A stretch of DNA of 64,000 nt. Origin: Methanoculleus sediminis. GTDB lineage: Archaea > Halobacteriota > Methanomicrobia > Methanomicrobiales > Methanoculleaceae. The stretch covers positions 25,801 through 89,800 of the forward strand of contig NZ_JXOJ01000002.1 of NCBI RefSeq assembly GCF_001017125.1, in the 5' to 3' direction. The translations under genes and the position numbers were made by a program. The notes under the pieces were generated by a model. It saw only the letters and a program-made list of their open reading frames with translations. It made no database searches and was not told the origin of the DNA. Positions 1 through 64,000 of this stretch are shown here, one piece after another; position 1 is the stretch's first letter, and every line of letters begins with the position of its first letter.

Positions 1-147
1 AGCTCCGTTCCTACCGAACGTCGGGCTTCGCACCTGCGGTGCTCAAGCTCCGTTCCTACCGAACGTCGGGCTTCGCACCTGCGGTGCTCGAACTCCTTTC
101 CCTTCGGGAAAGTCGTCCTTCGCGTCTTCGCGTCCTTCGCGTGAGAC
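1..147. repeat. Tandem 45-bp direct repeat and related GC-rich intergenic repeat
   Basis: Bases 1-45 are repeated almost exactly at 46-89. The core reads TCGCACCTGCGGTGCTC. It is followed by a run of short related words (CTTCGCGT) to about 147. Versions of the same core recur at 27255-27400 and near 61066. No convincing gene overlaps it. I read it as a dispersed repeat family rather than coding sequence. Confidence 0.7.
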
Positions 148-164
148 TGTATTACTATCAACAA

Positions 165-205
165 TCGATATCGCACGCGAAGCCGCGAAGATCGGTAGAT
201 GGGTT
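165..205. repeat. Dispersed repeat copy, inverted relative to 27421-27460
   Basis: The words CGCGAAGCCGCGAAGATCGG and TAGATGGG here are the reverse complement of sequence at about 27421-27455, where a few extra bases interrupt the match. The two copies lie between genes and in opposite orientation. Confidence 0.6.
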
Positions 206-225
206 AGTATTGCACCATGGATCCC

Positions 226-1638
226 TCACGCCGCCGTCGCTCCGGCCTGCCTGATCAGGAGCCCTGCCGAGTACCGGCGCGCCCAGGCATACCCGAGCGC
301 CGCGCCGATCGCGTTCCCTGCGGCAACCCCCCACCAGATGCCGGAGAGGCCGAGCCCGAGACCGGCTGCGAATATCCAGGCGAAGAGGATGGATAGGACG
401 ACGTTCTGCAGAACCGTGATCGTGAGAGATCGTGCGCCAAGCCCCGTCCCCTGGAAGAACGATGCCGAGAAGAGCCCGAACCCGACCATGGGGTAGACGA
501 GACTCATGACCCGGAGGTAGGTCGTCAGCTCGGGAGCGATCCCGGCGGCGTCGCCGGCCGTGAAGACTGCGGCAATCCGGGGGGCGAAGATAAACGTGGC
601 CGCGGCAAGCCCGAGACCGATCCCGAGACCGAGCCGTGCGGCGAACCGGAGTGCGGTCTCCATCCGTGCGTACGCCCGTGCCCCGTAGGTGGCGCCGGTG
701 ACCGCAACCACCGCCGAGGATATGGCAAGGATCGGCGTCAGGCCGATGCTCACGACCCGCCACCCGACCGAGTATACGGCGACGCCGTCGGTGCTCGCTA
801 TGAGGACGATGACGCCGTTCAAGATCAGGGCCATCAGGGCGAGCGCCAGTTGCTCGGCCGCGGCGGGGAGACCGACCTGCAGGACGTCCCGTGCGACTGC
901 AGCGTCCGGGGAGAACTCCCGGAAACGGAGCGAGATGTAGGTGTCTCTCTTCACGAAGAGCCAGTAGACCATCGGGACGGCGGCGACTACCTCCGCGAGG
1001 ATGGTCGCCCAGGCTGCGCCGGCGATCCCCATGTCGAGCCCGTAGATCAGGATCGGGTCGAGAACTATGTTCGCCACCGCTCCCGCCGCCATGGCGTACA
1101 TCGTCCGCTTTGCATCTCCTTCGCCGTGCATGAGCGCGTAGGCGACCTCGCCGAAGAGGAGGGCGAACGTCCCGAGGAAGAGGATTCGCGCATACTCGGT
1201 GGCAGGACCGACGGCATCGCCCGCTCCCATAAGGACGAAGATGTCATGGGCAAAGAGGAAGAGCGGGATGGTGACGGCGACGGCGAGCACGGTCATCAGG
1301 AGGAGGGTGTGCATCGCAACGCTGCTCGCGCCGGCCCTGTCGCGGGCCCCGATCGTCCGCGCGAGCGCCGCTTCTCCGCCGGTCCCGAGCCCGCTCGCTA
1401 ACCCGATGGTTATTATGAAGAGCGGGAATGCGAACCCGACGGCGGCAAGAGCGTCTGCACCGAGACCCGCGACCCAGAACGCGTCGACGACGTTGTAGAG
1501 GGTCATGAGGGTCATCGCGATCATCATCGGCAGGGAGAGCCGGAGGATCGCGGTCTTCGGATCGGCGAGGAGTATCTTTGTTCCTTCTGTTTGGTTACTA
1601 CTTGAGGGTGTATCTTCTTCTGAGTCACTTGTCGGCAT
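226..1638 (-). CDS. MATE family multidrug/toxin efflux transporter
   Basis: A 470-residue protein with about 12 hydrophobic segments. The two-bundle layout of the MATE family is visible: an N-terminal half beginning PMMIAMTLMTLYNVVDAFWV and a C-terminal half with GLPAAAEQLALALM. Family members export cationic compounds in exchange for Na+ or H+; the substrate cannot be told from sequence. The hydrophilic N-terminal tail (SDSEEDTPSSSNQ) precedes the first helix, and the ATG at 1638 is the only good start. It is a single-gene unit. A TATA-like TATATGAG lies about 60 nt upstream on the minus strand. Confidence 0.9.
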   Translation of the reverse strand: MPTSDSEEDTPSSSNQTEGTKILLADPKTAILRLSLPMMIAMTLMTLYNVVDAFWVAGLGADALAAVGFAFPLFIITIGLASGLGTGGEAALARTIGARDRAGASSVAMHTLLLMTVLAVAVTIPLFLFAHDIFVLMGAGDAVGPATEYARILFLGTFALLFGEVAYALMHGEGDAKRTMYAMAAGAVANIVLDPILIYGLDMGIAGAAWATILAEVVAAVPMVYWLFVKRDTYISLRFREFSPDAAVARDVLQVGLPAAAEQLALALMALILNGVIVLIASTDGVAVYSVGWRVVSIGLTPILAISSAVVAVTGATYGARAYARMETALRFAARLGLGIGLGLAAATFIFAPRIAAVFTAGDAAGIAPELTTYLRVMSLVYPMVGFGLFSASFFQGTGLGARSLTITVLQNVVLSILFAWIFAAGLGLGLSGIWWGVAAGNAIGAALGYAWARRYSAGLLIRQAGATAA

Positions 1639-1981
1639 ACATATCGCCTGCTGGCGTGCCCGCGCCGCGGGCTCCCGGAGAAAAGGGGAACCTCATATAC
1701 TGCGGATTGGGCATCGTGCCAATCTCTGGATTCCGATTGCCGAATGCACCGGGAGAACGTGACAGAATAGAAAGCGGCCGATTAATAGCCGCCCCAATTC
1801 TCCGATTTCCTGGCGCCATAGAGCAATACAAGACAAATATGGGCGCGGATTAGTAGATATACCTTCGCACCCGGCGGATCGAAACGGGCTGTCGACCGTT
1901 CGTTTTCGGCGGCTACGCCCCCGGTCGAGGGGTATCCGGACAGCCGGGCTGACGAACACCGCGGGATCTCGATGGAAAAAA
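1639..1981. other. Intergenic region with MATE promoter and a small hairpin
   Basis: No convincing gene. It holds the likely MATE promoter (minus strand, TATA-like element near 1693-1700) and a GCGGC/GCCGC hairpin at 1774-1792 with a 9-base loop. Several overlapping reading frames here have no coding character. Confidence 0.5.
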
Positions 1982-2269
1982 TCAGCGGGCAGGCTGCCCC
2001 ACGGCCGCCACGCCGCGTTTCTTGACGGCGCGGTCGTACATGAGCCAGTTCTCCTCCCACTCCGGGTTCCGGTCATGGAGCTGCTCAAGCACCCGGCGCC
2101 GGATCTCGCCGGAAGGCATTCCGTCGTAGGCGATCCGTTCGACGGCTTCGCCGATCGCCCTTGCCTCCTCCGGCGGCGCTCCCGATTTCAGCGCGCTCAC
2201 GGTCACTTTCTCCCGCACGAACGGTTCTCTCCTGCCGTCGGCCTTGACAACATCGACCAGTTCAACCAC
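1982..2269 (-). CDS. Stand-alone ATP-cone domain protein
   Basis: A 95-residue protein consisting almost only of an ATP-cone: VVKADGRREPFVREKVTVSAL at residues 7-27, then GAPPEEARAIGEAVER. This domain is the nucleotide-binding regulatory module of ribonucleotide reductases and NrdR, but no reductase or zinc ribbon is attached. The C-terminal part ends in a conserved-looking NPEWEENWLMYDRAVKKR segment. It lies 42 bp downstream of the RNase III-like gene and is probably the last gene of that minus-strand run. Its target is unknown; a nucleotide-sensing role is inference. Confidence 0.75.
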   Translation of the reverse strand: MVELVDVVKADGRREPFVREKVTVSALKSGAPPEEARAIGEAVERIAYDGMPSGEIRRRVLEQLHDRNPEWEENWLMYDRAVKKRGVAAVGQPAR

Positions 2270-2311
2270 CTCACGGGGGCGGGGGGAGTCCGGGGATCAT
2301 AACCTTTCCGG

Positions 2312-3001
2312 TTACCGCCGCCACGGGGCAGGCGGCTTGAGAAGTTCCGTCGCGGATGCAACTCCTTTCAGCCCTTCCTTGAGGAAGAGAATCCCGAAGA
2401 CCGATTCGACCAGCGTCCCCTTTGCATGGCCGATCTTCCGTGCGCTCCTCGGGGTGTCCGGGTCGAAATGAATCCGGTGCTCGTAGAGCCCCCAGCGATC
2501 GCAGAGCAGAGCAAGGTTCGAGTTCCGGTCGTACGCCTTCCGGTTCCGGGTCAGGACTCCCGCTTTCGCGATATCGGGATCCCAGATTGCCGGAAGAAGA
2601 CCGATCTTCAAAGCGGCGTCACCGATCCACGCGAGCGCTCCCGCCACTTCGGAGAGCCCCGCGAGTTCCCGCAGATTCGCATCGGTGAGGGTGCACCAGC
2701 ACTTGCTCCGGGCGTGCTCCGCTATCTCGTCGAAGAGGTTGCGGGTGCTCGGGCGGAACATGGCGATGACGAACTGCTCGCGATCCCCGAGCGAGTAGCC
2801 GAGGTCCGCCTCGACCTCCGGCTGCACCGTCCCCGAGATCACGGCCGTCTTCGTAAGAACGGTCTCGATGTCCCGGACCCAGCGCCGGAACTTCGCGGCG
2901 TCTCCCATAGAGAGCGCCGGGGCCTCCCGCACGAGGTCGTCCCTGAGCGTTGTGAGCCGTCCCTCGATCCCCGGCAGGTTCCACGTAAGCCAGCGGTGCA
3001 T
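2312..3001 (-). CDS. Ribonuclease III-like domain protein
   Basis: A 229-residue protein whose second half resembles an RNase III catalytic domain: LAWIGDAALKIG (residues about 124-135) matches the hallmark LGDA segment, and KGTLVESVFGILFLKEG matches the second acidic motif. The N-terminal 100 residues are not recognised and no dsRNA-binding domain follows. Archaea generally lack classical RNase III, but such divergent proteins occur in methanogens. The start at 3001 lies 11 bp after the flavoprotein gene, suggesting co-transcription. Activity on dsRNA is plausible but unproven. Confidence 0.65.
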   Translation of the reverse strand: MHRWLTWNLPGIEGRLTTLRDDLVREAPALSMGDAAKFRRWVRDIETVLTKTAVISGTVQPEVEADLGYSLGDREQFVIAMFRPSTRNLFDEIAEHARSKCWCTLTDANLRELAGLSEVAGALAWIGDAALKIGLLPAIWDPDIAKAGVLTRNRKAYDRNSNLALLCDRWGLYEHRIHFDPDTPRSARKIGHAKGTLVESVFGILFLKEGLKGVASATELLKPPAPWRR

Positions 3002-3012
3002 CCCACTGCCCG

Positions 3013-4110
3013 TTACTCCCGCGCGTCATGAGCCTTTCGGAGACCGCCGTGAATGATGACGTCTGCAATGCCGCGACCGCCGAGGAGCCGCATCGTCCGC
3101 TCGAGGAGGAAGTCCGAGCCGAGCACCCGGTCGGCCAACCTCTTTGTCCTTGCGGCGGCGAGAAGTTCCCGGCCTATCGCCGAACGCCACTCCCGCTCGT
3201 AGGCCGCGAGGGGCTCGCCGCGGAGCAGGTGGTCTGCCGCCGCAAGCCCGGCAAGCCGCCCGCAGATCATGGCGGTCGCGATGCCTCCCCCGTTGGACGC
3301 GACGACCTGGCCCGCGGCGTCACCTGCGGCGAGGACGTTTCCGCGGACCGTCTCCCTTATCGGGCCGGAGACGGGCACGAACCCGGCCTGGACGTCGCGG
3401 GCGGAAAAACCGTTGCTCGCGAGAAATGCTCTCAGGAGAACCGGAACCGGGGTGCCTCTCATCTGCACGCCGAGCCCGACGTTTGCGCACCCCCGTTTCG
3501 GGAAGACCCACGCGTAGCCTCCCGGGGCGATACGGTTCCCGAAGAAGAACCGGAGGCGGTCGCCGAACTCCCCGTCGACCCGGCAGGTTATGGCAGGGGC
3601 GAGGACGGCGCTCCGCTCCATCCCGGCCGAGCGGCAGACCGGGGAGAGCGGGCCGTCCGCGGCGACGACGACGCGAGCCTCGACCTCGCCCCGGCCGGTC
3701 GTCACCCGGCCGCCTTCCCGGCCGAGGAACTTCGTATCCGGCGAGAGCACGGCACCCGCACGGACGGCCGCATCCGCGAGGTGCCGGTCGAATGCGTCCC
3801 TATCGACGGTGTAGCCGGGGAGCTCGAACCCGTACTCCCGGCCGCCGGGAGAGACGGCGACGGCGCCCCGGATCTCCCGCCGGACCAGCCCGGGGTCGAC
3901 GGGGAAGAGTTCGTCGAGGCCGGAGGCGTTCGGGAGCACGCTCGCGAGGATCTCCGGAGCCGCGTTGAACTCCCCGCAGCAGACGGGGACGCCGATCTCC
4001 TTGCGTTTATCGATCAGGAGGACGTCAAGCCCCGTCTCTGCCGCGTAGCGTGCGGCGGTGCTGCCTGCGGGCCCCGCACCGACGACGATCACGTCGCACC
4101 GGTTCTGCAT
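3013..4110 (-). CDS. Geranylgeranyl reductase family FAD-dependent oxidoreductase
   Basis: A 365-residue flavoprotein. It has an N-terminal dinucleotide-binding fold (VIVVGAGPAGSTAARYAAE, residues 7-25), the PVCCGEF segment typical of archaeal geranylgeranyl reductases, and a second FAD motif, GNVLAAGDAAGQV, near residue 265. Family members saturate the isoprenoid chains of archaeal membrane lipids or of quinone-like carriers. The start MQNRCDVIVV at 4110 is preferred because the motif begins immediately; an upstream extension would be unrelated in character. Several paralogues are usual in methanogens, so the exact substrate is unknown. Confidence 0.85.
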   Translation of the reverse strand: MQNRCDVIVVGAGPAGSTAARYAAETGLDVLLIDKRKEIGVPVCCGEFNAAPEILASVLPNASGLDELFPVDPGLVRREIRGAVAVSPGGREYGFELPGYTVDRDAFDRHLADAAVRAGAVLSPDTKFLGREGGRVTTGRGEVEARVVVAADGPLSPVCRSAGMERSAVLAPAITCRVDGEFGDRLRFFFGNRIAPGGYAWVFPKRGCANVGLGVQMRGTPVPVLLRAFLASNGFSARDVQAGFVPVSGPIRETVRGNVLAAGDAAGQVVASNGGGIATAMICGRLAGLAAADHLLRGEPLAAYEREWRSAIGRELLAAARTKRLADRVLGSDFLLERTMRLLGGRGIADVIIHGGLRKAHDARE

Positions 4111-4153
4111 CGGTGCTCTCGTAAGGAGGGATAGAGGATAAAAGAGTGTGAAG

Positions 4154-4396
4154 TTACTCTGCGCTTCGCTTCCGCAGCCGCTCGATCCTCTCGGCCACCC
4201 GCCGCCTCGCCTCCTCCGTCTCCGCGACGTCCCGGCGGATCGCGACTTGCAGGATATCGCCCTCCCGGGCACCGGACGGAAGGAGGGAACGGGGGAGCGT
4301 GAGCCGGACCGACTCGTCCTCGCGGAGGAGAAGGACGGCGAGCCCCTCCTCGACGCGGTCGAGGCTCATCCGGAAGACCGACTCATCTTCCGCCAT
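4154..4396 (-). CDS. DUF3006-like small protein
   Basis: An 80-residue acidic/basic protein of the DUF3006 type: FRMSLDRVEEGLAVLLLREDE, then an LP-R-LLPSGAREGDIL segment and a charged helical tail. It starts two bases after the stop codon of the metallo-beta-lactamase-fold gene, so the two are translated from one message. In many prokaryotes DUF3006 genes sit beside ComEC/MBL-type genes, exactly as here. Function is unknown. Confidence 0.75.
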   Translation of the reverse strand: MAEDESVFRMSLDRVEEGLAVLLLREDESVRLTLPRSLLPSGAREGDILQVAIRRDVAETEEARRRVAERIERLRKRSAE

Positions 4397-4398
4397 GG

Positions 4399-5664
4399 TC
4401 ACCGCTCCACGGTGCTGACGACGGTACCGTTCGCGTCGGCAAGCGTGGCGAGGTCGCCGTCGTTGTTCCAGACCGCACTCCCCCGGCCCCAGTAGAGGTC
4501 GGTCGCGGTATCGTTGCCCGCCCCGGAGTGGACGGTGACGTCGGCGCCCGGATCGAGCGTGAAGACCGGGAAGGTGTAGGTGTTGCGCGTCCCCTCGTCG
4601 GTGATCGTCCAGCCGGTGAGGTTGACCGCCGTCTCGTCCGCGTTCGCGACGGCGATCCACTCGTCCTGGAGATCGAGGTCGCTGATGTACACGCCGGAAG
4701 ACGGGGCGGGCGTCGTCGTCGCCGTCGGGGTCGCCGTTGCGGCCGCGGTCGTTGCCCCGGCCGTCACGGTGGCGGGAGGTGCACCGCCGGCGGCAACGGT
4801 GAGCGCCGTGCCGTCGGTGGCGACGATGACGGTCCCGTCAAGGTCGGTCCGGTAGATGCGCGAGCCGGTCGCCTCGAGGCGTTCGACCGCCTCCTCGTGG
4901 GGGTGGCCGTAGTCGTTCCCCTCGCCGACCTCGATGACGCTGATCGCGGGGCTGACCGCGGAGAGGAATTCTGCCGAGGATGCGTACCGGCTCGCGTGGT
5001 GGCCGACCTTCAGGACGTCGGCGTCGAGGTCGAGCCCGGCCGCCGTCATGCTCTCCTCCGCCGGGTTACCGGCATCGCCCGTGAAGAGGTACGAGATCTC
5101 CCCATACGTCACCTTCAGGACGACGGAGTCCTCGTTCACGTCGCCGAGCGGCTCTGCGCCCGGGTTCAGGATCAGGACCTCAAGGTCGGGATCGAGGGCA
5201 ACCGTCTGCCCGCGCTCCGCCGCGGCGTAGGGTATCCCCAGGTCTTCGACCAGGGCAAGCAGGTTCTCGTAGGTCGCGGTCGGGTGCGGCTGCGCGGCAT
5301 CGACGAACCGGCCGACCGGGTAGGCGGAGATGACGTCGGCAAGGCCGCCGATGTGGTCGGAGTGCGCATGGGTCGCCACGACCACGTCGAGCGTCTCGAC
5401 GTTCCTCTCATCGAGGTATGCAATGACGCGCTCCCCCATCCCGCGCTCGCCGGCATCGATGAGCATGGTCTTGTCGCGGAACTCGATCAGGATCGAATCG
5501 CCCTGCCCGACGTCGATGAAATGGACGACGAGATCACCGGAGAGATCGGATCCGATCTCCGGCTGCGGCCCGGAGGAAGCAGAACAGCCTGCCGTGACGA
5601 GGCAGGCGACGATGCATGCACAGAGTGCTGTGCAGATCAGGTATCGTGCAGGTATGGACGACAT
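4399..5664 (-). CDS. Secreted MBL-fold hydrolase (ComEC/Rec2-like) with C-terminal lamin-tail domain
   Basis: A 421-residue protein. Residues 1-30 are a signal sequence ending in a lipobox-like VTAGCSAS, so it is probably a lipoprotein outside the membrane. The metallo-beta-lactamase domain follows, with FIDVGQGDSILIEF and the metal-binding THAHSDH motif, then GDAGN and VGHHAS. After a Thr/Ala-rich linker comes a lamin-tail domain (EWIAVANADETAVNLTGWTI). The pattern matches the ComEC hydrolase domain without the channel. Such proteins may degrade extracellular nucleic acid or phosphodiesters, but the substrate is unproven. The start at MSSIPARYL has a TATA-like CTTATAG about 30 nt upstream. 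Confidence 0.85.
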   Translation of the reverse strand: MSSIPARYLICTALCACIVACLVTAGCSASSGPQPEIGSDLSGDLVVHFIDVGQGDSILIEFRDKTMLIDAGERGMGERVIAYLDERNVETLDVVVATHAHSDHIGGLADVISAYPVGRFVDAAQPHPTATYENLLALVEDLGIPYAAAERGQTVALDPDLEVLILNPGAEPLGDVNEDSVVLKVTYGEISYLFTGDAGNPAEESMTAAGLDLDADVLKVGHHASRYASSAEFLSAVSPAISVIEVGEGNDYGHPHEEAVERLEATGSRIYRTDLDGTVIVATDGTALTVAAGGAPPATVTAGATTAAATATPTATTTPAPSSGVYISDLDLQDEWIAVANADETAVNLTGWTITDEGTRNTYTFPVFTLDPGADVTVHSGAGNDTATDLYWGRGSAVWNNDGDLATLADANGTVVSTVER

Positions 5665-5840
5665 GCTTCTTCTACACAAGTAGAGGGTGCCAGGCTATAA
5701 GTGTGATGAGGTCGGGCATCGGCACCGTACCGGGCATGCGGCCGCCCGGCCGGCAGAAGGGAGCGAGTGGCGGGTGGCAGAAGCGCGCAGGAATGGAAAG
5801 GATGATATGCGTCGACCGTCACCCCTTATCAGTAAGGACG

Positions 5841-6665
5841 ATGAAGGAAGTATCACCCCTCGAGATCTATAACGAGTACCACGACGACGTTCAGGCAATC
5901 TTCCGGTCGAGACTGCTGACGCAGGTGATGATCGCACTCGGCAGCGGGAGCAAACCGCTCTCGACCCTTCGCGACATCACAGGGAGTTCGTCGCAGGCGC
6001 TTATACCGAAGATCCGGTACCTCGAGGGACTGCATTACGTCGAATCGATACGGGGCGACTATGCCCTCACCCCCATGGGCAGACTCGTCGAACCGAAGAT
6101 CGAGCGGGTGGTTATGCTCATGGGAGTGCTCCAGCGGCACAGGGACTTCTGGATTGAACACGATATCCAGGGCATACCCCCGGCATTCCTGGATGAACTT
6201 GAACACCTGTACAATATAGAGATAGTAAAGGATGTTGAGGAGAACATCTTCGCCGTATACACGGTCTTTCAATCCATACTCAGGAAAGCATCCTGGATCC
6301 ACGGCGTATCATCGATTATGAGCCCGGTTCATGTAGATGCGATTAAAGAAGCGGCTATAGGCAGCACAGCAATCGAACTCGTCGTCTCCGAAGAAATCGC
6401 CCGGGGACTGGTCTCCGGGCCATACGACACGGTGCTGGAAACCCTGAAGAGATGCAAAAAATTCAGAATTTACGTCTCTCCTTCGCCTATCCGCCTCGGG
6501 ATGACAGTAACGGACGGATATCTCTCGTTGGGCCTGTACAGGCGCGATACCGACAAATATGATACCACTACCGATCTCATCAGCACCGACGCTGCGGCGG
6601 TCTCCTGGGGCGAAAGACTCTTTCAGCACTATAAAGCAGACGCCAGACCGCTGAAACTGCCCTGA
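5841..6665 (+). CDS. Winged-helix transcriptional regulator with FilR1-type (DUF1724) domain
   Basis: A 274-residue protein. The N-terminal 80 residues form an ArsR-like winged helix (LLTQVMIALGSGSKPLSTL, then a YVESIRGDYALTPMGR wing). The C-terminal part resembles the FilR1/DUF1724 ligand-sensing domain found in many methanogen regulators: IHGVSSIMSPVH, IELVVSEEIARGL and a terminal W-GERLFQHYKADARP. ATG at 5841 is preceded by AAGGACG and follows a run of poorly conserved sequence, so longer starts are less likely. Its GC content is lower than that of the surrounding genes. The regulated genes cannot be deduced, although the prenyltransferase lies directly downstream. Confidence 0.8.
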   Translation: MKEVSPLEIYNEYHDDVQAIFRSRLLTQVMIALGSGSKPLSTLRDITGSSSQALIPKIRYLEGLHYVESIRGDYALTPMGRLVEPKIERVVMLMGVLQRHRDFWIEHDIQGIPPAFLDELEHLYNIEIVKDVEENIFAVYTVFQSILRKASWIHGVSSIMSPVHVDAIKEAAIGSTAIELVVSEEIARGLVSGPYDTVLETLKRCKKFRIYVSPSPIRLGMTVTDGYLSLGLYRRDTDKYDTTTDLISTDAAAVSWGERLFQHYKADARPLKLP

Positions 6666-6936
6666 CAACCTCTTTTTCCGGGACCCAATCGCCGCCCGGT
6701 TCCCGACAGGACGCCCGGCAAAACGCCGTTCCACGGCCCCGGGAATATACTGTCGTTCAGAGTCCGGAGCATCTTCTCTTCGCGTTCGTTGAGTGAAACG
6801 GAGAGGGGGGGGCGAATGCACCGCTCCGGCCTGCTCAGTTCTTTGCCGAAATAGCGTGTTTAAATACCGGGATGCATCGAAGTGATGAATCTTCGTCGGA
6901 GTAATAAATATTCACCCGTTCTCTGAAAACCACTCC

Positions 6937-7848
6937 ATGTTCGGATTTGCAAATAACACCAACCTGATCCAGCCAACCCGACAGATCGTCGTCCAACTTT
7001 TCGTGTACAGTTCCCTGTATCTATCTATAGCAGGAGCAGCGATGGTGTATATCTCGTGCCTCCTGCACGGCCTCCCCTTCGACCCGGTTGCGGCGGCAAT
7101 ACTGATGCTCGTCGTATTCGCCGTCTACAACCTCAACCGCAAGACCGACGAGGACGAGGACGCCATAAATCACACGGAACGGTATGCTTTCACGAAGGAA
7201 TACGAGGTCGTCCTCTTCCGTTCCGCAGTCGGCGCTTACGTCATTGCCCTCTGCCTCTCCGGGATTCAGGGCCTCGGCAGCCTCTTCGTCACGACCGTGC
7301 CCCTGGTCGCCGGGATCGTTTATAGTGTACCGCTTTTCCCGGCCAGGTTCGGGTTCCGGCGATTAAAAGAGGTGCCTTTAATGAAGAGCCTTGTAGTGGC
7401 GTTATCCTGGGCTTTCCCCCCGGCTCTCCTGCCGGTCTGTCATGCCGGCCTTCCTGCGAGTGCCGCCACCGGCATCGTCGGCATTTTCTTCTTTTTCCTT
7501 GTCTTCATCAACACTGTGGTCTTCGACATACGGGATGTGGAGGGGGACCTGGCATCGGGCGTCAAAACGCTCCCGACGATCATCGGCCCCAAAAGAACGC
7601 TCCTTCTTCTAACGGCGATCAACGTAACCGTCGGAGGCGTGCTGGTGCTTGCCGCCGGGCTCCTGCCGGGTTTCCATCCGGTACTGCTGCTGGCTGCGGG
7701 CATAGGCTACGTCCAGGGGTACCTTCTGTGCTTCCATCAACTTGTGAAGGAAAAACTCCTTTTTGAACTGCTTGCCGACGGACAGTTCATTCTGCTGGGA
7801 GTAACTCTTTACCTGCTCACCCTCGCAGTGCCGTGTCCCCCGATCTGA
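6937..7848 (+). CDS. UbiA family prenyltransferase
   Basis: A 303-residue integral membrane protein with about nine helices. The first Asp-rich motif is NLNRKTDEDED (near residue 69) and the second is DIRDVEGD (near residue 195), as in UbiA-type enzymes that move polyprenyl chains onto aromatic or other acceptors. In archaea this family includes digeranylgeranylglyceryl phosphate synthase, but the motif context here is closer to the chlorophyll-synthase/UbiA-like group; the substrate is unknown. The ATG follows a TATA-like AATAAATA at 6903-6910, giving a very short leader. Confidence 0.8.
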   Translation: MFGFANNTNLIQPTRQIVVQLFVYSSLYLSIAGAAMVYISCLLHGLPFDPVAAAILMLVVFAVYNLNRKTDEDEDAINHTERYAFTKEYEVVLFRSAVGAYVIALCLSGIQGLGSLFVTTVPLVAGIVYSVPLFPARFGFRRLKEVPLMKSLVVALSWAFPPALLPVCHAGLPASAATGIVGIFFFFLVFINTVVFDIRDVEGDLASGVKTLPTIIGPKRTLLLLTAINVTVGGVLVLAAGLLPGFHPVLLLAAGIGYVQGYLLCFHQLVKEKLLFELLADGQFILLGVTLYLLTLAVPCPPI

Positions 7849-7999
7849 TCCGGGATGCCCTCCCGGACCCGGGTGCCGTCTGTACCGGTCCGGCGCTCTC
7901 AATCCCCCGTTTTGAGTCCCGGGAGGCATAGGGTTGCAAAATGCCCACACATCGCACATGCGGGAGCCGTCCTCCGGGCCCCTGATGTTTCATCTACCA

Positions 8000-8013
8000 G
8001 ATGAATATTCATC
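8000..8013. promoter_or_regulatory. Perfect 14-bp palindrome upstream of a TATA-like element
   Basis: GATGAATATTCATC is a perfect inverted repeat. It sits just before an AT-rich CAATAAATG element that would place transcription start shortly before the ATG at 8059. Position and symmetry suggest an operator, but no binding protein can be named. Confidence 0.4.
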
Positions 8014-8058
8014 GACGCAATAAATGTCTGGCAGCCGGAGAGCATCTTAGGGTACGAC

Positions 8059-8313
8059 ATGAGATCTCCCTGCGGCAGCAATTCGCTGAAGAGTAATCCC
8101 GATGCTCAATACCCCGAGGCACAGGAGCGGGAGGTGCATACGCTGCACGATGCAGAAACGGGAGGCATCCTGCTGCAGAAGGAGAGGAAGCCGCAACGAT
8201 GGGGATGCGCTTCATGCATGTATTACGACCCCGGATGCGCCTACTGCACCTACATCCACGCGCCCGTGGAGATACTGTTCGTCTGTCCGCAGGTTCTCGA
8301 CAGGCGCGGGTAG
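8059..8313 (+). CDS. Small Cys-rich hypothetical protein, possibly frameshifted
   Basis: An 84-residue reading frame with a CASCMYYDPGCAYC segment (two CxxC pairs separated by six residues), which could bind zinc or an Fe-S cluster. The ATG at 8059 is about 40 nt downstream of a TATA-like element and an operator-like palindrome, supporting expression. It stops at 8313, but the adjacent +2 frame continues with coding-like sequence (DLYSKVTPFIRRHLE ... EIPNVFVIRRV) to 8458, eleven bases before the next gene. Either the gene ends here or one frameshift has split a longer gene of about 130 residues. I do not recognise a family. Confidence 0.5.
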   Translation: MRSPCGSNSLKSNPDAQYPEAQEREVHTLHDAETGGILLQKERKPQRWGCASCMYYDPGCAYCTYIHAPVEILFVCPQVLDRRG

Positions 8314-8468
8314 CCCCGGGGACCTGTACAGTAAGGTTACGCCGTTCATCAGGCGGCATCTCGAGAGCCCTTCGCCGCCGCCGGGGCTCCGGCTCCCGGC
8401 GGAGGAAAAAGAGGAGGGGATCGAGATCCCCAACGTTTTTGTGATCCGCCGGGTATAGCCAGACCGTC

Positions 8469-9365
8469 ATGCCGGGTGCGGACTACATCTACCCGAACGT
8501 CACCGAAGTAGCCCAGCGGGGCGGACTCCTCGAACGCTGGCACCTCGCAGAACCCCTCGGGTGCGCGTATATCGAGATCCCCGGCGATTTCATCAAGAAC
8601 AAGACGGAGGTGGAGCGAACGGGGCAGGAGATAGGGTCGATCCTCACCCGATCGTCCGTCGAACTCCTCTATGAACAGGATACCGCCCTTCCGGGCAACC
8701 TCAGGTACCTCCTGCACACCGAACCTGCCATCCCCCGGAGAGACCGGCACGGCAGGCAGGCGACGGCAAACCTGCGGTGGCGCGATCCCGGCTGGGTGGC
8801 CGGTTTCGGGGATATGCTCCTCGAGATCGAGGACTTCCTGGGTATCCCCCCGGAGATCATCGAGATTCACCCCGGCGACCGGAGGAACACCCACGCCGAT
8901 ATCGTCATGGGGATGCATGCCCTGATCGCCGCCCACTGGAACGCCTTCGGAACGGAACCGCTGGTGCTGCTCGAGCACCACAAGGACCAGAGCATCTCCA
9001 CGGGGAGCCAGATACGGTCGTTCTGGGCGATACTCAAGGATATCCACCCCGAGATCGCCGGGCTGGCCGGGATAGCACTCGATCCCTGGCACCTCCACGC
9101 CGCAACGAGTGAGGACTTCCCCGAATCGCTTGGCGAGATTCCGTTCGATTCCCTGCAGGCGTTTCATATCCATAGCGACCTCCGGCCTCCGTCGCCGGGA
9201 GACAGGGTACCCTGGCCGCAGGTCTTCAGGGTGATCGGCAGCGTCTCAAAGACGCCCCGCATCAAACCCGTGGTCTACCAGAAGAGCAGGGTTCCCGCGG
9301 CAATTGCCTTCTGCAAAGAGATGCTCGCCGCGCCGCGGGCGGCGTATGCCGGGCCGCCGGCGTGA
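8469..9365 (+). CDS. Xylose isomerase-like TIM-barrel protein
   Basis: A 298-residue protein resembling the sugar-phosphate isomerase/AP endonuclease IV-like TIM barrel. Possible metal ligands are ordered as expected: EIHPGD (about 138), VLLEHHK (about 171), LDPWHLH (about 205) and FHIHSD (about 234). Substrate and reaction are unknown; family members include sugar isomerases and repair nucleases. The N-terminal part, beginning MPGADYIYPNVTEVAQ, is not divergent enough to decide between them. It follows the Cys-rich frame closely and could be co-transcribed with it. Confidence 0.7.
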   Translation: MPGADYIYPNVTEVAQRGGLLERWHLAEPLGCAYIEIPGDFIKNKTEVERTGQEIGSILTRSSVELLYEQDTALPGNLRYLLHTEPAIPRRDRHGRQATANLRWRDPGWVAGFGDMLLEIEDFLGIPPEIIEIHPGDRRNTHADIVMGMHALIAAHWNAFGTEPLVLLEHHKDQSISTGSQIRSFWAILKDIHPEIAGLAGIALDPWHLHAATSEDFPESLGEIPFDSLQAFHIHSDLRPPSPGDRVPWPQVFRVIGSVSKTPRIKPVVYQKSRVPAAIAFCKEMLAAPRAAYAGPPA

Positions 9366-9427
9366 CGGTGCGGCCCGGCCCCGATCCTCGCCAACATTCA
9401 TAACCTCCAAATGCCACAGGGTGTCGC

Positions 9428-10891
9428 ATGGCACCGATAGCCGCGCCTGATTTCCCCACCGATCTCGAGTGGCTCAACACCGACCATCCCCTCTCCGTCC
9501 GCGATCTCTCGGGCAGGATAGTGCTGCTCTCGTTTGCGACGTTCACCTGTTCGAACTGCATGCGGCTGGCACCGGAGATCCGGCGGCTCGAGGAGAAGCA
9601 TCCCGGGCTGGTGGTCGTCGAAGTGCATTACCCCGGGTTCGAATCCGCCGCAGTCGGCGGGAACTTCCGGGAGGCCGTGCGCCGCGCCGGGCTGGAGCAC
9701 CCTGTCGCCATCGACCGCAATCGCCTGCTCTGGCAGGCCTTCGGGATCCGGGAGTGGCCGACCTTCGTCCTCATCGACCCGGGAGGGAACGTGGTCGGGA
9801 AGACCGCCGCCGAAGGGCTTTACGGGAGGCTCAACCCGAAGATCGACCGGATGACGACGGAGTTCGGGCAGCGGGGCATGCTCGAGAGAGGACGGCTGTC
9901 GCCGGGAACCGCTCCGGAGACGGCACGGGAGACGAGCCTGCATCGTCCCGGCAAAGTCGCGGCGGACAACGTCGGGATGCGCCTCTTTATAAGCGATACC
10001 GGTCATCACCGGATCGTCGTCGCCGACTCCGACGGAAATATCCTGGAGACGCTCGGCTCCGGGGCTGCCGGAAACACCGACGGATCGTTCGATGAGGCCG
10101 CATTCTACCTGCCGGAGGGACTTATATTCGACGAAGAGGCGGGCGTCCTCTACGTTGCGGATACCGGGAACCACACGATCCGCCGTGTCTCCTTTACCGA
10201 GCGGGAGGTCGCGACGATCGCCGGGACAGGGCTTGCCGCGCCGTCATCCGGCGAAGGCGGACCGGGCACCGGAACCGCGCTGAACGCGCCGCGGGATCTC
10301 GCGCTGCTGGGCGGCCACCTCTACATCGCGATGGCAGGGGCAAACCAGATCTGGCGAATGGATCTCGCCACCCACGAGGTGGAGCCGTATGCCGGTTCCG
10401 GCCGGGAGGGGCTGGTCGACGGGCCGCTGGAGAAGGCCGCCTTCGCCGGCCCTACCGGCATCGTCACCGACGGCGAGGCGCTCTTTGTCGCCGACAGCGG
10501 GGCTTCGGCGATCCGCCGCATCAAGCGAGGAATGGTCGAGACCCGTATCGGGCACTCCCCCGACGATTTCGGCGATCTCGACACCATCGCCCGGATGGCG
10601 CGCATCCACCGGGCGACGGGCATCGCTTACAGGGACGGGTCGCTCTACATCGCCGACACCGGCAACCACAAGATCAAGCAGTTCGACCTGGAGACCGGGT
10701 GGGTTCTCACCCGGGCCGGAAACGGCGGCCGCGGCTACCGGGACGGGCTGTCGGGAGAAGCAAGGCTGAACGAGCCGGGCGGTCTGGCCGACTTCAGGGG
10801 ACTCTGGTATATCGCCGATACCGGCAACCATACCGTCAGGGTCTACGATCCCGCCCGGCACGTCGTCTCGACCCTGACGCTCTGGAAATAG
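9428..10891 (+). CDS. Thioredoxin-like/NHL-repeat protein (NHLRC2-like)
   Basis: A 487-residue protein. Residues 1-150 form a thioredoxin/AhpC-like fold with FATFTCSNCMRL, i.e. a CxxC redox pair. Residues 180-487 form a beta-propeller of about six NHL repeats, recognisable by FISDTGHHRI, YVADTGNHTI, YIADTGNHKI and YIADTGNHTV. This order matches NHLRC2-type proteins of bacteria and animals. There is no signal peptide, so it is probably cytoplasmic. The role is likely thiol-redox chemistry with the propeller as a binding or scaffold module; the precise function is unknown. Confidence 0.85.
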   Translation: MAPIAAPDFPTDLEWLNTDHPLSVRDLSGRIVLLSFATFTCSNCMRLAPEIRRLEEKHPGLVVVEVHYPGFESAAVGGNFREAVRRAGLEHPVAIDRNRLLWQAFGIREWPTFVLIDPGGNVVGKTAAEGLYGRLNPKIDRMTTEFGQRGMLERGRLSPGTAPETARETSLHRPGKVAADNVGMRLFISDTGHHRIVVADSDGNILETLGSGAAGNTDGSFDEAAFYLPEGLIFDEEAGVLYVADTGNHTIRRVSFTEREVATIAGTGLAAPSSGEGGPGTGTALNAPRDLALLGGHLYIAMAGANQIWRMDLATHEVEPYAGSGREGLVDGPLEKAAFAGPTGIVTDGEALFVADSGASAIRRIKRGMVETRIGHSPDDFGDLDTIARMARIHRATGIAYRDGSLYIADTGNHKIKQFDLETGWVLTRAGNGGRGYRDGLSGEARLNEPGGLADFRGLWYIADTGNHTVRVYDPARHVVSTLTLWK

Positions 10892-10988
10892 GGGTAACCG
10901 TGACCCGATCGGCGGGTACCCGAGACCAGTACTTTATGTAGGGGCAACAAGAGAGGAGGGGCGGAACATACAGTCTCCAGGGGGAACC

Positions 10989-11594
10989 ATGCGAACGAAT
11001 TGCGCGCTGTTCATAACAGTTCTGGCTATCGGGGCGGCGGTTCTCATCTGCGGCTGCACGGGCCTGCCGGGAGGCGACGGCCAGAACCGGACGAACGGAA
11101 CACCTTCCGAAACGCCGGTCGGCGGGAGTCTGACGGCCGACGAGGTGCTGGCCCGGGACGGCAACTTCTCGGCGTTCCTCCACGCGCTCGATGCCGCCGG
11201 ACTCAAGGGGACGCTCGCCGGGCCGGGTCCCTACACCGTCTTTGCGCCGACGGACGAGGCATTTAGCCGGGTTCCGGAGACCATGATGGATGAACTCTTC
11301 GACGACCCGAAGGGCAACCTCGCGGAGACCCTGCTCTACCACATGGCTCCGGGGAGGTATACGTCGGCCGAAATCACCGCAAACGACACCGTTCCATCCA
11401 TCCAGGGCAATCCGATCGGCGTCGCCGCCGGCGGCGAGAGCGTGACGGTGGACGGTGCACGGGTGATCCGGGCAGATATTCCGGCCGCGAACGGCGTCAT
11501 CCACGCCATCGATGCGGTCATGATCCCGCCGGACGTGACCCTGTCGCCGACGAACGAGACCGCCGAAAACGTGACGGCGAACGCGACCGGGTGA
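10989..11594 (+). CDS. Fasciclin (FAS1) domain lipoprotein
   Basis: A 201-residue protein. The N-terminus is a signal peptide with a lipobox (LICGCTG, Cys at about 22), followed by a Gly/Asn/Thr linker and one FAS1 domain: GPYTVFAPTDEAFSRVP, then LLYHMAPGRYTSAEI and the C-terminal ANGVIHAIDAVMIPP. The C-terminal tail is rich in Thr and Asn. It should be anchored outside the membrane. It is the secreted member of a FAS1 family that has four leaderless relatives at 17945-20033. FAS1 domains usually mediate adhesion. Confidence 0.9.
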   Translation: MRTNCALFITVLAIGAAVLICGCTGLPGGDGQNRTNGTPSETPVGGSLTADEVLARDGNFSAFLHALDAAGLKGTLAGPGPYTVFAPTDEAFSRVPETMMDELFDDPKGNLAETLLYHMAPGRYTSAEITANDTVPSIQGNPIGVAAGGESVTVDGARVIRADIPAANGVIHAIDAVMIPPDVTLSPTNETAENVTANATG

Positions 11595-11598
11595 GGGC

Positions 11599-11652
11599 AG
11601 GGTGATCACCCTCTTCACGAGGGTGCGACAAGGCGTATGCATTATGCATACG
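11599..11652. promoter_or_regulatory. Two adjacent palindromes downstream of the fasciclin gene
   Basis: AGGGTGATCACCCT at 11599-11612 is a perfect palindrome. The second, at 11634-11652, has nine-base arms CGTATGCAT and ATGCATACG around one base. They lie just after the fasciclin stop codon, so they may be a terminator hairpin or operator sites. The remaining 220 bp before the nuclease-helicase gene shows no supported gene. Confidence 0.4.
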
Positions 11653-11872
11653 TTAGTATACACAATGTGCTCGTACCTGGAGGCTTGTTCCTTCAAAGGC
11701 GCGGGCGCATTCCCGGAACCACCCCGGGAAACATCGGGCGGGACAAGCGGTCGAGGTCGATCCGTCGCGAACCTCCATTGTAGCGGATCGTCAAAGAAAC
11801 CACGAATAACAACTGTTTTCCCACGACCGCACAAACAGAGAATCGCAAAAAGAGTCATCCCAGAGTCCGCCC

Positions 11873-14800
11873 ATGCCACGCTTCAACCTCAGCCCGTCGC
11901 TCATCGGCCGGTTCTTCTACCACGACTGCGAACGCCATCTCCGCTACCACGCGACCCCGGAGCAGGAGCGTGCCGGAGCCGGCATCCCGGCGGCCGCGAT
12001 CGATACGAGCCCGGTGACGCGAGCCCTCCTTGATGCCGGCATCCGGTGGGAGGAGGAGGTGATCCGGACAAAACTCGCGGGCAGGGTGCGGCTCCCGGAC
12101 GGGGCGGGGCCGATCTCCGGGCGGTCGTTCTCCATCGAGGAGAGTTTCAACCTCCTCCCCCTGCTCTCCCCGGGCGAGGCAATCTACCAGACGACCATCC
12201 CCGTCTCGATCCACTTCCTGCAGATCTACGGTCTCGACCCCGAGGCGCACCGGTTCTCTCCCTGCCGTCCGGATCTCGTCAGGGTCGATGAAGAAGGACG
12301 CCTGCAGGTTATCGACATCAAGGCAAGCGAAGAACTCAGCGTCAGTCACCGGATCCAGGCGACGCTGTATGTCCTGATCCTCGAGCACGCCCTGGACCTG
12401 CTCGGGCTCAAACTCCCGGTCGACCGGAACCGGGCGGGGATCTGGCTCTACGGGGAGGATGAGCCGCAACCCTTCGATCTACACCTCAACATACGGGTGA
12501 TCGAGGACTTCTTCCGCCACCGCCTTCCGGGCATCCTCACCGCCCCGCCGGGGGACGTGCCCTGGCACCTCACCTCGCGGTGCGAGTCCTGCGAGTTCTA
12601 CCCCCACTGCCGCGCCGAGGCAGAGGCCTCCTCCTCGGTCTCGCAGATCCCCGGGCTCTCGCCCATCGGTCGGCGCTACCTGCGGGAGGCCCCGTGGGAC
12701 GGCGGGCTCTCGATCAACGCGCTCTCCGACCTCGCCGCGTTCCTCCGCGACCCGGAGAGCGATCGCTGCCTCGACAACTGCGGGTCGCTCGCCGGCCAGG
12801 GCGACCGCCTGCGCTCGACCGTCCGGGCGCTCACGACGGGAGAGATCATTCCGCTCGCCGCGGCCTCGCTCGCACTCCCTGTCTACGAGGATATCACCTT
12901 CATGCTGACGCTCCAGAAGGATCCCGTATCCGGCCGGATATACGCCCTCGGGTTCCGGCGGAGCAGGGGCAAAGCCGTCTACGGGACGCCCTCGCACGAA
13001 GCAATCTTCGTCGCGGCGAACCCCGGCGACTGCACCAGGGTGCGCCGGGAGTTCGTCCGGGCACTCGCCGCGGAACTCGAGGCCGTCGACGGGTACAACC
13101 GGGGCCGCGACTGGGCCGAACAGGAGTCGGTGCAGACCTACGTCTACGACACCTACGAGGAGGAACTTTTCACCCGGCTGCTCGAAGAGGCGCTCGACGA
13201 CCCCGTGAGCGCACAGGACGCTCTCAGGCTGCGGTTCTACTACCAGGATTCCGGCATCGCTCTCGGGTCGATCCACCCGAGCGCGTCCGTCCCCTTCCCG
13301 ATCGTCGTTCTTGCAAGGGAGATCCGGCGGCTGCTCGCGCTTCCCGTCCCGTTCACGCTCCGCCTGCCCGAAGTTCTCGCGGCAATCCCCTCCTCCCGGT
13401 TCGCGTACCGGCTTGATGCGGGTTCCCTCTTCTGGAACGAGCACGGCAACGCCATGAAGAGCGACGCCATCATCATGGCGTGGCACGGAAAACGGCCGGA
13501 GGCTGCAGACTGGGTCCGGCAGGAGGTCTCGCGCCGCCTGCTCGCCGCGGGGAGCGTCCTCGACGGGCTTCGCGAACGGACGAAGGATAGGCTCGTACGG
13601 TGGGCGGAGAAGTTCCGGTTCCCGGGCTCGTGGGAGGCCGCGACGCCGGAGATATCGCGCCTCCTCTTCATCGCGGAGTACGAGTCGACCATGGGTGTGC
13701 GCCGGGTGCAGGAACTGCGGAGCGGGCCGCGGGAGGCAAGGGTCCGGGACGGCGTCAGCATCCCCCTCAAGAAGAGCGAGGGGAATTTCTGGAGGGTGCT
13801 CGCTCCCCTGGATCTCGCGCTCTTCGAGCAGTCGCGGGCGTTCAGTCACCTCCTCGTGCCGGACGGCGAGGCGGGCGATGAGGCGGAGCGGGCGTTCGAC
13901 GACCTTCGCTACCGGAGCAGCCCGAACCCCGGGAACAGCGGGGTCTGCTTTGCGAGGGTCCGCGACACCATCGTCGACCGGACGGCCGGGGAGGTCAGGG
14001 GGCTCGTGCTGGAGGTGACCTACCCCCGGGACCACGCACCTTTTGCCGAGGGTGATCTCGCGATGCTGCATCCCCGGTTCACGGACTTCACCGTATCGCG
14101 CTACGTCGACCGTCTCCTCGCTCTCGACGGGCAGCCGGAGAACGCTTTCATCCGCCTCCTCCGCGACCCGCGGGGGTTCGCCGCGCCGATCCCCGAGCCC
14201 GGAGAGGTCGCCGCCGACGCCGGGCGACTCGCCCGCGATGCCGGGTTCACGAAAAGCCAGAACAGGGCATTTTCTCACGTGACGGAGAACCGCCTGACCC
14301 TGGTCTGGGGGCCGCCCGGCACCGGGAAGACGCATTTCCTCGCGACGGCGATCCTCGCGCTCGTCAGAGCCCGGCGGGCGCACGGGGAGCGGATCCGGGT
14401 GGGGGTTGCGGCGTTCACCCACGCGGCCGTCGAGAACCTTCTCGTCAAGGTCCAGGGCTCGGTCGACGCGTTCGGCCTTGCCGCCGGTCTTCCGATCTAC
14501 AAAGTGGGGGATCTCCGGACACCCGGCGCAGAGCGGAGCCTCGAGGTGCTGCCCCACGACCGGGCCGGGACCGTCGTCGGCTACCCGGCTCTCCTCCTCG
14601 GCGGGACGGTGCATGGTTTCGCAAAACTCGAGAAATCCCTCCCGTCCCTCGATCTCCTGATCGTCGACGAAGCGTCGCAGATGCGGGCGGCGGAACTCGC
14701 GATGGTGCTCCCGATGCTGGGGGAGGACGGACGGCTCGTCCTCGCGGGGGACGACCTCCAGCTCCCGCCGGTCGTCCAGGGGGCGTATCCGGCACCGGTT

Positions 14801-15652
14801 GACGGTCTCCCCGGGCTCGAGGACTCCGTCTTCGCCTACCTCCGGCACCGCGACGATCCCGGCCGCCCCGTCTACACCTGCCAGCTCCAGGAGAACTGGC
14901 GGATGAACCGCACCCTCTCGGAGTTCCCGGCGGAGACGCTCTACGGCGCCGGGTATGCTCCCGCGACCGACGCGATTGCAGCGCAGCAACTCGCCCTCGC
15001 CCCCGGTTCGGCGGGGGAGGAGTGGATGGAGTGGATCCTCGATCCGGCATACCCGCTCGTGCTCTGCGTCCTCGAGGGCGTCCGGACGACGGTGGAGAAC
15101 CGGGTCGAGGCGGCGCTGGTCGCCCGGCTGGCCGGGGCGCTCCGGGAGAGGGTCGTCGACCCCGGATCGGGAGAACGGTATCCGGCGACGGAAGACGGCG
15201 ATTACCGCTTCTGGCGGCACGGGCTCTTCATCGTCAGCCCGCACCACGCACAGATAGGCGCCATCAAAAACAGTCTCGCCAGCATGCGGGCCTGGAAGTA
15301 TCCGCCGTTCGTGGATACCGTCGACAAGATGCAGGGGCAGGAGGCGGAGGCGGTCGTCGTCAGTTACGGCGTGAGCGACGTCGAGACCGCTCTTGCCGAG
15401 GCCGAGTTCATCTACAGCAGGAACCGCCTGAACGTCTCGCTGACCCGGAGCCGGGCGAAGTGCGCGGTCTTCCTGCCACGGCCGCTCTTAGAACCGCCGC
15501 TTGAACTGGTGCAGAACGAGAAGGCGGCGGCGGGGCTCCGGCACATGCTCGACCTCCAGGAGTTCTGCAGGGCGCACGGCGATACGCGGACATTCGACCT
15601 CGACGGCGAGGAGGGCGTCCGGCTCACGGTGATGCGGGCGCGGGTGGAGTGA
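11873..15652 (+). CDS. Dna2-like fusion of PD-(D/E)XK nuclease and superfamily 1 helicase
   Basis: A 1259-residue protein. The N-terminal third is a RecB/Cas4-type nuclease: CRPDLVRV and VIDIKASEEL (residues about 133 and 147), then QATLYVLIL. An Fe-S cluster is suggested by one N-terminal Cys (HDCERH) plus CESCEFYPHC at about 236-245, the arrangement known from Dna2, AddB and Cas4. The C-terminal half is a UPF1-like helicase with GPPGTGKTHF (about 815), VDEASQMRAAEL (about 933) and NVSLTRSRAK near the end. The expected role is DNA end or flap processing. The family is often annotated as TM0106-like RecB nuclease/helicase. It is probably transcribed alone. Confidence 0.9.
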   Translation: MPRFNLSPSLIGRFFYHDCERHLRYHATPEQERAGAGIPAAAIDTSPVTRALLDAGIRWEEEVIRTKLAGRVRLPDGAGPISGRSFSIEESFNLLPLLSPGEAIYQTTIPVSIHFLQIYGLDPEAHRFSPCRPDLVRVDEEGRLQVIDIKASEELSVSHRIQATLYVLILEHALDLLGLKLPVDRNRAGIWLYGEDEPQPFDLHLNIRVIEDFFRHRLPGILTAPPGDVPWHLTSRCESCEFYPHCRAEAEASSSVSQIPGLSPIGRRYLREAPWDGGLSINALSDLAAFLRDPESDRCLDNCGSLAGQGDRLRSTVRALTTGEIIPLAAASLALPVYEDITFMLTLQKDPVSGRIYALGFRRSRGKAVYGTPSHEAIFVAANPGDCTRVRREFVRALAAELEAVDGYNRGRDWAEQESVQTYVYDTYEEELFTRLLEEALDDPVSAQDALRLRFYYQDSGIALGSIHPSASVPFPIVVLAREIRRLLALPVPFTLRLPEVLAAIPSSRFAYRLDAGSLFWNEHGNAMKSDAIIMAWHGKRPEAADWVRQEVSRRLLAAGSVLDGLRERTKDRLVRWAEKFRFPGSWEAATPEISRLLFIAEYESTMGVRRVQELRSGPREARVRDGVSIPLKKSEGNFWRVLAPLDLALFEQSRAFSHLLVPDGEAGDEAERAFDDLRYRSSPNPGNSGVCFARVRDTIVDRTAGEVRGLVLEVTYPRDHAPFAEGDLAMLHPRFTDFTVSRYVDRLLALDGQPENAFIRLLRDPRGFAAPIPEPGEVAADAGRLARDAGFTKSQNRAFSHVTENRLTLVWGPPGTGKTHFLATAILALVRARRAHGERIRVGVAAFTHAAVENLLVKVQGSVDAFGLAAGLPIYKVGDLRTPGAERSLEVLPHDRAGTVVGYPALLLGGTVHGFAKLEKSLPSLDLLIVDEASQMRAAELAMVLPMLGEDGRLVLAGDDLQLPPVVQGAYPAPVDGLPGLEDSVFAYLRHRDDPGRPVYTCQLQENWRMNRTLSEFPAETLYGAGYAPATDAIAAQQLALAPGSAGEEWMEWILDPAYPLVLCVLEGVRTTVENRVEAALVARLAGALRERVVDPGSGERYPATEDGDYRFWRHGLFIVSPHHAQIGAIKNSLASMRAWKYPPFVDTVDKMQGQEAEAVVVSYGVSDVETALAEAEFIYSRNRLNVSLTRSRAKCAVFLPRPLLEPPLELVQNEKAAAGLRHMLDLQEFCRAHGDTRTFDLDGEEGVRLTVMRARVE

Positions 15653-16114
15653 AGGGGGGGGGAGCGGAGACGGAAGCGATTGCGCTCTATTTTTAGAACG
15701 TCGTTGACCGCACCAGACAGTACCCCACTCCTGCTCAATAGCCAGTAGATCTTCGAGATAGCTAGAACTCGTGCACGGCTTTCCACTGGATATCGCGACT
15801 GGGGGTGGGGCTGACGGGGAGGGGGGAGCATCTCCCCTCCCCTGTCTCCAACGCCCATCTCAGGTGCTTTGGATCGGGTTAAGTTACTCTTCCCTTTCAC
15901 CCCCACCCCGCCCGCGCTTCGCGCTCCTCCCCCGCCCCGAGGGGCGGGGGCAGTGCGTGGCGATACCGGATGGAAAGCCGTGTATGGGTTTGCCACAGAC
16001 TCACAACGTCCGGGAGCACGCCTGTATCTTGCCGGATCTTGATTCTCATCGAGTTTGAGGACACCTGCCCCCGGGTGCCCAACCTATTTGCCCCCGCCAG
16101 ACAGATGATATACC
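15653..16114. other. Gene-free region holding an inverted-repeat element
   Basis: 462 bp without a supported gene. Its main content is the element at 15774-15982 described separately. The last 130 bp carry the promoter region of the MutY-like gene. Confidence 0.6.
15774..15982. repeat. 209-bp element with 23-bp imperfect terminal inverted repeats (MITE-like)
   Basis: The left end, CACGGCTTTCCACTGGATAT then CGC (15774-15796), is matched by the reverse complement of 15960-15982 with about three mismatches. Inside are a GGGGAGG...CCTCCCC hairpin (about 15816-15842) and a GCCCCGAGGGGCGGG stem near 15935-15950. There is no open frame that looks coding. The structure fits a miniature inverted-repeat transposable element or a long cruciform; no flanking target duplication is obvious. 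Confidence 0.5.
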
Positions 16115-16999
16115 GTGATCGGCAGCCTCGACCCCGAACAGAACGAGCGCGAACGCCGGCTCCTCGACGCTATCCGGGCAGAGGGGGCGATCCCGGAGAC
16201 CATCCGCCTCTTCCGGGATCTCATCCTCTCGTACTACCGGGCCCACGGCCGCGACCTCCCCTGGCGGCACACCACCGACCCCTACCGGATCCTGGTCTCC
16301 GAGATCATGCTCCAGCAGACGCAGGTCGAGCGGGTCGCCGTGAAGTACCGCGAGTTCCTCGACCGGTTCCCCGACTTCGAGAGCCTTGCCCGTGCGCCGA
16401 AGAGCGAGGTGCTCCTCGCCTGGCAGGGCATGGGCTACAACCGCCGGGCGATCGCGCTCCAGGAGACCGCACGGTGTGTCGTGGATGAGCACGGCGGCGA
16501 TCTTCCCGCCGACGTCGAGACGCTCGCGACCTTCCCCGGGATCGGGAACGCGACCGCGGCGGCGATTGTTGCGTACGCGTTCAACATGCCGGTCGTCTAC
16601 ATCGAGACGAACATCCGGCGGATCTTCATCCACTTCTTCTTCCAGGACCGGGAGGACGTCCGGGACGACGAGATTCTCCCGCTCGTGGAGAGGAGCCTCT
16701 ACCGCGAGAACCCGCGGGAGTGGTATAGCGCGATGATGGATTACGGCACGGTCTTGAAGAAACGGACGGCAAACCCGAACCGGAGGAGCGCATCCTACTC
16801 CCGGCAGAGCCGGTTCGAGGGATCCGACCGGCAGATCAGGGGGCGAATCCTCGCGCTCGTCCTCGAGGAGGGAGCGGTCACGGAGAAGGAGGTGATCCTC
16901 CGGCTCTGCGAAGAGCCCGGACGGGTGAAGCGGATTCTCGGGGACCTCGCACGGGAGGGGTTCGTCGCCGAGAGCGACGGTGCGTACACCTGCAGGTAA
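16115..16999 (+). CDS. HhH-GPD DNA glycosylase, MutY-like without Fe-S cluster
   Basis: A 294-residue protein with a GTG start. It has LPWRHTTDPYRILVSEIMLQ (residues about 50-69) with the Glu that MutY uses, the LAWQGMGYNRRA segment, and the helix-hairpin-helix FPGIGNATAAAIVAYAF. The usual catalytic Asp position reads IETNIRR, i.e. Glu instead of Asp. The four-cysteine Fe-S loop of MutY/Nth is absent. The C-terminal 70 residues look like a winged helix rather than the MutY NUDIX-like domain. Removal of a damaged or mispaired base is likely; the base is uncertain. Relatives are sometimes misnamed HesB. Confidence 0.8.
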   Translation: MIGSLDPEQNERERRLLDAIRAEGAIPETIRLFRDLILSYYRAHGRDLPWRHTTDPYRILVSEIMLQQTQVERVAVKYREFLDRFPDFESLARAPKSEVLLAWQGMGYNRRAIALQETARCVVDEHGGDLPADVETLATFPGIGNATAAAIVAYAFNMPVVYIETNIRRIFIHFFFQDREDVRDDEILPLVERSLYRENPREWYSAMMDYGTVLKKRTANPNRRSASYSRQSRFEGSDRQIRGRILALVLEEGAVTEKEVILRLCEEPGRVKRILGDLAREGFVAESDGAYTCR

Positions 17000-17033
17000 G
17001 GTTGATGCCTGTCCGGGATCACCCGTGAGAGCC

Positions 17034-17939
17034 ATGAAGATCGGCTACCCGTGCATCAACCGGAGCATCGGCTGCTCCTCGGGCCGCACGTTCCGGCTCT
17101 CCTCCTACTCCGGCGAGCGGCTCGAGGAGACCGTCCGGGAGAACCTCCGCTGTCTCGCAGAGATCCTCCGCTTTAATCTCAAAGAGTGCATCCTCTTCTT
17201 CCGGATCGGCTCCGGCCTCGTGCCGTTCGCGTCGCACCCGGTCTGCACCGCCCCGTGGGAGGAGACCTTCGCGGAGACGTTTCGCGAGATCGGCCGGTTC
17301 GTCCGCGAGCACGATATGCGAGTCTCCATGCATCCCGACCAGTTCGTCGTCATCAACGCGAAAGACCCCGGTATCGTTGATAAGAGCGTCGCGGAACTCC
17401 GCTACCACGCTGCCGTCCTCGACGCCATGCGCCTCGATGAGACCGCGAAAGTCCAGATCCACGTCGGCGGGGTCTACGGCGAAAAGAAGGCGAGCATGGA
17501 GCGGTTCGCGAGGGTATATTCCCGTCTCGACGAGAGCATCCTCCGCCGGCTGGTCGTCGAGAACGACGACTCGCGTTACACTCTGGCCGACTGTCTCCGC
17601 ACCCACGAGGAGACCGGCATCCCGGTGCTCTTCGACGTCTTCCACCACACTGTCAATCCCTCCGGCGCCGGGGTGGCCGAAGCGGTCGAACTGGCCGGGG
17701 CGACCTGGCAGTCTCGCGACGGCATCCCGATGATCGATTACAGCACCCCGATGCCCGGCGGGCGGAAGGGCCAGCACGCGGAGAGCCTTGATGCTGCCGA
17801 CTTCGAGCGGTTCCTCGCCGAGACCGTGCCGTCCGACATGGACATCATGCTCGAGATCAAGGATAAGGAGAAGAGCGCTCTTGCCGCCGTCGGGATCGCC
17901 CGCCGGGACGGGCGGTTCCGCCTGCCGCGAGAGCGGTAG
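17034..17939 (+). CDS. uvsE: UV damage endonuclease (UVDE)
   Basis: A 301-residue TIM-barrel endonuclease of the UVDE family. It starts with MKIGYPCINRSIGCSS and contains MRVSMHPDQFVVIN, QIHVGGVYGEKKASM, VVENDDSRYT, FDVFHHTVNP and MLEIKDKEKSAL, which provide the metal ligands. UVDE cuts 5' to cyclobutane dimers and other photolesions. ATG at 17034 begins the conserved N-terminus, so upstream in-frame sequence is not used. It lies 34 bp after the MutY-like gene on the same strand, forming a repair gene pair. Confidence 0.92.
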   Translation: MKIGYPCINRSIGCSSGRTFRLSSYSGERLEETVRENLRCLAEILRFNLKECILFFRIGSGLVPFASHPVCTAPWEETFAETFREIGRFVREHDMRVSMHPDQFVVINAKDPGIVDKSVAELRYHAAVLDAMRLDETAKVQIHVGGVYGEKKASMERFARVYSRLDESILRRLVVENDDSRYTLADCLRTHEETGIPVLFDVFHHTVNPSGAGVAEAVELAGATWQSRDGIPMIDYSTPMPGGRKGQHAESLDAADFERFLAETVPSDMDIMLEIKDKEKSALAAVGIARRDGRFRLPRER

Positions 17940-17944
17940 CCCGG

Positions 17945-18370
17945 TCAGGGGGTGACGATCTCCAGCGTCGGCGGGACGAGCGCCGACGCTATCGCGTGGC
18001 AGATCCCGTTCGTGCAGAACGCGTCTGCCTCGACGATAGGGACACTGTTGACGGTGATTCCCCGATCGGACGAGCGTATGACAAGATCCGTCCCGAGGCT
18101 CGACCTGACCGCCGCGATGCTCCGGAGATCCTCCGAGGTCAACTGTCCCGGCACGACGTGGTAACTCGCGATGAGGAGGAGTTTGTCCGCGTCCTGCCGG
18201 ATCTCGTCCATCCGATCCGTGGGAACCCTTGAGAACGCCTCGTCCGTCGGGACAAAGACCGTGAACGGCCCTCTCTCGCGGAGCATCGGTTCCATGCCGG
18301 CAATCCGGACCAGATCGAGAAACACGCTGAGGTTCTCGGAGTCCTCCAGGGTTTCGATGATACTCTTCAT
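17945..18370 (-). CDS. Fasciclin (FAS1) domain protein, cytoplasmic type (array member 1)
   Basis: A 141-residue single FAS1 domain: MKSIIETLED, RERGPFTVFVPTDEAFSRVP, SYHVVPGQLTSEDL and CTNGICHAIASALVPPTLE. There is no signal peptide or membrane anchor, unlike most FAS1 proteins. The start at MKSI is chosen because two neighbouring paralogues start the same way and have GGGAG-type ribosome sites; a GTG nine bases upstream is possible. It is the most downstream of four tandem genes and has its own TATA box. Confidence 0.9.
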   Translation of the reverse strand: MKSIIETLEDSENLSVFLDLVRIAGMEPMLRERGPFTVFVPTDEAFSRVPTDRMDEIRQDADKLLLIASYHVVPGQLTSEDLRSIAAVRSSLGTDLVIRSSDRGITVNSVPIVEADAFCTNGICHAIASALVPPTLEIVTP

Positions 18371-18403
18371 TCTGCTCACTCCACGCGCACCACTAACCGT
18401 ACC

Positions 18404-18417
18404 GGATTATTTATACG
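18404..18417 (-). promoter_or_regulatory. TATA box of fasciclin array member 1
   Basis: On the minus strand the element reads GTATAAATAATCC, about 35-45 nt before the ATG at 18370. It lies in the short gap just upstream of the next paralogue's stop codon, so member 1 can be transcribed alone. Confidence 0.6.
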
Positions 18418-18423
18418 TTCCGG

Positions 18424-18855
18424 CTACCCGTGTGCGGCGATAGCCCTTGCAACGGGCGGGAGGAGCAGGGCGGAGACCGCGTGGCAGATCCCGTTGGTGC
18501 ACCACGCATCGGATTCCACGACCGCCACGTCGTTGACCAGCACCCCCTCCGGCGCAACCTCCACGGTCAGGTCATCGCCCTGGAGCGACCGGAGCGTCCG
18601 TATGCCGAGCAGATCGATCATGGAATGTACTCCGGGGACGATATGGTAGTTCAGGGTCTCGCCGAGCCGGTCGGCGTTCCGGCGAATCGCCTCGAGTTCT
18701 GACCGGGGGAGATCCCGGAACGCATCGTCGTCCGGGACGAAGAGCGTATACGGCCCTTCGGTGCTCAACCGCTCCTCCATGCCGGCCACCCATGCGAGGT
18801 CAAGAAACACGTCGAACGATCCCGATTCACGCAGAGTCGCGAGGATACTCTTCAT
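18424..18855 (-). CDS. Fasciclin (FAS1) domain protein, cytoplasmic type (array member 2)
   Basis: A 143-residue FAS1 domain: MKSILATLRESGSFDVFLDL, TEGPYTLFVPDDDAFRDLP, NYHIVPGVHSMIDLL and CTNGICHAVSALLLPP. Its closest relative in the window is array member 1, with which it shares the WCTNGICHA / FCTNGICHA end. There is no signal peptide. The start MKSIL at 18855 follows a GGGAG ribosome site. It is transcribed from its own TATA box at about 18892-18902. Confidence 0.9.
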   Translation of the reverse strand: MKSILATLRESGSFDVFLDLAWVAGMEERLSTEGPYTLFVPDDDAFRDLPRSELEAIRRNADRLGETLNYHIVPGVHSMIDLLGIRTLRSLQGDDLTVEVAPEGVLVNDVAVVESDAWCTNGICHAVSALLLPPVARAIAAHG

Positions 18856-18889
18856 GCGAACCAACTCCCGGCGGGAGATGGAGGGGCAT

Positions 18890-18906
18890 GAGTATATAAA
18901 ATTACG
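18890..18906 (-). promoter_or_regulatory. TATA box of fasciclin array member 2
   Basis: The minus strand reads CGTAATTTTATATACTC, a strong archaeal TATA element about 40 nt before the ATG. The CGTAATT lead-in also occurs in front of array member 3, so the promoter was probably duplicated with the gene. Confidence 0.65.
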
Positions 18907-18995
18907 TGTGGTTCCGCACGGCTTCGGGAGGCAGCACGGGGCCGGTTTCCGGCATCGCCCCGTTCCCGTCGCCAGAGATGCAGCCGGGCCCGAAC

Positions 18996-19424
18996 CTACC
19001 TCTTCACCCGCGCCTCGACCGCCCGCGGCAGGAGAACCCTGTCGATGACATGGTAGATGCCGTTCGTGCACTCGACGTCGGGCTGGATAACGCCGGCATC
19101 GTTCAGCCGTATCGCGGAAGGGGGGCCCGCGATATCCAGGTGATCCCCCTGCAGCGTCCTGATCGCCTCCATCCGTGAGAGCTCGTGCGTGGTGAGTTTG
19201 CCCTGGATCACGTGATACATGATCATCTCCGTGAGCCGATCCCGGTCGGCCGTGATAGCATCCAGCACCTCCCGGGAAAAATTGGAGTACGCCTCATTCG
19301 TCGGGAACAGTGCCGTATACTCTCCCCCACCCCGGAGCGTCTCCGCCATCCCTCCGGTCTGCAGCATCGCAACGGAGGTGCTCAACCGGTCGTCTTCCCG
19401 GGCCGTCTCAAAGATACTCTTCAT
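18996..19424 (-). CDS. Fasciclin (FAS1) domain protein, cytoplasmic type (array member 3)
   Basis: A 142-residue FAS1 domain: MKSIFETAREDDRLSTSVAM, GGGEYTALFPTNEAYSNFS, MYHVIQGKLTTHELSRM and CTNGIYHVIDRVLLP. It is more divergent than members 1 and 2. No signal peptide. The start follows GGGAGTTACCC. The promoter is a TATATATAATT element at 19451-19461. Confidence 0.88.
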   Translation of the reverse strand: MKSIFETAREDDRLSTSVAMLQTGGMAETLRGGGEYTALFPTNEAYSNFSREVLDAITADRDRLTEMIMYHVIQGKLTTHELSRMEAIRTLQGDHLDIAGPPSAIRLNDAGVIQPDVECTNGIYHVIDRVLLPRAVEARVKR

Positions 19425-19449
19425 GGGTAACTCCCAGGATCATCTGGCT

Positions 19450-19466
19450 AAATATATATAATTACG
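19450..19466 (-). promoter_or_regulatory. TATA box of fasciclin array member 3
   Basis: The minus strand reads CGTAATTATATATATTT. It shares the CGTAATT-TATATA arrangement with the promoter of array member 2 and lies about 30-40 nt before the ATG at 19424. Confidence 0.65.
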
Positions 19467-19586
19467 GCAATGGTTGCGCGGGCCCGGGGAGAGGGCGTCA
19501 GGCGTGAGGAGCGCCGTATCCTGCCGCCGTCTTCTGCCGGGAAAAAGAAAAGGGTTTCCGGCCGGACGAGGCACTCCGGCCCGGGT

Positions 19587-20033
19587 TCAAACGTTCGTCG
19601 ACAGGTAGGCCTGTTCGGCCTGCGCAAGCGTCGCAAAGGGAACGCTGTCGAGGGCATGGATGATGCCGTTCTCCACCTCGATGTCTCCCTCAAGCACGAC
19701 GGCCTCGTCCACCTGCGTGCCCCGGTCGGTATTCCTGACCATGATGGTATTCCCTTCGACGGTCTGCACGACGTTCTTTGAGAGGAGCGATTCAAGCGTG
19801 CATTTATGATTGCCGATCGTGAAGAAGTCGATCAGGTGCGAGAGCATCTGCTTGTCGTTCAAGATCATCGACCGGTTCGGCTCGGGGATCGCATCCCATG
19901 CCGAGTCGACCGGAGCAAAGAACGTCATCGGCCCTTCGCCCTGCAGCATCTCCTCTTCACCGACGGTCCGGATGATCTCGACGAGCCGGCCGAACCTGCT
20001 GTCGTTCTGCAACATATCAAAGATCTTCACCAT
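19587..20033 (-). CDS. Fasciclin (FAS1) domain protein, cytoplasmic type (array member 4)
   Basis: A 148-residue FAS1 domain, the most divergent of the array: MVKIFDMLQNDSRFGRLVEI, GEGPMTFFAPVDSAWDAIP, LIDFFTIGNHKCTLESLLSK and VENGIIHALDSVPFATL. The usual YHV segment reads FFTIGNHK instead. No signal peptide. The start MVKIF is chosen over a longer frame because of the GGGAGG ribosome site upstream; a TATATA element lies at about 20072-20079. Confidence 0.88.
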   Translation of the reverse strand: MVKIFDMLQNDSRFGRLVEIIRTVGEEEMLQGEGPMTFFAPVDSAWDAIPEPNRSMILNDKQMLSHLIDFFTIGNHKCTLESLLSKNVVQTVEGNTIMVRNTDRGTQVDEAVVLEGDIEVENGIIHALDSVPFATLAQAEQAYLSTNV

Positions 20034-20069
20034 ATCAGGTACCTCCCTGTAGGGCGGTTCGTGGTATGT

Positions 20070-20082
20070 TCTCATATATAGG
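20070..20082 (-). promoter_or_regulatory. TATA box of fasciclin array member 4
   Basis: CTATATATGAG on the minus strand, about 40 nt before the ATG at 20033. A second AT-rich element (ATAATAATCC) lies just upstream. Confidence 0.55.
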
Positions 20083-20156
20083 GATTATTATATGCAGAAA
20101 AATATAGTGGCACAGAGATACGCGCCTCCCGCGAAGACCGGGCAGCAAAAAGGCCG

Positions 20157-20732
20157 TCACTCGCGAAGCCGGTCGGCGATATACCCCTCGAGGAGTTCGA
20201 GCGCCTCCCACTCCCGGGCGCCGCCGCACTTCCGGGCGAGAGCGGTGTGGTGCTCGATCAGCCGCCCGAGCCATGGGTCGCGGTTCCTGACGTAGCGGGT
20301 GGCATGGACGGTGGCGTCCACGATGCTCGCAAAGCCCCGGTTCACCGGGTGCAGCCGGAGATCCAGCACCTCCTCTTTTAAGGGGCTGAGCCGCACGACG
20401 ATCGACTCGTCGCCCGAGCGCTCCACGTCGGCGGCAAACGCGGCCCAGGCCTCCGCGTCGCGAAGGCGGAAGACGGCCGTCCCGTCGATCACTTCGGAGA
20501 CGAAGGCGTCCATTGGAAGGTCGTCGAACGCGGTTTTGACGTAGATCACGGGATCGAAGACGAAGTTCGCCACCACCCGGTGGTCCCGGGCGATGTTTTT
20601 GGCGGTGTGGCTTCCCCGGAACAGAACCATGTGCAGGGAGCCGTTCCGGTTGATGATCCCCATGGGAGCGGCGTTGTGGTCGGTGGTCGCGATCACCTCG
20701 TTGATCCCCTCGGTCAGCAGTCCCACTGCCAT
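20157..20732 (-). CDS. DUF447 family protein
   Basis: A 191-residue protein of the DUF447 type: LLTEGINEVIATTDHNAAPM, LHMVLFRGSHTAKNI, VANFVFDPVIYVKTAFDDLP and a C-terminal HHTALARKCGG helix. The fold of this family resembles flavin-reductase split barrels. It overlaps the CitG-like gene upstream by 19 bp, so translation is coupled. Co-occurrence with CitG-like genes in methanogens and methylotrophs hints at C1-carrier cofactor metabolism; that is inference. Confidence 0.8.
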   Translation of the reverse strand: MAVGLLTEGINEVIATTDHNAAPMGIINRNGSLHMVLFRGSHTAKNIARDHRVVANFVFDPVIYVKTAFDDLPMDAFVSEVIDGTAVFRLRDAEAWAAFAADVERSGDESIVVRLSPLKEEVLDLRLHPVNRGFASIVDATVHATRYVRNRDPWLGRLIEHHTALARKCGGAREWEALELLEGYIADRLRE

Positions 20733-21520
20733 CCCTCCCCGAGCGCCACGTATATCCCGGCGATGGTGATGTCGGCGATCGAGCCCGGGTTGATCCCGGC
20801 GGAGACGCACTCGGCATCGAAGGCGGCAAGGTCGCGCCTCCCGTCGATCACCTCCGCCGCAGACCGCATCGTCTCCTCCGCTGTCTCCATCCCGTGCTTC
20901 TTCGCGATGAAGGTGTCCGGCACCGACGCGAGGAGGTCGAGGAACGCTGCGGCGATCGACGCCCTGCCGCACCCGTGCGCATGAAGCAGGTCGGCGCACC
21001 GGCGGGTCAGGGCAAATCCGTTCGTCCACTCCGCTGCGACCATGTCCCGGGGCGCCGAGTAGGCCATGATGTCGGCAAGCGTCATCCCCCGCTCCCGGAT
21101 GGCGGCGACCGAGGCCGGGTCGTTCACGTCCAGGTCGTCGCTCTCCGCCATCCGGACGCTCGTGAGGCCGAACGCCGCGTAGAACTCGACTGCGTCCTCG
21201 ACGTCGGTTGCGGCGACGATCCGCCGCGCCCCGTCGATATCTCCCCCGAGGACGAGGGGGATGAGGAGGATGAACGCTCCGAAATGGGTATTTCCCCCGG
21301 AATGGCCGTTCGTGCGCATGACCGCCTCCCGGATAAGGTTCCCGACACGGCCGCCGGTCTTCTCGGCCGCATCGAAGACAGGACGGGCGAGGAACGCCGA
21401 GGCAAGGAAATGCTCGAGACGGGTGTCCGGATAGTCGTGGCACCTGTCCACGTTCCCGGGTTTCGGGTAGGCGCAGACCTCCAGCATCATCGCCATCTGC
21501 GCACGTTCAGCTCGATTCAT
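20714..21520 (-). CDS. Triphosphoribosyl-dephospho-CoA synthase (CitG) family protein
   Basis: A 268-residue all-helical protein with CitG-family motifs: EVCAYPKPGNVDRCHDY near the N-terminus, GGRVGNLIREAV, GHSGGNTHFGAFILLIPLV (residues about 77-95), DTFIAKKHG, and a C-terminal INPGSIADITIAGIYVAL. CitG joins ATP and dephospho-CoA in bacteria; archaeal relatives lack citrate lyase, so the real substrate is unknown. The start MNRAERAQ overlaps the marker 9 stop by 14 bp; another ATG 18 bp upstream is possible. Confidence 0.8.
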   Translation of the reverse strand: MNRAERAQMAMMLEVCAYPKPGNVDRCHDYPDTRLEHFLASAFLARPVFDAAEKTGGRVGNLIREAVMRTNGHSGGNTHFGAFILLIPLVLGGDIDGARRIVAATDVEDAVEFYAAFGLTSVRMAESDDLDVNDPASVAAIRERGMTLADIMAYSAPRDMVAAEWTNGFALTRRCADLLHAHGCGRASIAAAFLDLLASVPDTFIAKKHGMETAEETMRSAAEVIDGRRDLAAFDAECVSAGINPGSIADITIAGIYVALGEGWQWDC

Positions 21521-22646
21521 CGGCAGGTTCTTCTTCATCGAATATCCTGTGCATGATCTTTTCAGCGAGGTGGTGCTTGCACCGCATGTACTCCCGCGCA
21601 GAGAGGCCCTTCTTCTCAAGCGTCATGTTGCGGAACATGCAGGGAGAACTGATCTTGCAGCACCAGGCGAGGCTCCCGAAACAGGTGCTCTTCCCGTCTT
21701 CGAGCGGGGTTCCCTTCACCGCCTCCTGTTTGAACTTCAGGTAGTCGTCGCGGGAGAGGCCGACCTTATCGAGGGCCGGGAGGAGCGGGCAGGCCTTCAC
21801 CGGCATGCAGCAGAAAGTGAGCGCCCTGATATCGCCGCCGCGGCAGAGCTGCTTCGGGGCGTTGTACCAGCCGCCCTCTTCTGCCGACCGGGTGATGGCG
21901 GCATCGAGGCCCGCGAGCGTCCAGGTGTCGGACTGCCGGGCAAGCGAGACGAGGTCCGCCCCGTGGGAGAAGGCGTCCATCGCTTTTTCGAAGGTGGTGA
22001 TGGAGTTGTTCGCGATCAGCGTCAAAGGGGAGGCGTTGCGGATCTGGCGGACCTTGTTGTGCCCGAAGTCCATCAGGTCGACGTGGAGGATATCCGCCCC
22101 CGCCTTCCAGACGGTGCGGGCGAGAACTGCGTCGTCGGCGGCGACACCGGCCCGGATCTTCACCGAGACGGTCACGTCCTCGGCCTTCAGCGCCCGGACG
22201 ATCTCGACGAGTTTCGCCGGGTGCCGGAGGAGATGCTCGCCGCATCCGGCCTCAAGCATCGCCGGCTGCCTGCAGTGGGCGTCGATCTCGTAGACCACGG
22301 CGTCCTCGAACGCCCGGGCGACCCCGGCGTAGGAGGCGGGCGTGCTCCCGCGGAGGTTGAGGCCCGTAACGACGTCGCTCTGTTTCAGGGCTTCAACCTC
22401 GCGGCCCAGCGCTTCGATGGGGTCGTCGTACAAAAACTCTTTGCGACCCTCCTCTGCCATCCGCCGGCTTGCCTCGAGGGTGGGGGCGTCGATCGAGTAG
22501 CCCCCGATGAACGCTGCCCCGACATGGTCGGCCCGCTCAAGAACGTATGCCGCATCCACGATCCCGGCCATGGATGCTATTGCCACCGGTGTTTTCACGA
22601 TCCGATCGTTTATGAGGAGCTCAAAACGATCATATGCTTCCATCAT
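21507..22646 (-). CDS. Methanogenesis marker protein 9 (DUS-like TIM barrel with Cys-rich C-terminus)
   Basis: A 379-residue protein. Residues 1-250 resemble the dihydrouridine synthase barrel (VVTGLNLRGSTPASYAG, VSVKIRAGVAADDAVLA, ADILHVDLMDFGHNKV). The C-terminal part is Cys-rich: LTFCCMPVKACPLL, STCFGSLAWCCKISSPCMF and MRCKHHL, suggesting bound metal or Fe-S. This architecture is that of the methanogenesis marker 9 family, found essentially only in methanogens; its reaction is not established. ATG at 22646 overlaps the nuclease stop in an ATGA arrangement. Confidence 0.85.
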   Translation of the reverse strand: MMEAYDRFELLINDRIVKTPVAIASMAGIVDAAYVLERADHVGAAFIGGYSIDAPTLEASRRMAEEGRKEFLYDDPIEALGREVEALKQSDVVTGLNLRGSTPASYAGVARAFEDAVVYEIDAHCRQPAMLEAGCGEHLLRHPAKLVEIVRALKAEDVTVSVKIRAGVAADDAVLARTVWKAGADILHVDLMDFGHNKVRQIRNASPLTLIANNSITTFEKAMDAFSHGADLVSLARQSDTWTLAGLDAAITRSAEEGGWYNAPKQLCRGGDIRALTFCCMPVKACPLLPALDKVGLSRDDYLKFKQEAVKGTPLEDGKSTCFGSLAWCCKISSPCMFRNMTLEKKGLSAREYMRCKHHLAEKIMHRIFDEEEPADESS

Positions 22647-23140
22647 ACTTCTCCATCAGTTGGCAGTGAGAGAGGATATTGATTTGTGTCGAGTCCCGGC
22701 AGATCGTACTCCTCACCGGAGCGGTCGAGCGTACAGCAGAGCCGGAAATCGTCTATCGAGATGCCCGGGACGTTCCCGTAGTAGCCGAGCACCGTGTCCC
22801 AGGGCATGAGGTATGCCTCCTTCGCCCTCCCCGCACCGAACCGGAACTCCACGGCAAGGAACCCCCGGCGGCCGGTCTTCCTGATGAAGTCGGTGATCGC
22901 GTCGACCTGGTGGACGTTGTTTTTGTCGGAGTGAAAGTGCTGGGAGAAGTAAATCTTCTTGCCCGATATCGACTTGCACTCGATGGCCAGATAGTAGCGG
23001 GGGTCGAGGGAGTCCACGAGGACGTCGACGTACTGGGTATTGAATTTGCTCTGCTTGAGCCGGTAGGCGAACCCGTGGATCTGCCGGTGCGTGAAGAATC
23101 GGTTGATGCAATACGTGATCTCCCGTTCGAAGTTTGCCAT
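22643..23140 (-). CDS. Hjc-like PD-(D/E)XK nuclease (Holliday junction resolvase-like)
   Basis: A 165-residue protein. The start MANFEREITYCINRFF resembles archaeal Hjc, followed by KFNTQYVDVLVDS and YYLAIECKSIS, giving the D...ExK metal site, then QVDAITDFIRKTGRRGFLAV. The C-terminal 60 residues extend beyond classical Hjc. It is the first gene of a four-gene overlapping operon with marker 9. Role in junction resolution is likely by family; why it is coupled to a methanogenesis marker is unclear. Confidence 0.75.
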   Translation of the reverse strand: MANFEREITYCINRFFTHRQIHGFAYRLKQSKFNTQYVDVLVDSLDPRYYLAIECKSISGKKIYFSQHFHSDKNNVHQVDAITDFIRKTGRRGFLAVEFRFGAGRAKEAYLMPWDTVLGYYGNVPGISIDDFRLCCTLDRSGEEYDLPGLDTNQYPLSLPTDGEV

Positions 23141-23183
23141 CAGATAAGTTTTGGATCGGGGCCTTAAAAACAATCGGTAATTA

Positions 23184-23193
23184 TTTTAATATA
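23184..23193 (+). promoter_or_regulatory. TATA box of the F430 biosynthesis operon
   Basis: TTTAATATAG lies about 25 nt before the ATG of cfbA, so the message is probably leaderless. The 75-bp gap must also hold the divergent promoter of the Hjc-like gene. Confidence 0.6.
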
Positions 23194-23215
23194 GCATCGT
23201 AGTACCTTGTAACAT

Positions 23216-23623
23216 ATGGCTATGAAAGGCATGTTACTGGTCGGACACGGGAGCAAACTCCCCTACAATAAGGAACTCATCGAGACCACCGCAAAACTCA
23301 TCGCCGAAAAGACGGATGATTACATCGTCAAGCCCGGATTCATGAGCCTCAACACCCCGACGGTGGAGGAGCAGCTCGAGGCGTTCCGGGACGAGAATAT
23401 CGAGATGCTGGTCGTCGTCCCGCTCTTCCTCGCAAAAGGCGTCCACATCAACCAGGACATCCCCGAGATCCTCGGCCTCCCGAAAGGAGAGCGGCGCGGC
23501 ACGTTCCAGCTGAACGGGAAGGCGGTGCCGCTCGTCTACGCCAACCCCATCGGCAGCGACCCGCTCCTTGCCGAACTGATGCTGAAGAACGCGTCCGACG
23601 CGATCGCCGAACTGAAACCCTGA
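23216..23623 (+). CDS. cfbA: Sirohydrochlorin nickelochelatase CfbA
   Basis: A 135-residue small CbiX-type chelatase: MLLVGHGSKLPYN with the catalytic His, GFMSLNTPTVEEQL, VVVPLFLAKGVHINQDIP with the second His, and a typical short length of about 130. In methanogens this enzyme inserts nickel into sirohydrochlorin, the first step towards coenzyme F430. It is followed by cfbE, cfbD and cfbB, which makes the assignment secure over cobalt chelation. Confidence 0.93.
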   Translation: MAMKGMLLVGHGSKLPYNKELIETTAKLIAEKTDDYIVKPGFMSLNTPTVEEQLEAFRDENIEMLVVVPLFLAKGVHINQDIPEILGLPKGERRGTFQLNGKAVPLVYANPIGSDPLLAELMLKNASDAIAELKP

Positions 23624-23628
23624 ACAAT

Positions 23629-24786
23629 ATGCGAATCCTGGTGCTGGATACCATCCACGGCGGGGCGGAACTCGCCGGGGCGCTCCGTGGTGCCGGCCAC
23701 CAGGTGGACGAGGTGGACGTCTACCGGGGGCAGGCCGGCATCTCCATCGAGGAGGCGCTCGTCCGCACCTACGATCTCGTCACCGCACCGGTCCACCTCG
23801 ATCCCGATCACCCGCTTCTCCGGCGGCACGGCCCCGCTGTCTCGCACCACGAGGCGGTGAAGAGGATTCTCGACAGCGGCCGGCTCCCGCACCCCTTCGT
23901 CGAGATCACCGGGACGCGGGGAAAGACCACGACCGCCCACGCCCTCGCAACGCTCCTGCCGGGCCCGGGCGTCCTGCACACCTCGACCGGGACCTACCGC
24001 TACCCGGAGCGGGAACTGCTCTGGAAGAAGAGCATCACGCCGGCCTCCCTTATCCCGGCGGCGCTCGAGGCGGTACGGATCGGCGGCTGGCTGGTCGCCG
24101 AAGAGTCGCTCGGGGTCACCGCCGCCGGGGACGTGGCGGTGCTGACCTCGCCGGAGGACTACCCGGTCGCGGCGGGGAAGAAGCGCGCGGTCGCGGAGAA
24201 GTGCCGGCTGCTCTCCCGGGCGAAGACGGTCGTGCTCCCGCCGGGGATCGATCTGCCGGGAGCGGTCGCGGTCGACGGGGTGGTGTCCTTCGAGGGGCAG
24301 ACCTGCCGGTACGCCGGGAACGGGATCGCCGGATCGTTTGAAAACCCGCTCTGCACCCTTCCGGGCTACCGGACGCCGCTTTCACTCGCGGCCGCGACCG
24401 TCTGCGTGCTCGGGATCGATCCTTCTCCCCTCGGGCGGTTTACCGCCCTTCCCGGCCGGATGGCGGCCCGGTGGGAGGGGGATATCCTGATCGTCGACAA
24501 CGCGAACAGCGGGACGAACATGGCGACCACCGTTGAAGCCGCGCGCTACGCGAGGGAACTCTCCGGCGGCGCACCCCTGACCCTGGTCATCGGCGAGGAG
24601 GCCAGGGCGATCTGCGAGGGGTTCTCAAGAAATGAGGTCCTGCGGACGGTATCGACCGTCGCTCCTGCGGAGACGATCTACGTGGGGGAGGGGCATCCCG
24701 CGGCGACGCTTGAATCGGGGCTCGATGCCGCCAGAAAGATCACCCCGGAGGGCGCGATCGTCCTCGCGGTAAAGACGTGGAGATGA
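23629..24786 (+). CDS. cfbE: Coenzyme F430 synthase CfbE (Mur ligase-like)
   Basis: A 385-residue MurE-like ATP-dependent enzyme. It has EITGTRGKTTTAHALA (P-loop, residues about 91-106), a central VAEESLGVTAAGDVAVLTSP segment, and a ligase C-terminal domain (GRMAARWEGDILIVDNANSG). It closes the last ring using ATP, giving F430 from its seco precursor. It begins 5 bp after cfbA and overlaps cfbD by 10 bp or less. Confidence 0.9.
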   Translation: MRILVLDTIHGGAELAGALRGAGHQVDEVDVYRGQAGISIEEALVRTYDLVTAPVHLDPDHPLLRRHGPAVSHHEAVKRILDSGRLPHPFVEITGTRGKTTTAHALATLLPGPGVLHTSTGTYRYPERELLWKKSITPASLIPAALEAVRIGGWLVAEESLGVTAAGDVAVLTSPEDYPVAAGKKRAVAEKCRLLSRAKTVVLPPGIDLPGAVAVDGVVSFEGQTCRYAGNGIAGSFENPLCTLPGYRTPLSLAAATVCVLGIDPSPLGRFTALPGRMAARWEGDILIVDNANSGTNMATTVEAARYARELSGGAPLTLVIGEEARAICEGFSRNEVLRTVSTVAPAETIYVGEGHPAATLESGLDAARKITPEGAIVLAVKTWR

Positions 24787-25853
24787 GTATGGACTACATT
24801 CAACCAAGACCGAGTTCTATCGTCGCGGCGCTGTATACCGCCCGCGACCTGGGGGTGGACGTGGCGATCCTCCACGGCCCGTCGGGCTGCTCGTTCAAGC
24901 ACGCCCGTCTCCTCGAAGAGGACGGCATGCGGGTGCTGACGACCTCGCTTGCCGACAACGAGTTCATCTTCGGCGGGCACGATCCGCTGATGCGGGTGCT
25001 CCGCTACGCAGAGGAGACGTTCTCGCCCCGCCGGATGGCGGTCGTCGGGACGTGTGTCTCGATGATCATCGGGGAAGACCTCCAGTCCGCGATCCACGAT
25101 GCGGGGGTAGAGACCCCGGCGATCGCCGTGGATATCCACGCCGGATTCCGCGAGAACATCGACGGGGTGATTGCGACGCTCGAGCCCGCCGCTGCCGCGG
25201 GCTGGATCAGCGCCGACGAACTTGAGCGCCAGCGATTCCTTTTAGCGAAGGCAAACGAGGTGGAGCGGCTGCGGGGAGCGGCTTCACGGACCTACATCGA
25301 GCCCTCCCGCGGCGACCTCAAGCACGTCGCGGCGGAACGCCTCGTCGAACTCGCCGACTCGGGCGCGAGGGGGGTCGCAGTCATGAACGCGAAGAAAGAG
25401 ACCGCCTACATGTTCGCCGACGAGCTGATCGCGCTCCACGACGCCTGCCCGGAGGCCGCCGTCACCTACGTCGCGAACCTCGAAGGCCGCGGCCTCCCGA
25501 AGGTCGGGGAGGACGCCGCCCGGATCCTCGCCGGGATGCGGGAGCGCGGGGTCGACCCCGAACTCCTCGGGGCGCTCGACGAGTACGGGGCAAACGGCCC
25601 CGCGATCGGGGAGCGGATCCGGGAGATTGCACCGGATTTCGCCCTGATGGTCGGGGTTCCGCACGCCGTCCCGCCGGAGTACACGGAAGGCATCGAGGTC
25701 TTCTCGGTCACGAACGGCCCCCGGCAGGTGGCGCCGCTCCGGGAGATGGGGCACCGGCACATCATGGTCGAGATCGACCTGCACCCCAAGACCCTCGGCG
25801 TCCGGGATATCGTCGCAAGCGAGTTCGGGGAAGTCCTGCGGAGCATGCGATGA
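24777..25853 (+). CDS. cfbD: Ni-sirohydrochlorin a,c-diamide reductive cyclase, catalytic subunit CfbD
   Basis: A NifD-like protein of about 358 residues with LHGPSGCSFKHARLLEEDG and VVGTCVSMIIGEDL providing cluster cysteines, and the C-terminal MVEIDLHPKTLGVRDI. With the reductase CfbC it reduces and cyclises the nickel macrocycle. CfbC (NifH-like) is not found in this window. Alternative starts at 24783 or 24789 remove the overlap with cfbE. Confidence 0.92.
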   Translation: MEMSMDYIQPRPSSIVAALYTARDLGVDVAILHGPSGCSFKHARLLEEDGMRVLTTSLADNEFIFGGHDPLMRVLRYAEETFSPRRMAVVGTCVSMIIGEDLQSAIHDAGVETPAIAVDIHAGFRENIDGVIATLEPAAAAGWISADELERQRFLLAKANEVERLRGAASRTYIEPSRGDLKHVAAERLVELADSGARGVAVMNAKKETAYMFADELIALHDACPEAAVTYVANLEGRGLPKVGEDAARILAGMRERGVDPELLGALDEYGANGPAIGERIREIAPDFALMVGVPHAVPPEYTEGIEVFSVTNGPRQVAPLREMGHRHIMVEIDLHPKTLGVRDIVASEFGEVLRSMR

Positions 25854-27214
25854 AGTCCTTCCTCGTCGCCGGCGACCGCTCCGGGAGCGGGAAGACGAGC
25901 ATCACTCTCGCACTCTCGGCCCTCCTCTCGGCCGACCGGACAGTCCAGACGTTCAAGGTGGGGATGGACTACATCGATCCCTCCTACCTTGCCGGGGTGA
26001 CCGGGCGGCCCTGCCGGAACCTGGACGGCTACGTGATGAGCCCGGACGAGGTCCGGGCGGTCTTTGCCCACGGCTGCCGGGGGGCGGATGTCGCGGTCGT
26101 CGAGGGGGTGCGGGGGCTCTTTGAGGGCGCGGAGGCGCTCACCGACCTCGGGAGCACGGCCGCGATCGCGAAACAGCTCGACCTCCCCGTGATACTCGTC
26201 ATCAACGCCCGGAGCATCACCCGGAGCGCGGCGGCGATCGTGAAAGGTTTCCAGGCCTTCGACCCGGACGTCGATATCCGGGGGGCCATCCTGAACAACG
26301 TCACCGGGACCCGCCACCGGGAGAAGGCCGTCCGTGCAATCGAGCACTACTGCGGTATCCCGGTCGTGGGGGTCATCCCCCGGACGGAGGAGATGGAACT
26401 TGCGATGCGCCACCTCGGCCTCGTCCCCTACCGGGAAGGGCAGGAGCACGGTGAGTTCCTCACCCGGATCGAGACGGTGAAGCGGATGATCGCCGATCAC
26501 GTCGATGCGGGCGCCCTGCTCTCCCTCGCCCGGGAATCCGAGCCGCCGGCGGTGGAGAGTGGCGTGTACCCGGCCCGCGACCCGGACGTCCGGATCGGCG
26601 TCGCGCTCGACGAGGCGTTCAACTTCTACTACGCGGATCTCTTCGACGTGCTGGCGTCGTGCGGGGCCGAGACGGTTCCGTTCTCCCCGATCCACGATCG
26701 ATTGCCCGAGGCCGACGGCTACGTCCTCGGCGGCGGCTACCCGGAACTCTTCGGCGCGGAACTCGAGGCGAACGCCGCGATGCGGGAGGGTCTCAGGGAG
26801 GTCTCGCGGAACGGCACGCCCATCTACGCGGAGTGCGGTGGGCTCATCTACCTCACCGACCGGATGGTGCTCGCCCCGGGGTTCGCGGGTCCGGGAGAGG
26901 AGACCTACGAACTTGCCGGCGTCTTTTCCGGAGAGACCCGGATGCCGGCCCGCCGGATGCTCGGCTACGTGGTGGGGACGAGCGCCGCGACGAGCCCCGT
27001 GGGCGAGGCGGCGTTCCGCGGCCACGAGTTCCACTACAGCAGTGTCCGCCTCGCGCCGGAGACGCGCTACGCCTACCGGCTGACCCGCGGGAGCGGGATC
27101 CGGGACGGCTGCGACGGTGCGGTCCGGGACCGGACGATCGGGAGCTACACCCACCTCCACCCGGTGGCAAGCAGGGGGATGCTCGCGCACTTCGTGGACT
27201 GCTGCCGGGTCTGA
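25850..27214 (+). CDS. cfbB: Ni-sirohydrochlorin a,c-diamide synthase CfbB
   Basis: A 454-residue CbiA-type amidase. The ATP part starts MKSFLVAGDRSGSGKTSITL and includes KVGMDYIDPSYLAG and VVEGVRGLFEGAEAL. The glutamine amidotransferase part has YAECGGLIYLTD with the catalytic Cys and GSYTHLHPVAS. It amidates Ni-sirohydrochlorin with glutamine. Its ATG overlaps the cfbD stop codon by four bases (ATGA), so translation is coupled. Confidence 0.93.
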   Translation: MKSFLVAGDRSGSGKTSITLALSALLSADRTVQTFKVGMDYIDPSYLAGVTGRPCRNLDGYVMSPDEVRAVFAHGCRGADVAVVEGVRGLFEGAEALTDLGSTAAIAKQLDLPVILVINARSITRSAAAIVKGFQAFDPDVDIRGAILNNVTGTRHREKAVRAIEHYCGIPVVGVIPRTEEMELAMRHLGLVPYREGQEHGEFLTRIETVKRMIADHVDAGALLSLARESEPPAVESGVYPARDPDVRIGVALDEAFNFYYADLFDVLASCGAETVPFSPIHDRLPEADGYVLGGGYPELFGAELEANAAMREGLREVSRNGTPIYAECGGLIYLTDRMVLAPGFAGPGEETYELAGVFSGETRMPARRMLGYVVGTSAATSPVGEAAFRGHEFHYSSVRLAPETRYAYRLTRGSGIRDGCDGAVRDRTIGSYTHLHPVASRGMLAHFVDCCRV

Positions 27215-27480
27215 TGGGCCGCAGGCGATATTTTTTGAGACTTCGCATTCTTCGTGGCTCGCACCTTCGGTGCTCATGCTCGCTTCGCTCGCACAACGCG
27301 TGAGTTTTTCGGTACAGAGGGGCAGTACAGCCTCACGCGAAGAGCGCGAAGCCGCGAAGTGCGACCTCCCCCGCGGGGAGGGAGCATGAGCACCGTCAGG
27401 TGCGAAGGGGAGTTGCTCTACCCATCTACCGATCTTCGCGTCCTTCGCGGCTTCGCGTGAACTAGCGGGTGCGGATAGCG
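27215..27480. repeat. Intergenic block of dispersed repeats arranged as inverted copies
   Basis: The unit TCGCACCTTCGGTGCTCATG then CTC (about 27259-27281) occurs again on the opposite strand at about 27385-27408 (GAGCATGAGCACCGTCAGGT...). Between and after them are CGCGAAGCCGCGAAG and its complement at about 27430-27455. The same units appear at 1-205 and near 61066. No gene is supported between cfbB and the aminotransferase. Confidence 0.65.
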
Positions 27481-27617
27481 ATGCAGTAGTCGCACGCGAA
27501 ATGCAACGTTCCATAGTAACCGAGTTCAAGGGACATCACGCCTCCGGCCATCACGGTCGTCGCCGGACGGTGCACGAAACGCAAAACATACAAGCAAATC
27601 GATACTACACTACCCCC

Positions 27618-28487
27618 ATGATAATTTACCTTGACGGCAGATTCGTCCCGGAGGAGGAGGCAAAGGTCTCGGTCTTCGACCACGGGCTCCTCTACGGCGA
27701 CGGCGTTTTCGAGGGGATACGGGCCTACAACGGCAGGGTCTTCCGTCTCGACGAGCACATCGCACGGCTCTACGACTCGGCGAAGGCGATCGATCTGGCC
27801 GTCCCGATCACGAGGGAGGAGATGGCCGAGGCGATCAAGGAGACGCTCCGGAAGAACAACCTGCGGGACGCCTACATCCGCCCGATCGTGACGAGAGGCA
27901 AGGGCGACCTCGGCCTCGACCCCCGGAAGTGCGCGAAGCCGACCGTCATCGTCATCGCCATCACCTGGGGCGCGATGTACGGCGACCTCTACGAGAAGGG
28001 CCTGCGGGCCGTCTGCGTCTCGGTCCGCCGCACCCCGCCGGAGTCGATGCCGCCGAACGTGAAGAGCCTGAACTACTTGAATAACATCCTCGCGAAGATC
28101 GAGGCGAACTACCGTGGCGTCGACGAGGCGATCTTCTTCGACACCAAGGGCTACATCGCCGAGGGCTCGGGGGACAACATCTTCGTCGTCAAGGACGGCG
28201 CCATCATCACCCCGCCGACCCTGAACAACCTGCGCGGCATCACCCGGGCGGTCGTCCTCGAGATCGCGGAGTCGATGGGCATCACCCTCCTCGAGCGGAA
28301 CCTCGGCTACTTCGACCTCTACACCGCCGACGAGGTCTTCGTCACCGGAACCGCGGCGGAAGTCGGCCCGATCCGCGAGATCGACGGCCGCGTCATCGGG
28401 AACGGCAAGCCCGGCCCCGTCACCCGGCAGCTGATGGCGGCCTTCAAGACCGTCACCCAGAAGGAAGGAAGCCCGATCGACGGGTAA
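27618..28487 (+). CDS. ilvE: Branched-chain amino acid aminotransferase
   Basis: A 289-residue class IV PLP enzyme: [51 protein letters not shown] with the PLP lysine, [13 protein letters not shown] and [13 protein letters not shown]. It catalyses the last step of leucine, isoleucine and valine synthesis, or the reverse. The upstream in-frame sequence is repeat-derived, so the ATG at 27618 is preferred. Located alone after the repeat block. Confidence 0.93.
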
Positions 28488-28584
28488 GGAGAACCGGGTT
28501 GCCGGGCGGGCGGCCTCGATTCCCCCGACATAACTTTTTTATCCGCTCACGCCCAAGTTGTATAGCACTTCGGTGTGTAGATTC

Positions 28585-28657
28585 GCTGCTATAGTGTAGG
28601 GGCCAATCATGTCGGCCTTTCACGCCGACGACTGGGGTTCAAATCCCCATAGCAGCA
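28585..28657 (+). tRNA. tRNA-Glu (anticodon TTC)
   Basis: A 73-base tRNA without CCA. The acceptor stem pairs GCTGCTA (28585-28591) with TAGCAGC (28650-28656), with A as discriminator. The anticodon arm TCGGC-CTTTCAC-GCCGA gives TTC, which reads Glu codons. The T arm has GGGGTTCAAATCCCC. There is no intron. Confidence 0.95.
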
Positions 28658-28921
28658 TACTTGTTTTGACGAGATGATAACTCAAAATCAATGTTTGATA
28701 TCCTCTCAAGTAGCGATGAACCTGGCCAGAACCGCCCCCGCCAGCCGGGCAGCGCTCCCCTCCGTCATGGGTACATTACCCTGTTCTTCCTCTGAGTGTC
28801 CTGTTTCGGATGGCTCTCGTTGCTTCCCGGGGTTTGCATGTCTTTAAAGCATTTCTCCGGGACGTTATCTTCGGTTGCTCTATACCTCTCCCCAAGATTC
28901 CCGGTTCTGCAACACCTCGCG

Positions 28922-29212
28922 ATGTCCGGGGACAGCGAACCGGCTAACCTGATACAATCCGTCTCGATGGAACTGGAACGACTCACCGCTCTCATGGACC
29001 ATGGAATAAAAGACCATCAGGACGTCATGCTTCTTGTCCAGAATGGACTTATGGACTGCATCGCAGGGAGCGCCGGAAACGTGTGCAAGGGACTGATTGC
29101 CGAAAAGGAATACGAATGGGATTTCGAATACTATACACAAATAGATACCACCTTCAAACCGGCGATCAACTTCTGTTATCGGTGTATTGAAAAGCGATGG
29201 GACCTATTATAA
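28922..29212 (+). CDS. Hypothetical 96-residue protein
   Basis: A small protein beginning MSGDSEPANLIQSVSMELER, mainly helical and with four Cys in its C-terminal part (MDCIAGSAGNVCKG and INFCYRCIEKRW). The ATG at 28922 is preferred over a longer frame from 28796 because a CTCTATAC element lies about 43 nt upstream. Its AT content is higher than that of the neighbours, which may mean recent acquisition. I do not recognise a family. Confidence 0.5.
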   Translation: MSGDSEPANLIQSVSMELERLTALMDHGIKDHQDVMLLVQNGLMDCIAGSAGNVCKGLIAEKEYEWDFEYYTQIDTTFKPAINFCYRCIEKRWDLL

Positions 29213-29344
29213 CGAACCCATCAGGGATGATATGAGGGGCGTTGACGAGGCCAAGGCCCGCCGCGTAGCGGGTCTTCAAACCTCCAGTTACCGATGCTAT
29301 CGACTGATGGAACAGGACGGCCCCCCGACCGGAGAAGGCAATCT

Positions 29345-30244
29345 TTAAGCAAAACCCTCCTCTTCCATCAGCCGGGCGGCGTTCCTCAACCCGTACGCGT
29401 CAAGAACCAGAAACGCACCCGCCATGAGCACGATCCCGGCGAGCAGGAAGACGAGGAGATCGACCAGCCCCTCAGGCAGGGTCACGGCGAGAACCCCGAG
29501 AACCAGCGAACTCACGCCCAGCCCGAGCGTGTACCAGAAGCCGTTCGGTAAATTCCCCCGCTCCCGGACCACCCGGAGCAGCGTGACGGCGGCGCTGGAA
29601 AAGAACCAGATCATGAGAACCAGCAGAATGAGGACGAGATACAGTTCCCAGAAGGCAAATAGAACGATCCCTGCAACAGCCACGAGGCTCCCCCGGACGA
29701 CGTCCCTGTCTGCATGCTCCTGCCTCCTCCTCTGCCGGATGCCCTTGGCGATCGTGAGAAGACCGAGAAAAAGGACAAGTGAGGGCAGGATCACGGCAAA
29801 GAAGGATGTAACGTCATAGAACGCCAGGATGAGAAGGACCGTGGCCAGCGCCCACAGGAGCGCTCCAAAGCCCATCCGGAGCCTCCAGCTCGTATACTGG
29901 TCCTCAAGGCGCTGCAGAGGGTCTTTTTGTGTTGCGTCTTTCGCCGTTACGAGGATGGTCTCCATAGTCTCGTAAACCATGAGAACCAGGGGGGCGTCGT
30001 CGATCAGGTGCATGAGAGGGTTCCTCTCCGGATCGTACCGGTCCATGTGAACGCGGTACTCCGAGCCCGTCTCGTGGGCATGGTACTGCCCTCTCCGGTA
30101 ACTTGCAATGGTCCCGGGGCTCGGCACGTTGATGGCCGACCGTTTCCAGGCCGGCTCGAGCGGCTCGGTCACCAGGGCTTTCGGAACGATGACCTGAAAG
30201 ACCCCCTGGTGCAGTGCATCGAGATACGACTCAAGCGTGCCCAA
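29345..30244 (-). CDS. Membrane protein with soluble N-terminus and HdeD/DUF308-like helices
   Basis: A 299-residue protein. Residues 1-130 are soluble and not recognised (FQVIVPKALVTEPLEPAWKR). Residues 135-290 hold about six hydrophobic helices of the DUF308/HdeD pattern (LLWALATVLLILAFYDVTSF; LPEGLVDLLVFLLAGIVLMA). A second DUF308-like gene is at 32017. HdeD proteins are linked to acid or envelope stress in bacteria; the role here is unknown. The upstream promoter has TATATCATT on the minus strand. Confidence 0.65.
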   Translation of the reverse strand: MGTLESYLDALHQGVFQVIVPKALVTEPLEPAWKRSAINVPSPGTIASYRRGQYHAHETGSEYRVHMDRYDPERNPLMHLIDDAPLVLMVYETMETILVTAKDATQKDPLQRLEDQYTSWRLRMGFGALLWALATVLLILAFYDVTSFFAVILPSLVLFLGLLTIAKGIRQRRRQEHADRDVVRGSLVAVAGIVLFAFWELYLVLILLVLMIWFFSSAAVTLLRVVRERGNLPNGFWYTLGLGVSSLVLGVLAVTLPEGLVDLLVFLLAGIVLMAGAFLVLDAYGLRNAARLMEEEGFA

Positions 30245-30341
30245 CCTCTGCCCTCCTCAGTCTCCCTGCAAAACCGACGTCTGCAAATAACCTTATTTCT
30301 GGAGATAATGATATAAAAACAGGGGTGAGCCTTCGAACGCC

Positions 30342-30656
30342 TCAACGGGAGGTCGGTGCCGCCGGAGGAGGGGGAGCCGCCCTCTTCCTGTAATTGAGCT
30401 GCCTCGCCGCCGGTGTCAGGATCTGTTCCGGCGTCATGTACGCGTATCCCTGGATGAGCCGTGCGATGATGCCGGTCCAGCCGATCTGGTGGCTCGCGCC
30501 CAACCCTGCGCCGTCGTCGCTGTGGTCCTCTCTCACCGTTCCCCACTGCCGTTCGCTCAGGTAGGGCCCCCACCGCCGCCAGGGCACGCCCTGCTCATAG
30601 ACCTCCCTGAGCCGCTCTCCTTCCTCCGTCGCGGGGGCAACATCATCAGGTGACAT
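30342..30656 (-). pseudogene. Internally deleted copy of the neighbouring glucosidase (still an open frame)
   Basis: A 104-residue frame. Its first 49 residues match the start of the glucosidase at 32745-35510 (both contain [20 protein letters not shown]). Its last 55 match the glucosidase C-terminus (GASHQ-GWTG and the PEQ-L...YRK end). About 816 residues in between are missing, and the junction is at DDG-AG-GASHQ. A 40-bp stretch is identical in DNA, and a TATA element with TTTTCGA lead-in sits at matching distance in both copies. It is therefore a duplication followed by an in-frame deletion. It could be a relic or a short expressed protein. Confidence 0.75.
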
Positions 30657-30683
30657 GCGGCGGGTAGACGGAAAAGAGGCGGA

Positions 30684-30695
30684 TATACTTTTCGA
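30684..30695 (-). promoter_or_regulatory. TATA element of the deleted glucosidase copy
   Basis: The minus strand reads TCGAAAAGTATA, about 28 nt before the ATG at 30656. The full-length glucosidase has TCGAAAAATATATTA about 25 nt before its ATG, so the promoter was copied too. Confidence 0.6.
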
Positions 30696-30768
30696 CGGGT
30701 CTGCAGGACCGGTCCGGGGCGGGAAGACCCCCTCCCGCCGCCTTCGGAACCTGCGTCATGAGTGCCTG

Positions 30769-31332
30769 TTAATCGTGGGACATCTGGTCGATCGCAGCAG
30801 TAACGGTGAGGACGAGCGCGTCATCGTGGCCCGGCTCAACCTCCACGCCGTAGGTATCCCGGATCCGGAACCACTTCTTTGAGACCTCGGCAACCCGCTC
30901 CCGCCGCCCGGCCTCGATCCGGTACTCGTGGTCGAGGATGTTCCCCTGCACCTCCCAGTCCTCACCTCCGGGGATACTGACCGTCCACCGGTCCCGGAGC
31001 GGCGCGATCAGCGCCTTCTTGATCGTCGCCGCCGTGCCGCCGGCACCCCGCTCGATCTCCATGGTATCTTTGATCCGGAGCATCCGCTCCTGGATCTTGT
31101 AGAGATCCTGCCCCTCCCTGCTCTGGATGATCAGGGTGTTCCTGACGCGGAGCGCTTTTCCATCCACCTTAAACGCCCGCTCTCCCGCCGCGTCCTCAAT
31201 CCAGTAGTCGTCTCCGATAGAGACGAGCTTCTCGCGCATCCTGTAACGGTGTGCGCCGCCGGCCTCTTCGCGCCCTCGCAGGCCGCCTTCCGCTCTCCTT
31301 CGCATCATGGATCTCATCTTCCTTTCTAACAT
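30769..31332 (-). CDS. LURP-one-related (tubby C-terminal-like fold) protein
   Basis: About 187 residues. The LURP-one pattern is clear: YRMREKLVSIGDDYWIEDAA, AFKVDGKALRVRNTLIIQ, YKIQERMLRIKDTMEIERG and the C-terminal FRIRDTYGVEVEPGHDDALV. The fold is like the tubby phospholipid-binding domain. The N-terminal Arg-rich stretch makes the start uncertain (ATG at 31350, 31332 or 31317). A damaged copy of its last 35 residues lies at 41105-41199. Confidence 0.75.
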   Translation of the reverse strand: MLERKMRSMMRRRAEGGLRGREEAGGAHRYRMREKLVSIGDDYWIEDAAGERAFKVDGKALRVRNTLIIQSREGQDLYKIQERMLRIKDTMEIERGAGGTAATIKKALIAPLRDRWTVSIPGGEDWEVQGNILDHEYRIEAGRRERVAEVSKKWFRIRDTYGVEVEPGHDDALVLTVTAAIDQMSHD

Positions 31333-31381
31333 CACCTGTCTTCTCTTCACGTCCCCTGCTGCACCCCGGCTCTCACGGCAC

Positions 31382-31801
31382 TCACTGCCCCGTGCAGTTC
31401 AGGTCTGCGTAAAGGTTCCGCTGTTCGTCCCGGACGGCCTGGATCTGCGGACGGATGGTCTGGATGGCCTCAACGACGGTCAGATCGTCAGGAAGGCTCT
31501 GCACAGCCTGATCGAGGTCTTCATACGCCGCGTTGAGCTCGTCAACCCGGACGTTGGCAAGCTGGCCAGCGGACTCCCTGACACTCTCCATAGCGGACCG
31601 GACCTGGTCCCGCCCATCCCGGATATCTCCAACAGAAGATCTCAGGCTGGTATTCTCCATACTCTCAAGCGCTGCCCCGAGCTCTTCGAGATCCTGGCAG
31701 AGCTGCGCCTCCGCGTCCTCTTCAGACGGCTGGACGCATCCGGCACCGGCACAGGCCAGAACGAGGGCCAGCGCGATGAACAGTACTCCCGGTTTCTTCA
31801 T
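31382..31801 (-). CDS. Lipoprotein with helical domain
   Basis: A 139-residue protein. The signal peptide MKKPGVLFIALALVLACAG ends in a lipobox with Cys at about 23 (GAGCVQ). The rest is almost entirely charged helix with heptad-like spacing (DLEELGAALESMENTS; VRESAGQLANVRVDELN), ending in NCTGQ with a Cys. It should be anchored outside the membrane. A GGGAGATGG ribosome site precedes the chosen ATG. The fold suggests an extracytoplasmic coiled-coil; no function is recognised. Confidence 0.75.
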   Translation of the reverse strand: MKKPGVLFIALALVLACAGAGCVQPSEEDAEAQLCQDLEELGAALESMENTSLRSSVGDIRDGRDQVRSAMESVRESAGQLANVRVDELNAAYEDLDQAVQSLPDDLTVVEAIQTIRPQIQAVRDEQRNLYADLNCTGQ

Positions 31802-32016
31802 ACCCATCTCCCGGGCAGGATGACTGCCCGGGGTCGAATGATAATAGTGGTCATATAAAATTATCCCAATGCGTTGCGACGAACCGGGGGCTGCACAACG
31901 ACGTTCCCGCACGCCCTCAGCCAGGAGAAAACAGCAGCAGGATACGCTCTTTTGCGGGCAAAGGGAGGGGAGGTCGTGCCTGCATACCCGGAGCACTCTC
32001 CGGCCCCTCTCCCCGG

Positions 32017-32568
32017 TCACCCCGGCAGCCGGAACGACACGACGATGGCCGCGATGCCGCCGACGATAGCAAGCCCCGCAAGGAGCAGCACCAGGCCGAC
32101 AGCGGCGACGAGCGGGTTTGCGATCAGGATCAGCCCGAAAATGATGCTCAAGATGCCGAGGATCCCCGTACCCCACCCGGCACCGGAGAAGCCCTGGACC
32201 ATATAAACCGCCCCGATGATCAGCCCCTCCACGCCGATGATGATGGCAAAGACGGTCGGAATAAGAATTGCACTGTAGAGGGGGTAGGCGAGCACGAGGA
32301 CTCCTGCAACGACACCGAGGATCCCGACCAGCAGTTTCCAGCCCCGGCCGGTTCTATCCGTAAAGAGGCTGATCAGCACGACGATACCGTTGAACAACCA
32401 GTATAAGCCGAGGAACGTGACGAGGAGCGTTAGCGTCGGGATGGGATAAATGAAGAAGAGAACGCCAAAGATGACCGCGATAACGCCGAGCAGCAGCACG
32501 AGCCAGCGTGACGGAGCCATAGCAGCGCCGGACTCATAGGTGCCGGCACCGAACTGCGTGTTAACCAT
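32017..32568 (-). CDS. HdeD/DUF308-like integral membrane protein
   Basis: A 183-residue protein with six transmembrane helices in the DUF308 (HdeD) pattern of three repeats: WLVLLLGVIAVIFGVLFFIYP, LLVGILGVVAGVLVLAYP and GILGILSIIFGLILIANPLV. The start MVNTQFGAGTYESG follows a TATATAGG element at about 32599-32607 on the minus strand. It lies next to the glucosidase but is transcribed from its own promoter. Homologues occur widely in stress-linked contexts; no function is established. Confidence 0.85.
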   Translation of the reverse strand: MVNTQFGAGTYESGAAMAPSRWLVLLLGVIAVIFGVLFFIYPIPTLTLLVTFLGLYWLFNGIVVLISLFTDRTGRGWKLLVGILGVVAGVLVLAYPLYSAILIPTVFAIIIGVEGLIIGAVYMVQGFSGAGWGTGILGILSIIFGLILIANPLVAAVGLVLLLAGLAIVGGIAAIVVSFRLPG

Positions 32569-32598
32569 AACAACACCATGCGGAGGGCTCGCTAACAC

Positions 32599-32607
32599 CA
32601 TATATAG
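32599..32607 (-). promoter_or_regulatory. TATA box of the DUF308-like gene
   Basis: CTATATATG on the minus strand, about 35 nt before the ATG at 32568, with an ACC run in front. Typical archaeal core promoter. Confidence 0.6.
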
Positions 32608-32744
32608 GTATCTCCACCATCCCGGAACCCCGGTTTTGCCGGGGGCTGACCGTTGCGAGGGGCAGGTTTTGCAGGAGAAATTTGCATCACAGACCGTGCA
32701 TGCACGGTCTGCGGCACCTCCCGGGCAGGCCGTAACCGTCCTCA

Positions 32745-35510
32745 CTACCTGGCAGCAGGCCCCTCTACCGGTGGGGGAGGAGAACCCTCCTTCCTGTAGA
32801 CGAGCTTTCGCGCTTCCTCTCCGAGTACCTGTTCGGGGTTCATGTACCCGAACAACTGGATGATCCGGGCAACGAGCCCCGTCCACCCGGTCTGGTGGCT
32901 GGCGCCGATCCCCGCCCCGTTGTCGCCGTGGAAGTACTCGTAGAAGAGGAGGTAGTCGCGCCAGTTGGGGTCGTCCTGGAACTTCGGGGCGTAGCCGAAA
33001 ACCGGGCGGCGGCCGCTCTCATCGAGGAGGAATACCCTGGTCAGGCGTCGTGCAATCTCCTCGCTCACCTGGTAGAGGTTCATCCGGTTCCCCGACCCGG
33101 TCGGGCATTCTACCGTGAAATCATTCCCGTAATACGCATAGAGGTTTAACAGCGCCCGGATCAGCATGACATTCATCGGGAACCATATCGGCCCCCTCCA
33201 GTTGGAATTCCCGCCGAACATACCCGTATCGGAATCCGCCGGCAGGTACTGCACCCTGTGCTCCTGCCCGTCCTGGTAAAAGGCGTAGGGGTTGTTCAGA
33301 TGTGCGCGGGAAAGGGACCGGATCCCGTAGTCGCCCAGGAACTCGTTCTCGTCCAGCATTCGTGAGAGAACCCTCTGGAGCCTCTCCTCGGTGAGCAACG
33401 AAAGATGGAGCCGTCCTCCGACGCCGGGCCGGCCGATGCTGGAGACGGTGGACGCCATACGCGTATGGTACCGGTTGAACCATTGAGCCCGCTCTATGAA
33501 ATCCGGCATCTGCTCGATCATTTCTCTGGTGAAGACCGTGCTTGCAGCGAGAGGCAGCAGCCCCACCAGGGACCGCACCTTGAGGCGGGTTGCGCTCCCG
33601 TCGGGCAGGCGGAGGAGGTCGTAGTAGAAACCGTCCTCTTCGTCCCACATGCCCTCCTGGTGCTCTCCGATGCTGTTCATCGCCGATGCGATCCAGACAA
33701 AGTGTTCGTAGAATTTGGTCGCCATCTCTTCGTAGACCGGATCGTGAACGGCGAGCTCGGCGGCAATATCCAGCATGGTCTGGGCGAAGAGGGCCATCCA
33801 TGCCGTCCCGTCGGCCTGCTCCAGGTATCCCCCCGTGGGCAGAGGCGCGCTGCGGTCGAAGACCCCGATGTTGTCGAGTCCCAGGAACCCGCCCTCGAAG
33901 ACGTTCTGGCCGGTGCGGTCCTTGCGGTTCACCCACCAGGTGAAGTTCATCAGCAGTTTCTGAAACATCCTCTCCAGGAACCGCACGTCCCCCGTGCCCA
34001 GGAGTTCCTTTTCCGTGCGGTATATGAACAGAGCAGCCCAGGCGTGCACGGGAGGGTTGACGTCGCTAAAATTCCACTCATAGGCCGGGATCTGGCCGTT
34101 CGGGTGCAAGTAGCGCTCGCGCAGCATCAGGTCGAGCTGGTTTTTGGCAAAGTCCGGGTCCACCATGGCAAGGGCAACGGTATGGAACGCCAGGTCCCAT
34201 GCCGCATACCAGGGGTACTCCCACTTGTCGGGCATGGATATGATGTCGGCGTTCACCATGTGGAACCACGAGGTGTTCCGGATGGAGATCTGCCGGCCTG
34301 CAGCGGCATCCGAGCCGTGCTCCCGGAGCCAGCGGTCGACCTCGTAGAGGTAGTACTGCTTCGTCCAGAGCATCCCCGCGAGCGCCTGCCGCATCACGTT
34401 CGCCGCATCCGGGCCGACCGACGGGGGGGTGATGTTGTCGTAGAAGGCGTCCGCCTCCTGCTTTCGCTCTGCGAGCACGTCCTCAAATGGGTTCCCGAAA
34501 GGTGCCTCCTCCCCGGAGGGCGGGGTCTGGTTCAGCCGCAGCCGTATCCTCTGCACTTCCCCCGGACCGAGGGTCAGCCGGTAATGCGCAGAAGCCCTGG
34601 TCCCGGAACCTTCCGGGTTCACGGCATCGGTGCGCCCCTCGACGATGTAGTTGTTGATGCCGTCTTTGACGAACGGCGAGGCGTTCGGGGTGCCGAAGAG
34701 GCGCTCGGTATTGGTCTCGTTCTCGGTGAAGAGCAGGTCTGGGGCGCCTTCGCAGGAGAGGTAACGCTGCCCGAGAACCGGATGGCCGGCCGCGATCACG
34801 CTGGTTCCCGGTGGGCCCTCCGTCTTCTGGAGGGTCGGTTTCTCTGCACCCCCTCCGGGCACCCAGGTGTTGCGGAACCAGAGGGTAGGCAGCACGTGGA
34901 GGGATGCCTCGCCCGGGCCGCGGTTATGCACGGTGATCTGCACCAGTATGTCCTCCGGAGACGCCTTCGCATACTCCACGAAGACATCGAAGTAGCGGTC
35001 GTCGGCAAAGATACCGGTATCGATGAGCTCGTACTCCAGGTCATACCGGTTGCGCTGCCGGTTCGTCTCTACAAGGTCGTTGTACGGGAACGCCGCCTGC
35101 GGGTACCTGTAGAGGTACTTCATGTAGGAATGCGTCGGGGTGTTGTCGAGGTAGTAGTAATACTCCTTCACGTCCTCCCCGTGGTTCCCCTCGCCGTTGT
35201 TCAGGCCGAAGAGCCGTTCTTTGATGATGGGATCGGCACCGTTCCAGAAGGCGAGCGCAAAACAGAGGTGCTGCGCATCGTCGGAGATGCCGGCAATCCC
35301 GTCTTCCCCCCACCGGTAGGCGCGGGACCGTGCCTGATCGTGCGTGAAGTAGGCCCAGGAATTGCCGTCATCCCCGTAATCCTCCCTCACCGTCCCCCAC
35401 TGCCGTTCGCTCAGGTAGGGCCCCCACCGCCGCCAGGGGATACCGCCGTCGCGGATCTCGAGCAGCCGTTGCCCCTCCGACGTACCGGGCACAAACGTTG
35501 CAGGTGTCAT
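32745..35510 (-). CDS. GH63/MGH1-like glucosidase
   Basis: A 921-residue cytoplasmic protein without signal peptide. The N-terminal part is a beta-rich domain ([20 protein letters not shown]). The C-terminal (alpha/alpha)6 part has WYAAWDLAFHTVAL and EWNFSDVNPPVHAWA, and ends EYFHGDNGAGIGASHQTGW, which carries the Asp and Glu expected of GH63 enzymes. Mannosylglycerate hydrolases and alpha-glucosidases belong here; the substrate could be a compatible solute. A trehalose synthase-like gene lies elsewhere in the window (55534). An internally deleted copy occurs at 30342. Confidence 0.85.
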   Translation of the reverse strand: MTPATFVPGTSEGQRLLEIRDGGIPWRRWGPYLSERQWGTVREDYGDDGNSWAYFTHDQARSRAYRWGEDGIAGISDDAQHLCFALAFWNGADPIIKERLFGLNNGEGNHGEDVKEYYYYLDNTPTHSYMKYLYRYPQAAFPYNDLVETNRQRNRYDLEYELIDTGIFADDRYFDVFVEYAKASPEDILVQITVHNRGPGEASLHVLPTLWFRNTWVPGGGAEKPTLQKTEGPPGTSVIAAGHPVLGQRYLSCEGAPDLLFTENETNTERLFGTPNASPFVKDGINNYIVEGRTDAVNPEGSGTRASAHYRLTLGPGEVQRIRLRLNQTPPSGEEAPFGNPFEDVLAERKQEADAFYDNITPPSVGPDAANVMRQALAGMLWTKQYYLYEVDRWLREHGSDAAAGRQISIRNTSWFHMVNADIISMPDKWEYPWYAAWDLAFHTVALAMVDPDFAKNQLDLMLRERYLHPNGQIPAYEWNFSDVNPPVHAWAALFIYRTEKELLGTGDVRFLERMFQKLLMNFTWWVNRKDRTGQNVFEGGFLGLDNIGVFDRSAPLPTGGYLEQADGTAWMALFAQTMLDIAAELAVHDPVYEEMATKFYEHFVWIASAMNSIGEHQEGMWDEEDGFYYDLLRLPDGSATRLKVRSLVGLLPLAASTVFTREMIEQMPDFIERAQWFNRYHTRMASTVSSIGRPGVGGRLHLSLLTEERLQRVLSRMLDENEFLGDYGIRSLSRAHLNNPYAFYQDGQEHRVQYLPADSDTGMFGGNSNWRGPIWFPMNVMLIRALLNLYAYYGNDFTVECPTGSGNRMNLYQVSEEIARRLTRVFLLDESGRRPVFGYAPKFQDDPNWRDYLLFYEYFHGDNGAGIGASHQTGWTGLVARIIQLFGYMNPEQVLGEEARKLVYRKEGSPPPPVEGPAAR

Positions 35511-35534
35511 GCGCGAGCCAGACCATCCCGAACA

Positions 35535-35549
35535 TAATATATTTTTCGA
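35535..35549 (-). promoter_or_regulatory. TATA element of the glucosidase gene
   Basis: The minus strand reads TCGAAAAATATATTA, about 25 nt before the ATG, so the message is leaderless or nearly so. It is paired with the similar element of the deleted copy at 30684. Confidence 0.6.
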
Positions 35550-35785
35550 GGAATTAAATTCCGGGTTGCCCCAACGGCACTATGCAGCGTTTGATCTCTC
35601 GCTCCCGTGAGAACAGGGGCACACGTTGACCGGTATGGCAAACGGACAGGGGGATACTCTTGCCGCTGCCGCCAACCCGGCTCTCCGTTCTCCCATACGA
35701 AAAGTACACCGCCTGGCAAAATGCCGGGCAAGTACATTAATATACACCGGGTCCGTCTGACGCATTCGATTCGAGGGCTGATATA

Positions 35786-37267
35786 ATGGAGAACGAACCA
35801 GGTCCGGCTCCCCGGACGTCGACGGCAACCCCGCAGGGCGTGCTCCTGCCGCTTGCGCTGGCCCAGTTCATCTGCAGCTACGCTGCCTCGAACATGAACG
35901 TGGCAATCAGCAACATCGCCACCGACCTGGGGACGACGGTCAGCGGCGTCCAGACGACCATCGCCGTCTTTACGCTCACCATGGCAGCCCTGATGATCCC
36001 CGGCAGCAAACTGACGGATATCCTGGGCCGCACGTTCCTCTTCAGGCGGGGCCTCCTGGTTTACGGCGTGGGGGCGCTGATAGCGGCAGCGGCGCCGGGG
36101 CTCGGGGTCCTGATCCTCGGCTACTCGCTCCTGGAAGGCATCGGGACCGCGCTGCTGATCCCGCCGGTGTATATCCTCGCAACGGTCTTCTCCCCCGACC
36201 TCACCTCGCGCGCCCGCGCCTTCGGCGCGATCAGTGCGGCGGGCGGCATCGGGGCGGCGGCGGGTCCGCTGGTCGGGGGGATCATCACCACGGCGATCAG
36301 CTGGCGGGCAGCCTTCGTCGTGCAGGCTATCGTGGTCGGCATAGTCATCATCCAGAGCCGGAAGATCGTCGATCCCGGCGTGCAGGGCCCAAAACCCAGA
36401 TTGGATATCGTCGGAACCGTCCTCTCGGCGGCGGGACTCTTCTTCGTGGTGGTCGGCATCCTGCAGGCCTCGACGTACGGCTGGTTTACGGCCAGCCAGG
36501 ACTTTGTCATCGGCAGCACGGTCGTGATCCCGGAGGGCGGCATCTCGCCGGTATGGGTCTTCGTGCTCATCGGATTGCTTTTACTGGCCTGGTTCTTCTG
36601 GCACATCCGGTCCATGGAGCGGGCGGGCAAAGAGCCCCTGCTCTCCACCAGGCTGTTTCAGAACCGCACATCCAACCTCGGCCTCGTCACGCAGAACATC
36701 CAGTGGCTGGTCCTGTTAGGCCTCTCCTTCGTGGTCTCCGTCTACGTGCAGACGGTGCGGGGCTACAACGCAGTCGAGACCGGCCTGATCCTTACGCCGG
36801 CCACGATCGGCATCCTGCTCTCCTCGATGGCCGCGGGAAGGCTGGCGCGGAGGCGTTCCCAGGCAACGCTGATCCGGCGGGGCTTCATCGTGACGGTTGT
36901 CGGCGTGTTCCTCCTGCTGCTGCTGGTCCGGGAGACATCCAACGTCTTTACCTTCGTGCCGGGCCTCTTTCTGGTCGGCGTGGGCGTCGGGGTCATGCTG
37001 ACATCCTCGGTCACCGTCGTCCAGTCCGCCTTCCCCGAAGAGGATCAGGGGGAGATATCGGGCCTCTCCCGCAGCGTCTCGAACCTGGGCTCCTCGCTCG
37101 GCGTGGCCATCGCAGGAACCGTCATCGTATCGAGCCTTGCTGAGGGAAATATGGGCTACGCCCTCGCCCTGGTTGTCCTGGTGTTCTTTGCGATGATCGG
37201 CCTTGCAGCCGCGTTCATGCTGCCCGCGACACCGGTGCCCCCGGAGCCCGGTCCCGGCCCTGCCTGA
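35786..37267 (+). CDS. MFS transporter, DHA2 (14-helix drug efflux) type
   Basis: A 493-residue protein with about 14 helices. DHA2 features include ASNMNVAISNIATDLGTTVS, GSKLTDILGRTFLFRRG, AAGGIGAAAGPLVGGIITTA and a long linker after helix 6. Members export cationic drugs in exchange for protons. A TTAATATAC element at about 35739-35747 precedes the ATG by 40 nt. The glucosidase is divergent to it. The substrate is unknown. Confidence 0.85.
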   Translation: MENEPGPAPRTSTATPQGVLLPLALAQFICSYAASNMNVAISNIATDLGTTVSGVQTTIAVFTLTMAALMIPGSKLTDILGRTFLFRRGLLVYGVGALIAAAAPGLGVLILGYSLLEGIGTALLIPPVYILATVFSPDLTSRARAFGAISAAGGIGAAAGPLVGGIITTAISWRAAFVVQAIVVGIVIIQSRKIVDPGVQGPKPRLDIVGTVLSAAGLFFVVVGILQASTYGWFTASQDFVIGSTVVIPEGGISPVWVFVLIGLLLLAWFFWHIRSMERAGKEPLLSTRLFQNRTSNLGLVTQNIQWLVLLGLSFVVSVYVQTVRGYNAVETGLILTPATIGILLSSMAAGRLARRRSQATLIRRGFIVTVVGVFLLLLLVRETSNVFTFVPGLFLVGVGVGVMLTSSVTVVQSAFPEEDQGEISGLSRSVSNLGSSLGVAIAGTVIVSSLAEGNMGYALALVVLVFFAMIGLAAAFMLPATPVPPEPGPGPA

Positions 37268-37282
37268 TCGGCGGGCCTCCCG

Positions 37283-38665
37283 CTACCCACCCGGGCGCCC
37301 GCGGGACCGGAAGTACGCCTCGATCTGCTCAAGAGACAGCCCTTTCGTCTCCGGCACGAGTTTGAAGACGAAGAGCCACGCGAACAGGGCAACCAGGGCA
37401 TAGAGGAGGAAGACCCCCGACTCCCCGATGAGGTCCACCAGCGAGAGGAACGTCGCTGCAATGATGAAGTTCGCGGCCCAGTTCGTGACCGTCGCGAGGC
37501 TCATGGCCAGTCCCCGTACGCTGAGAGGATAGATCTCGGCGATGATCAGCCAGAAGATCGGGCCGAGGCCCAGCGCAAAAGCGGCGACGTAGATGATGAG
37601 GCTCACCGCAGTGACCTGCCCCAGCGAGACGGCCGCCCCTCCGGCGCCGCCGCTCTCGAGGGCAAACCCGACCCCCAGGATCAGCATGGCGATGCCCATG
37701 CCGGCAAGGCTCCAGAGGAGGAGCGGCCGGCGCCCCGCCCGGTCGACGAGCCGGATGGCGACCAGGGTCACCAGGACGTTCACGACGCCGATCCCGACCG
37801 TCGCGGCGATCGAGGCGGTCGCCTCCGCAAGACCGGCAAACTGGAAGATGGTCGGGGCGTAGTAGATGACGGTGTTGATCCCGGTCGCCTGCTGGAGGAC
37901 CGCAAGGCCGACACCCAGGAGCAGCGGGAGCCGGACAGCAGGCGCAACCAGGTCCGACCACGTCCCCGCCCCTTCCGTCCGCACGCTCCTCTCAATCTGC
38001 CCGAGCTCGTCCGAGACGTCGGCGGTGCCGCGGATCTTTTTGAGGACTCTTCCGGCATCGGCGGGACGGTTCATGAACACCAGCCACCGGGGGCTCCGGG
38101 GCATCAGGAACATGCCGACCAGAAGGACCGTGCCCGGGATCACTCCCGCGAGAAACATCGCCCGCCAGTCGCCGGCCGCCGCAAAATAGTAGTTCACGCC
38201 GTAGGCGATCAGGATGCCGACCGTTATCAGGAGCTGGTTGAGCGACACGAGGGCGCCCCGGATGTTTTCCGGCGCAATCTCGGAGATGTAGAGGGGCGCG
38301 ACGAACGATGCGACGCCGATAGCGATCCCGATCAGGATCCTGCCGACGATGAATATAGAGAAGATGGGGGAGAGAACCACCACGAACGTACCCGCGATGA
38401 AGATCAGCGATGCGGCCAGGATGGAACTGCGGCGCCCCACCCTGTCCGAGAAAGGCCCCCCGAAGAGCGCCCCGACGATCGCGCCCATCAGCACGGAGCT
38501 CACCGCCACCTCGCTCATAACACTCGTAAGGCTGAACTCCTCGTTGATGAAGAGGATCGCCCCGGAGATGACGCCGGTATCGAATCCGAAGAGAACCCCG
38601 GCGACGGCGGCAACGGCGGCGACGACGAGGACAAAACCCGTGATCCGGCCGGGTTCAGGCGCCAT
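37283..38665 (-). CDS. Sugar porter family MFS transporter
   Basis: A 460-residue protein with 12 helices and classic sugar porter signatures: FGFDTGVISGAILF, SDRVGRRSSILAASL, RLVDRAGRRPLLLW and PETKGLSLEQIEAYF. It should import or export a hexose or related solute with a cation. The start MAPEPGRITGF begins at 38665; upstream in-frame Met codons exist, so the N-terminus is not certain. It is convergent with the DHA2 transporter, only 15 bp apart. Confidence 0.88.
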   Translation of the reverse strand: MAPEPGRITGFVLVVAAVAAVAGVLFGFDTGVISGAILFINEEFSLTSVMSEVAVSSVLMGAIVGALFGGPFSDRVGRRSSILAASLIFIAGTFVVVLSPIFSIFIVGRILIGIAIGVASFVAPLYISEIAPENIRGALVSLNQLLITVGILIAYGVNYYFAAAGDWRAMFLAGVIPGTVLLVGMFLMPRSPRWLVFMNRPADAGRVLKKIRGTADVSDELGQIERSVRTEGAGTWSDLVAPAVRLPLLLGVGLAVLQQATGINTVIYYAPTIFQFAGLAEATASIAATVGIGVVNVLVTLVAIRLVDRAGRRPLLLWSLAGMGIAMLILGVGFALESGGAGGAAVSLGQVTAVSLIIYVAAFALGLGPIFWLIIAEIYPLSVRGLAMSLATVTNWAANFIIAATFLSLVDLIGESGVFLLYALVALFAWLFVFKLVPETKGLSLEQIEAYFRSRGRPGG

Positions 38666-38968
38666 AGAGATCCTCCATCCTGCTCCGGATCCGCGGTCGG
38701 CCATACATGCGGGATATGCGAGATCTCTGCTGGACCCGAGCTGGAGGGCCGGGACGAAAGGAGCGTAAAGCCGGGTCGCGGAGAGGGAAGAGGGCGAACC
38801 CCGCCGCAGGGGCGAAGGGAATTCCGCAAAATAAGGATGCTCCGTCATCGGAGACTGCCGGAGATCGCATCGCATCCAGTTGCAACTCAGGTACTTAAAT
38901 CTGCGCCACCCCATAGGGGGCTGCGTCCCGCAAGGCCGGAGACGGCAGGACCTCCGTCCCGGCGGAGA
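38666..38968. other. Spacer without supported gene
   Basis: 303 bp between the sugar porter start and the end of the PsiE-like gene. A TTTAAGTA element on the minus strand near 38893-38900 could start the sugar porter message with a long leader. Reading frames here have no recognisable content. Confidence 0.4.
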
Positions 38969-39400
38969 TCACGGCTCTTCCCGCCGCCCGGAGAGGAAAG
39001 AACGCGACCTTCCTGCCAGGCGTATAAGGTAGTAACCGCCAGAGAGAGCAATGACGACCAGCGCGATACCGATGAGCTCGCCTGCAGTCGACGTATTGAG
39101 GAGGATGACTTTCCTTGCGATGGCGATGATCGCGACGAGGAGGATGACCTCGACATGGAACTCTCCCCTGTCCAGGTATGCTTTTATCGTCTCCAGAAGT
39201 TCCAGGCCGATGAGAACCAGCAGGAAGTATCCGAGAAGGTCGAAGAGCTCGTCGCTGTCCAGCCGATAAACGGACTCCTCGAACAGCCCTGTGAAGACCA
39301 CCCATCCCAATTCAACGAGGGTGAAGAACAGCAGCACAATCAGGAATATAATGAGCACGATATAGGTAAAATGCTCAAACCGCTCAACAAAACGGCGCAT
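38969..39400 (-). CDS. PsiE-like small membrane protein
   Basis: A 143-residue protein with four helices: FTYIVLIIFLIVLLFFTLVE, LFDLLGYFLLVLIGLELLETIK, VEVILLVAIIAIARKVILL and LIGIALVVIALSGGYYLI. The ELLETIKAYL and AIARKVIL segments fit the PsiE family, induced by phosphate starvation in enterobacteria. The start MRRFVERFEHF is chosen because a longer frame adds only Arg-rich sequence. Function in archaea is unknown. Confidence 0.7.
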   Translation of the reverse strand: MRRFVERFEHFTYIVLIIFLIVLLFFTLVELGWVVFTGLFEESVYRLDSDELFDLLGYFLLVLIGLELLETIKAYLDRGEFHVEVILLVAIIAIARKVILLNTSTAGELIGIALVVIALSGGYYLIRLAGRSRSFLSGRREEP

Positions 39401-39648
39401 ACGTAGAGTATCATACAGGTCCGCATAAATAGGTGCCGGAAATGCCGCTGTTTTATGCTCAGGAGGATATCCAGGCACTTCCCGCCGCCAGCGGCACAGG
39501 ATGGGCTTCGTGCTCCCGGACACATGCGGAGACGGCATGCTCCGAGGCAAGGTTCAGCAAGGTTCATATACCACAGTGCGCATCCCATGGCACGCCGGAA
39601 TTACAGGAACTCCGGGGCTCGTCCCTTTCCCGGCGTCCGGGTGGAACG

Positions 39649-40188
39649 ATGGATCGATCTAAAGTGATTGACGGAATCCGGAGGGGATTTCGGGCCATCG
39701 CCATCGCGTTCGTCGTCGCCACCCTGATTCCCTTGCTCCTCGGGCTTGCCCTATCCGTTCCGACCGGGAGAGTGCTCGGTCTGATCGCCTCCACCCTCCT
39801 CCTTCAGGCGAACGCCGCTTTCGTCGGCCTCTCGCTCGGCCTGAATCCCGTGTTCGTCCTCGCCGTCATGACTGCCGTGGAGCTCGGGGTGGTCCTCGCC
39901 ATCTACGAGATCCTGGACGTGTTTGCCGAGCAGTCGGAGAGAGTCAAGCGTTTCACGGAGAGCACGGAAGCAAAGATGGAGAGGTATCCGATCCTGCACA
40001 GGTACGGCGCAGTCACGCTCATCGTCCTCCCCGCGCTCCCGGTGATCGGGCTCTACTCCAGCGTCGTCATCGGGTGGCTTCTGCGCTGGAACAAACTCCA
40101 GTCAATCTTCTTCGTCACGCTGGGATGGATTCTCGTCACCACCTTTCTCCTGCTCGTGGCGCTCGGGTTCGTCCGGGTGGTCATTTAA
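39649..40188 (+). CDS. Membrane protein, small multidrug export family-like
   Basis: A 179-residue protein with five helices. The C-terminal HRYGAVTLIVLPALPVIGLYSS resembles the RYG...P.PG pattern of the small multi-drug export family, and a charged helix (EILDVFAEQSERVKRFTEST) separates the halves. The ATG at 39649 follows GGTGGAACG. The transport role is not established. It starts a new unit after the PsiE-like gene, on the opposite strand. Confidence 0.55.
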   Translation: MDRSKVIDGIRRGFRAIAIAFVVATLIPLLLGLALSVPTGRVLGLIASTLLLQANAAFVGLSLGLNPVFVLAVMTAVELGVVLAIYEILDVFAEQSERVKRFTESTEAKMERYPILHRYGAVTLIVLPALPVIGLYSSVVIGWLLRWNKLQSIFFVTLGWILVTTFLLLVALGFVRVVI

Positions 40189-40341
40189 TGCGGATGAAGG
40201 CTTCCGAAGCGATGAAAAACCCGGTGATATCCCGGCTCCGCCATCTCAAGAACGGTTCAACGACCGGGATGAATGTACCCGGGTGCCGTGCAATGGATCG
40301 GATTATATAGTCAGACCGGCATCCTGCCCGGGAGGTGCTCT

Positions 40342-40791
40342 ATGTCCCTTGGTCCGGTGGAATACATGGTCATCGAATTCCCGGGAAACCAGTTCAAAGG
40401 CGAGATTATCCCGGCGTTGCGCGAGGTGGTCGATAAAGGCGTCATCCGCATCATCGACCTCGTCTTCGTGAGGAAAGACGAACAGGGCAACGTCAGCGTG
40501 ATGGAACTCAAGGAGCTCCAGAAGGATGCGGCGGACGCGTTCGCCCCGCTCGCACGGGAGGCGAGCACGCTCTTCGCCGAAGAGGATGTAGCGAAGGTCA
40601 GCGATATCGTGGAGAACAACAGCTCCGTGGCGCTACTCCTCTTCGAGCACGTCTGGGCGACGAGGTTCCGCGACGCCGTTCTCGCCGCCGATGGGAGGTT
40701 GATCGCGGGCGAGCGCATCCCAAAAGAGTTGGTGGATGCCGCGCTGGCATGGAAACCCGAAGAGCAGGAAGCACTGGAGGTGGCACCATGA
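40342..40791 (+). CDS. DUF6325 family protein
   Basis: A 149-residue protein: PVEYMVIEFPGNQFKGEIIP, RIIDLVFVRKDEQGNV, NSSVALLLFEHVWATRFRDA and a C-terminal EERIP-like helix. The pattern fits the DUF6325 family, often encoded beside SHOCT domain proteins. The ATG has a GGAGGTG ribosome site seven bases upstream. Its stop codon overlaps the start of the next gene (ATGA). Function is unknown. Confidence 0.75.
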   Translation: MSLGPVEYMVIEFPGNQFKGEIIPALREVVDKGVIRIIDLVFVRKDEQGNVSVMELKELQKDAADAFAPLAREASTLFAEEDVAKVSDIVENNSSVALLLFEHVWATRFRDAVLAADGRLIAGERIPKELVDAALAWKPEEQEALEVAP

Positions 40792-41069
40792 GAGGTGGCA
40801 GACCCGGCCTTATCGGCACCGTGGCCCGTACCGCGGTGGTCGCGGGAACAGCCACCGTGACCACTCGCGCCGTCGATAAGAAGATGCAGGAGAGGGAGAT
40901 GAGGAAGGCGGGGCAGGCGCAGCAGGCGGCACCCCCCGCTCCGGCCCGCACAGGCATAACCCAGGAGGAGAAGATGGCCCAGCTCAGGGAACTCGCGGAG
41001 CTGAAGCAGATGGGGGCCCTGTCGGAGGAGGAGTTCCAGCGGGAGAAGGAGAAGATCCTTGCGCAGTAG
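40788..41069 (+). CDS. SHOCT domain protein
   Basis: A 93-residue protein. The N-terminal part is GTVARTAVVAGTATVTTRAV, a possible weak membrane segment, followed by a proline-rich linker. The C-terminal SHOCT motif is clear: EKMAQLRELAELKQMGALSE with the FQREKEKIL end. SHOCT modules are short oligomerisation or localisation units. It is translationally coupled to the DUF6325 gene, so the two probably form a complex. Confidence 0.8.
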   Translation: MRGGRPGLIGTVARTAVVAGTATVTTRAVDKKMQEREMRKAGQAQQAAPPAPARTGITQEEKMAQLRELAELKQMGALSEEEFQREKEKILAQ

Positions 41070-41104
41070 GGTAGGCAACTTCACTTTTTTTTGGCAGGGA
41101 AACC

Positions 41105-41199
41105 ACGCCACGCCTCGCCGATCACTCCCGTAACGGCGGGGATGAGCGCATCATCATGCCCGGCTCCACTTCCGCCCCGAAGACATCCTGAATACGGAC
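41105..41199 (-). pseudogene. Frameshifted LURP-one C-terminal fragment
   Basis: The minus strand encodes RIQDVFGAEVEPG in one frame and HDDALIPAVTGVI in the next, which together match FRIRDTYGVEVEPGHDDALV of the LURP-one gene at 30769-31332. One base is missing between the two parts (near 41159-41161). No start or upstream domain is present. It is a decayed partial copy. Confidence 0.7.
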
Positions 41200-41319
41200 C
41201 GTTTCCCGGAGTCCTCTGCAATCTGCTCCGGCACAGCCCGGGGGTTGACAATCCGGAAAAGGCCACTCGTCAGTTCGAAAAACAGGATTTTATTAGCAAT
41301 CATAATGAATTCATAACTA

Positions 41320-42576
41320 ATGGGACTGCCGTACAGGGACAAATCCGAAGGAGATAAAAGGGACGAAATCCCGGAGATGTCTCCGGATGAATTTTTTCAA
41401 AATGTTATGCAGTCCCGGGCGGAAGCGGAAGCGATCATCAGCACGGCAGAAGATGATTTAAGGCGCCTTAACGAGATGAAATGGAGCCTTAGGTATACGC
41501 CTTTCATCCTTGCAGCCGCGATAACAATTAATCTCGGACTTCTGTTCATACTGACCTGGCAGTACTACCTGTACTGGATCATGGCATCGTTCATATTCCT
41601 GATGGTGAATCCCTTTCTCATCATGCTCCCGACCGATGTGGACGATTTGAAGTCGTACATAGGCTACGTCAGGGACCTGAAGAACCGCGAGAGGAGGGAC
41701 CAAAAAGAGGTTAAGTCCGGCGAAGCCTCCCGAATGAGCGAGATTGCCGACAAGACGGAGACACTCATAGGGCTCTCAAGGCAGAGAAGATACCTATACG
41801 AGCTCGCCTGGAATCTCTTCTTCATGAACTGTCAGCCGCTCGCCCCGGGTTTTCTTGTCCTTTTTGCCCTCTCCTCGGTATTTGCGTTTGCAGGATGGGC
41901 AATTAACGGTGAGTTCGAGTCGTTCTCCTCTATTATCGTCATAGTTCAGTCCGTTGCAATCATTGTATTCTACGCTGCGATTGTCCATGTACAGCCGTAT
42001 TCACGCGGCTTTTTCACGGGAATGCTTGGTGCGCATTCCCGGTTCAAGGAAAAATACGAGGAGGCCTGGAGTCAGGGGCTGAAGTATGCACTCACTGCAG
42101 TCGTGCTGATAACCATCACCGGGATAATTTTCATTGCGGCAATTCTTCTCCCCGGATTCACGTATGGTAGTTTCAGGTCTGCCGAAGCCGACATTCATAT
42201 CAGGGCCGGAACGTTTGCCTTCGTTTTCCTGACGCAGATGATAGTTGTAAGGCATCTCCAGGGCAAATACAGCAGGAAACTCGTACAATCTCTCCTGGCA
42301 TCGAAGATTGAGGCGGTTCAAAAGGAGGTGCTGCCCGCTATCTCAAACCTCGAATCGGCATCGCTGAACGATGGCGTGATTCTCCGGATGACAAACGGCC
42401 TGAAGAAGGTCGATCTCGATATCATCCGGCACAGGATGTTGAAGATCGATTATCGATCGATCTTTGGGTATTTCCCGGTATGCCTGATTAATCCAGATAT
42501 CGGTGCTATAATGAGCATTTCAGAGAAGGCGGATAGAGATCTCAAGAAGGTTAAAACAGGCGAGACGGCAGGGTGA
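41320..42576 (+). CDS. Orphan membrane protein with five or six helices
   Basis: A 418-residue protein. A charged coiled N-terminus (residues 1-55) precedes helices at about 60-105 (YTPFILAAAITINLGLLFIL; YLYWIMASFIFLMVNPFLI), then a charged loop, FLVLFALSSVFAFAGWAI, IIVIVQSVAIIVFYAAIV, ALTAVVLITITGIIFIAAIL and TFAFVFLTQMIVVRHL. The C-terminal 100 residues are soluble. GC content is clearly lower than in the flanks, which suggests a different origin. I do not recognise a family. The preceding AT-rich 100 bp may hold the promoter. Confidence 0.7.
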   Translation: MGLPYRDKSEGDKRDEIPEMSPDEFFQNVMQSRAEAEAIISTAEDDLRRLNEMKWSLRYTPFILAAAITINLGLLFILTWQYYLYWIMASFIFLMVNPFLIMLPTDVDDLKSYIGYVRDLKNRERRDQKEVKSGEASRMSEIADKTETLIGLSRQRRYLYELAWNLFFMNCQPLAPGFLVLFALSSVFAFAGWAINGEFESFSSIIVIVQSVAIIVFYAAIVHVQPYSRGFFTGMLGAHSRFKEKYEEAWSQGLKYALTAVVLITITGIIFIAAILLPGFTYGSFRSAEADIHIRAGTFAFVFLTQMIVVRHLQGKYSRKLVQSLLASKIEAVQKEVLPAISNLESASLNDGVILRMTNGLKKVDLDIIRHRMLKIDYRSIFGYFPVCLINPDIGAIMSISEKADRDLKKVKTGETAG

Positions 42577-43455
42577 ATATCCGCGAAATCAGGAACGGCT
42601 ATCCCGAATTCCTGAGGACAGCCCGTACCTGGACGAACGCCTGCGGAATGCATGAAAATAAGTGATCGGCCGCCGGCCAACCCTGCATTTTTGATTGAAA
42701 TGACGCTGCTTCCGCTGTCGACAAACTGGCGTTCATCGAAACGCTTTCGACATTCGCATACAGCGTGCCTGCGCATTCCATATCACACCAATGAATCCCG
42801 GCGGACCTGTAAAACCCCGAATTCACGGAAAGAGCCGGTGCCGTCTGATCCGCCGGAAAAGGAGCGAGAGGCCTTCACCCCGCACCGGCATCGATCGTCG
42901 CGTCGATCGCCGCTCCCGGGGGGAACCATGGGAAAGACGGTCTCCTCCCACTCGATCCTGAAATCGACAGGGTAGGGGACGGCAGGTTCAAGTGCGTCCC
43001 TCGTGTCCCCGGCGGCGTCGACCGCAGAGAACACGGACCGGTCCCGCCGCCGAGGCGTCGCGGTTTCCAGAGGTGCCGCCATAGGTTTTGACAAAACGCC
43101 ATCAGACCCCAATAACCGACCAATTTTACTATTTATCTCAAAAAAAGGCGTTTCCGCCAGAATGGTAAATGAAAAAGATTATTATTAGGTAGGTCGAAGT
43201 GTTGTTGGCCTGTGGGTACGGTGTTCTCTGTTAGACTGGGTAACGTCCATTAACATTCTCATCGCGGTCCTTCAGGCGATCGTTGCAAACTTACCTGATA
43301 ACAATATCAGATCATGTCTCATTCCATCACAGAACTGGTGTCCAATTACTGATTCGGTTCAATCCACAACGTTACCCCTTTTTTAAACCGCAAGCACGTA
43401 ACAGCCGCGCCAGGACTGATCGCTGCCCGCGATCGGGAGGAAGCGGCCGCCGGGA
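42577..43455. other. Long intergenic region without a supported gene
   Basis: 879 bp. Reading frames of 75-110 codons occur on both strands but none has recognisable features. A GGGTAACG word at about 43239-43246 is matched by CGTTACCC at about 43371-43378 on the other strand, a possible hairpin or terminal repeat pair 130 bp apart. The end of the region is more AT-rich, with TTACTATTTATCT near 43125-43138. Confidence 0.4.
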
Positions 43456-44565
43456 TCATGCCGGAACCGGCACGATCCTGCACCCCACCGATTCCGCCAC
43501 CCGTACGAGTTCTTCTTTGCCGAGCATGCCTGCCGTGAGCAGGCAGGAGTATTCCCCGGCACGCCACTTGAGGTGATCCCTTCCATCGGCAGAGACGTAA
43601 TCGGCCTCCCGGCCACCGGCGAGGTGCACTGCATCAGGCGTGCCGGGGAGGAGCCCTTCCTCCCGGTACGGGTCGTGCAGCCGCTGCTCGAACTTCAGTT
43701 CATCGCTGCCGTCCGTGAACCGGAGTATAGTGTAGGCGCCGGGAAGATGCGCCCCGTCGGCGAAGCCGTACCCCTCCGGGAGATAGGACGGCATCTCCAC
43801 ACCCGAGTGTCGGGCGTCTTCGATGCTCCAGAGAAAGAGCGGCGTGATCGCAGCCGTCGGCATCGGCCGGACCTCGATGCCTGCCGGTGGATCGAAGATG
43901 AAGAGGTCGTCCGGGAGCCCGGTGTTCGCCGATGGATCGGTATATTCGGCGGAGAGGATCAGGTCCCCCTCTTTCCCGTATAACTCCATGCCAAGGAGAA
44001 GCCAGGTCCCGGCGTCGATCCGTGCCCGGAAAGAGTGAACCGCCTCCCGGTAGCGGGTGGGCGCCTCAAAGAGTTTTGAACCGCCCGCAACCTCAAGGAT
44101 ATAGGCGGTGCGGCCGCCGATTGATTCACTGCCCCGGTATGAGGCGTTCTGCTCCTCAAGCGACTTCGCGACCGTCTCCGCATAGCCCCGGACTTCCTCC
44201 GCCCAGCCGGGGTAGGGCGGTTCAGAGATGGAAGCGGCTATATACGGTCCGGCGACCGTCAGCGCCGTCCGGGTTGCCGGGTCGTAGCGCCACTTCCGGG
44301 TGCCGTTCGAGACGACGACGGTTCCCGCGAGGTCTGCGGGTTTCAGGAACTCCAGCCGGTAGTTCCCGGGGTCTTTCTGGAGCAGCCTGACGGTGACGTT
44401 CTCGGAACCGGCCGCTACCGCTACGGTGGCGGAGAAGTCCGCCGCCTGCTCCTGTGCCGCGACGAACCGGGCGGCGATCTCGTCCGCCGGCGGCGGGTCC
44501 GCGGCGGTGCCGAGGCACCCGGCCGTGAAGGCGAGGGCGAGGAGAGCGAGTGCTAAATGCTTCAT
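43456..44565 (-). CDS. LolA/RseB-like outer-envelope lipoprotein
   Basis: A 369-residue lipoprotein. The signal peptide ends in FTAGCLG with Cys at 17. The N-terminal domain has the LolA/RseB pattern (FSATVAVAAGSENVTVRLLQ, then a YRLEFLKPADLAGTVVVSNG core and DLFIFDPPAGIEV). A DUF4367-like domain follows (YLPEGYGFADGAHLPGAYTI) and ends with CLLTAGMLGKEELV. Archaea lack an outer membrane, so this is probably a cell-surface lipid- or sensor-type binding protein. It is the third gene of a unit with the 45101 propeller protein; its start overlaps the previous stop by 4 bp. Confidence 0.8.
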   Translation of the reverse strand: MKHLALALLALAFTAGCLGTAADPPPADEIAARFVAAQEQAADFSATVAVAAGSENVTVRLLQKDPGNYRLEFLKPADLAGTVVVSNGTRKWRYDPATRTALTVAGPYIAASISEPPYPGWAEEVRGYAETVAKSLEEQNASYRGSESIGGRTAYILEVAGGSKLFEAPTRYREAVHSFRARIDAGTWLLLGMELYGKEGDLILSAEYTDPSANTGLPDDLFIFDPPAGIEVRPMPTAAITPLFLWSIEDARHSGVEMPSYLPEGYGFADGAHLPGAYTILRFTDGSDELKFEQRLHDPYREEGLLPGTPDAVHLAGGREADYVSADGRDHLKWRAGEYSCLLTAGMLGKEELVRVAESVGCRIVPVPA

Positions 44566-45104
44566 TTACAGGCCGCCCCCGTCACGATGAAGAGCAGCCC
44601 GACGAGCGGCATGAGGAGAAGAGTATACAGGACCATTGCAACCGCCATGAAACCCGGTACAGGTGTCCCGGGAACAAGAGTGCAGAACGCGTTAGCGGCC
44701 AGGATGAGAGACAGGACGCTGACAAGGGCGGAGATAGCGATCGGCATCATTACCCTGCTCCGGCAGTCATCCGGGAAAGAGTAGAAGAACAATGCTGCCG
44801 CCGGAGGAAGCAGGAATAGGAATACATGGTTCCCGATATCGGGAACCGTCACGACCCACCTGGTGATTCCCGTCCAGAGCGCAAGAGCGGTGCAGACGGC
44901 CGCGAACGGGATGCCCCAGAACCACCGGGGCGACTCGTGCCGCATCGCCCGCAGGAACTGAACCGACCCGGCGAGCGAGACGAGCGAGAGCAGGATGATC
45001 ACACTCCCGGAACCGATGGAGCCATGGGATGCGAGCGTCACCGGCATGACTGCCCAGAGGAAGAAGAAGACCGCGCTCGCGGCGATGAGCGGGGCGAGTT
45101 TCAT
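44562..45104 (-). CDS. Six-helix membrane protein of unknown function
   Basis: A 180-residue protein with about six helices: APLIAASAVFFFLWAVMPVT, SVIILLSLVSLAGSVQFL, IPFAAVCTALALWTGIT, NHVFLFLLPPAAALFFYSF, MPIAISALVSVLSLILAA and AMVLYTLLLMPLVGLLFIV. No conserved motif is recognised. Start and stop overlap its neighbours by four bases each, so it is strictly coupled to the propeller protein and the LolA-like lipoprotein and may act with them. Confidence 0.75.
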   Translation of the reverse strand: MKLAPLIAASAVFFFLWAVMPVTLASHGSIGSGSVIILLSLVSLAGSVQFLRAMRHESPRWFWGIPFAAVCTALALWTGITRWVVTVPDIGNHVFLFLLPPAAALFFYSFPDDCRSRVMMPIAISALVSVLSLILAANAFCTLVPGTPVPGFMAVAMVLYTLLLMPLVGLLFIVTGAACK

Positions 45105-46723
45105 CCCCGCCTCACCCCCCGGCGCAGGAGCGCGATACCGCAGGCGGCCGTCGCCGCGAGCGCCCCGAACCCCGGAGCGCGGGCGGGCGCCGTCCACCCG
45201 TTCTCCCCGAACGACCGGGTCGTCCCGGCAAGGATATAGCCGCCGTCGGCCGTCGCAGCAAGGGCCGAGATATCGTCGGTCGCATCGCCGCCGAAGGAAC
45301 GGGCAGCGGTGACGTTACCCCTATGGTCCACGAGCACCAGCCACCCGTCGTGCGGCCCCCCGGCGTAGACCGTGCCGGCAACTGCATACTGCCCCGGCGA
45401 CGGTGCAACCGCCGACGTGACAAGGAGGGCGCCGCCGGGAACCTCCGGCGTCACGGTCCAGGCGATATCCCCGGCTCCGCCGACCTTGATGAGGCAGGGG
45501 CCGGGGAGATCGCTTCCGGGGCGGAACGCCCCGCCGGCGACAAGGTAACCGACGGCACCTCCGCCGGGCACCACGAGAAGAGTCGCGCCGGTGCCGCCGT
45601 CCATCCCATCAAGCGTCTTCGTCCAGAGAACCTCCCCCGTCGGATCGGTCTTGAACAGTCGGATGGGCGCGGCGGTCCCGGAACGTGCCGCTTCCCAGGG
45701 GTTCCTCACCGCGACAAGGTAGCCCCCGTCGACCTGGGTCGATATGACGTTGTCCACAATCCCGGAGTCGTTGCCGCCGATGGTTCGGTTCCACTCCTCT
45801 CTCCCATCGCGATCGACCCTGACCAGCCATGCATCATCGGTCCCGGCATTCCTATTCCCACCGAGGATGAACCCGCCATCAGCAGCCAGATCGACCGTCG
45901 TGAAGAGTCCGTCCCCCGGGAACGTCCGGCTCCAGACCTCTCCGCCGTCCGGCGCGACCTTGAAGAGCCAGGCGCTCCGCGTATCCTTCTCCGGCGTCCA
46001 GCCGGTGCTCCCGGCGACGACGTAGTTTCCATCACCGGTCGCGACCACAGCACGCACGGTATCCCAGTCCGGCCCGCCGTAGGTCTTCCTCCAGACCTCG
46101 TTGCCGTCGGCATCCGTTTTGATCAGCAGGGCGTCCCGGAACCCCGTGTTCGCGGCGATCAGGTATCCCCCGTCGCCCGCCTGGAGCACCGACGCGACGT
46201 CCGCACTATCCCCGCCGGGGTAGGTCCGGTTCCAGACCTCGCTCCCCTGCCCGTCCGTTTTGACCAGCCAGATGGAGAGGTCGTACCAGGTTGCCTGCGT
46301 GCCCGTGGGCGGGGTGGCGAACTCCTCCGCCATCGCCCGGGTAATCTCCGCAAGCCGGGCGTTCTCCTCGTCGGTCAGGACCGGGTTCTCCCCCGCCGCC
46401 GGGGCGAACGCGATCCGGGTCACCGCACCATCAATCTCGTGCACCACCGGATATTTCCGCCAGATCTCACGGAGAGACTCATTTAATGCCTCCTTCTCTT
46501 CAGCGGAGCGGGGGGAGCGGTCGATGTAGCCGAGCAGGTTCTCCCGCTCGTCATCGGTTCCGACGAGCATGACGTAGTAGGGCGATGCCTGTTTCACCGC
46601 ATCGTCGATCTCAAGCCGGTCGACGGGGGCCTCCACCGGGCTCTCGGCCGGGCGGGGGGTTTCGGCAGCCGCCGCCGGGAGGATGAGCAGGCAGAGGATG
46701 AGGATAACGCGAAGATACTTCAT
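45101..46723 (-). CDS. Secreted beta-propeller surface protein with PGF-CTERM-like tail
   Basis: A 540-residue protein. Residues 1-20 are a signal peptide (MKYLRVILILCLLILPAAAA). A helical N-terminal region is followed by seven or more propeller blades with the repeated pattern GGYLIAANTG, NYVVAGSTG, GYLVAVRN, GYILAGTT. The tail APGFGALAATAACGIALLRR fits PGF-CTERM, the archaeosortase anchor signal. It is likely exposed on the cell surface. It is the first gene of a three-gene unit whose promoter carries the shared 21-nt box; the TATA lies about 95 nt upstream, implying a leader of about 70 nt. Confidence 0.85.
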   Translation of the reverse strand: MKYLRVILILCLLILPAAAAETPRPAESPVEAPVDRLEIDDAVKQASPYYVMLVGTDDERENLLGYIDRSPRSAEEKEALNESLREIWRKYPVVHEIDGAVTRIAFAPAAGENPVLTDEENARLAEITRAMAEEFATPPTGTQATWYDLSIWLVKTDGQGSEVWNRTYPGGDSADVASVLQAGDGGYLIAANTGFRDALLIKTDADGNEVWRKTYGGPDWDTVRAVVATGDGNYVVAGSTGWTPEKDTRSAWLFKVAPDGGEVWSRTFPGDGLFTTVDLAADGGFILGGNRNAGTDDAWLVRVDRDGREEWNRTIGGNDSGIVDNVISTQVDGGYLVAVRNPWEAARSGTAAPIRLFKTDPTGEVLWTKTLDGMDGGTGATLLVVPGGGAVGYLVAGGAFRPGSDLPGPCLIKVGGAGDIAWTVTPEVPGGALLVTSAVAPSPGQYAVAGTVYAGGPHDGWLVLVDHRGNVTAARSFGGDATDDISALAATADGGYILAGTTRSFGENGWTAPARAPGFGALAATAACGIALLRRGVRRG

Positions 46724-46817
46724 CGGATCAACTCCGGCCTCCCGATTTCGCCAAACATCGGTCCGGCACGTCTGCCGGCAGAACGGAAGGCCTATTAATG
46801 AGCGGGGGGGGAGGGCG

Positions 46818-46848
46818 TTATATATCTTTTCTGTGCGGATCATCTACC
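46818..46848 (-). promoter_or_regulatory. TATA plus shared box A, upstream of the propeller operon
   Basis: On the plus strand the 21-nt box is TTTCTGTGC then GGATCATCTACC (46828-46848). TTATATA lies three bases before it (46818-46824). Read on the minus strand, the box is just upstream of the TATA and BRE region of the gene starting at 46723. The same box and spacing occur at 47771 and 50130. Confidence 0.7.
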
Positions 46849-46972
46849 CTGCAGAGCAACGGTCGGACTTCGAATCTGTGCCGGGCCTCGTAGCGGCGCC
46901 ACGGGAAACCCGTCTCCGAAAGCCCCGCCGCAACGACTGCCAGAGCAGTCGCGCCGAAGAGGTGTGCGCGGT

Positions 46973-47725
46973 TCACCTCTCCCGCCCCCGCGCCGCTCGA
47001 ACGGCGAGCAGCCCTCCCGCGAGCGCAAGGATGCCCATCCCGGCGGAGAACCCGGGCGCGGTCCGGGCCTGCGGCGGCTCCGGCTCCAGTTCCAGGTCGA
47101 GCCGATTGGTGATGTTTTCGAAGGAGACATCCCGGTGCAGGGGGAGGTAGCCCTCCTTCTCGACCGATATGTTCTGGGCGTAACCGAACGCGTTCTCGAT
47201 CAGGTAGCCGCCGTCGCCGGCGGTCCCGGTCGTCACACGGTGCGGCCCCCAGGCAAGCGGAAGGCCGGACTTAACCGTCACGGTTGCGCCGGAGACCGGA
47301 CGGCCGTCGGTGTCCCTCACCGTCCCGATCACGTAGATCCACGGCGGCGGCGGGACGTCGACGTTGACGTAAACGTGCAGCACTGCTTCAGAGGTCTTCC
47401 CCAGGTTGTCGATCAGGGTCACGGTGATCGTCTCGTTGCCCTCCGCGACCGGGACGGTGCAGGCAAACTCGGTCGCGTTCCCGCACGAGACCCTCCCGGC
47501 GCTGCTTTCGACCACGATCTCCCGTATCCCGTTCGAGGCCCCGGCCCTGCCGGCGACTTCGACACGGGGCGGGACGAGATCGCTCCATACCGTCTCGTAC
47601 TGCTTCGGCAAGGTGACGGAGAGGAACGTCGAGGTCTCGACCGTCGTATCCCCGGCCGTCGCCGGGGCTATAGCCGCAGAAAACAGCACGAGAACACCAA
47701 AGATCATCAGAAGGGTTCGTCTCAT
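46973..47725 (-). CDS. Surface protein with carboxypeptidase-regulatory-like domain and PGF-CTERM-like tail
   Basis: A 250-residue protein. Signal peptide: MRRTLLMIFGVLVLFSAAIA. An N-terminal Ig-like part (residues about 30-125) contains two Cys (VSCGNATEFACT) that may form a disulfide. A carboxypeptidase-regulatory-like segment follows (IGTVRDTDGRPVSGATVTVK). The tail TAPGFSAGMGILALAGGLLA fits PGF-CTERM. It is a single-gene unit whose TATA and box B overlap the end of the 47763 gene, leaving a leader of about 12 nt. Confidence 0.85.
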   Translation of the reverse strand: MRRTLLMIFGVLVLFSAAIAPATAGDTTVETSTFLSVTLPKQYETVWSDLVPPRVEVAGRAGASNGIREIVVESSAGRVSCGNATEFACTVPVAEGNETITVTLIDNLGKTSEAVLHVYVNVDVPPPPWIYVIGTVRDTDGRPVSGATVTVKSGLPLAWGPHRVTTGTAGDGGYLIENAFGYAQNISVEKEGYLPLHRDVSFENITNRLDLELEPEPPQARTAPGFSAGMGILALAGGLLAVRAARGRER

Positions 47726-47761
47726 TGTCCGGCTCCTTAAAAGAGCGGTTGGGAGGGATCG

Positions 47762-47791
47762 TTTATACCCTTTCTGTGCCGAGCGTCTCCG
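47762..47791 (-). promoter_or_regulatory. TATA plus shared box B, inside the end of the upstream gene
   Basis: Box: TTTCTGTGC then CGAGCGTCTCCG (47771-47791), with TTTATA three bases away (47762-47767). It overlaps the last ten codons of the gene at 47763-48518. It drives the gene starting at 47725. Confidence 0.7.
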
Positions 47792-48518
47792 CGTATGCAG
47801 CCCTCTCCGCCAGGGCGATCTCCCGGGGAGGAAAGACGACCAGCGCCCGGGGGTCCTCGTCGATGCGGATTGCCGAACGCTCCGGGTCTTCTGGCTCGCC
47901 GTTCGGCATGATGGCCACCGGCTCCGGGATCGGGTAGATCTCGACGGTGTGCCAGACCTCCGGGGTGGCAAAGGAGATGAACTCCAGCGGCCGGAGCGTG
48001 CCGTCGAGGACGGCGTAGATATTTTTGTAGGTGTCGTCGTAGGTCCGGTTCTGCTCGTGGTAAAAGACCGCGAGGTTCATCCCCCTCTCCCCGTACGAGA
48101 TCTCGTCGAACGGAATGCTGTCGACGGCGGAGAGGACTTCAAGCGGGTGCGCGTGGGGAGGCCGGTAATCGAGCCGCTGGGACGAGAGATAGGCGCTCCC
48201 GTTTCTGATAACGAAAGCGGAGTGGACCCAGGGCTCTCCTGCCATATCGGCGAAGAAGTGAAACCGTATCACGGTGAACGATCCGTTCGGATCGAAACTC
48301 ATATCGAGCCTCGCCCCCGTCGCCGTCTCGTTATCGAACGGGATCTCGCTCTCCATCGCCTCCCAGATCTCGATGAGCGGGGGGTTGTACTGTTCCACCG
48401 GGAGAACCGGGACGGTCTCGTAGTGTATCGTCTCGTAGCCGGGCGGGACGTAGGAGGCACGCCAGAGGACGAAGATCACCACGACGGCGATGCCGAGGAT
48501 AAGCCACCGGTCTCTCAT
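47763..48518 (-). CDS. Anchored extracytoplasmic protein of unknown function
   Basis: A 251-residue protein with one N-terminal helix (RWLILGIAVVVIFVLWRASY) and a soluble remainder: VLPVEQYNPPLIEIWEAMES, GSFTVIRFHFFADMAGEPWV and YPIPEPVAIMPNGEP. No known domain is recognised. The single helix suggests the bulk faces outside. Its start overlaps the propeller gene stop at 48515 (ATGA), so the two are translated together. Confidence 0.75.
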   Translation of the reverse strand: MRDRWLILGIAVVVIFVLWRASYVPPGYETIHYETVPVLPVEQYNPPLIEIWEAMESEIPFDNETATGARLDMSFDPNGSFTVIRFHFFADMAGEPWVHSAFVIRNGSAYLSSQRLDYRPPHAHPLEVLSAVDSIPFDEISYGERGMNLAVFYHEQNRTYDDTYKNIYAVLDGTLRPLEFISFATPEVWHTVEIYPIPEPVAIMPNGEPEDPERSAIRIDEDPRALVVFPPREIALAERAAYAETLGTERV

Positions 48519-50098
48519 GCGTTCGTGCTCCCGGCAATGAGGTAGCCGCCGTCCACCGTGCCGATGCCCCGGAACGAGTAGAGGTCGATCGGCTGCTCCT
48601 GCCGCCGGACCTCATTGCCCGCAATGTCCCGGCCGACGAGCGTGACGCCCGCACCGGCGGCGGTGACCGAGAGGGAACCATTCTCCGACGCGACCACGAC
48701 GCCGCCGGCGTCATCGACGGTCCGGTAATCCGTCATATTGCCGTTCTCGTCGAGCGTAAAGAGGTAGCCGCGGTCGACCCGTTCGACACCGCCCCAGAAG
48801 TTCTCGGGGAAGGTCGTCGATCGGTAGAGGACGGCGAACCGTCCCGGCGCCGTCTCCCGGACACCCAGGAGTTCGTCGAGCCCGTCGCTTCCGAAATCCC
48901 GGCTCCAGAGGACGGTGCCGTCCTCATCCAGGCGGACGGCCTGCAGGTAGGTCTCGAAGCGATCCCCGACGAAGACCTCTTGCCCCTCGGCAAAGACAAG
49001 GACGCCACCATCCGGCGCCGGATAGATCGGGTGGTAGTCGATACCGCCTGCGGCATCGAGCGTGGTCTGCCAGAGCCGGGTGCCGTTCTCGCTGAAGCAG
49101 GCGACCTTATCCTCCCACGCCGCGACGTACCGACCGTCCTGGGCGATCAGGGAGACCGGCATCATTCCCCGGCTCTCGTCGACGAACGATCGCTCCCAGA
49201 CCGCCTCGCCCCCGGCACCGACCCGGACGAGCCCGGGGGTCTCCGTGGCTACCAGGAACCCGCCGCCGGGCGCCGGGACGAGCGCGGTCACGCGCCCATA
49301 TCCGGCTTCGGCGATCACCCGACCGCGGGAATCCCCGCGGTCGCCGTAGGCGAGGATATACGCCGTGCTCCCTTCCCGGCCGTAGTCCGTGACCGCGAGA
49401 GCGTAGCCGTCCGGGAGTTCGGCGAGGACGTCGGGCCGGTCGTGGGCACCGAAATCCGCCCGCGCCTCCCACTCGATCTCGCCTGCCGCGGAGACCTTGA
49501 GGACCAGGACGTCGGTCTCCGGTGCGGGCGCACCGCCGGAGTAGGGCGCAGGGGGGATGACGCCTGCGGCGATTCCGGCCGTCGCAAGGAGCGGCGGGGC
49601 GACGATGAACGCGACGGCGACCACCACGAGCGGGAGAAGGTCGCGGTACGGCCGCTCCGGATCGAGGAACGACGCGACCAGCCCCCCGGTCCCGGCGACG
49701 AGCATCGCGCCGCCGACGAGGAGGAGAACCTGCCCCGGGGCTGCGACGAGCGACCGGACGAGGTAGACGGGATCGCCCAGGAACAGCAGCGTCCGGGCGG
49801 CGATTCCGGCGACCGCACCTGCGAGAACGGCGAAGAGGAGCCGGGTGCGGCGCGAGGCGGTGCCGTTCGCGTATGCCGAAAGGAACCCCGCGAAGAAGAG
49901 GACGAGCAGGATCGAGACGAACGTCTGCGTGATCCCCACCCCCAGGAAACCCTGGTTGTAGGCCGACGGGTCGCTCCAGCAGCGCGAGAGCGCCTCCACC
50001 ACCCCGAGGAAGGCCGCCCCGGCAAGGAGCCCGATGCCGATCGAGACGGCGGCGATCCGTCGCCGCTGCACCGGCGCAGGCGGCTGCTCCTCCATCAT
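48515..50098 (-). CDS. Membrane-anchored beta-propeller protein
   Basis: A 527-residue protein. Five helices occupy residues about 15-170 (AAVSIGIGLLAGAAFLGVVE; GVGITQTFVSILLVLFFAGF; RLLFAVLAGAVAGIAARTLL; GQVLLLVGGAMLVAGTGG; LLPLVVVAVAFIVAPPLLAT). The rest is a propeller with blades such as LPDGYALAVTDYG, PGGGFLVATETP, RYVAAWEDKVACF and GGYLIAGSTN. It is like the secreted propeller at 45101 but anchored at the N-terminus. Its promoter carries box C; with the TATA only about 22 nt away it is probably leaderless. Confidence 0.8.
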   Translation of the reverse strand: MMEEQPPAPVQRRRIAAVSIGIGLLAGAAFLGVVEALSRCWSDPSAYNQGFLGVGITQTFVSILLVLFFAGFLSAYANGTASRRTRLLFAVLAGAVAGIAARTLLFLGDPVYLVRSLVAAPGQVLLLVGGAMLVAGTGGLVASFLDPERPYRDLLPLVVVAVAFIVAPPLLATAGIAAGVIPPAPYSGGAPAPETDVLVLKVSAAGEIEWEARADFGAHDRPDVLAELPDGYALAVTDYGREGSTAYILAYGDRGDSRGRVIAEAGYGRVTALVPAPGGGFLVATETPGLVRVGAGGEAVWERSFVDESRGMMPVSLIAQDGRYVAAWEDKVACFSENGTRLWQTTLDAAGGIDYHPIYPAPDGGVLVFAEGQEVFVGDRFETYLQAVRLDEDGTVLWSRDFGSDGLDELLGVRETAPGRFAVLYRSTTFPENFWGGVERVDRGYLFTLDENGNMTDYRTVDDAGGVVVASENGSLSVTAAGAGVTLVGRDIAGNEVRRQEQPIDLYSFRGIGTVDGGYLIAGSTNA

Positions 50099-50118
50099 AG
50101 TGGGAGGTGGGACGCGAG

Positions 50119-50150
50119 ATTATATACGGTTTCTGTGCCGGCCGTCTACC
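50119..50150 (-). promoter_or_regulatory. TATA plus shared box C, between the propeller gene and the divergent regulator
   Basis: Box: TTTCTGTGC then CGGCCGTCTACC (50130-50150), with TTATATA three bases away (50120-50126). The gap of three bases between the box and the TATA is the same as at A and B. The divergent regulator gene starts at 50237, so the site could control it too. Confidence 0.7.
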
Positions 50151-50236
50151 TATCAGCCCCGGTTTCCCCGTATCCGGACGGTGACGGGCGTCGACAAAGC
50201 GCAAAGGTCAAGAGCCCGCACCTCGATTCCTGTAGC

Positions 50237-50980
50237 ATGCGACGCCGGACGGCTGCCATACTCCTGATCATCCTTCTCGCCGCTCTTACAGCCCCTGCGG
50301 CCGCCACCGGGTACACGGTCAGCCCTGCCAACCACATACCCGACGGCCCGCCACAGGAACTGACGCCCCTCGAGTGGTGGCAGGTCCCTCCCCAGGTGCT
50401 GATAGCCGGCCTGTTCATCGGAACCTCCCCCGAACTCCTGGTCGTCGTCAACGTCCTGTTCCTCTTAAACGTCTGGCTCTTCTTCGGCTACCGCCGGATT
50501 GCGAAACGTGCCGCACTCGAACATGAGACCCGGACGGCGATCTACGACCACATTCGCGCTCACCCGGGCATCCGTCTCGGCACCCTCGCCGGGGACCTCG
50601 GGGTAAACCGCGGCACCCTGAGGTACCACCTCGGGAAACTGCAGGAGTTCGGGATGATCACCGCCGCCGCAGTCGAAGGCCGGACGGGCTACTTCGAGAA
50701 CCGGCAGAAGTATTCTGTTCTCGAAGAGAAGGTGCTCATCCACCTCAAAAACCCGAACACGCGGGAGATCCTCGCCATCCTGTTGGCGGGGGGCGGGGCG
50801 TCGCGGCGGGAACTTGCCGAACGGCTCGGGATCACCGCCTCGTCGGTCTCGTGGCACCTGCGGCGCCTGAAGAACGACGGGATCGTCTTCCAGGAGAAGG
50901 AGAGAGGAGACGCCCGGTACTCCCTGTCGGAGGATCTGACGGCTTTTGTCGGGGAGCGGGCGGGTTGCCGGGAGGCATGA
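50237..50980 (+). CDS. Membrane-anchored regulator with two winged-helix domains
   Basis: A 247-residue protein. Signal-like helix: MRRRTAAILLIILLAALTAP. A short outside loop (SPANHIPDGPPQ) precedes a second helix, LLVVVNVLFLLNVWLFFGYR. Two winged helices follow: HIRAHPGIRLGTLAGDLGVN-RGTLRYHLGKL, and a second in REILAILLAGGGASRRELAE with SSVSWHLRRLKNDGIV. The DNA-binding part is therefore in the cytoplasm. It is divergent from the 48515-50098 unit with box C between them, so it is the best candidate for the protein that binds the three boxes; this is inference. Confidence 0.8.
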   Translation: MRRRTAAILLIILLAALTAPAAATGYTVSPANHIPDGPPQELTPLEWWQVPPQVLIAGLFIGTSPELLVVVNVLFLLNVWLFFGYRRIAKRAALEHETRTAIYDHIRAHPGIRLGTLAGDLGVNRGTLRYHLGKLQEFGMITAAAVEGRTGYFENRQKYSVLEEKVLIHLKNPNTREILAILLAGGGASRRELAERLGITASSVSWHLRRLKNDGIVFQEKERGDARYSLSEDLTAFVGERAGCREA

Positions 50981-51178
50981 AGGAACGGGCAGTGTCTGAA
51001 GGTGTAGAGGGAACTGCTTTTCCTGGTGGGCGGGATATCGAAAAGATCTTACAAGTTAGGCCCCGGCATACAATTTTTCCGCAACTCGCCATCCCTCCGC
51101 AAACCGGGAACCACAACAGGTAATACCCATCCACCGAAACCAGCCATATTCAGGCTTTACCCACCCGGAGTAACCACG

Positions 51179-51733
51179 ATGAACCCCCACCGCATTCATG
51201 CCGAACGCCTCGACCTGATCCCCGCCTCGCTCGAGATCCTCGAGGCCGACCGGAACGACCGACAAAAACTCGCCCGCCTCCTCTCCGCCGCCGTCCCGGG
51301 TTCATGGCCGCCGCCGCTGCTCGACGATGCGACGCTCTCCGAGTTCGTCCGGATGGCGGCGGAGAACGCCGATCCCTGCTTCATTACCTGGTACTGGGTG
51401 CTCGACGACCCGGCGGAGGGCGAACGGGTTCTCGTCGGCACCGGCGGGCTTGCCTCGTCGCCGCTTCCCGGCACGGTCTTCATCGGCTACTCGGTGCTCG
51501 AGGAGTTCCAGCGCCGCGGATATGCGACCGAGGCGGTCCGGCATATCGTCGCCGCGGCCTTCGCTCTCCCCGGTGTCCGGCGGATCATGGCGACGACCTA
51601 CCCGGACCTCGCCGCATCCATCCGGGTGCTCGAAAAGAACGGGTTTGTCTACGCGGGCGAGGGGCCCGGCGGCAAGGGGTTCGAAGAAGGAATCGTCGCC
51701 TACGTGCTGGAGAAGCCCGGCGCTTCTCGATGA
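51179..51733 (+). CDS. GNAT family N-acetyltransferase
   Basis: A 184-residue RimJ/RimL-type acetyltransferase: IHAERLDLIPASLEILEADR at the start, FIGYSVLEEFQRRGYATEAV with the acetyl-CoA loop, and ASIRVLEKNGFVYAGEG. It is expected to transfer an acetyl group from acetyl-CoA to a protein N-terminus or small amine. The ATG at 51179 follows a GGAGTAACC ribosome site. Confidence 0.9.
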   Translation: MNPHRIHAERLDLIPASLEILEADRNDRQKLARLLSAAVPGSWPPPLLDDATLSEFVRMAAENADPCFITWYWVLDDPAEGERVLVGTGGLASSPLPGTVFIGYSVLEEFQRRGYATEAVRHIVAAAFALPGVRRIMATTYPDLAASIRVLEKNGFVYAGEGPGGKGFEEGIVAYVLEKPGASR

Positions 51734-51835
51734 GGAGAGAGAGGGCGTAGCCGCCGCCCCGCACAGGAACCTATATGAAGTGCTCGCACCCTGTGTGCCT
51801 GCCGATACCGAAGAGTGAGGCAGGAAGTTGGAACC

Positions 51836-52513
51836 ATGGCATGGAGAAGACCGTCGCGCGAGATCTGGGGCGAATTCGACCAGATGATAGGGGATATGCA
51901 GAAACAGTTTTCCGAGGTGATGGAGCGGCTCTCGGGAGCCGCACAGCAGGTGCCCATGCTCGGGGGAACCGGAACGGTGGTCGACGTTCTGGAGCACGAG
52001 GCGGACGTCGTGGTCGTTGCCGACCTCCCCGGCGTCGCGAGGGAGGGGATATCCGTCCGGCTCCTTGATGCGAGGACACTCAGGATCACCGCCCGGAGGG
52101 AGGAGGCGAAGGAGGAGAGGCAGGCGGGGTACCACGTCCGGGAGCGGAGGTTCGGCGCGATCTCCCGGACGGTCTCCCTTCCCACCGACGTCCGCGACGA
52201 GGGGGCGACCGCCACGTTCAAGAACGGCGTCCTCGAGGTGCGGCTGAAGAAGGTGGCCGAGACCCGCGGAAAAGAGATCTCGGTGAGTGAAGAGGCCGCC
52301 GAGCAGCACAGAGAGCAGGTGGAGGAAGAATACCGGGAGGCACGGGAGAAGATGGAGCCGTCCGGCTACCTGCGCTCCCGGGACGTGATGGAAGCGGCTG
52401 AGGGGATCGAACTCGAGGAGCGGGGGACCCCCGAGGAGCAGGAGACGGCCGCGAAACTCCGCGAGCAGAAGGAGCGGCTCTACGAGGAGGGGAAGAAGAA
52501 ACTCGAGGAGTAA
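51836..52513 (+). CDS. Small heat shock protein (Hsp20) with long charged C-terminal tail
   Basis: A 225-residue protein. The crystallin domain spans about residues 45-135: VVDVLEHEADVVVVADLPGV, LRITARREEA, and GVLEVRLKK. The C-terminal ~80 residues are a highly charged helical tail (EQHREQVEEEYREAREKM ... ERLYEEGKKKLEE), much longer than usual. The N-terminal arm is 43 residues. It should be an ATP-independent holdase chaperone. No heat-shock operator is obvious upstream. Confidence 0.88.
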   Translation: MAWRRPSREIWGEFDQMIGDMQKQFSEVMERLSGAAQQVPMLGGTGTVVDVLEHEADVVVVADLPGVAREGISVRLLDARTLRITARREEAKEERQAGYHVRERRFGAISRTVSLPTDVRDEGATATFKNGVLEVRLKKVAETRGKEISVSEEAAEQHREQVEEEYREAREKMEPSGYLRSRDVMEAAEGIELEERGTPEEQETAAKLREQKERLYEEGKKKLEE

Positions 52514-52518
52514 CCCGA

Positions 52519-53241
52519 TCATCCCGCGAGATCCCGGAGGATCTCGAACCCCGACTCGATCGAGGCCAGGTACCGCCGGTTGCGCCCGCCCGGGTAGGGC
52601 AGGCAGAGAAGCCGGCTCTCCTCGAAGATCGCCTCCCGGGAGAGCCCTGTTATCGTCCCGGCGCCACGGAGAGCGCTCGCATAGGGCTCGATATGACGGA
52701 GGCCCAAAAGAGCCGTGTTCCCGAGGGCGACGACGTAATCGGGTGCGAGGGCGGCGACCTCCGGGGCGAGCGTCTCGCAGGCGCTCATCCGGATGAGATC
52801 GGCCGGGATGGCCGGCCTGCGGTTCTTCCGGAAGACGCACCGGACCGTATCGACGAGGAAGAGCCCCTTCGCGGCGAAGAGGTCCAGATTCTCCCGGCGC
52901 GAGCTGCCGTCGAGCCCGAGCAGACGAAACAGGTTCTCCGCGAGCCCGCGGGAGAGGGGCGCGGCGCCGGGACGGCACGGCGCGTCGTAGCGATCGTTCC
53001 AGAAGTAGGGATAGCCGGGGCTCCGGCAATCGGCCGGTTCCGCGATCTCGTGCCGCCCGGCGGCCCAGGGCGGCGATTCGGCGACAAAGAGCACCTTCAC
53101 GCGGCCGGGTCTCCGGGACGCGGCGTCGCAGGCGTCGTGGGGCAGGAGCCCGGGCAGAAGAATGCCGCACAGATCGGGGCGACCGAGCGCGTAGCGGCGG
53201 TAGGCCTCCCGCATCGCCGGTGGAGAATGCCGGATATCCAT
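52519..53241 (-). CDS. Uracil-DNA glycosylase-like protein
   Basis: A 240-residue protein of the UDG fold: RVKVLFVAESPPWAAG near residue 50, ENLDLFAAKGLFLVDTVRC in the middle, PDYVVALGNTALLG and ESRLLCLPYPGGRNR, which resembles the C-terminal substrate loop. Which UDG class it belongs to is not clear, so base specificity is unknown. The start MDIRHSPPAMREAYRRY is divergent from the DEAD-box helicase gene, with a 94-bp shared promoter gap. Confidence 0.75.
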   Translation of the reverse strand: MDIRHSPPAMREAYRRYALGRPDLCGILLPGLLPHDACDAASRRPGRVKVLFVAESPPWAAGRHEIAEPADCRSPGYPYFWNDRYDAPCRPGAAPLSRGLAENLFRLLGLDGSSRRENLDLFAAKGLFLVDTVRCVFRKNRRPAIPADLIRMSACETLAPEVAALAPDYVVALGNTALLGLRHIEPYASALRGAGTITGLSREAIFEESRLLCLPYPGGRNRRYLASIESGFEILRDLAG

Positions 53242-53335
53242 CACTGCAGGTTCGCCGCGAAGACGGATATCTCTGCGGGTGGATCCGGCGTGAGATGCGA
53301 CATATAATGAGGTCTCAGAACCAAGAAGTGGAAGA

Positions 53336-54919
53336 ATGGAGAAGAATATTACCTTCCAGGAACTCAATATCTCGCCAAAGACACTCCGCGCAATAGAAGA
53401 TATGGGTTTTGAAGAGCCCACGCCCATCCAGATCAGCACCATACCGGCGATACTCGACGGACGCGACGTGACCGGCCAGGCACAGACCGGAACGGGGAAG
53501 ACGGCGGCGTTCGGCGTCCCGGCGATCGAGCGCGTCGACACCGACAGCCGGGAGACGCAGATTCTCGTCCTCTCCCCCACCCGGGAACTCGCCATCCAGA
53601 CCGCCGAAGAGTTTGCCCGCCTCGCGAAACACCACCGGGGGATCAACATCCTCCCGATCTACGGCGGCCAGCCGATCGACCGGCAGTTCCGGGCGCTGGA
53701 ACGCGGCGTCCAGATCGTCGTCGGGACACCCGGCCGGGTGCTCGACCACCTCGACCGCGGGACGCTCTCGTTCGGCGCGGTGAAACTCGTCGTCCTCGAC
53801 GAGGCCGACCAGATGCTGGACATGGGCTTTCGCGAGGATATCGAGAAGATCCTCGACGAAACCCCGCGTGACCGCCAGACGATCCTCTTCTCGGCCACCC
53901 TCCCCAAACCCATCCTGGAGATCTCGAAGAAGTTCCAGAAGAACCCCGAGTTCATCTCGGTCGCACGCCGGGAAGTGACCGTCCCGCAGATCGAGCAGCT
54001 CTACCTCGAGGTGCGTAACCGCGACAAACTCGAGGTCCTCACCCGGCTGCTCGACATGTACGATCCCGACCTGACCCTGATCTTCTCGAACACCAAGAAG
54101 GGTGTCGACGACCTGACCACGCACCTCCAGGCCCGCGGCTACTTCGCCGAGGGCCTCCACGGGGACATGAAGCAGACCCTGCGCGACCGGGTGATGGCGA
54201 AGTTCCGGGCGGGGTCGATCGACATCCTGGTCGCGACAGACGTCGCCGCACGGGGCATCGACGTCGAGGACGTCGACCTGGTCATCAATTACGACGTCCC
54301 GCAGGATATCGAGTACTACATCCACCGCATCGGCAGGACGGCGCGGGCCGGACGCACCGGGCGGGCCGTCACGTTCGTGGGCCCGAAGGAGTACTTCAAA
54401 CTCCGGACGATCCAGAACTACACGAAGATCAAGATCGCCCGGATCCCCCTCCCGACGCAGGGGGACGTCGAGGAGAGCCGGACGCGCAAACTCATCGACC
54501 GGGTGCATCAGACCATCGAAGATGGCAATCTTGACCAATACGCGAACCTCGTCGAGCGGATCATCGCCGAGGATTACACCTCGCTCGAGGTCGCCGCCGC
54601 CCTCCTGAAGCTGGAACTCGGCGCGGCCGGCCAGGGCCAGCCGCAGGATATCGGGCCCGCCCGGGGGCTGGCTCTCCTCAGAATCCCCGTCGGAAGAGAA
54701 CACCAGATCAGGCCGAAGGATATCGTCGGAGCGCTCGCGGGCGAGACCGGGATTCCCGGCAGCGCCATCGGCGCGATCAACATCTACGACACCTACTCCA
54801 CCGTCGACGTGCCCCTTGACGCCGCCGAGCGGGTCATCGAAGGGATGAAAGGAAAGACTATCGCACGGGCCCGTCTGACCCGACCGATCGAGATCGTCGA
54901 GGCGCCCGGCGGGCGGTAA
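53336..54919 (+). CDS. DEAD-box RNA helicase with DbpA-like RNA-binding domain
   Basis: A 527-residue helicase. All DEAD-box motifs are visible: FEEPTPIQISTIPAILDGRD (Q motif), GQAQTGTGKTAAF (I), LSPTRELAIQTAEE (Ia), VGTPGRVLDHLDRG (Ib), VVLDEADQMLDMGF (II), LFSATLPK (III), VAARGIDVEDVD (V) and HRIGRTARAG (VI). The C-terminal 80 residues form a DbpA-type RNA-binding domain (LRIPVGREHQIRPKDIVGAL). It probably works in ribosome assembly or cold adaptation. Start at MEKNITFQELN. Confidence 0.95.
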   Translation: MEKNITFQELNISPKTLRAIEDMGFEEPTPIQISTIPAILDGRDVTGQAQTGTGKTAAFGVPAIERVDTDSRETQILVLSPTRELAIQTAEEFARLAKHHRGINILPIYGGQPIDRQFRALERGVQIVVGTPGRVLDHLDRGTLSFGAVKLVVLDEADQMLDMGFREDIEKILDETPRDRQTILFSATLPKPILEISKKFQKNPEFISVARREVTVPQIEQLYLEVRNRDKLEVLTRLLDMYDPDLTLIFSNTKKGVDDLTTHLQARGYFAEGLHGDMKQTLRDRVMAKFRAGSIDILVATDVAARGIDVEDVDLVINYDVPQDIEYYIHRIGRTARAGRTGRAVTFVGPKEYFKLRTIQNYTKIKIARIPLPTQGDVEESRTRKLIDRVHQTIEDGNLDQYANLVERIIAEDYTSLEVAAALLKLELGAAGQGQPQDIGPARGLALLRIPVGREHQIRPKDIVGALAGETGIPGSAIGAINIYDTYSTVDVPLDAAERVIEGMKGKTIARARLTRPIEIVEAPGGR

Positions 54920-55533
54920 GTCGCCGGCGGCATGTGAAGCCGGAATCTCGAAAAAAACCATTTTATCGGGCAGGCGCAACACGCCGGGATGCTTGAGGCG
55001 CACCGGAAGACCTGCAGAGCAGAACAGTCATCGACCAGAAACGTTTTTCCCGAAGCCGGAGCATCGTCCGGTTTGAACCGGCGGGATCACCGCATGGCAA
55101 CCCGGAGGTGCGGGGGGATTCTCCGGGGTAGCGGCACCGATCCCGTCCGGGGAAAAAGGTTATATATGCTGGCGCGTATTCTACACCGTCTGGGGGGTGG
55201 TGGCGTCAATAGGTACGGTACAATCTCTTATCTTCCGGAGTCTCATCGCCATCGAAAAATCGAGGATTATCTGCCCTAAGACCCGCATATTAGTAAATAG
55301 CATATTTGCAAGATGGTGTGCTGCAAACTCCTGCCCGGGTTCGGCCGGCCATCTCTGCCACCTGCCCTGCATCAGGGGCGCGACGGGGCAATCCGACCCG
55401 AAGCCCCCTCCTCCGGAAAAACCGGATCCCCGGAAAATTCCACATGAATCTGCCGGATGGGAGCGGCCGTGAAACCGCTTTCACGGCCCACCCACCCGGA
55501 GGTGTATCGGGAGTTGTATACCTTTTTTTGCGG
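54920..55533. other. Gene-free region with an orphan promoter
   Basis: 614 bp without a supported gene between the convergent helicase and TreT-like genes. A strong TTATATATG element at 55160-55168, with AAAAAGG in front, is not followed by a recognisable gene. The other half has short frames with no coding character. Confidence 0.5.
55160..55168 (+). promoter_or_regulatory. Orphan archaeal TATA box, possible ncRNA promoter
   Basis: GTTATATATGC preceded by AAAAAG fits an archaeal BRE-TATA. Transcription would start near 55190. Only a 37-codon frame follows, so a small RNA or a very short protein is possible. Confidence 0.35.
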
Positions 55534-56793
55534 TCAGGTATTCTGAACGCCGATTTCCGTATTCAGCATGTCCAGATAGTCGGAGAGGAGGCGGGTGATC
55601 AGGAAGTTCTGCCGGACGTGCTCCTTGCCGGCCCGGCCGAGCCGCTTCCCGAGGTCAGGGTTCTCGAGGACCTGCCGGATCCTCCAGGCAAACCCATCGG
55701 TATCGGTCGGGTCGAGGAGGAACCCGGTCTCGCCGTCCTCGATCTGGAGCGGTATGCCCCCGACCCGGGACGCGATGACCGGCCGCCCCTTCCAGAGCCC
55801 TTCGGTGACGGTCAGGCCGAACCCTTCGCGGAGCGACTTCTGAAGGATGACACACGAGACCCGCTGCAGGGCGTTGACCAGCAGGTGGTCTTCGGCGGTG
55901 ATCAGGATGACGTCGCCGGCCTCGATGAACTCCCGGGCCTTCTCCTCGACGCGACGGTAGATCGCCCAGCCTTCGGGATCGTCGGGAGCCATGCTCCCGC
56001 AGAGCACCAGCCGGCAGTCGACGTGCTCGCGCACCCGGGCAAAGACATCGACGACGCCTTCGGGGTCTTTCCACTTGTCGAACCGCGAGATCTGGGTGAT
56101 CAGCGGTTTGTCGATCGGCACACCGTACTTCTCGAGAAGGCCTGCGATCTCCGCGTCCGTGAGATCGCGGTTCTTCTCCGAGAGGGGATCGATCGCCGGA
56201 CGGCAGATCCACTGCTCCATCGGCATGCCCGCCCGGCGGTACTCCTCGTGCGAGATGACCATCCGGTCGTAATCAAGAACGTAGTCCTTGAGGAACTCCC
56301 AGAGATCCACGTCCGGGTTCGAGAGATCGACGTGGCACCGCCAGACCCAGGGCTGGGTCTTTCTGTAGAACCGTATCAGGGGCAGGGGCTGCGGGTCGTG
56401 GATGACCACAAGATCGTGGTCGATCTCCATCTGCCCGGAGAAGCATTCGTTCGTCCGGAGATAAAGCCCCTTCTCCTCGTCCGAGAACGATATCGCCTGT
56501 CCCTGCAGAGCGTTGTGGAAGTTCTTGGTGATGGTGAAGAAGTCCCCCTCGCCGTTTAAGATATTCCACTGCGTCCTGATCCCGACGTCGTTCATGAGCG
56601 GCACGAGCGAGAGGATCATCTCCGCTACGCCGCCGCTCTGGTATGTCGAGTTCACGTGAAGGACCCGCTTCCCCCGGAGGGCCACCGCCTTGCGGTAGAT
56701 CCCGGAGATGACATCGTCGCCGACGATGGGCCGGTGGTCCTCGAGCGTCCGGCCGTTGTCGCAGATGCAGGTTATTCCGTCCATATAGGCCAT
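55534..56793 (-). CDS. Trehalose synthase-like GT4 glycosyltransferase (TreT type)
   Basis: A 419-residue GT4 glycosyltransferase: RVLHVNSTYQSGGVAEMILS, FSGQMEIDHDLVVIHDPQPL, PLITQISRFDKWKDPEGVVD, and SLREGFGLTVTEGLWKGRPV with the GT4 glutamates. This is the TreT pattern, which links glucose from a nucleotide sugar to glucose. The start MAYMDG at 56793 has an AGGGGGAGAT ribosome site; the frame extends six codons further. A TTAATAAATATATG element lies upstream at about 56853-56870. Confidence 0.85.
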   Translation of the reverse strand: MAYMDGITCICDNGRTLEDHRPIVGDDVISGIYRKAVALRGKRVLHVNSTYQSGGVAEMILSLVPLMNDVGIRTQWNILNGEGDFFTITKNFHNALQGQAISFSDEEKGLYLRTNECFSGQMEIDHDLVVIHDPQPLPLIRFYRKTQPWVWRCHVDLSNPDVDLWEFLKDYVLDYDRMVISHEEYRRAGMPMEQWICRPAIDPLSEKNRDLTDAEIAGLLEKYGVPIDKPLITQISRFDKWKDPEGVVDVFARVREHVDCRLVLCGSMAPDDPEGWAIYRRVEEKAREFIEAGDVILITAEDHLLVNALQRVSCVILQKSLREGFGLTVTEGLWKGRPVIASRVGGIPLQIEDGETGFLLDPTDTDGFAWRIRQVLENPDLGKRLGRAGKEHVRQNFLITRLLSDYLDMLNTEIGVQNT

Positions 56794-56852
56794 CGCAAAT
56801 CTCCCCCTCAAAGGCAGTACAGAGACTTACTGCACACAGCATCTGTACCCTC

Positions 56853-56872
56853 GAATTAATAAATATATGCAT
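56853..56872 (-). promoter_or_regulatory. TATA-rich promoter of the TreT-like gene
   Basis: The minus strand reads GCATATATTTATTAATTCG. It lies about 60-80 nt before the ATG, which allows a short leader. The 317-bp gap 56794-57110 also holds the promoter of the divergent FkbM gene. Confidence 0.5.
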
Positions 56873-57110
56873 GTAAAAATAATTTATTTCAAGCCAGATT
56901 TTAACCATAAGGGGAATTATAGGGGCAAAATATGAATTTGCGTGATGCAAAGCGATGACAAACATGACGAAAAAAGTTAATAAGGTGAAAAATTTCGGGG
57001 CCCCGGGACGATGCGGATTTGAAGAGCCCGAGGGCGGGGTGAAGCGGCGCGCCACCGGAAAAGAAGAAGAAACGCCCATATAGAGAGGATTCCCAATCTG
57101 ATACGGTGCG

Positions 57111-57752
57111 ATGTATCGAAAAAACGTCGGGAAAACCGGCATCGAACCCGGGCACACGCCCCTCTTTACCACCTCCGACGGCGTAACCTTCAGGAGGATG
57201 CCGCACGGAGCCGACGCCGTCTACGTCGTCGGCGAGTACCGCTTCGACGACATCCGGCCCGACGATATCGTCCTGGACCTCGGAGCCAACGTCGGTGCGT
57301 TCTGCATCCGGGCCGCCCGCCGCTCGAGGCACGTGCTGGCCGTCGAACCCATCCTCACGGAGGCACTCCGGGAGAACGTCGAGAGAAACGGCGGAGGGGT
57401 CACCGTGGTGGACGGGGCGCTCGGCACGGGGGAGAGCGTCCGGGTCGCCTGGGGGGAGAGAACACTCGCCGTGGCGACCAGCACCCTCGGTGAGTTCGCC
57501 GCCATGGCCGGAGGATGCGACTTCCTGAAGTGCGACTGCGAGGGGGCGGAATGGTTCATCAGGCCACGAGACCTCGATACGGTGCGCCGGATCGAGATGG
57601 AACTTCACATGCCCCCGATCGGGGGACCGGTGAACAGGACGCTTCTCGACTACATCGGGGAGCACTACGATTTTGAGATAGAGCGGACGCCCGGCTACGA
57701 CGTGAAGGGCGTGATAGGAGTTCTACACGCCGTCCGGAAGAACGGCAGGTGA
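57111..57752 (+). CDS. FkbM family methyltransferase
   Basis: A 213-residue SAM-dependent methyltransferase: DIRPDDIVLDLGANVGAFCI (residues about 45-64), HVLAVEPILTEALRENVERN, CDFLKCDCEGAEWFI with the DCEGAE motif of FkbM. The acceptor is usually a sugar or a small molecule, so it is probably an O-methyltransferase; the target is unknown. It starts 40 nt after a TATAGAG element. Confidence 0.88.
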   Translation: MYRKNVGKTGIEPGHTPLFTTSDGVTFRRMPHGADAVYVVGEYRFDDIRPDDIVLDLGANVGAFCIRAARRSRHVLAVEPILTEALRENVERNGGGVTVVDGALGTGESVRVAWGERTLAVATSTLGEFAAMAGGCDFLKCDCEGAEWFIRPRDLDTVRRIEMELHMPPIGGPVNRTLLDYIGEHYDFEIERTPGYDVKGVIGVLHAVRKNGR

Positions 57753-57899
57753 ACGTCCGGCGGCGATCGCGGGACGGGGAGGTTCAGGCAATCCCGGCCG
57801 GGATACAACGACAGGTAAATTCCCCGAGATCCGGCTAACCGCGACCAACCGGCATGCATAAATAGGGATCGGCAACAACGCCCCCGGTGGTGATGCAGT

Positions 57900-58355
57900 A
57901 TGGCGCAGGCAAAAGAAGGCGACACCGTAAAGGTGCACTACACCGGGAAACTGGAAGACGGAACGGTCTTTGATACCTCCGAAGAACGGGCCCCACTGGA
58001 GTTCACCATCGGCAGCGGTCAGATCATCCCGGGGTTCGAGCGCGCCGTGGTCGGCATGGAGCCGGGAGAGGCAAAGACAGCCACGATCCCGCCCGAAGAG
58101 GCATACGGTCACCGCCGTGATGAGATGACCATTACGGTGGACCGGGAACAGTTTCCCGAGGAGATCAACCCCGAACCGGGCCAGCAACTCCAGGTTCAGC
58201 AGCCGGACGGCAGGGCGGCCATCGTCGTCGTCAGCGACGTCTCGGAATCGACCGTGACGCTGGACGCGAACCACCCGCTGGCCGGACAACCCCTGACATT
58301 CGATATCACGCTCGTGGATATCGTCAGCGCTGCGCAGGAGCAAGCAGCCGGGTAA
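57900..58355 (+). CDS. FKBP-type peptidyl-prolyl isomerase
   Basis: A 151-residue SlyD-like protein: DTVKVHYTGKLEDGTVFDTS, GSGQIIPGFERAVVGMEPGE and AYGHRRDEMTITVDREQFPE, followed by the insert-in-flap domain and HPLAGQPLTFDITLVDI. There is no C-terminal His-rich tail. It should assist folding of cytoplasmic proteins by proline isomerisation. Confidence 0.93.
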   Translation: MAQAKEGDTVKVHYTGKLEDGTVFDTSEERAPLEFTIGSGQIIPGFERAVVGMEPGEAKTATIPPEEAYGHRRDEMTITVDREQFPEEINPEPGQQLQVQQPDGRAAIVVVSDVSESTVTLDANHPLAGQPLTFDITLVDIVSAAQEQAAG

Positions 58356-58359
58356 CCCT

Positions 58360-60090
58360 CTACCCCAGCAACCTTCTTAACTCCGGAAGCGGCCGGGTGT
58401 TGGCAATATCGTCCGTCGAGAGCCATCCCCGGCGGGCGGTCGCGACGCCGAGTTCCATATACCGGAGGTTCTCCCGGCGATGGGCGTCCGAGGCTACCGA
58501 GAACCGGGCACCCGCCCCGCGGGCCGAACGGGCGTTGACGTCGGAGAGGTCGAGCCTCCCGGGGAACGCGTTGATCTCCATGGGTACCCCGAGCGCTGCC
58601 GCGGCATCGAAGACCGCGGCGAGGTCGATCCGGTAGGGTTTACGGGAGAGGAGGATCCGTCCCGTCGGATGGCCGATGATCTTGACGTGGTCGTTGTGCA
58701 TCGCCTTGAGCACCCGTTCCGTCATCTCTTCTTCGGACTGCTTGAACCCCGAGTGGACGCTCGCCACCACCACGTCGAGGTCGGCGAGGATGCTGTCAGG
58801 GAGATCGATCGTGCCGTCCATGCCGATGTTGCACTCGGTGCCGGTGAGGAGGGTGAATCCGTCGTCGCTCTCCCGGTTGATCCGCTCGATCTCCCGCATC
58901 TGGCCGGCAAGACGCTCGGGGGAGAGGCCGTGGGCGATACGGAGGCTCTCTGCATGGTCGCAGATGGCGATGTACTCGTAACCGAGCGCTTTCGCCGCTT
59001 CCGCCATCTCCTCGATGGAATGAGCGCCCTCGCTCCAGGTGGTGTGGACGTGGAGATCGCCTCTGATCGCATCGTAGCCGACGAGGTCGGGCAGGGTTCC
59101 GGTCCGGGCAGCCTCGATCTCCCCCCGGTCCTCCCGGAGTTCCGGTTCGATCCAGGAGAGACCGAGGGCCCGGTAGATCCCGGCCTCGTCCTCTCCCGCG
59201 ACCGCCCGGCCGGTTGCGAGATCGACGAGCCCGTACTCGTTCAGCCGCCAGTTCCTCGCGATCGCGAGTTTGCGCATCGCGATGTTGTGCTCCTTCGAGC
59301 CCGTGAAGTACTGGAGGGCGGCCCCGAAATGTTCGTCCTCCACCACCCGCAGATCGACCTGGATGCCGGTCGAGAGCACCACCGAGGTCTTCGTCATCCC
59401 CCGGACGAGGACGCGCTCGACCCCGGGGAGGGTGGCGAAGACCTCCATCACCTCCTCGGGGCGCGGCGAGGTCGCGAGGATGTCGACGTCCCCGATCGTC
59501 TCTTTTTTCCGGCGGATCGACCCGGCGAGGCTCACCTGCCGGACAGACGCGAGCGATGAGAGCCGCCGCTCGATCTCCCGGGCGACGGGAAGGATCTGTC
59601 CGAGAAGGCGGCGCTCCTTTGCCGTCCTGCTCACCCGGACGCTCGCGAGGATGTTCGCTTCGGTCTTCTCCCCGAAACCGGGCAGATCGCGGATCCGGCC
59701 GGCCGTCGCCGCCGCCTCCAGGTCGTCGACCGTCCGGATGCCGAGTTCCCGGGAGAGGGCGATCGCCTTCTTCGGCCCGATCCCCTCGAGCCGGGTGAGA
59801 TATTGCACGCCCCCCGGGAGTTCTTCGCGGAGAGAGGAGAGATACCCGAGGCTGCCGGTCTCGAGGATCTCGCGGATCTTTTCGGCGATCCCCTTGCCCA
59901 CCCCCGGGATCCCGTCGAGATCGCCTTCCCGTGCGACGTCGGCGATATTCTCCGGCAGGGTCTCGATCGCCAGCGCCGCCCGCCGGTATGCCTGCGGCTT
60001 GAACCGGACGCCCTTGATCTCCAGGAGATCGGCGACCTCGTAGAGGATTGCCGCGACCTCGATATTCGTCACCCGTGAATGGTTCTCCAT
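58360..60090 (-). CDS. polX: DNA polymerase X with PHP domain
   Basis: A 576-residue PolX. HhH motifs lie at VADLLEIKGVRFKPQAYRRA and LDGIPGVGKGIAEKI. The polymerase active site is GSIRRKKETIGDVDILATSP with the DVD pair. The C-terminal PHP exonuclease domain starts GDLHVHTTWSEGAHS and includes ICDHAESL, LTGTECNI and SVASDAHRRENL. Expected role is gap filling in base excision repair. The start MENHSRVTNIE is preferred; the frame continues upstream without support. Confidence 0.93.
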   Translation of the reverse strand: MENHSRVTNIEVAAILYEVADLLEIKGVRFKPQAYRRAALAIETLPENIADVAREGDLDGIPGVGKGIAEKIREILETGSLGYLSSLREELPGGVQYLTRLEGIGPKKAIALSRELGIRTVDDLEAAATAGRIRDLPGFGEKTEANILASVRVSRTAKERRLLGQILPVAREIERRLSSLASVRQVSLAGSIRRKKETIGDVDILATSPRPEEVMEVFATLPGVERVLVRGMTKTSVVLSTGIQVDLRVVEDEHFGAALQYFTGSKEHNIAMRKLAIARNWRLNEYGLVDLATGRAVAGEDEAGIYRALGLSWIEPELREDRGEIEAARTGTLPDLVGYDAIRGDLHVHTTWSEGAHSIEEMAEAAKALGYEYIAICDHAESLRIAHGLSPERLAGQMREIERINRESDDGFTLLTGTECNIGMDGTIDLPDSILADLDVVVASVHSGFKQSEEEMTERVLKAMHNDHVKIIGHPTGRILLSRKPYRIDLAAVFDAAAALGVPMEINAFPGRLDLSDVNARSARGAGARFSVASDAHRRENLRYMELGVATARRGWLSTDDIANTRPLPELRRLLG

Positions 60091-60242
60091 GACGGTCACC
60101 GGAAGGCAGAGGCTACACACTCTGCGATTCCGGATTTATTCATCGCCGGTGCCTACTTGAAGGTTGTGATCTGCCGGCGGAAGAGGCCCCGGCCGGTAAA
60201 TCCATATGGTCGGAAGGCCTTTCGATCTCCAGGAAGGATCGC

Positions 60243-60677
60243 ATGGGCGAACGCAAAAAGGAGTCGGTTGCCGAAGTCCTCGTCTCGAGAGTTATCGGGA
60301 TCGTCGTCTTCCTGATCGTGCTCGGCATCTTAAACATCCTCGCGGACGCCTACGTCCGGATACCGATCTTCCTTCAGGTCGTTGAGTTCCTCAACGCCAA
60401 CCTCGGGCTGCTCATCCTGATATCGGCCCTCTTCCTCGTCGGCGACCTCTTCGGGGCCCTTCCGCTCCCCCTGAACCTCCCCGGCCCGATCTTCGGCGCA
60501 TTCGGGGCCGTGTTTCTGGTCATCTTCATCGCCAGGTTCTTTCTGTTCTTCGCCGAGATTACCGATCTTGGGTTCTTCTTCGTCTTTGAGAGGGTGCTTT
60601 CGATTCCGGTCTACCTGCTCGTCTTCGTCATCGCGCTCATCGCGGGGTACATCGGACTCTTTACGGATCGGGCATGA
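60243..60677 (+). CDS. Hydrophobic membrane protein of unknown function
   Basis: A 144-residue protein with about four helices: RVIGIVVFLIVLGILNILAD, LGLLILISALFLVGDLFGAL, GPIFGAFGAVFLVIFIARFF and PVYLLVFVIALIAGYIGLFT. A short charged N-terminus (MGERKKES) faces the cytoplasm. No family is recognised. It lies in the gap between PolX and the 88-residue paralogue, on the plus strand, alone. Confidence 0.7.
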   Translation: MGERKKESVAEVLVSRVIGIVVFLIVLGILNILADAYVRIPIFLQVVEFLNANLGLLILISALFLVGDLFGALPLPLNLPGPIFGAFGAVFLVIFIARFFLFFAEITDLGFFFVFERVLSIPVYLLVFVIALIAGYIGLFTDRA

Positions 60678-60684
60678 GCCGGGG

Positions 60685-60951
60685 CTACTCGAACCCCTCC
60701 GTCTCCTCGAAGGTGCTCACCACATGATCCCGCAGCCTCCCGGTCTTCGGGTCGATATGAACCAGCACGAAGAGTTCGTGTTCGCCGCTCTCCCAGAGAG
60801 CAAGGGCGGGCCTGTCCTCCTTTGCCTGGAACCCGAGCGCCCCGAGGGTTTCCCGGACCTCGTCGTAGGTTGGGTTCGCGGCGAACTTCTCCCGGATCCT
60901 GGCCTTCATGGCCTCCTGTGCATCCCGGTCGATGGGTACCTGTTCCGGCAT
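60685..60951 (-). CDS. Small protein, paralogue pair member 1
   Basis: An 88-residue protein: EAMKARIREKFAANPTYDEV, RETLGALGFQ, ELFVLVHIDPKTGRLRDHVV. The second gene of the pair (61093-61365) aligns end to end, with VREALRSLNF and the FVLLQ core. Neither has a recognised domain. The start MPEQVPIDRDAQ is followed by helix and then a beta pattern. Confidence 0.7.
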   Translation of the reverse strand: MPEQVPIDRDAQEAMKARIREKFAANPTYDEVRETLGALGFQAKEDRPALALWESGEHELFVLVHIDPKTGRLRDHVVSTFEETEGFE

Positions 60952-61059
60952 ACGCCAACCATACCGCGTACGCCCGGATAAATCTGACGCGGCGGAGGCG
61001 AATCGGAAAGGCCGGGTTTCGAAGAGAGGACGCCTTTATCGGGCGTTGAAGCCGGCAGA

Positions 61060-61110
61060 CTCCCCTCGCACCTAACGGTGCTCAAGCTCCTGTCATTCTG
61101 GCAGTCGCAC
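61060..61110. repeat. Dispersed repeat copy
   Basis: CTCGCACCTAACGGTGCTCA then AGCTCC matches the core unit at 1-90 and 27255-27408. It overlaps the last codons of the gene at 61093. Confidence 0.5.
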
Positions 61111-61365
61111 TTCGGGACCTTCCAGGTCGTCGTAGGCAGTCACCCGGTAGCCTGCATACCCGCCCCCGAGATTCATCTGCAGGAGGACGAAGATCCTGAG
61201 ATCGGGCTGCACCCATATCGCGACGTCGGCATCGTCCTGCTCCGGCACGAAGTTCAGCGAGCGGAGCGCCTCCCTGACATCGGCATAATCGGGCGTCGAC
61301 TGGATTATCTCCTCGATCTCCACCATCACGGCCTGCCGCTGCAGAGTCCCGATATCTCCAAGCAT
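61093..61365 (-). CDS. Small protein, paralogue pair member 2
   Basis: A 90-residue protein: LQRQAVMVEIEEIIQSTPDY, ADVREALRSLNFVPEQDD, RIFVLLQMNLGGGYAGYRVT. It matches the 88-residue protein at 60685 along its length, with one repeat element between the two genes. The start MLGDIGTL is preferred over an upstream frame because of the alignment. Its 3' end overlaps the dispersed repeat. Function is unknown. Confidence 0.65.
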   Translation of the reverse strand: MLGDIGTLQRQAVMVEIEEIIQSTPDYADVREALRSLNFVPEQDDADVAIWVQPDLRIFVLLQMNLGGGYAGYRVTAYDDLEGPEVRLPE

Positions 61366-61531
61366 GTCGCCCTCGATCGCCCCCCTCGTATAAAACATGA
61401 TCCGGGGTAAGGCCGCGCATCGGGCGGCGTCGATCAGGGCGTGCCGGTATGGTCCGCCGCCCGTTGAGGGGCACAACCTTCATCAGAGACCTCGTTAAAA
61501 CATACAGCAACGGAGTCCCGAACGAGAGCCT

Positions 61532-62332
61532 ATGACCGACGACGACTCAAGGACGCTTATCCTCGATATCGACAACGACGACCTGCAGGAACTCTCCGAA
61601 TACCTGGACGTGCTGAGCAGCAGCACGCGTTTGAAGATCCTGAAGGTCATTGAGCGAAGCCCGAAAGACGTCCGGCAGATATCGGCCGCGATCGAGACAA
61701 GTTACGAGAACACGAAAAAGCATCTCGACAAACTGATGAGCATCGGGGTCGTCCGCAAAGAAGCCGGCCTCTCGCGCCCGACCGCAAAGGGAGTCCACCC
61801 GGTCTGGAAATACTCGCTCGTGCCCGGCGGGCTCGAAGCGATCACGAGGAGCCTCGGGCTCTTCTCGAACCTGAAACTGACCCTCACGGACTCCGTGCTC
61901 GCGAAAAAACTCGCCGGCGTCCGGGAGACGTTCTCGGGAGAGTTCTCCGGGCAACCCCCGGTCGTCATCCTCCTCGGGGGCGCAGAGGACGGCAGGGTCT
62001 TTGCGCTCGCCGGGGACATCATCGCCGTAGGCCGGGCGGATTCGGGAGCTCCCGAACGGGCCGGAGAGGCGATCGTCCTCGGCGAGGAGTACGCGGCGGT
62101 CACCCGTGTCTCGAAGCCGCACGCCCGGCTCACCCGCCGCCGCGGGGACGGTGCCTGGCTCATCGAGGACTGCGGCAGCACGGGCGGCACCTTCGTGAAC
62201 GGCACGCCGCTTGAGGCGGGCACGCGGCGGGAACTTCACGACGGGGACCTCATCGAACTCGCGAAAGGCGCGCCGGGGGCAACCCTCGTCTTCGTCGTTC
62301 CCGGGGGGGTGCCGGTGCCGGATGCCGCCTGA
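61532..62332 (+). CDS. Winged-helix/FHA domain fusion protein
   Basis: A 266-residue protein. N-terminal ArsR-type winged helix (residues about 20-110): LDVLSSSTRLKILKVIERSP, KDVRQISAAIETSYENTKKH, VHPVWKYSLVPGGLEAIT. The C-terminal part (about 160-260) is an FHA phosphothreonine-binding domain: ALAGDIIAVGRADSGA, VSKPHARLTRRRGDGAW, TGGTFVNGTPLEAG. This links DNA binding to phosphopeptide recognition. It overlaps the Ser/Thr kinase gene downstream by 11 bp, so a kinase-to-regulator pathway is likely. Confidence 0.88.
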   Translation: MTDDDSRTLILDIDNDDLQELSEYLDVLSSSTRLKILKVIERSPKDVRQISAAIETSYENTKKHLDKLMSIGVVRKEAGLSRPTAKGVHPVWKYSLVPGGLEAITRSLGLFSNLKLTLTDSVLAKKLAGVRETFSGEFSGQPPVVILLGGAEDGRVFALAGDIIAVGRADSGAPERAGEAIVLGEEYAAVTRVSKPHARLTRRRGDGAWLIEDCGSTGGTFVNGTPLEAGTRRELHDGDLIELAKGAPGATLVFVVPGGVPVPDAA

Positions 62333-63635
62333 CCGGGCCGGGCGGGCTGCCGTCCTGCTCCTCGTCGCCGCGCTGCTCCTCGCAGCCGCCGCTCCTGCCG
62401 TCGCGGGCGCCGGAGGGCCGCCCGAGCACTCGAACGCCTCCCCCCAGGGCATCGAATCCGCCGGAAAGAACCCGGATGGGGATAAGGACGCCGCCCCCGG
62501 GCAGAACAACGGCAAGGGCAGGGCCACGCCGGAAGAGACCGTCACGCCCCGACCCTCGGCCGACGCGACCGTCACGCCCGAAAATACCCCGACGGTGGCG
62601 ACGCCGGGTGCAACGGCAACCCCGACCGCCGGGGGTATGCCCGAAGAGAAGAACAACGCGACCGACGCCGACCCGTTCCCCTGGGCCATTCTGGTTCTCG
62701 TCCTCCTCGCAGGGGCCGTCGTTTTCGGCGCCCGGTACCTGACGGGACCGCCCAGAAAGGAGGCGGAGCCCGCCGCGACCATCCTTGCCGATGCATACCA
62801 GACAGTGCTCTCCCGCCCGGCAGGGTTCCCGCCCGAACTTGCGGAGCGCTACGACCGGATTGCCTTTGTCGGAAGAGGAGGGCTCGGGCAGGTCTTTTCG
62901 GCGGTCAGACGCGATGACCGTCGAACCGTAGCGGTGAAGATCCCGGCCGCCTACGACGAGGCGACGGGAAAGACCTTCATGAAGGAGATGCGGTTCTGGG
63001 AAGACCTGGCTCACCCGAACATCGTGACGGTTCACTCGGTCAATATCCTCCCGGTACCGTTCGTTGAGATGGAGTACCTCCCCCGGACGCTGGATGACCT
63101 TGAAAAACCCCTCCCGGTGGAGACCGCCGCCCGCATCGCCGCGGGCATCGCCGCCGGGCTTGCCTACGCCCACGAAAAGGGCGTGATTCACCGGGACATC
63201 AAGCCGAGGAACATCCTTCTCGACGACGGCCTGACGCCGAAGATCACCGACTGGGGGATGAGCACGACAGTGGCGGCGAGCGGGGATACCGGTGTCGCCG
63301 GATTCACCCTCGCCTACGCGGCCCCGGAGCAGATCGCCCCGGAACGGTTCGGCAGGGCCGATGCACGGACGGACATCTACCAGCTCGGCGCCGTCTTCTA
63401 CGAACTGGTGACGGGGAAGGCGCCCTTTGCCCGCGAGAGTCTCGCCGGGCTGGCCGAAGCGGTCATCCGCGAGCAGCCCGCCCCTCCCTCAGAGATAGAC
63501 CCCACGCTTGCAGCACTCGACCCGATCATCCTCCGGTGCCTTGCAAAAGACCCTGCCGACCGCTACCAGTCCGCCGGAGAAGTGCTCGAGGCGATCGAGG
63601 CCGTGTTCGGCGACGCGGAAGAGGGGAGAGCGTGA
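62322..63635 (+). CDS. Membrane Ser/Thr protein kinase
   Basis: A 437-residue protein. A signal-like helix at residues 8-29 and a second helix at 118-140 (FPWAILVLVLLAGAVVFGAR) flank a Thr/Pro-rich outside segment. The kinase domain spans about 175-430: VGRGGLGQVF (G loop), VAVK with Lys 206, HRDIKPRN (290-297), DWG (310-312) instead of DFG, and APEQ. The kinase faces the cytoplasm. The start is chosen at MPPDRAGRAA, which overlaps the FHA gene. It should phosphorylate proteins, probably including the FHA partner. Confidence 0.88.
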   Translation: MPPDRAGRAAVLLLVAALLLAAAAPAVAGAGGPPEHSNASPQGIESAGKNPDGDKDAAPGQNNGKGRATPEETVTPRPSADATVTPENTPTVATPGATATPTAGGMPEEKNNATDADPFPWAILVLVLLAGAVVFGARYLTGPPRKEAEPAATILADAYQTVLSRPAGFPPELAERYDRIAFVGRGGLGQVFSAVRRDDRRTVAVKIPAAYDEATGKTFMKEMRFWEDLAHPNIVTVHSVNILPVPFVEMEYLPRTLDDLEKPLPVETAARIAAGIAAGLAYAHEKGVIHRDIKPRNILLDDGLTPKITDWGMSTTVAASGDTGVAGFTLAYAAPEQIAPERFGRADARTDIYQLGAVFYELVTGKAPFARESLAGLAEAVIREQPAPPSEIDPTLAALDPIILRCLAKDPADRYQSAGEVLEAIEAVFGDAEEGRA

Positions 63636-64000
63636 AGAACCTTCTCGCCCGGTACCTTGCCCGCGCCAGGGCGATGCAGTTCCACTACCTGCTCGCGTCG
63701 CTCGTCCTCCTGCTCGCCGTCTACCCCTACGTGAGTGCAGGGCCGACCGGACCGGCCGCCCTGAAGGTGCTCTCGTCCTTCGTCCTGATCACCGGCGTCT
63801 ACGCCGTGAGCAACCGGCGGCGGCAGGTCGTGATCGCCGTCCTCCTTGCAGTGCCCGCCTTCGGCCTCGGCTGGCTCCACATCATCACCGGCGACCCGGC
63901 ACTCGGCAGCGCCGAGAGCGTCTTCACGCTCCTCTTCTACGCCTTCACCGCGCTTGTCGGCCTGTCAAGGGTGCTCGGGACGCGCCGGATCACCACCGAC
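63632..64000 (+). CDS. Truncated membrane protein at window end, possibly ion channel-like
   Basis: A GTG start overlaps the kinase stop (GTGA). The first 123 residues show four helices: FHYLLASLVLLLAVYPYVSA, ALKVLSSFVLITGVYAVS, RQVVIAVLLAVPAFGLGWL and ESVFTLLFYAFTALVGLSRV. The pattern resembles small two-pore or K+ channel-like membrane proteins of archaea, but the diagnostic filter lies beyond the window. It is translationally coupled to the kinase. Confidence 0.6.
   Translation, partial: MKNLLARYLARARAMQFHYLLASLVLLLAVYPYVSAGPTGPAALKVLSSFVLITGVYAVSNRRRQVVIAVLLAVPAFGLGWLHIITGDPALGSAESVFTLLFYAFTALVGLSRVLGTRRITTD

Follow-up and report, generated by a model that had tools for sequence, protein, structure and literature searches.

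FAS1 (fasciclin) domains are mostly regarded as surface adhesion modules, and in a passage of one paper FAS1 proteins are treated as mediators between the cell exterior and the cell surface (PMC6032426). What, then, could be the role of four FAS1 genes that stand in tandem in the genome of Methanoculleus sediminis and encode proteins without an export leader? We analyzed a 64,000-nucleotide stretch of this genome (the window), in which the four genes occupy positions 17945-20033, all on the minus strand, and followed them through the genus and among more distant relatives.

Gene structure and leaders of the fasA-fasD array

We named the genes in order of transcription, from fasA (first) to fasD (last). 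All four are complete, intact reading frames of 141-148 codons that encode a single FAS1 domain and lack a leader. The divergent member is fasA (19587-20033, minus strand, 148 residues); fasB (18996-19424, minus strand, 142 residues) carries the motif CTNGIYH, and both fasC (18424-18855, minus strand, 143 residues, with the cysteine pair C119 and C124) and fasD (17945-18370, minus strand, 141 residues) carry CTNGICH. For fasD we prefer ATG 18370 as the start, since its orthologues open with MK[SN]I at that point, with GTG 18379 as a possible alternative. Intergenic gaps measure 162 bp (fasA-fasB), 140 bp (fasB-fasC), and 53 bp (fasC-fasD). Each protein matched the Pfam Fasciclin profile (PF02469) at 77-102 bits (cut-off 22) over nearly its whole length, and in every case the match began at residue 13-14.

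A profile search of the source genome (2.49 Mb, completeness 99.97) returned nine PF02469 matches, of which four were the leaderless fasA-D and five fell in four leader-bearing genes, one of them contributing two matches. These leader-bearing genes are a lipoprotein gene at 10989 of the window, with a signal peptide and a lipobox-like cysteine as judged by eye, and genes at two other loci (L072 and L073). The Pfam match of the leader-bearing gene at L072 (4769-5599) is in two pieces, which suggests an insert inside its FAS1 domain. The lipoprotein gene is adjoined by a gene for a thioredoxin-like and NHL-repeat protein (9428-10891), and this pair is kept in many of the genus loci that reach that far.

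Unlike the product of the gene at 10989, FasA-D have no leader and no hydrophobic segment ahead of the domain; "leaderless" here denotes the outcome of a hydropathy rule, applied without a trained signal-peptide predictor. This rule, combined with promoter spacing, found no signal peptide or lipobox in any of the four proteins. Across the genus, the distance from the first base of the TATA-type element to the fasA-D start codon is about 35-75 bp, which, given ordinary archaeal TATA-to-start spacing, leaves no room for a signal peptide. We also considered signal peptides encoded from alternative upstream starts and rejected them, as the possible extensions were short or non-hydrophobic and the TATA element lay close. 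One genus row that scored as leader-bearing with both cysteines (L043) proved to be an artefact of the open frame upstream of fasC, and the tree described below contains a fasA row (L064_4160) that was assigned a leader in the same way. The sequences thus give good support to a cytosolic location of FasA-D, and hence to a role other than surface adhesion. An earlier note on this DNA had described four FAS1 genes in one direction without signal peptides, and its description was borne out by the reading frames, the Pfam matches, and inspection of the leaders. It had offered either a role away from surface adhesion or a non-classical export route; the former agrees with the lack of leaders, and we found nothing that supports the latter.

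Promoters of the four genes

Each gene was thought to have its own TATA box, two of them within a common element, and both points held when we compared the genus, where a TATA-type element is kept upstream of each start. The promoter cores of fasB (CGTAATTATATATA, 19453-19466, minus strand) and fasC (CGTAATTTTATATA, 18893-18906, minus strand) are exact copies of the shared element. The fasD promoter has the TATA box TATAAATA within ACGTATAAATAATCC (18408-18415, minus strand), and the fasA promoter region (20073-20092, minus strand) consists of TATAATAATCC followed by TATATA, either of which may be the TATA box; both promoters are kept in the genus.

As an exact match, the shared core is specific to the array. 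With up to two mismatches allowed, 0.07 matches would be expected in the window, and none of 100 shuffled sequences contained two. The whole 2.49 Mb genome held two exact matches to CGTAATTNTATATA, those at fasB and fasC, plus one with a single mismatch, and a reversed control pattern gave three matches at up to one mismatch, none of them exact. Across 35 genus genomes we counted 25 exact matches to CGTAATTNTATATA in 20 genomes, compared with 8 for the reversed control, and each of the 25 preceded a fasB or fasC start by no more than 60 bp. Allowing up to two mismatches, and dropping rows without an assigned Met start, the core was present in 27 of 29 fasB rows and 18 of 26 fasC rows; under the same rules ACGTATAAATAA preceded fasD in 24 of 26 rows and TATAATAATCC preceded fasA in 25 of 27. 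Some of the genomes without the core at fasC have no gap between fasB and the fasC start, or have the two overlapping, so that a single transcript may cover both genes there. Inspection by eye of the arrays of the sister genus did not reveal the fasB/fasC core.

We considered whether an alternative TFB might account for the shared promoter. This is unlikely, because one TFB gene was found in the genome (two repeats in one 338-residue frame). The coding sequence of fasC groups with fasD, but its promoter is of the fasB type, and therefore shared regulation is likelier than simple co-duplication; fasB and fasC are probably co-regulated. An element whose exact copies are confined to these two genes is a clean entry point for studying how Methanoculleus regulates its genes.

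Conservation of the array and of a cysteine hairpin

In order to see how general the array is, we searched 35 genomes of the genus (G000 and G002-G035), a count that the earlier note had proposed. All four genes were present in the order A-B-C-D in 26 of them, among which we include G025, although its fasB carries a stop (L061 4903-5361, where an in-frame stop splits fasB and fasA, fasC, and fasD alongside are open). The expansion had been called unusual. That was only partly borne out: most genomes of the genus have the array, other Methanomicrobiales and Halobacteriota as well as cyanobacteria also carry leaderless FAS1 genes, and structures have been solved for some FAS1 proteins that work inside cells.

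A DUF447 gene is next upstream of the array in 25 of the 26 four-gene genomes, and UvdE is next downstream in 23, the other three loci (L051, L053, and L066) having a MutY-like gene there without UvdE. In the window, the DUF447 gene belongs to a conserved run with CitG-like and Dus-like genes (20157-22646) in which the longest open frames overlap at both junctions; the Dus-like gene presumably resembles methanogenesis marker 9. Partial arrays were seen as A-B-C in G014 and G023, A-B-D in G022, and B-C plus a piece of D in G034, and some incomplete loci end at contig edges (G014 and G034 for certain). G020 had no FAS1 match, and in G029 an additional, fifth FAS1 gene without a leader stands between A and B. 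At the same site the sister genus has eight FAS1 genes in one genome (G036) and five in another (G037). In four genomes (G012, G021, G024, and G031) fasB is alone at the locus, and in G012 (completeness 99) the FasB orthologue is the sole FAS1 match of the genome. It follows that the role of FasB needs no other FAS1 protein, and FasB is likely the core member of the set.

A FasD query against named genome contigs found 24 loci: 21 belonged to Methanoculleus species or to metagenome-assembled genomes labelled Methanomicrobiales, Methanomicrobiaceae, or Euryarchaeota, and the remaining three were bacterial, at 31-37% identity. The best match was 95% identical, and that of M. chikugoensis 94%. 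We built a tree of 159 rows and 140 columns by a quick search with SH-aLRT support only, with the cysteine columns included. The A, B, C, and D orthologues formed separate clades (SH-aLRT 100, 98, 98, and 97, respectively), and the FasA clade took in two sister-genus rows. FasC and FasD fell together in a 13-row clade (SH-aLRT 96) with two further rows of the sister genus plus L058, which by identity are nearest to FasD (60-66%). The deep forks of this tree are weak. All four genes are under purifying selection, with dN/dS against seven genomes of 0.20-0.49 for fasA, 0.19-0.39 for fasB, 0.23-0.40 for fasC, and 0.08-0.14, the lowest of the four, for fasD.

The set has a cysteine signature in the H2 hairpin, beside the conserved FAS1 histidine, which reads CTNGICH in FasC and FasD and CTNG[IM]YH in FasB. 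Counted with G009 and G022 left out, FasD orthologues had CTNG[IV]CH in 25 of 25 cases, each with exactly two cysteines. FasC orthologues had CTNG[IL]CH in 26 of 28 (no motif was found in 2), with two cysteines in 25 and three or four in 3, and FasB orthologues had CTNG[IM]YH in 27 of 29 (again none found in 2), with one cysteine in all 29. None of 27 FasA orthologues has a cysteine at the hairpin site, and 24 of them have one cysteine elsewhere. The Tyr-His motif was at its expected place in 27/29 FasB, 24/25 FasD, and at least 24/28 FasC proteins; it is absent from FasA, where IDFFT replaces it in 25 of 27 orthologues and variants do so in the other 2.

Of the 13 leaderless proteins at the sister loci (L056-L058), 4 had both cysteines, 4 had just the first, 2 had just the second, and 3 had neither, so the first cysteine (8/13) is not universal there. 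The 24 leaderless proteins from other Halobacteriota comprised 10 with both cysteines, 9 with the first only, 1 with the second only, 2 with neither, and 2 in which no motif was found, one a short fragment and one cut by the locus edge. Their leader-bearing counterparts were different: of 48 domains, none had both cysteines, 6 had the first, 37 had neither, and in 5 no motif was found. The first cysteine was thus present in 19/24 leaderless proteins versus 6/48 leader-bearing domains, in a survey biased toward best matches to our alignment and with 9 further cases unclear. We also looked at 42 bacterial FAS1 proteins, picked as best matches, among which the 24 leaderless ones were all encoded by cyanobacteria or cyanobacterial plasmids and lacked a hairpin cysteine without exception. 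A cytosolic location therefore does not in itself call for the cysteine, which instead marks an archaeal group.

We considered whether the cysteine had been gained independently along with loss of the leader, and the tree did not bear this out. The cysteine state changed at least 13 times and the leader state 6 times, and an ancestry-corrected sign test, with only 3 starred independent pairs, found no significant association between cysteine and leaderlessness.

Predicted fold and candidate functions

To relate FasA-D to known systems, we modeled FasC and FasA and searched the PDB with the FasC model. The FasC model (mean pLDDT 89.7, pTM 0.85) matches FAS1 structures, and the FasA model (pLDDT 85.1) has its elements in the same order. 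In the FasC model C119 ends the strand 110-119 and C124 lies within the strand 122-127; given the short NG turn between them, the two residues should be cross-strand neighbors. Foldseek ranked human TGFBI first (TM 0.86, its FAS1-4 domain), followed by LRC6 (0.82), periostin, Rhodobacter FAS1, CupS (0.79), and AstaPo1 (0.76). By structure and by sequence alike, domains of TGFBI and periostin, two extracellular human proteins, gave the best PDB matches and outranked LRC6 and CupS, and therefore structure alone points to no intracellular role. TGFBI, MPT70, Rhodobacter Fdp, and the gene at 10989 share the domain family of FasA-D, and FAS1 proteins of the TGFBI, MPT70, and Rhodobacter Fdp type are secreted.

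Two intracellular systems offer parallels. CupS, a component of cyanobacterial NDH-1MS (PDB 2mxa and 6tjv), is like FasA-D a leaderless single FAS1 domain, aligned from chain residue 1, and its chain in the complex (6tjv_Q) superposed on the FasC model at TM 0.79 and 1.3 Å over 119 columns. The model is nearer to this complexed form than to free CupS (7.3 Å over 129 columns). According to part of a published account, CupS caps CupA, and its helical lid shuts onto the β-sheet upon binding (PMC6981117). The tree shows no orthology between CupS and the array proteins: its leaderless proteins from cyanobacteria group apart from FasA-D (CupS itself has no row, and the deep forks are weak), and all 24 of those examined lack the hairpin cysteines of FasB-D. 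LRC6 and LR9 of red-algal phycobilisomes also have the FAS1 fold and sit within an intracellular complex, and LRC6 (7ezx_4P) matched the FasC model at TM 0.82, 2.4 Å rmsd, and E 1e-11; unlike FasA-D, they are longer chains (253-362 residues) in a plastid assembly.

The intracellular FAS1 proteins of known structure discussed here act as caps or linkers within large complexes, and for that reason we favor a docking or capping mode. FasA-D may be diverged cytosolic modules that work as CupS does, with a thiol site in FasB-D, a reading that we consider plausible but short of probable. By analogy with CupS on CupA in NDH-1MS, the FAS1 fold would act as a docking module or lid on a partner protein or complex. 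The H2 hairpin of FasB-D holds one or two thiols beside the conserved histidine. In FasC and FasD the two cysteines, predicted to lie opposite one another in the hairpin, might pair in a reversible disulfide or coordinate a metal, so that docking might respond to redox state or metal. In a broader and more doubtful form, methanogens would possess a distinct intracellular FAS1 subfamily whose H2 hairpin (C[ST]NG[IV]CH) serves as a thiol-based switch or binds a metal; its four-member Methanoculleus set, with two genes under a private promoter element, would adjust docking to a complex of energy metabolism or of the envelope according to redox state.

FasA-D could instead be plain tandem duplicates that ordinary purifying selection maintains, their cysteines having no particular chemistry and, like the promoter element, coming down from founder genes. 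The expansion and contraction of the array, from fasB alone to the eight genes of G036, fits this, as do the changes in cysteine state on the tree (at least 13) and the cysteine-leader link, which is not significant once ancestry is taken into account. Yet fasB and fasC retain the promoter core though the coding sequence of fasC groups with fasD, and the number and position of cysteines are almost invariant within FasB, FasC, and FasD; we rate simple duplication as rather unlikely. A role as carriers of small ligands, with lid and sheet enclosing a hydrophobic molecule and each paralogue preferring its own, we regard as unlikely. Its model is the larger, carotenoid-binding AstaP, whose FAS1 domain binds its ligand under the lid according to part of one report (PMC10147662), and the FasC model shares this fold; however, at 21% identity to AstaPo1 the comparison is one of folds, and ligand binding leaves the cysteine hairpin unexplained.

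Least probable, in our judgment, is that these are surface or matrix proteins that leave the cell by a non-classical route and serve adhesion or aggregation. Such a role would suit the FAS1 lipoprotein gene 6 kb away, syntenic in many genus loci, and two published observations: unannotated fasciclin-similar genes of 'Ca. Methanoculleus ammoniitolerans' were up-regulated under shaking and stirring, in a passage that leaves the genes unspecified (PMC12008871), and a Methanosaeta concilii Fasciclin domain protein was present in granule EPS (PMC6367495). Against it stand the absence of a leader or hydrophobic pre-domain segment, the retention in FasB-D of thiols that leader-bearing relatives seldom have, and the presence of FasB in G012 without any other FAS1 match.

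Passages of three digester papers (PMC12008871, PMC6367495, and PMC7661554) read fasciclin proteins as adhesion factors. If FasA-D do represent a conserved cytosolic subfamily with a near-invariant cysteine hairpin, such readings can be wrong. Intracellular FAS1 proteins as such were already known from CupS and LRC6, and the new point is the cysteine signature in the hairpin, a short, testable motif. Our literature search, with most subscription journals outside its coverage, found no paper describing the array or the motif.

Among the open reading frames around leaderless FAS1 genes of other families, no shared functional neighbor was seen by eye, which counts against the docking reading; the neighbors included genes that we take to be STAS-like, RibB-like, and ABC-transporter-like. 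In the window itself, the interval between the FAS1 lipoprotein gene and the array encodes a 1259-residue protein (11873-15652) with a PD-(D/E)XK nuclease match followed by AAA/UvrD-type helicase matches.
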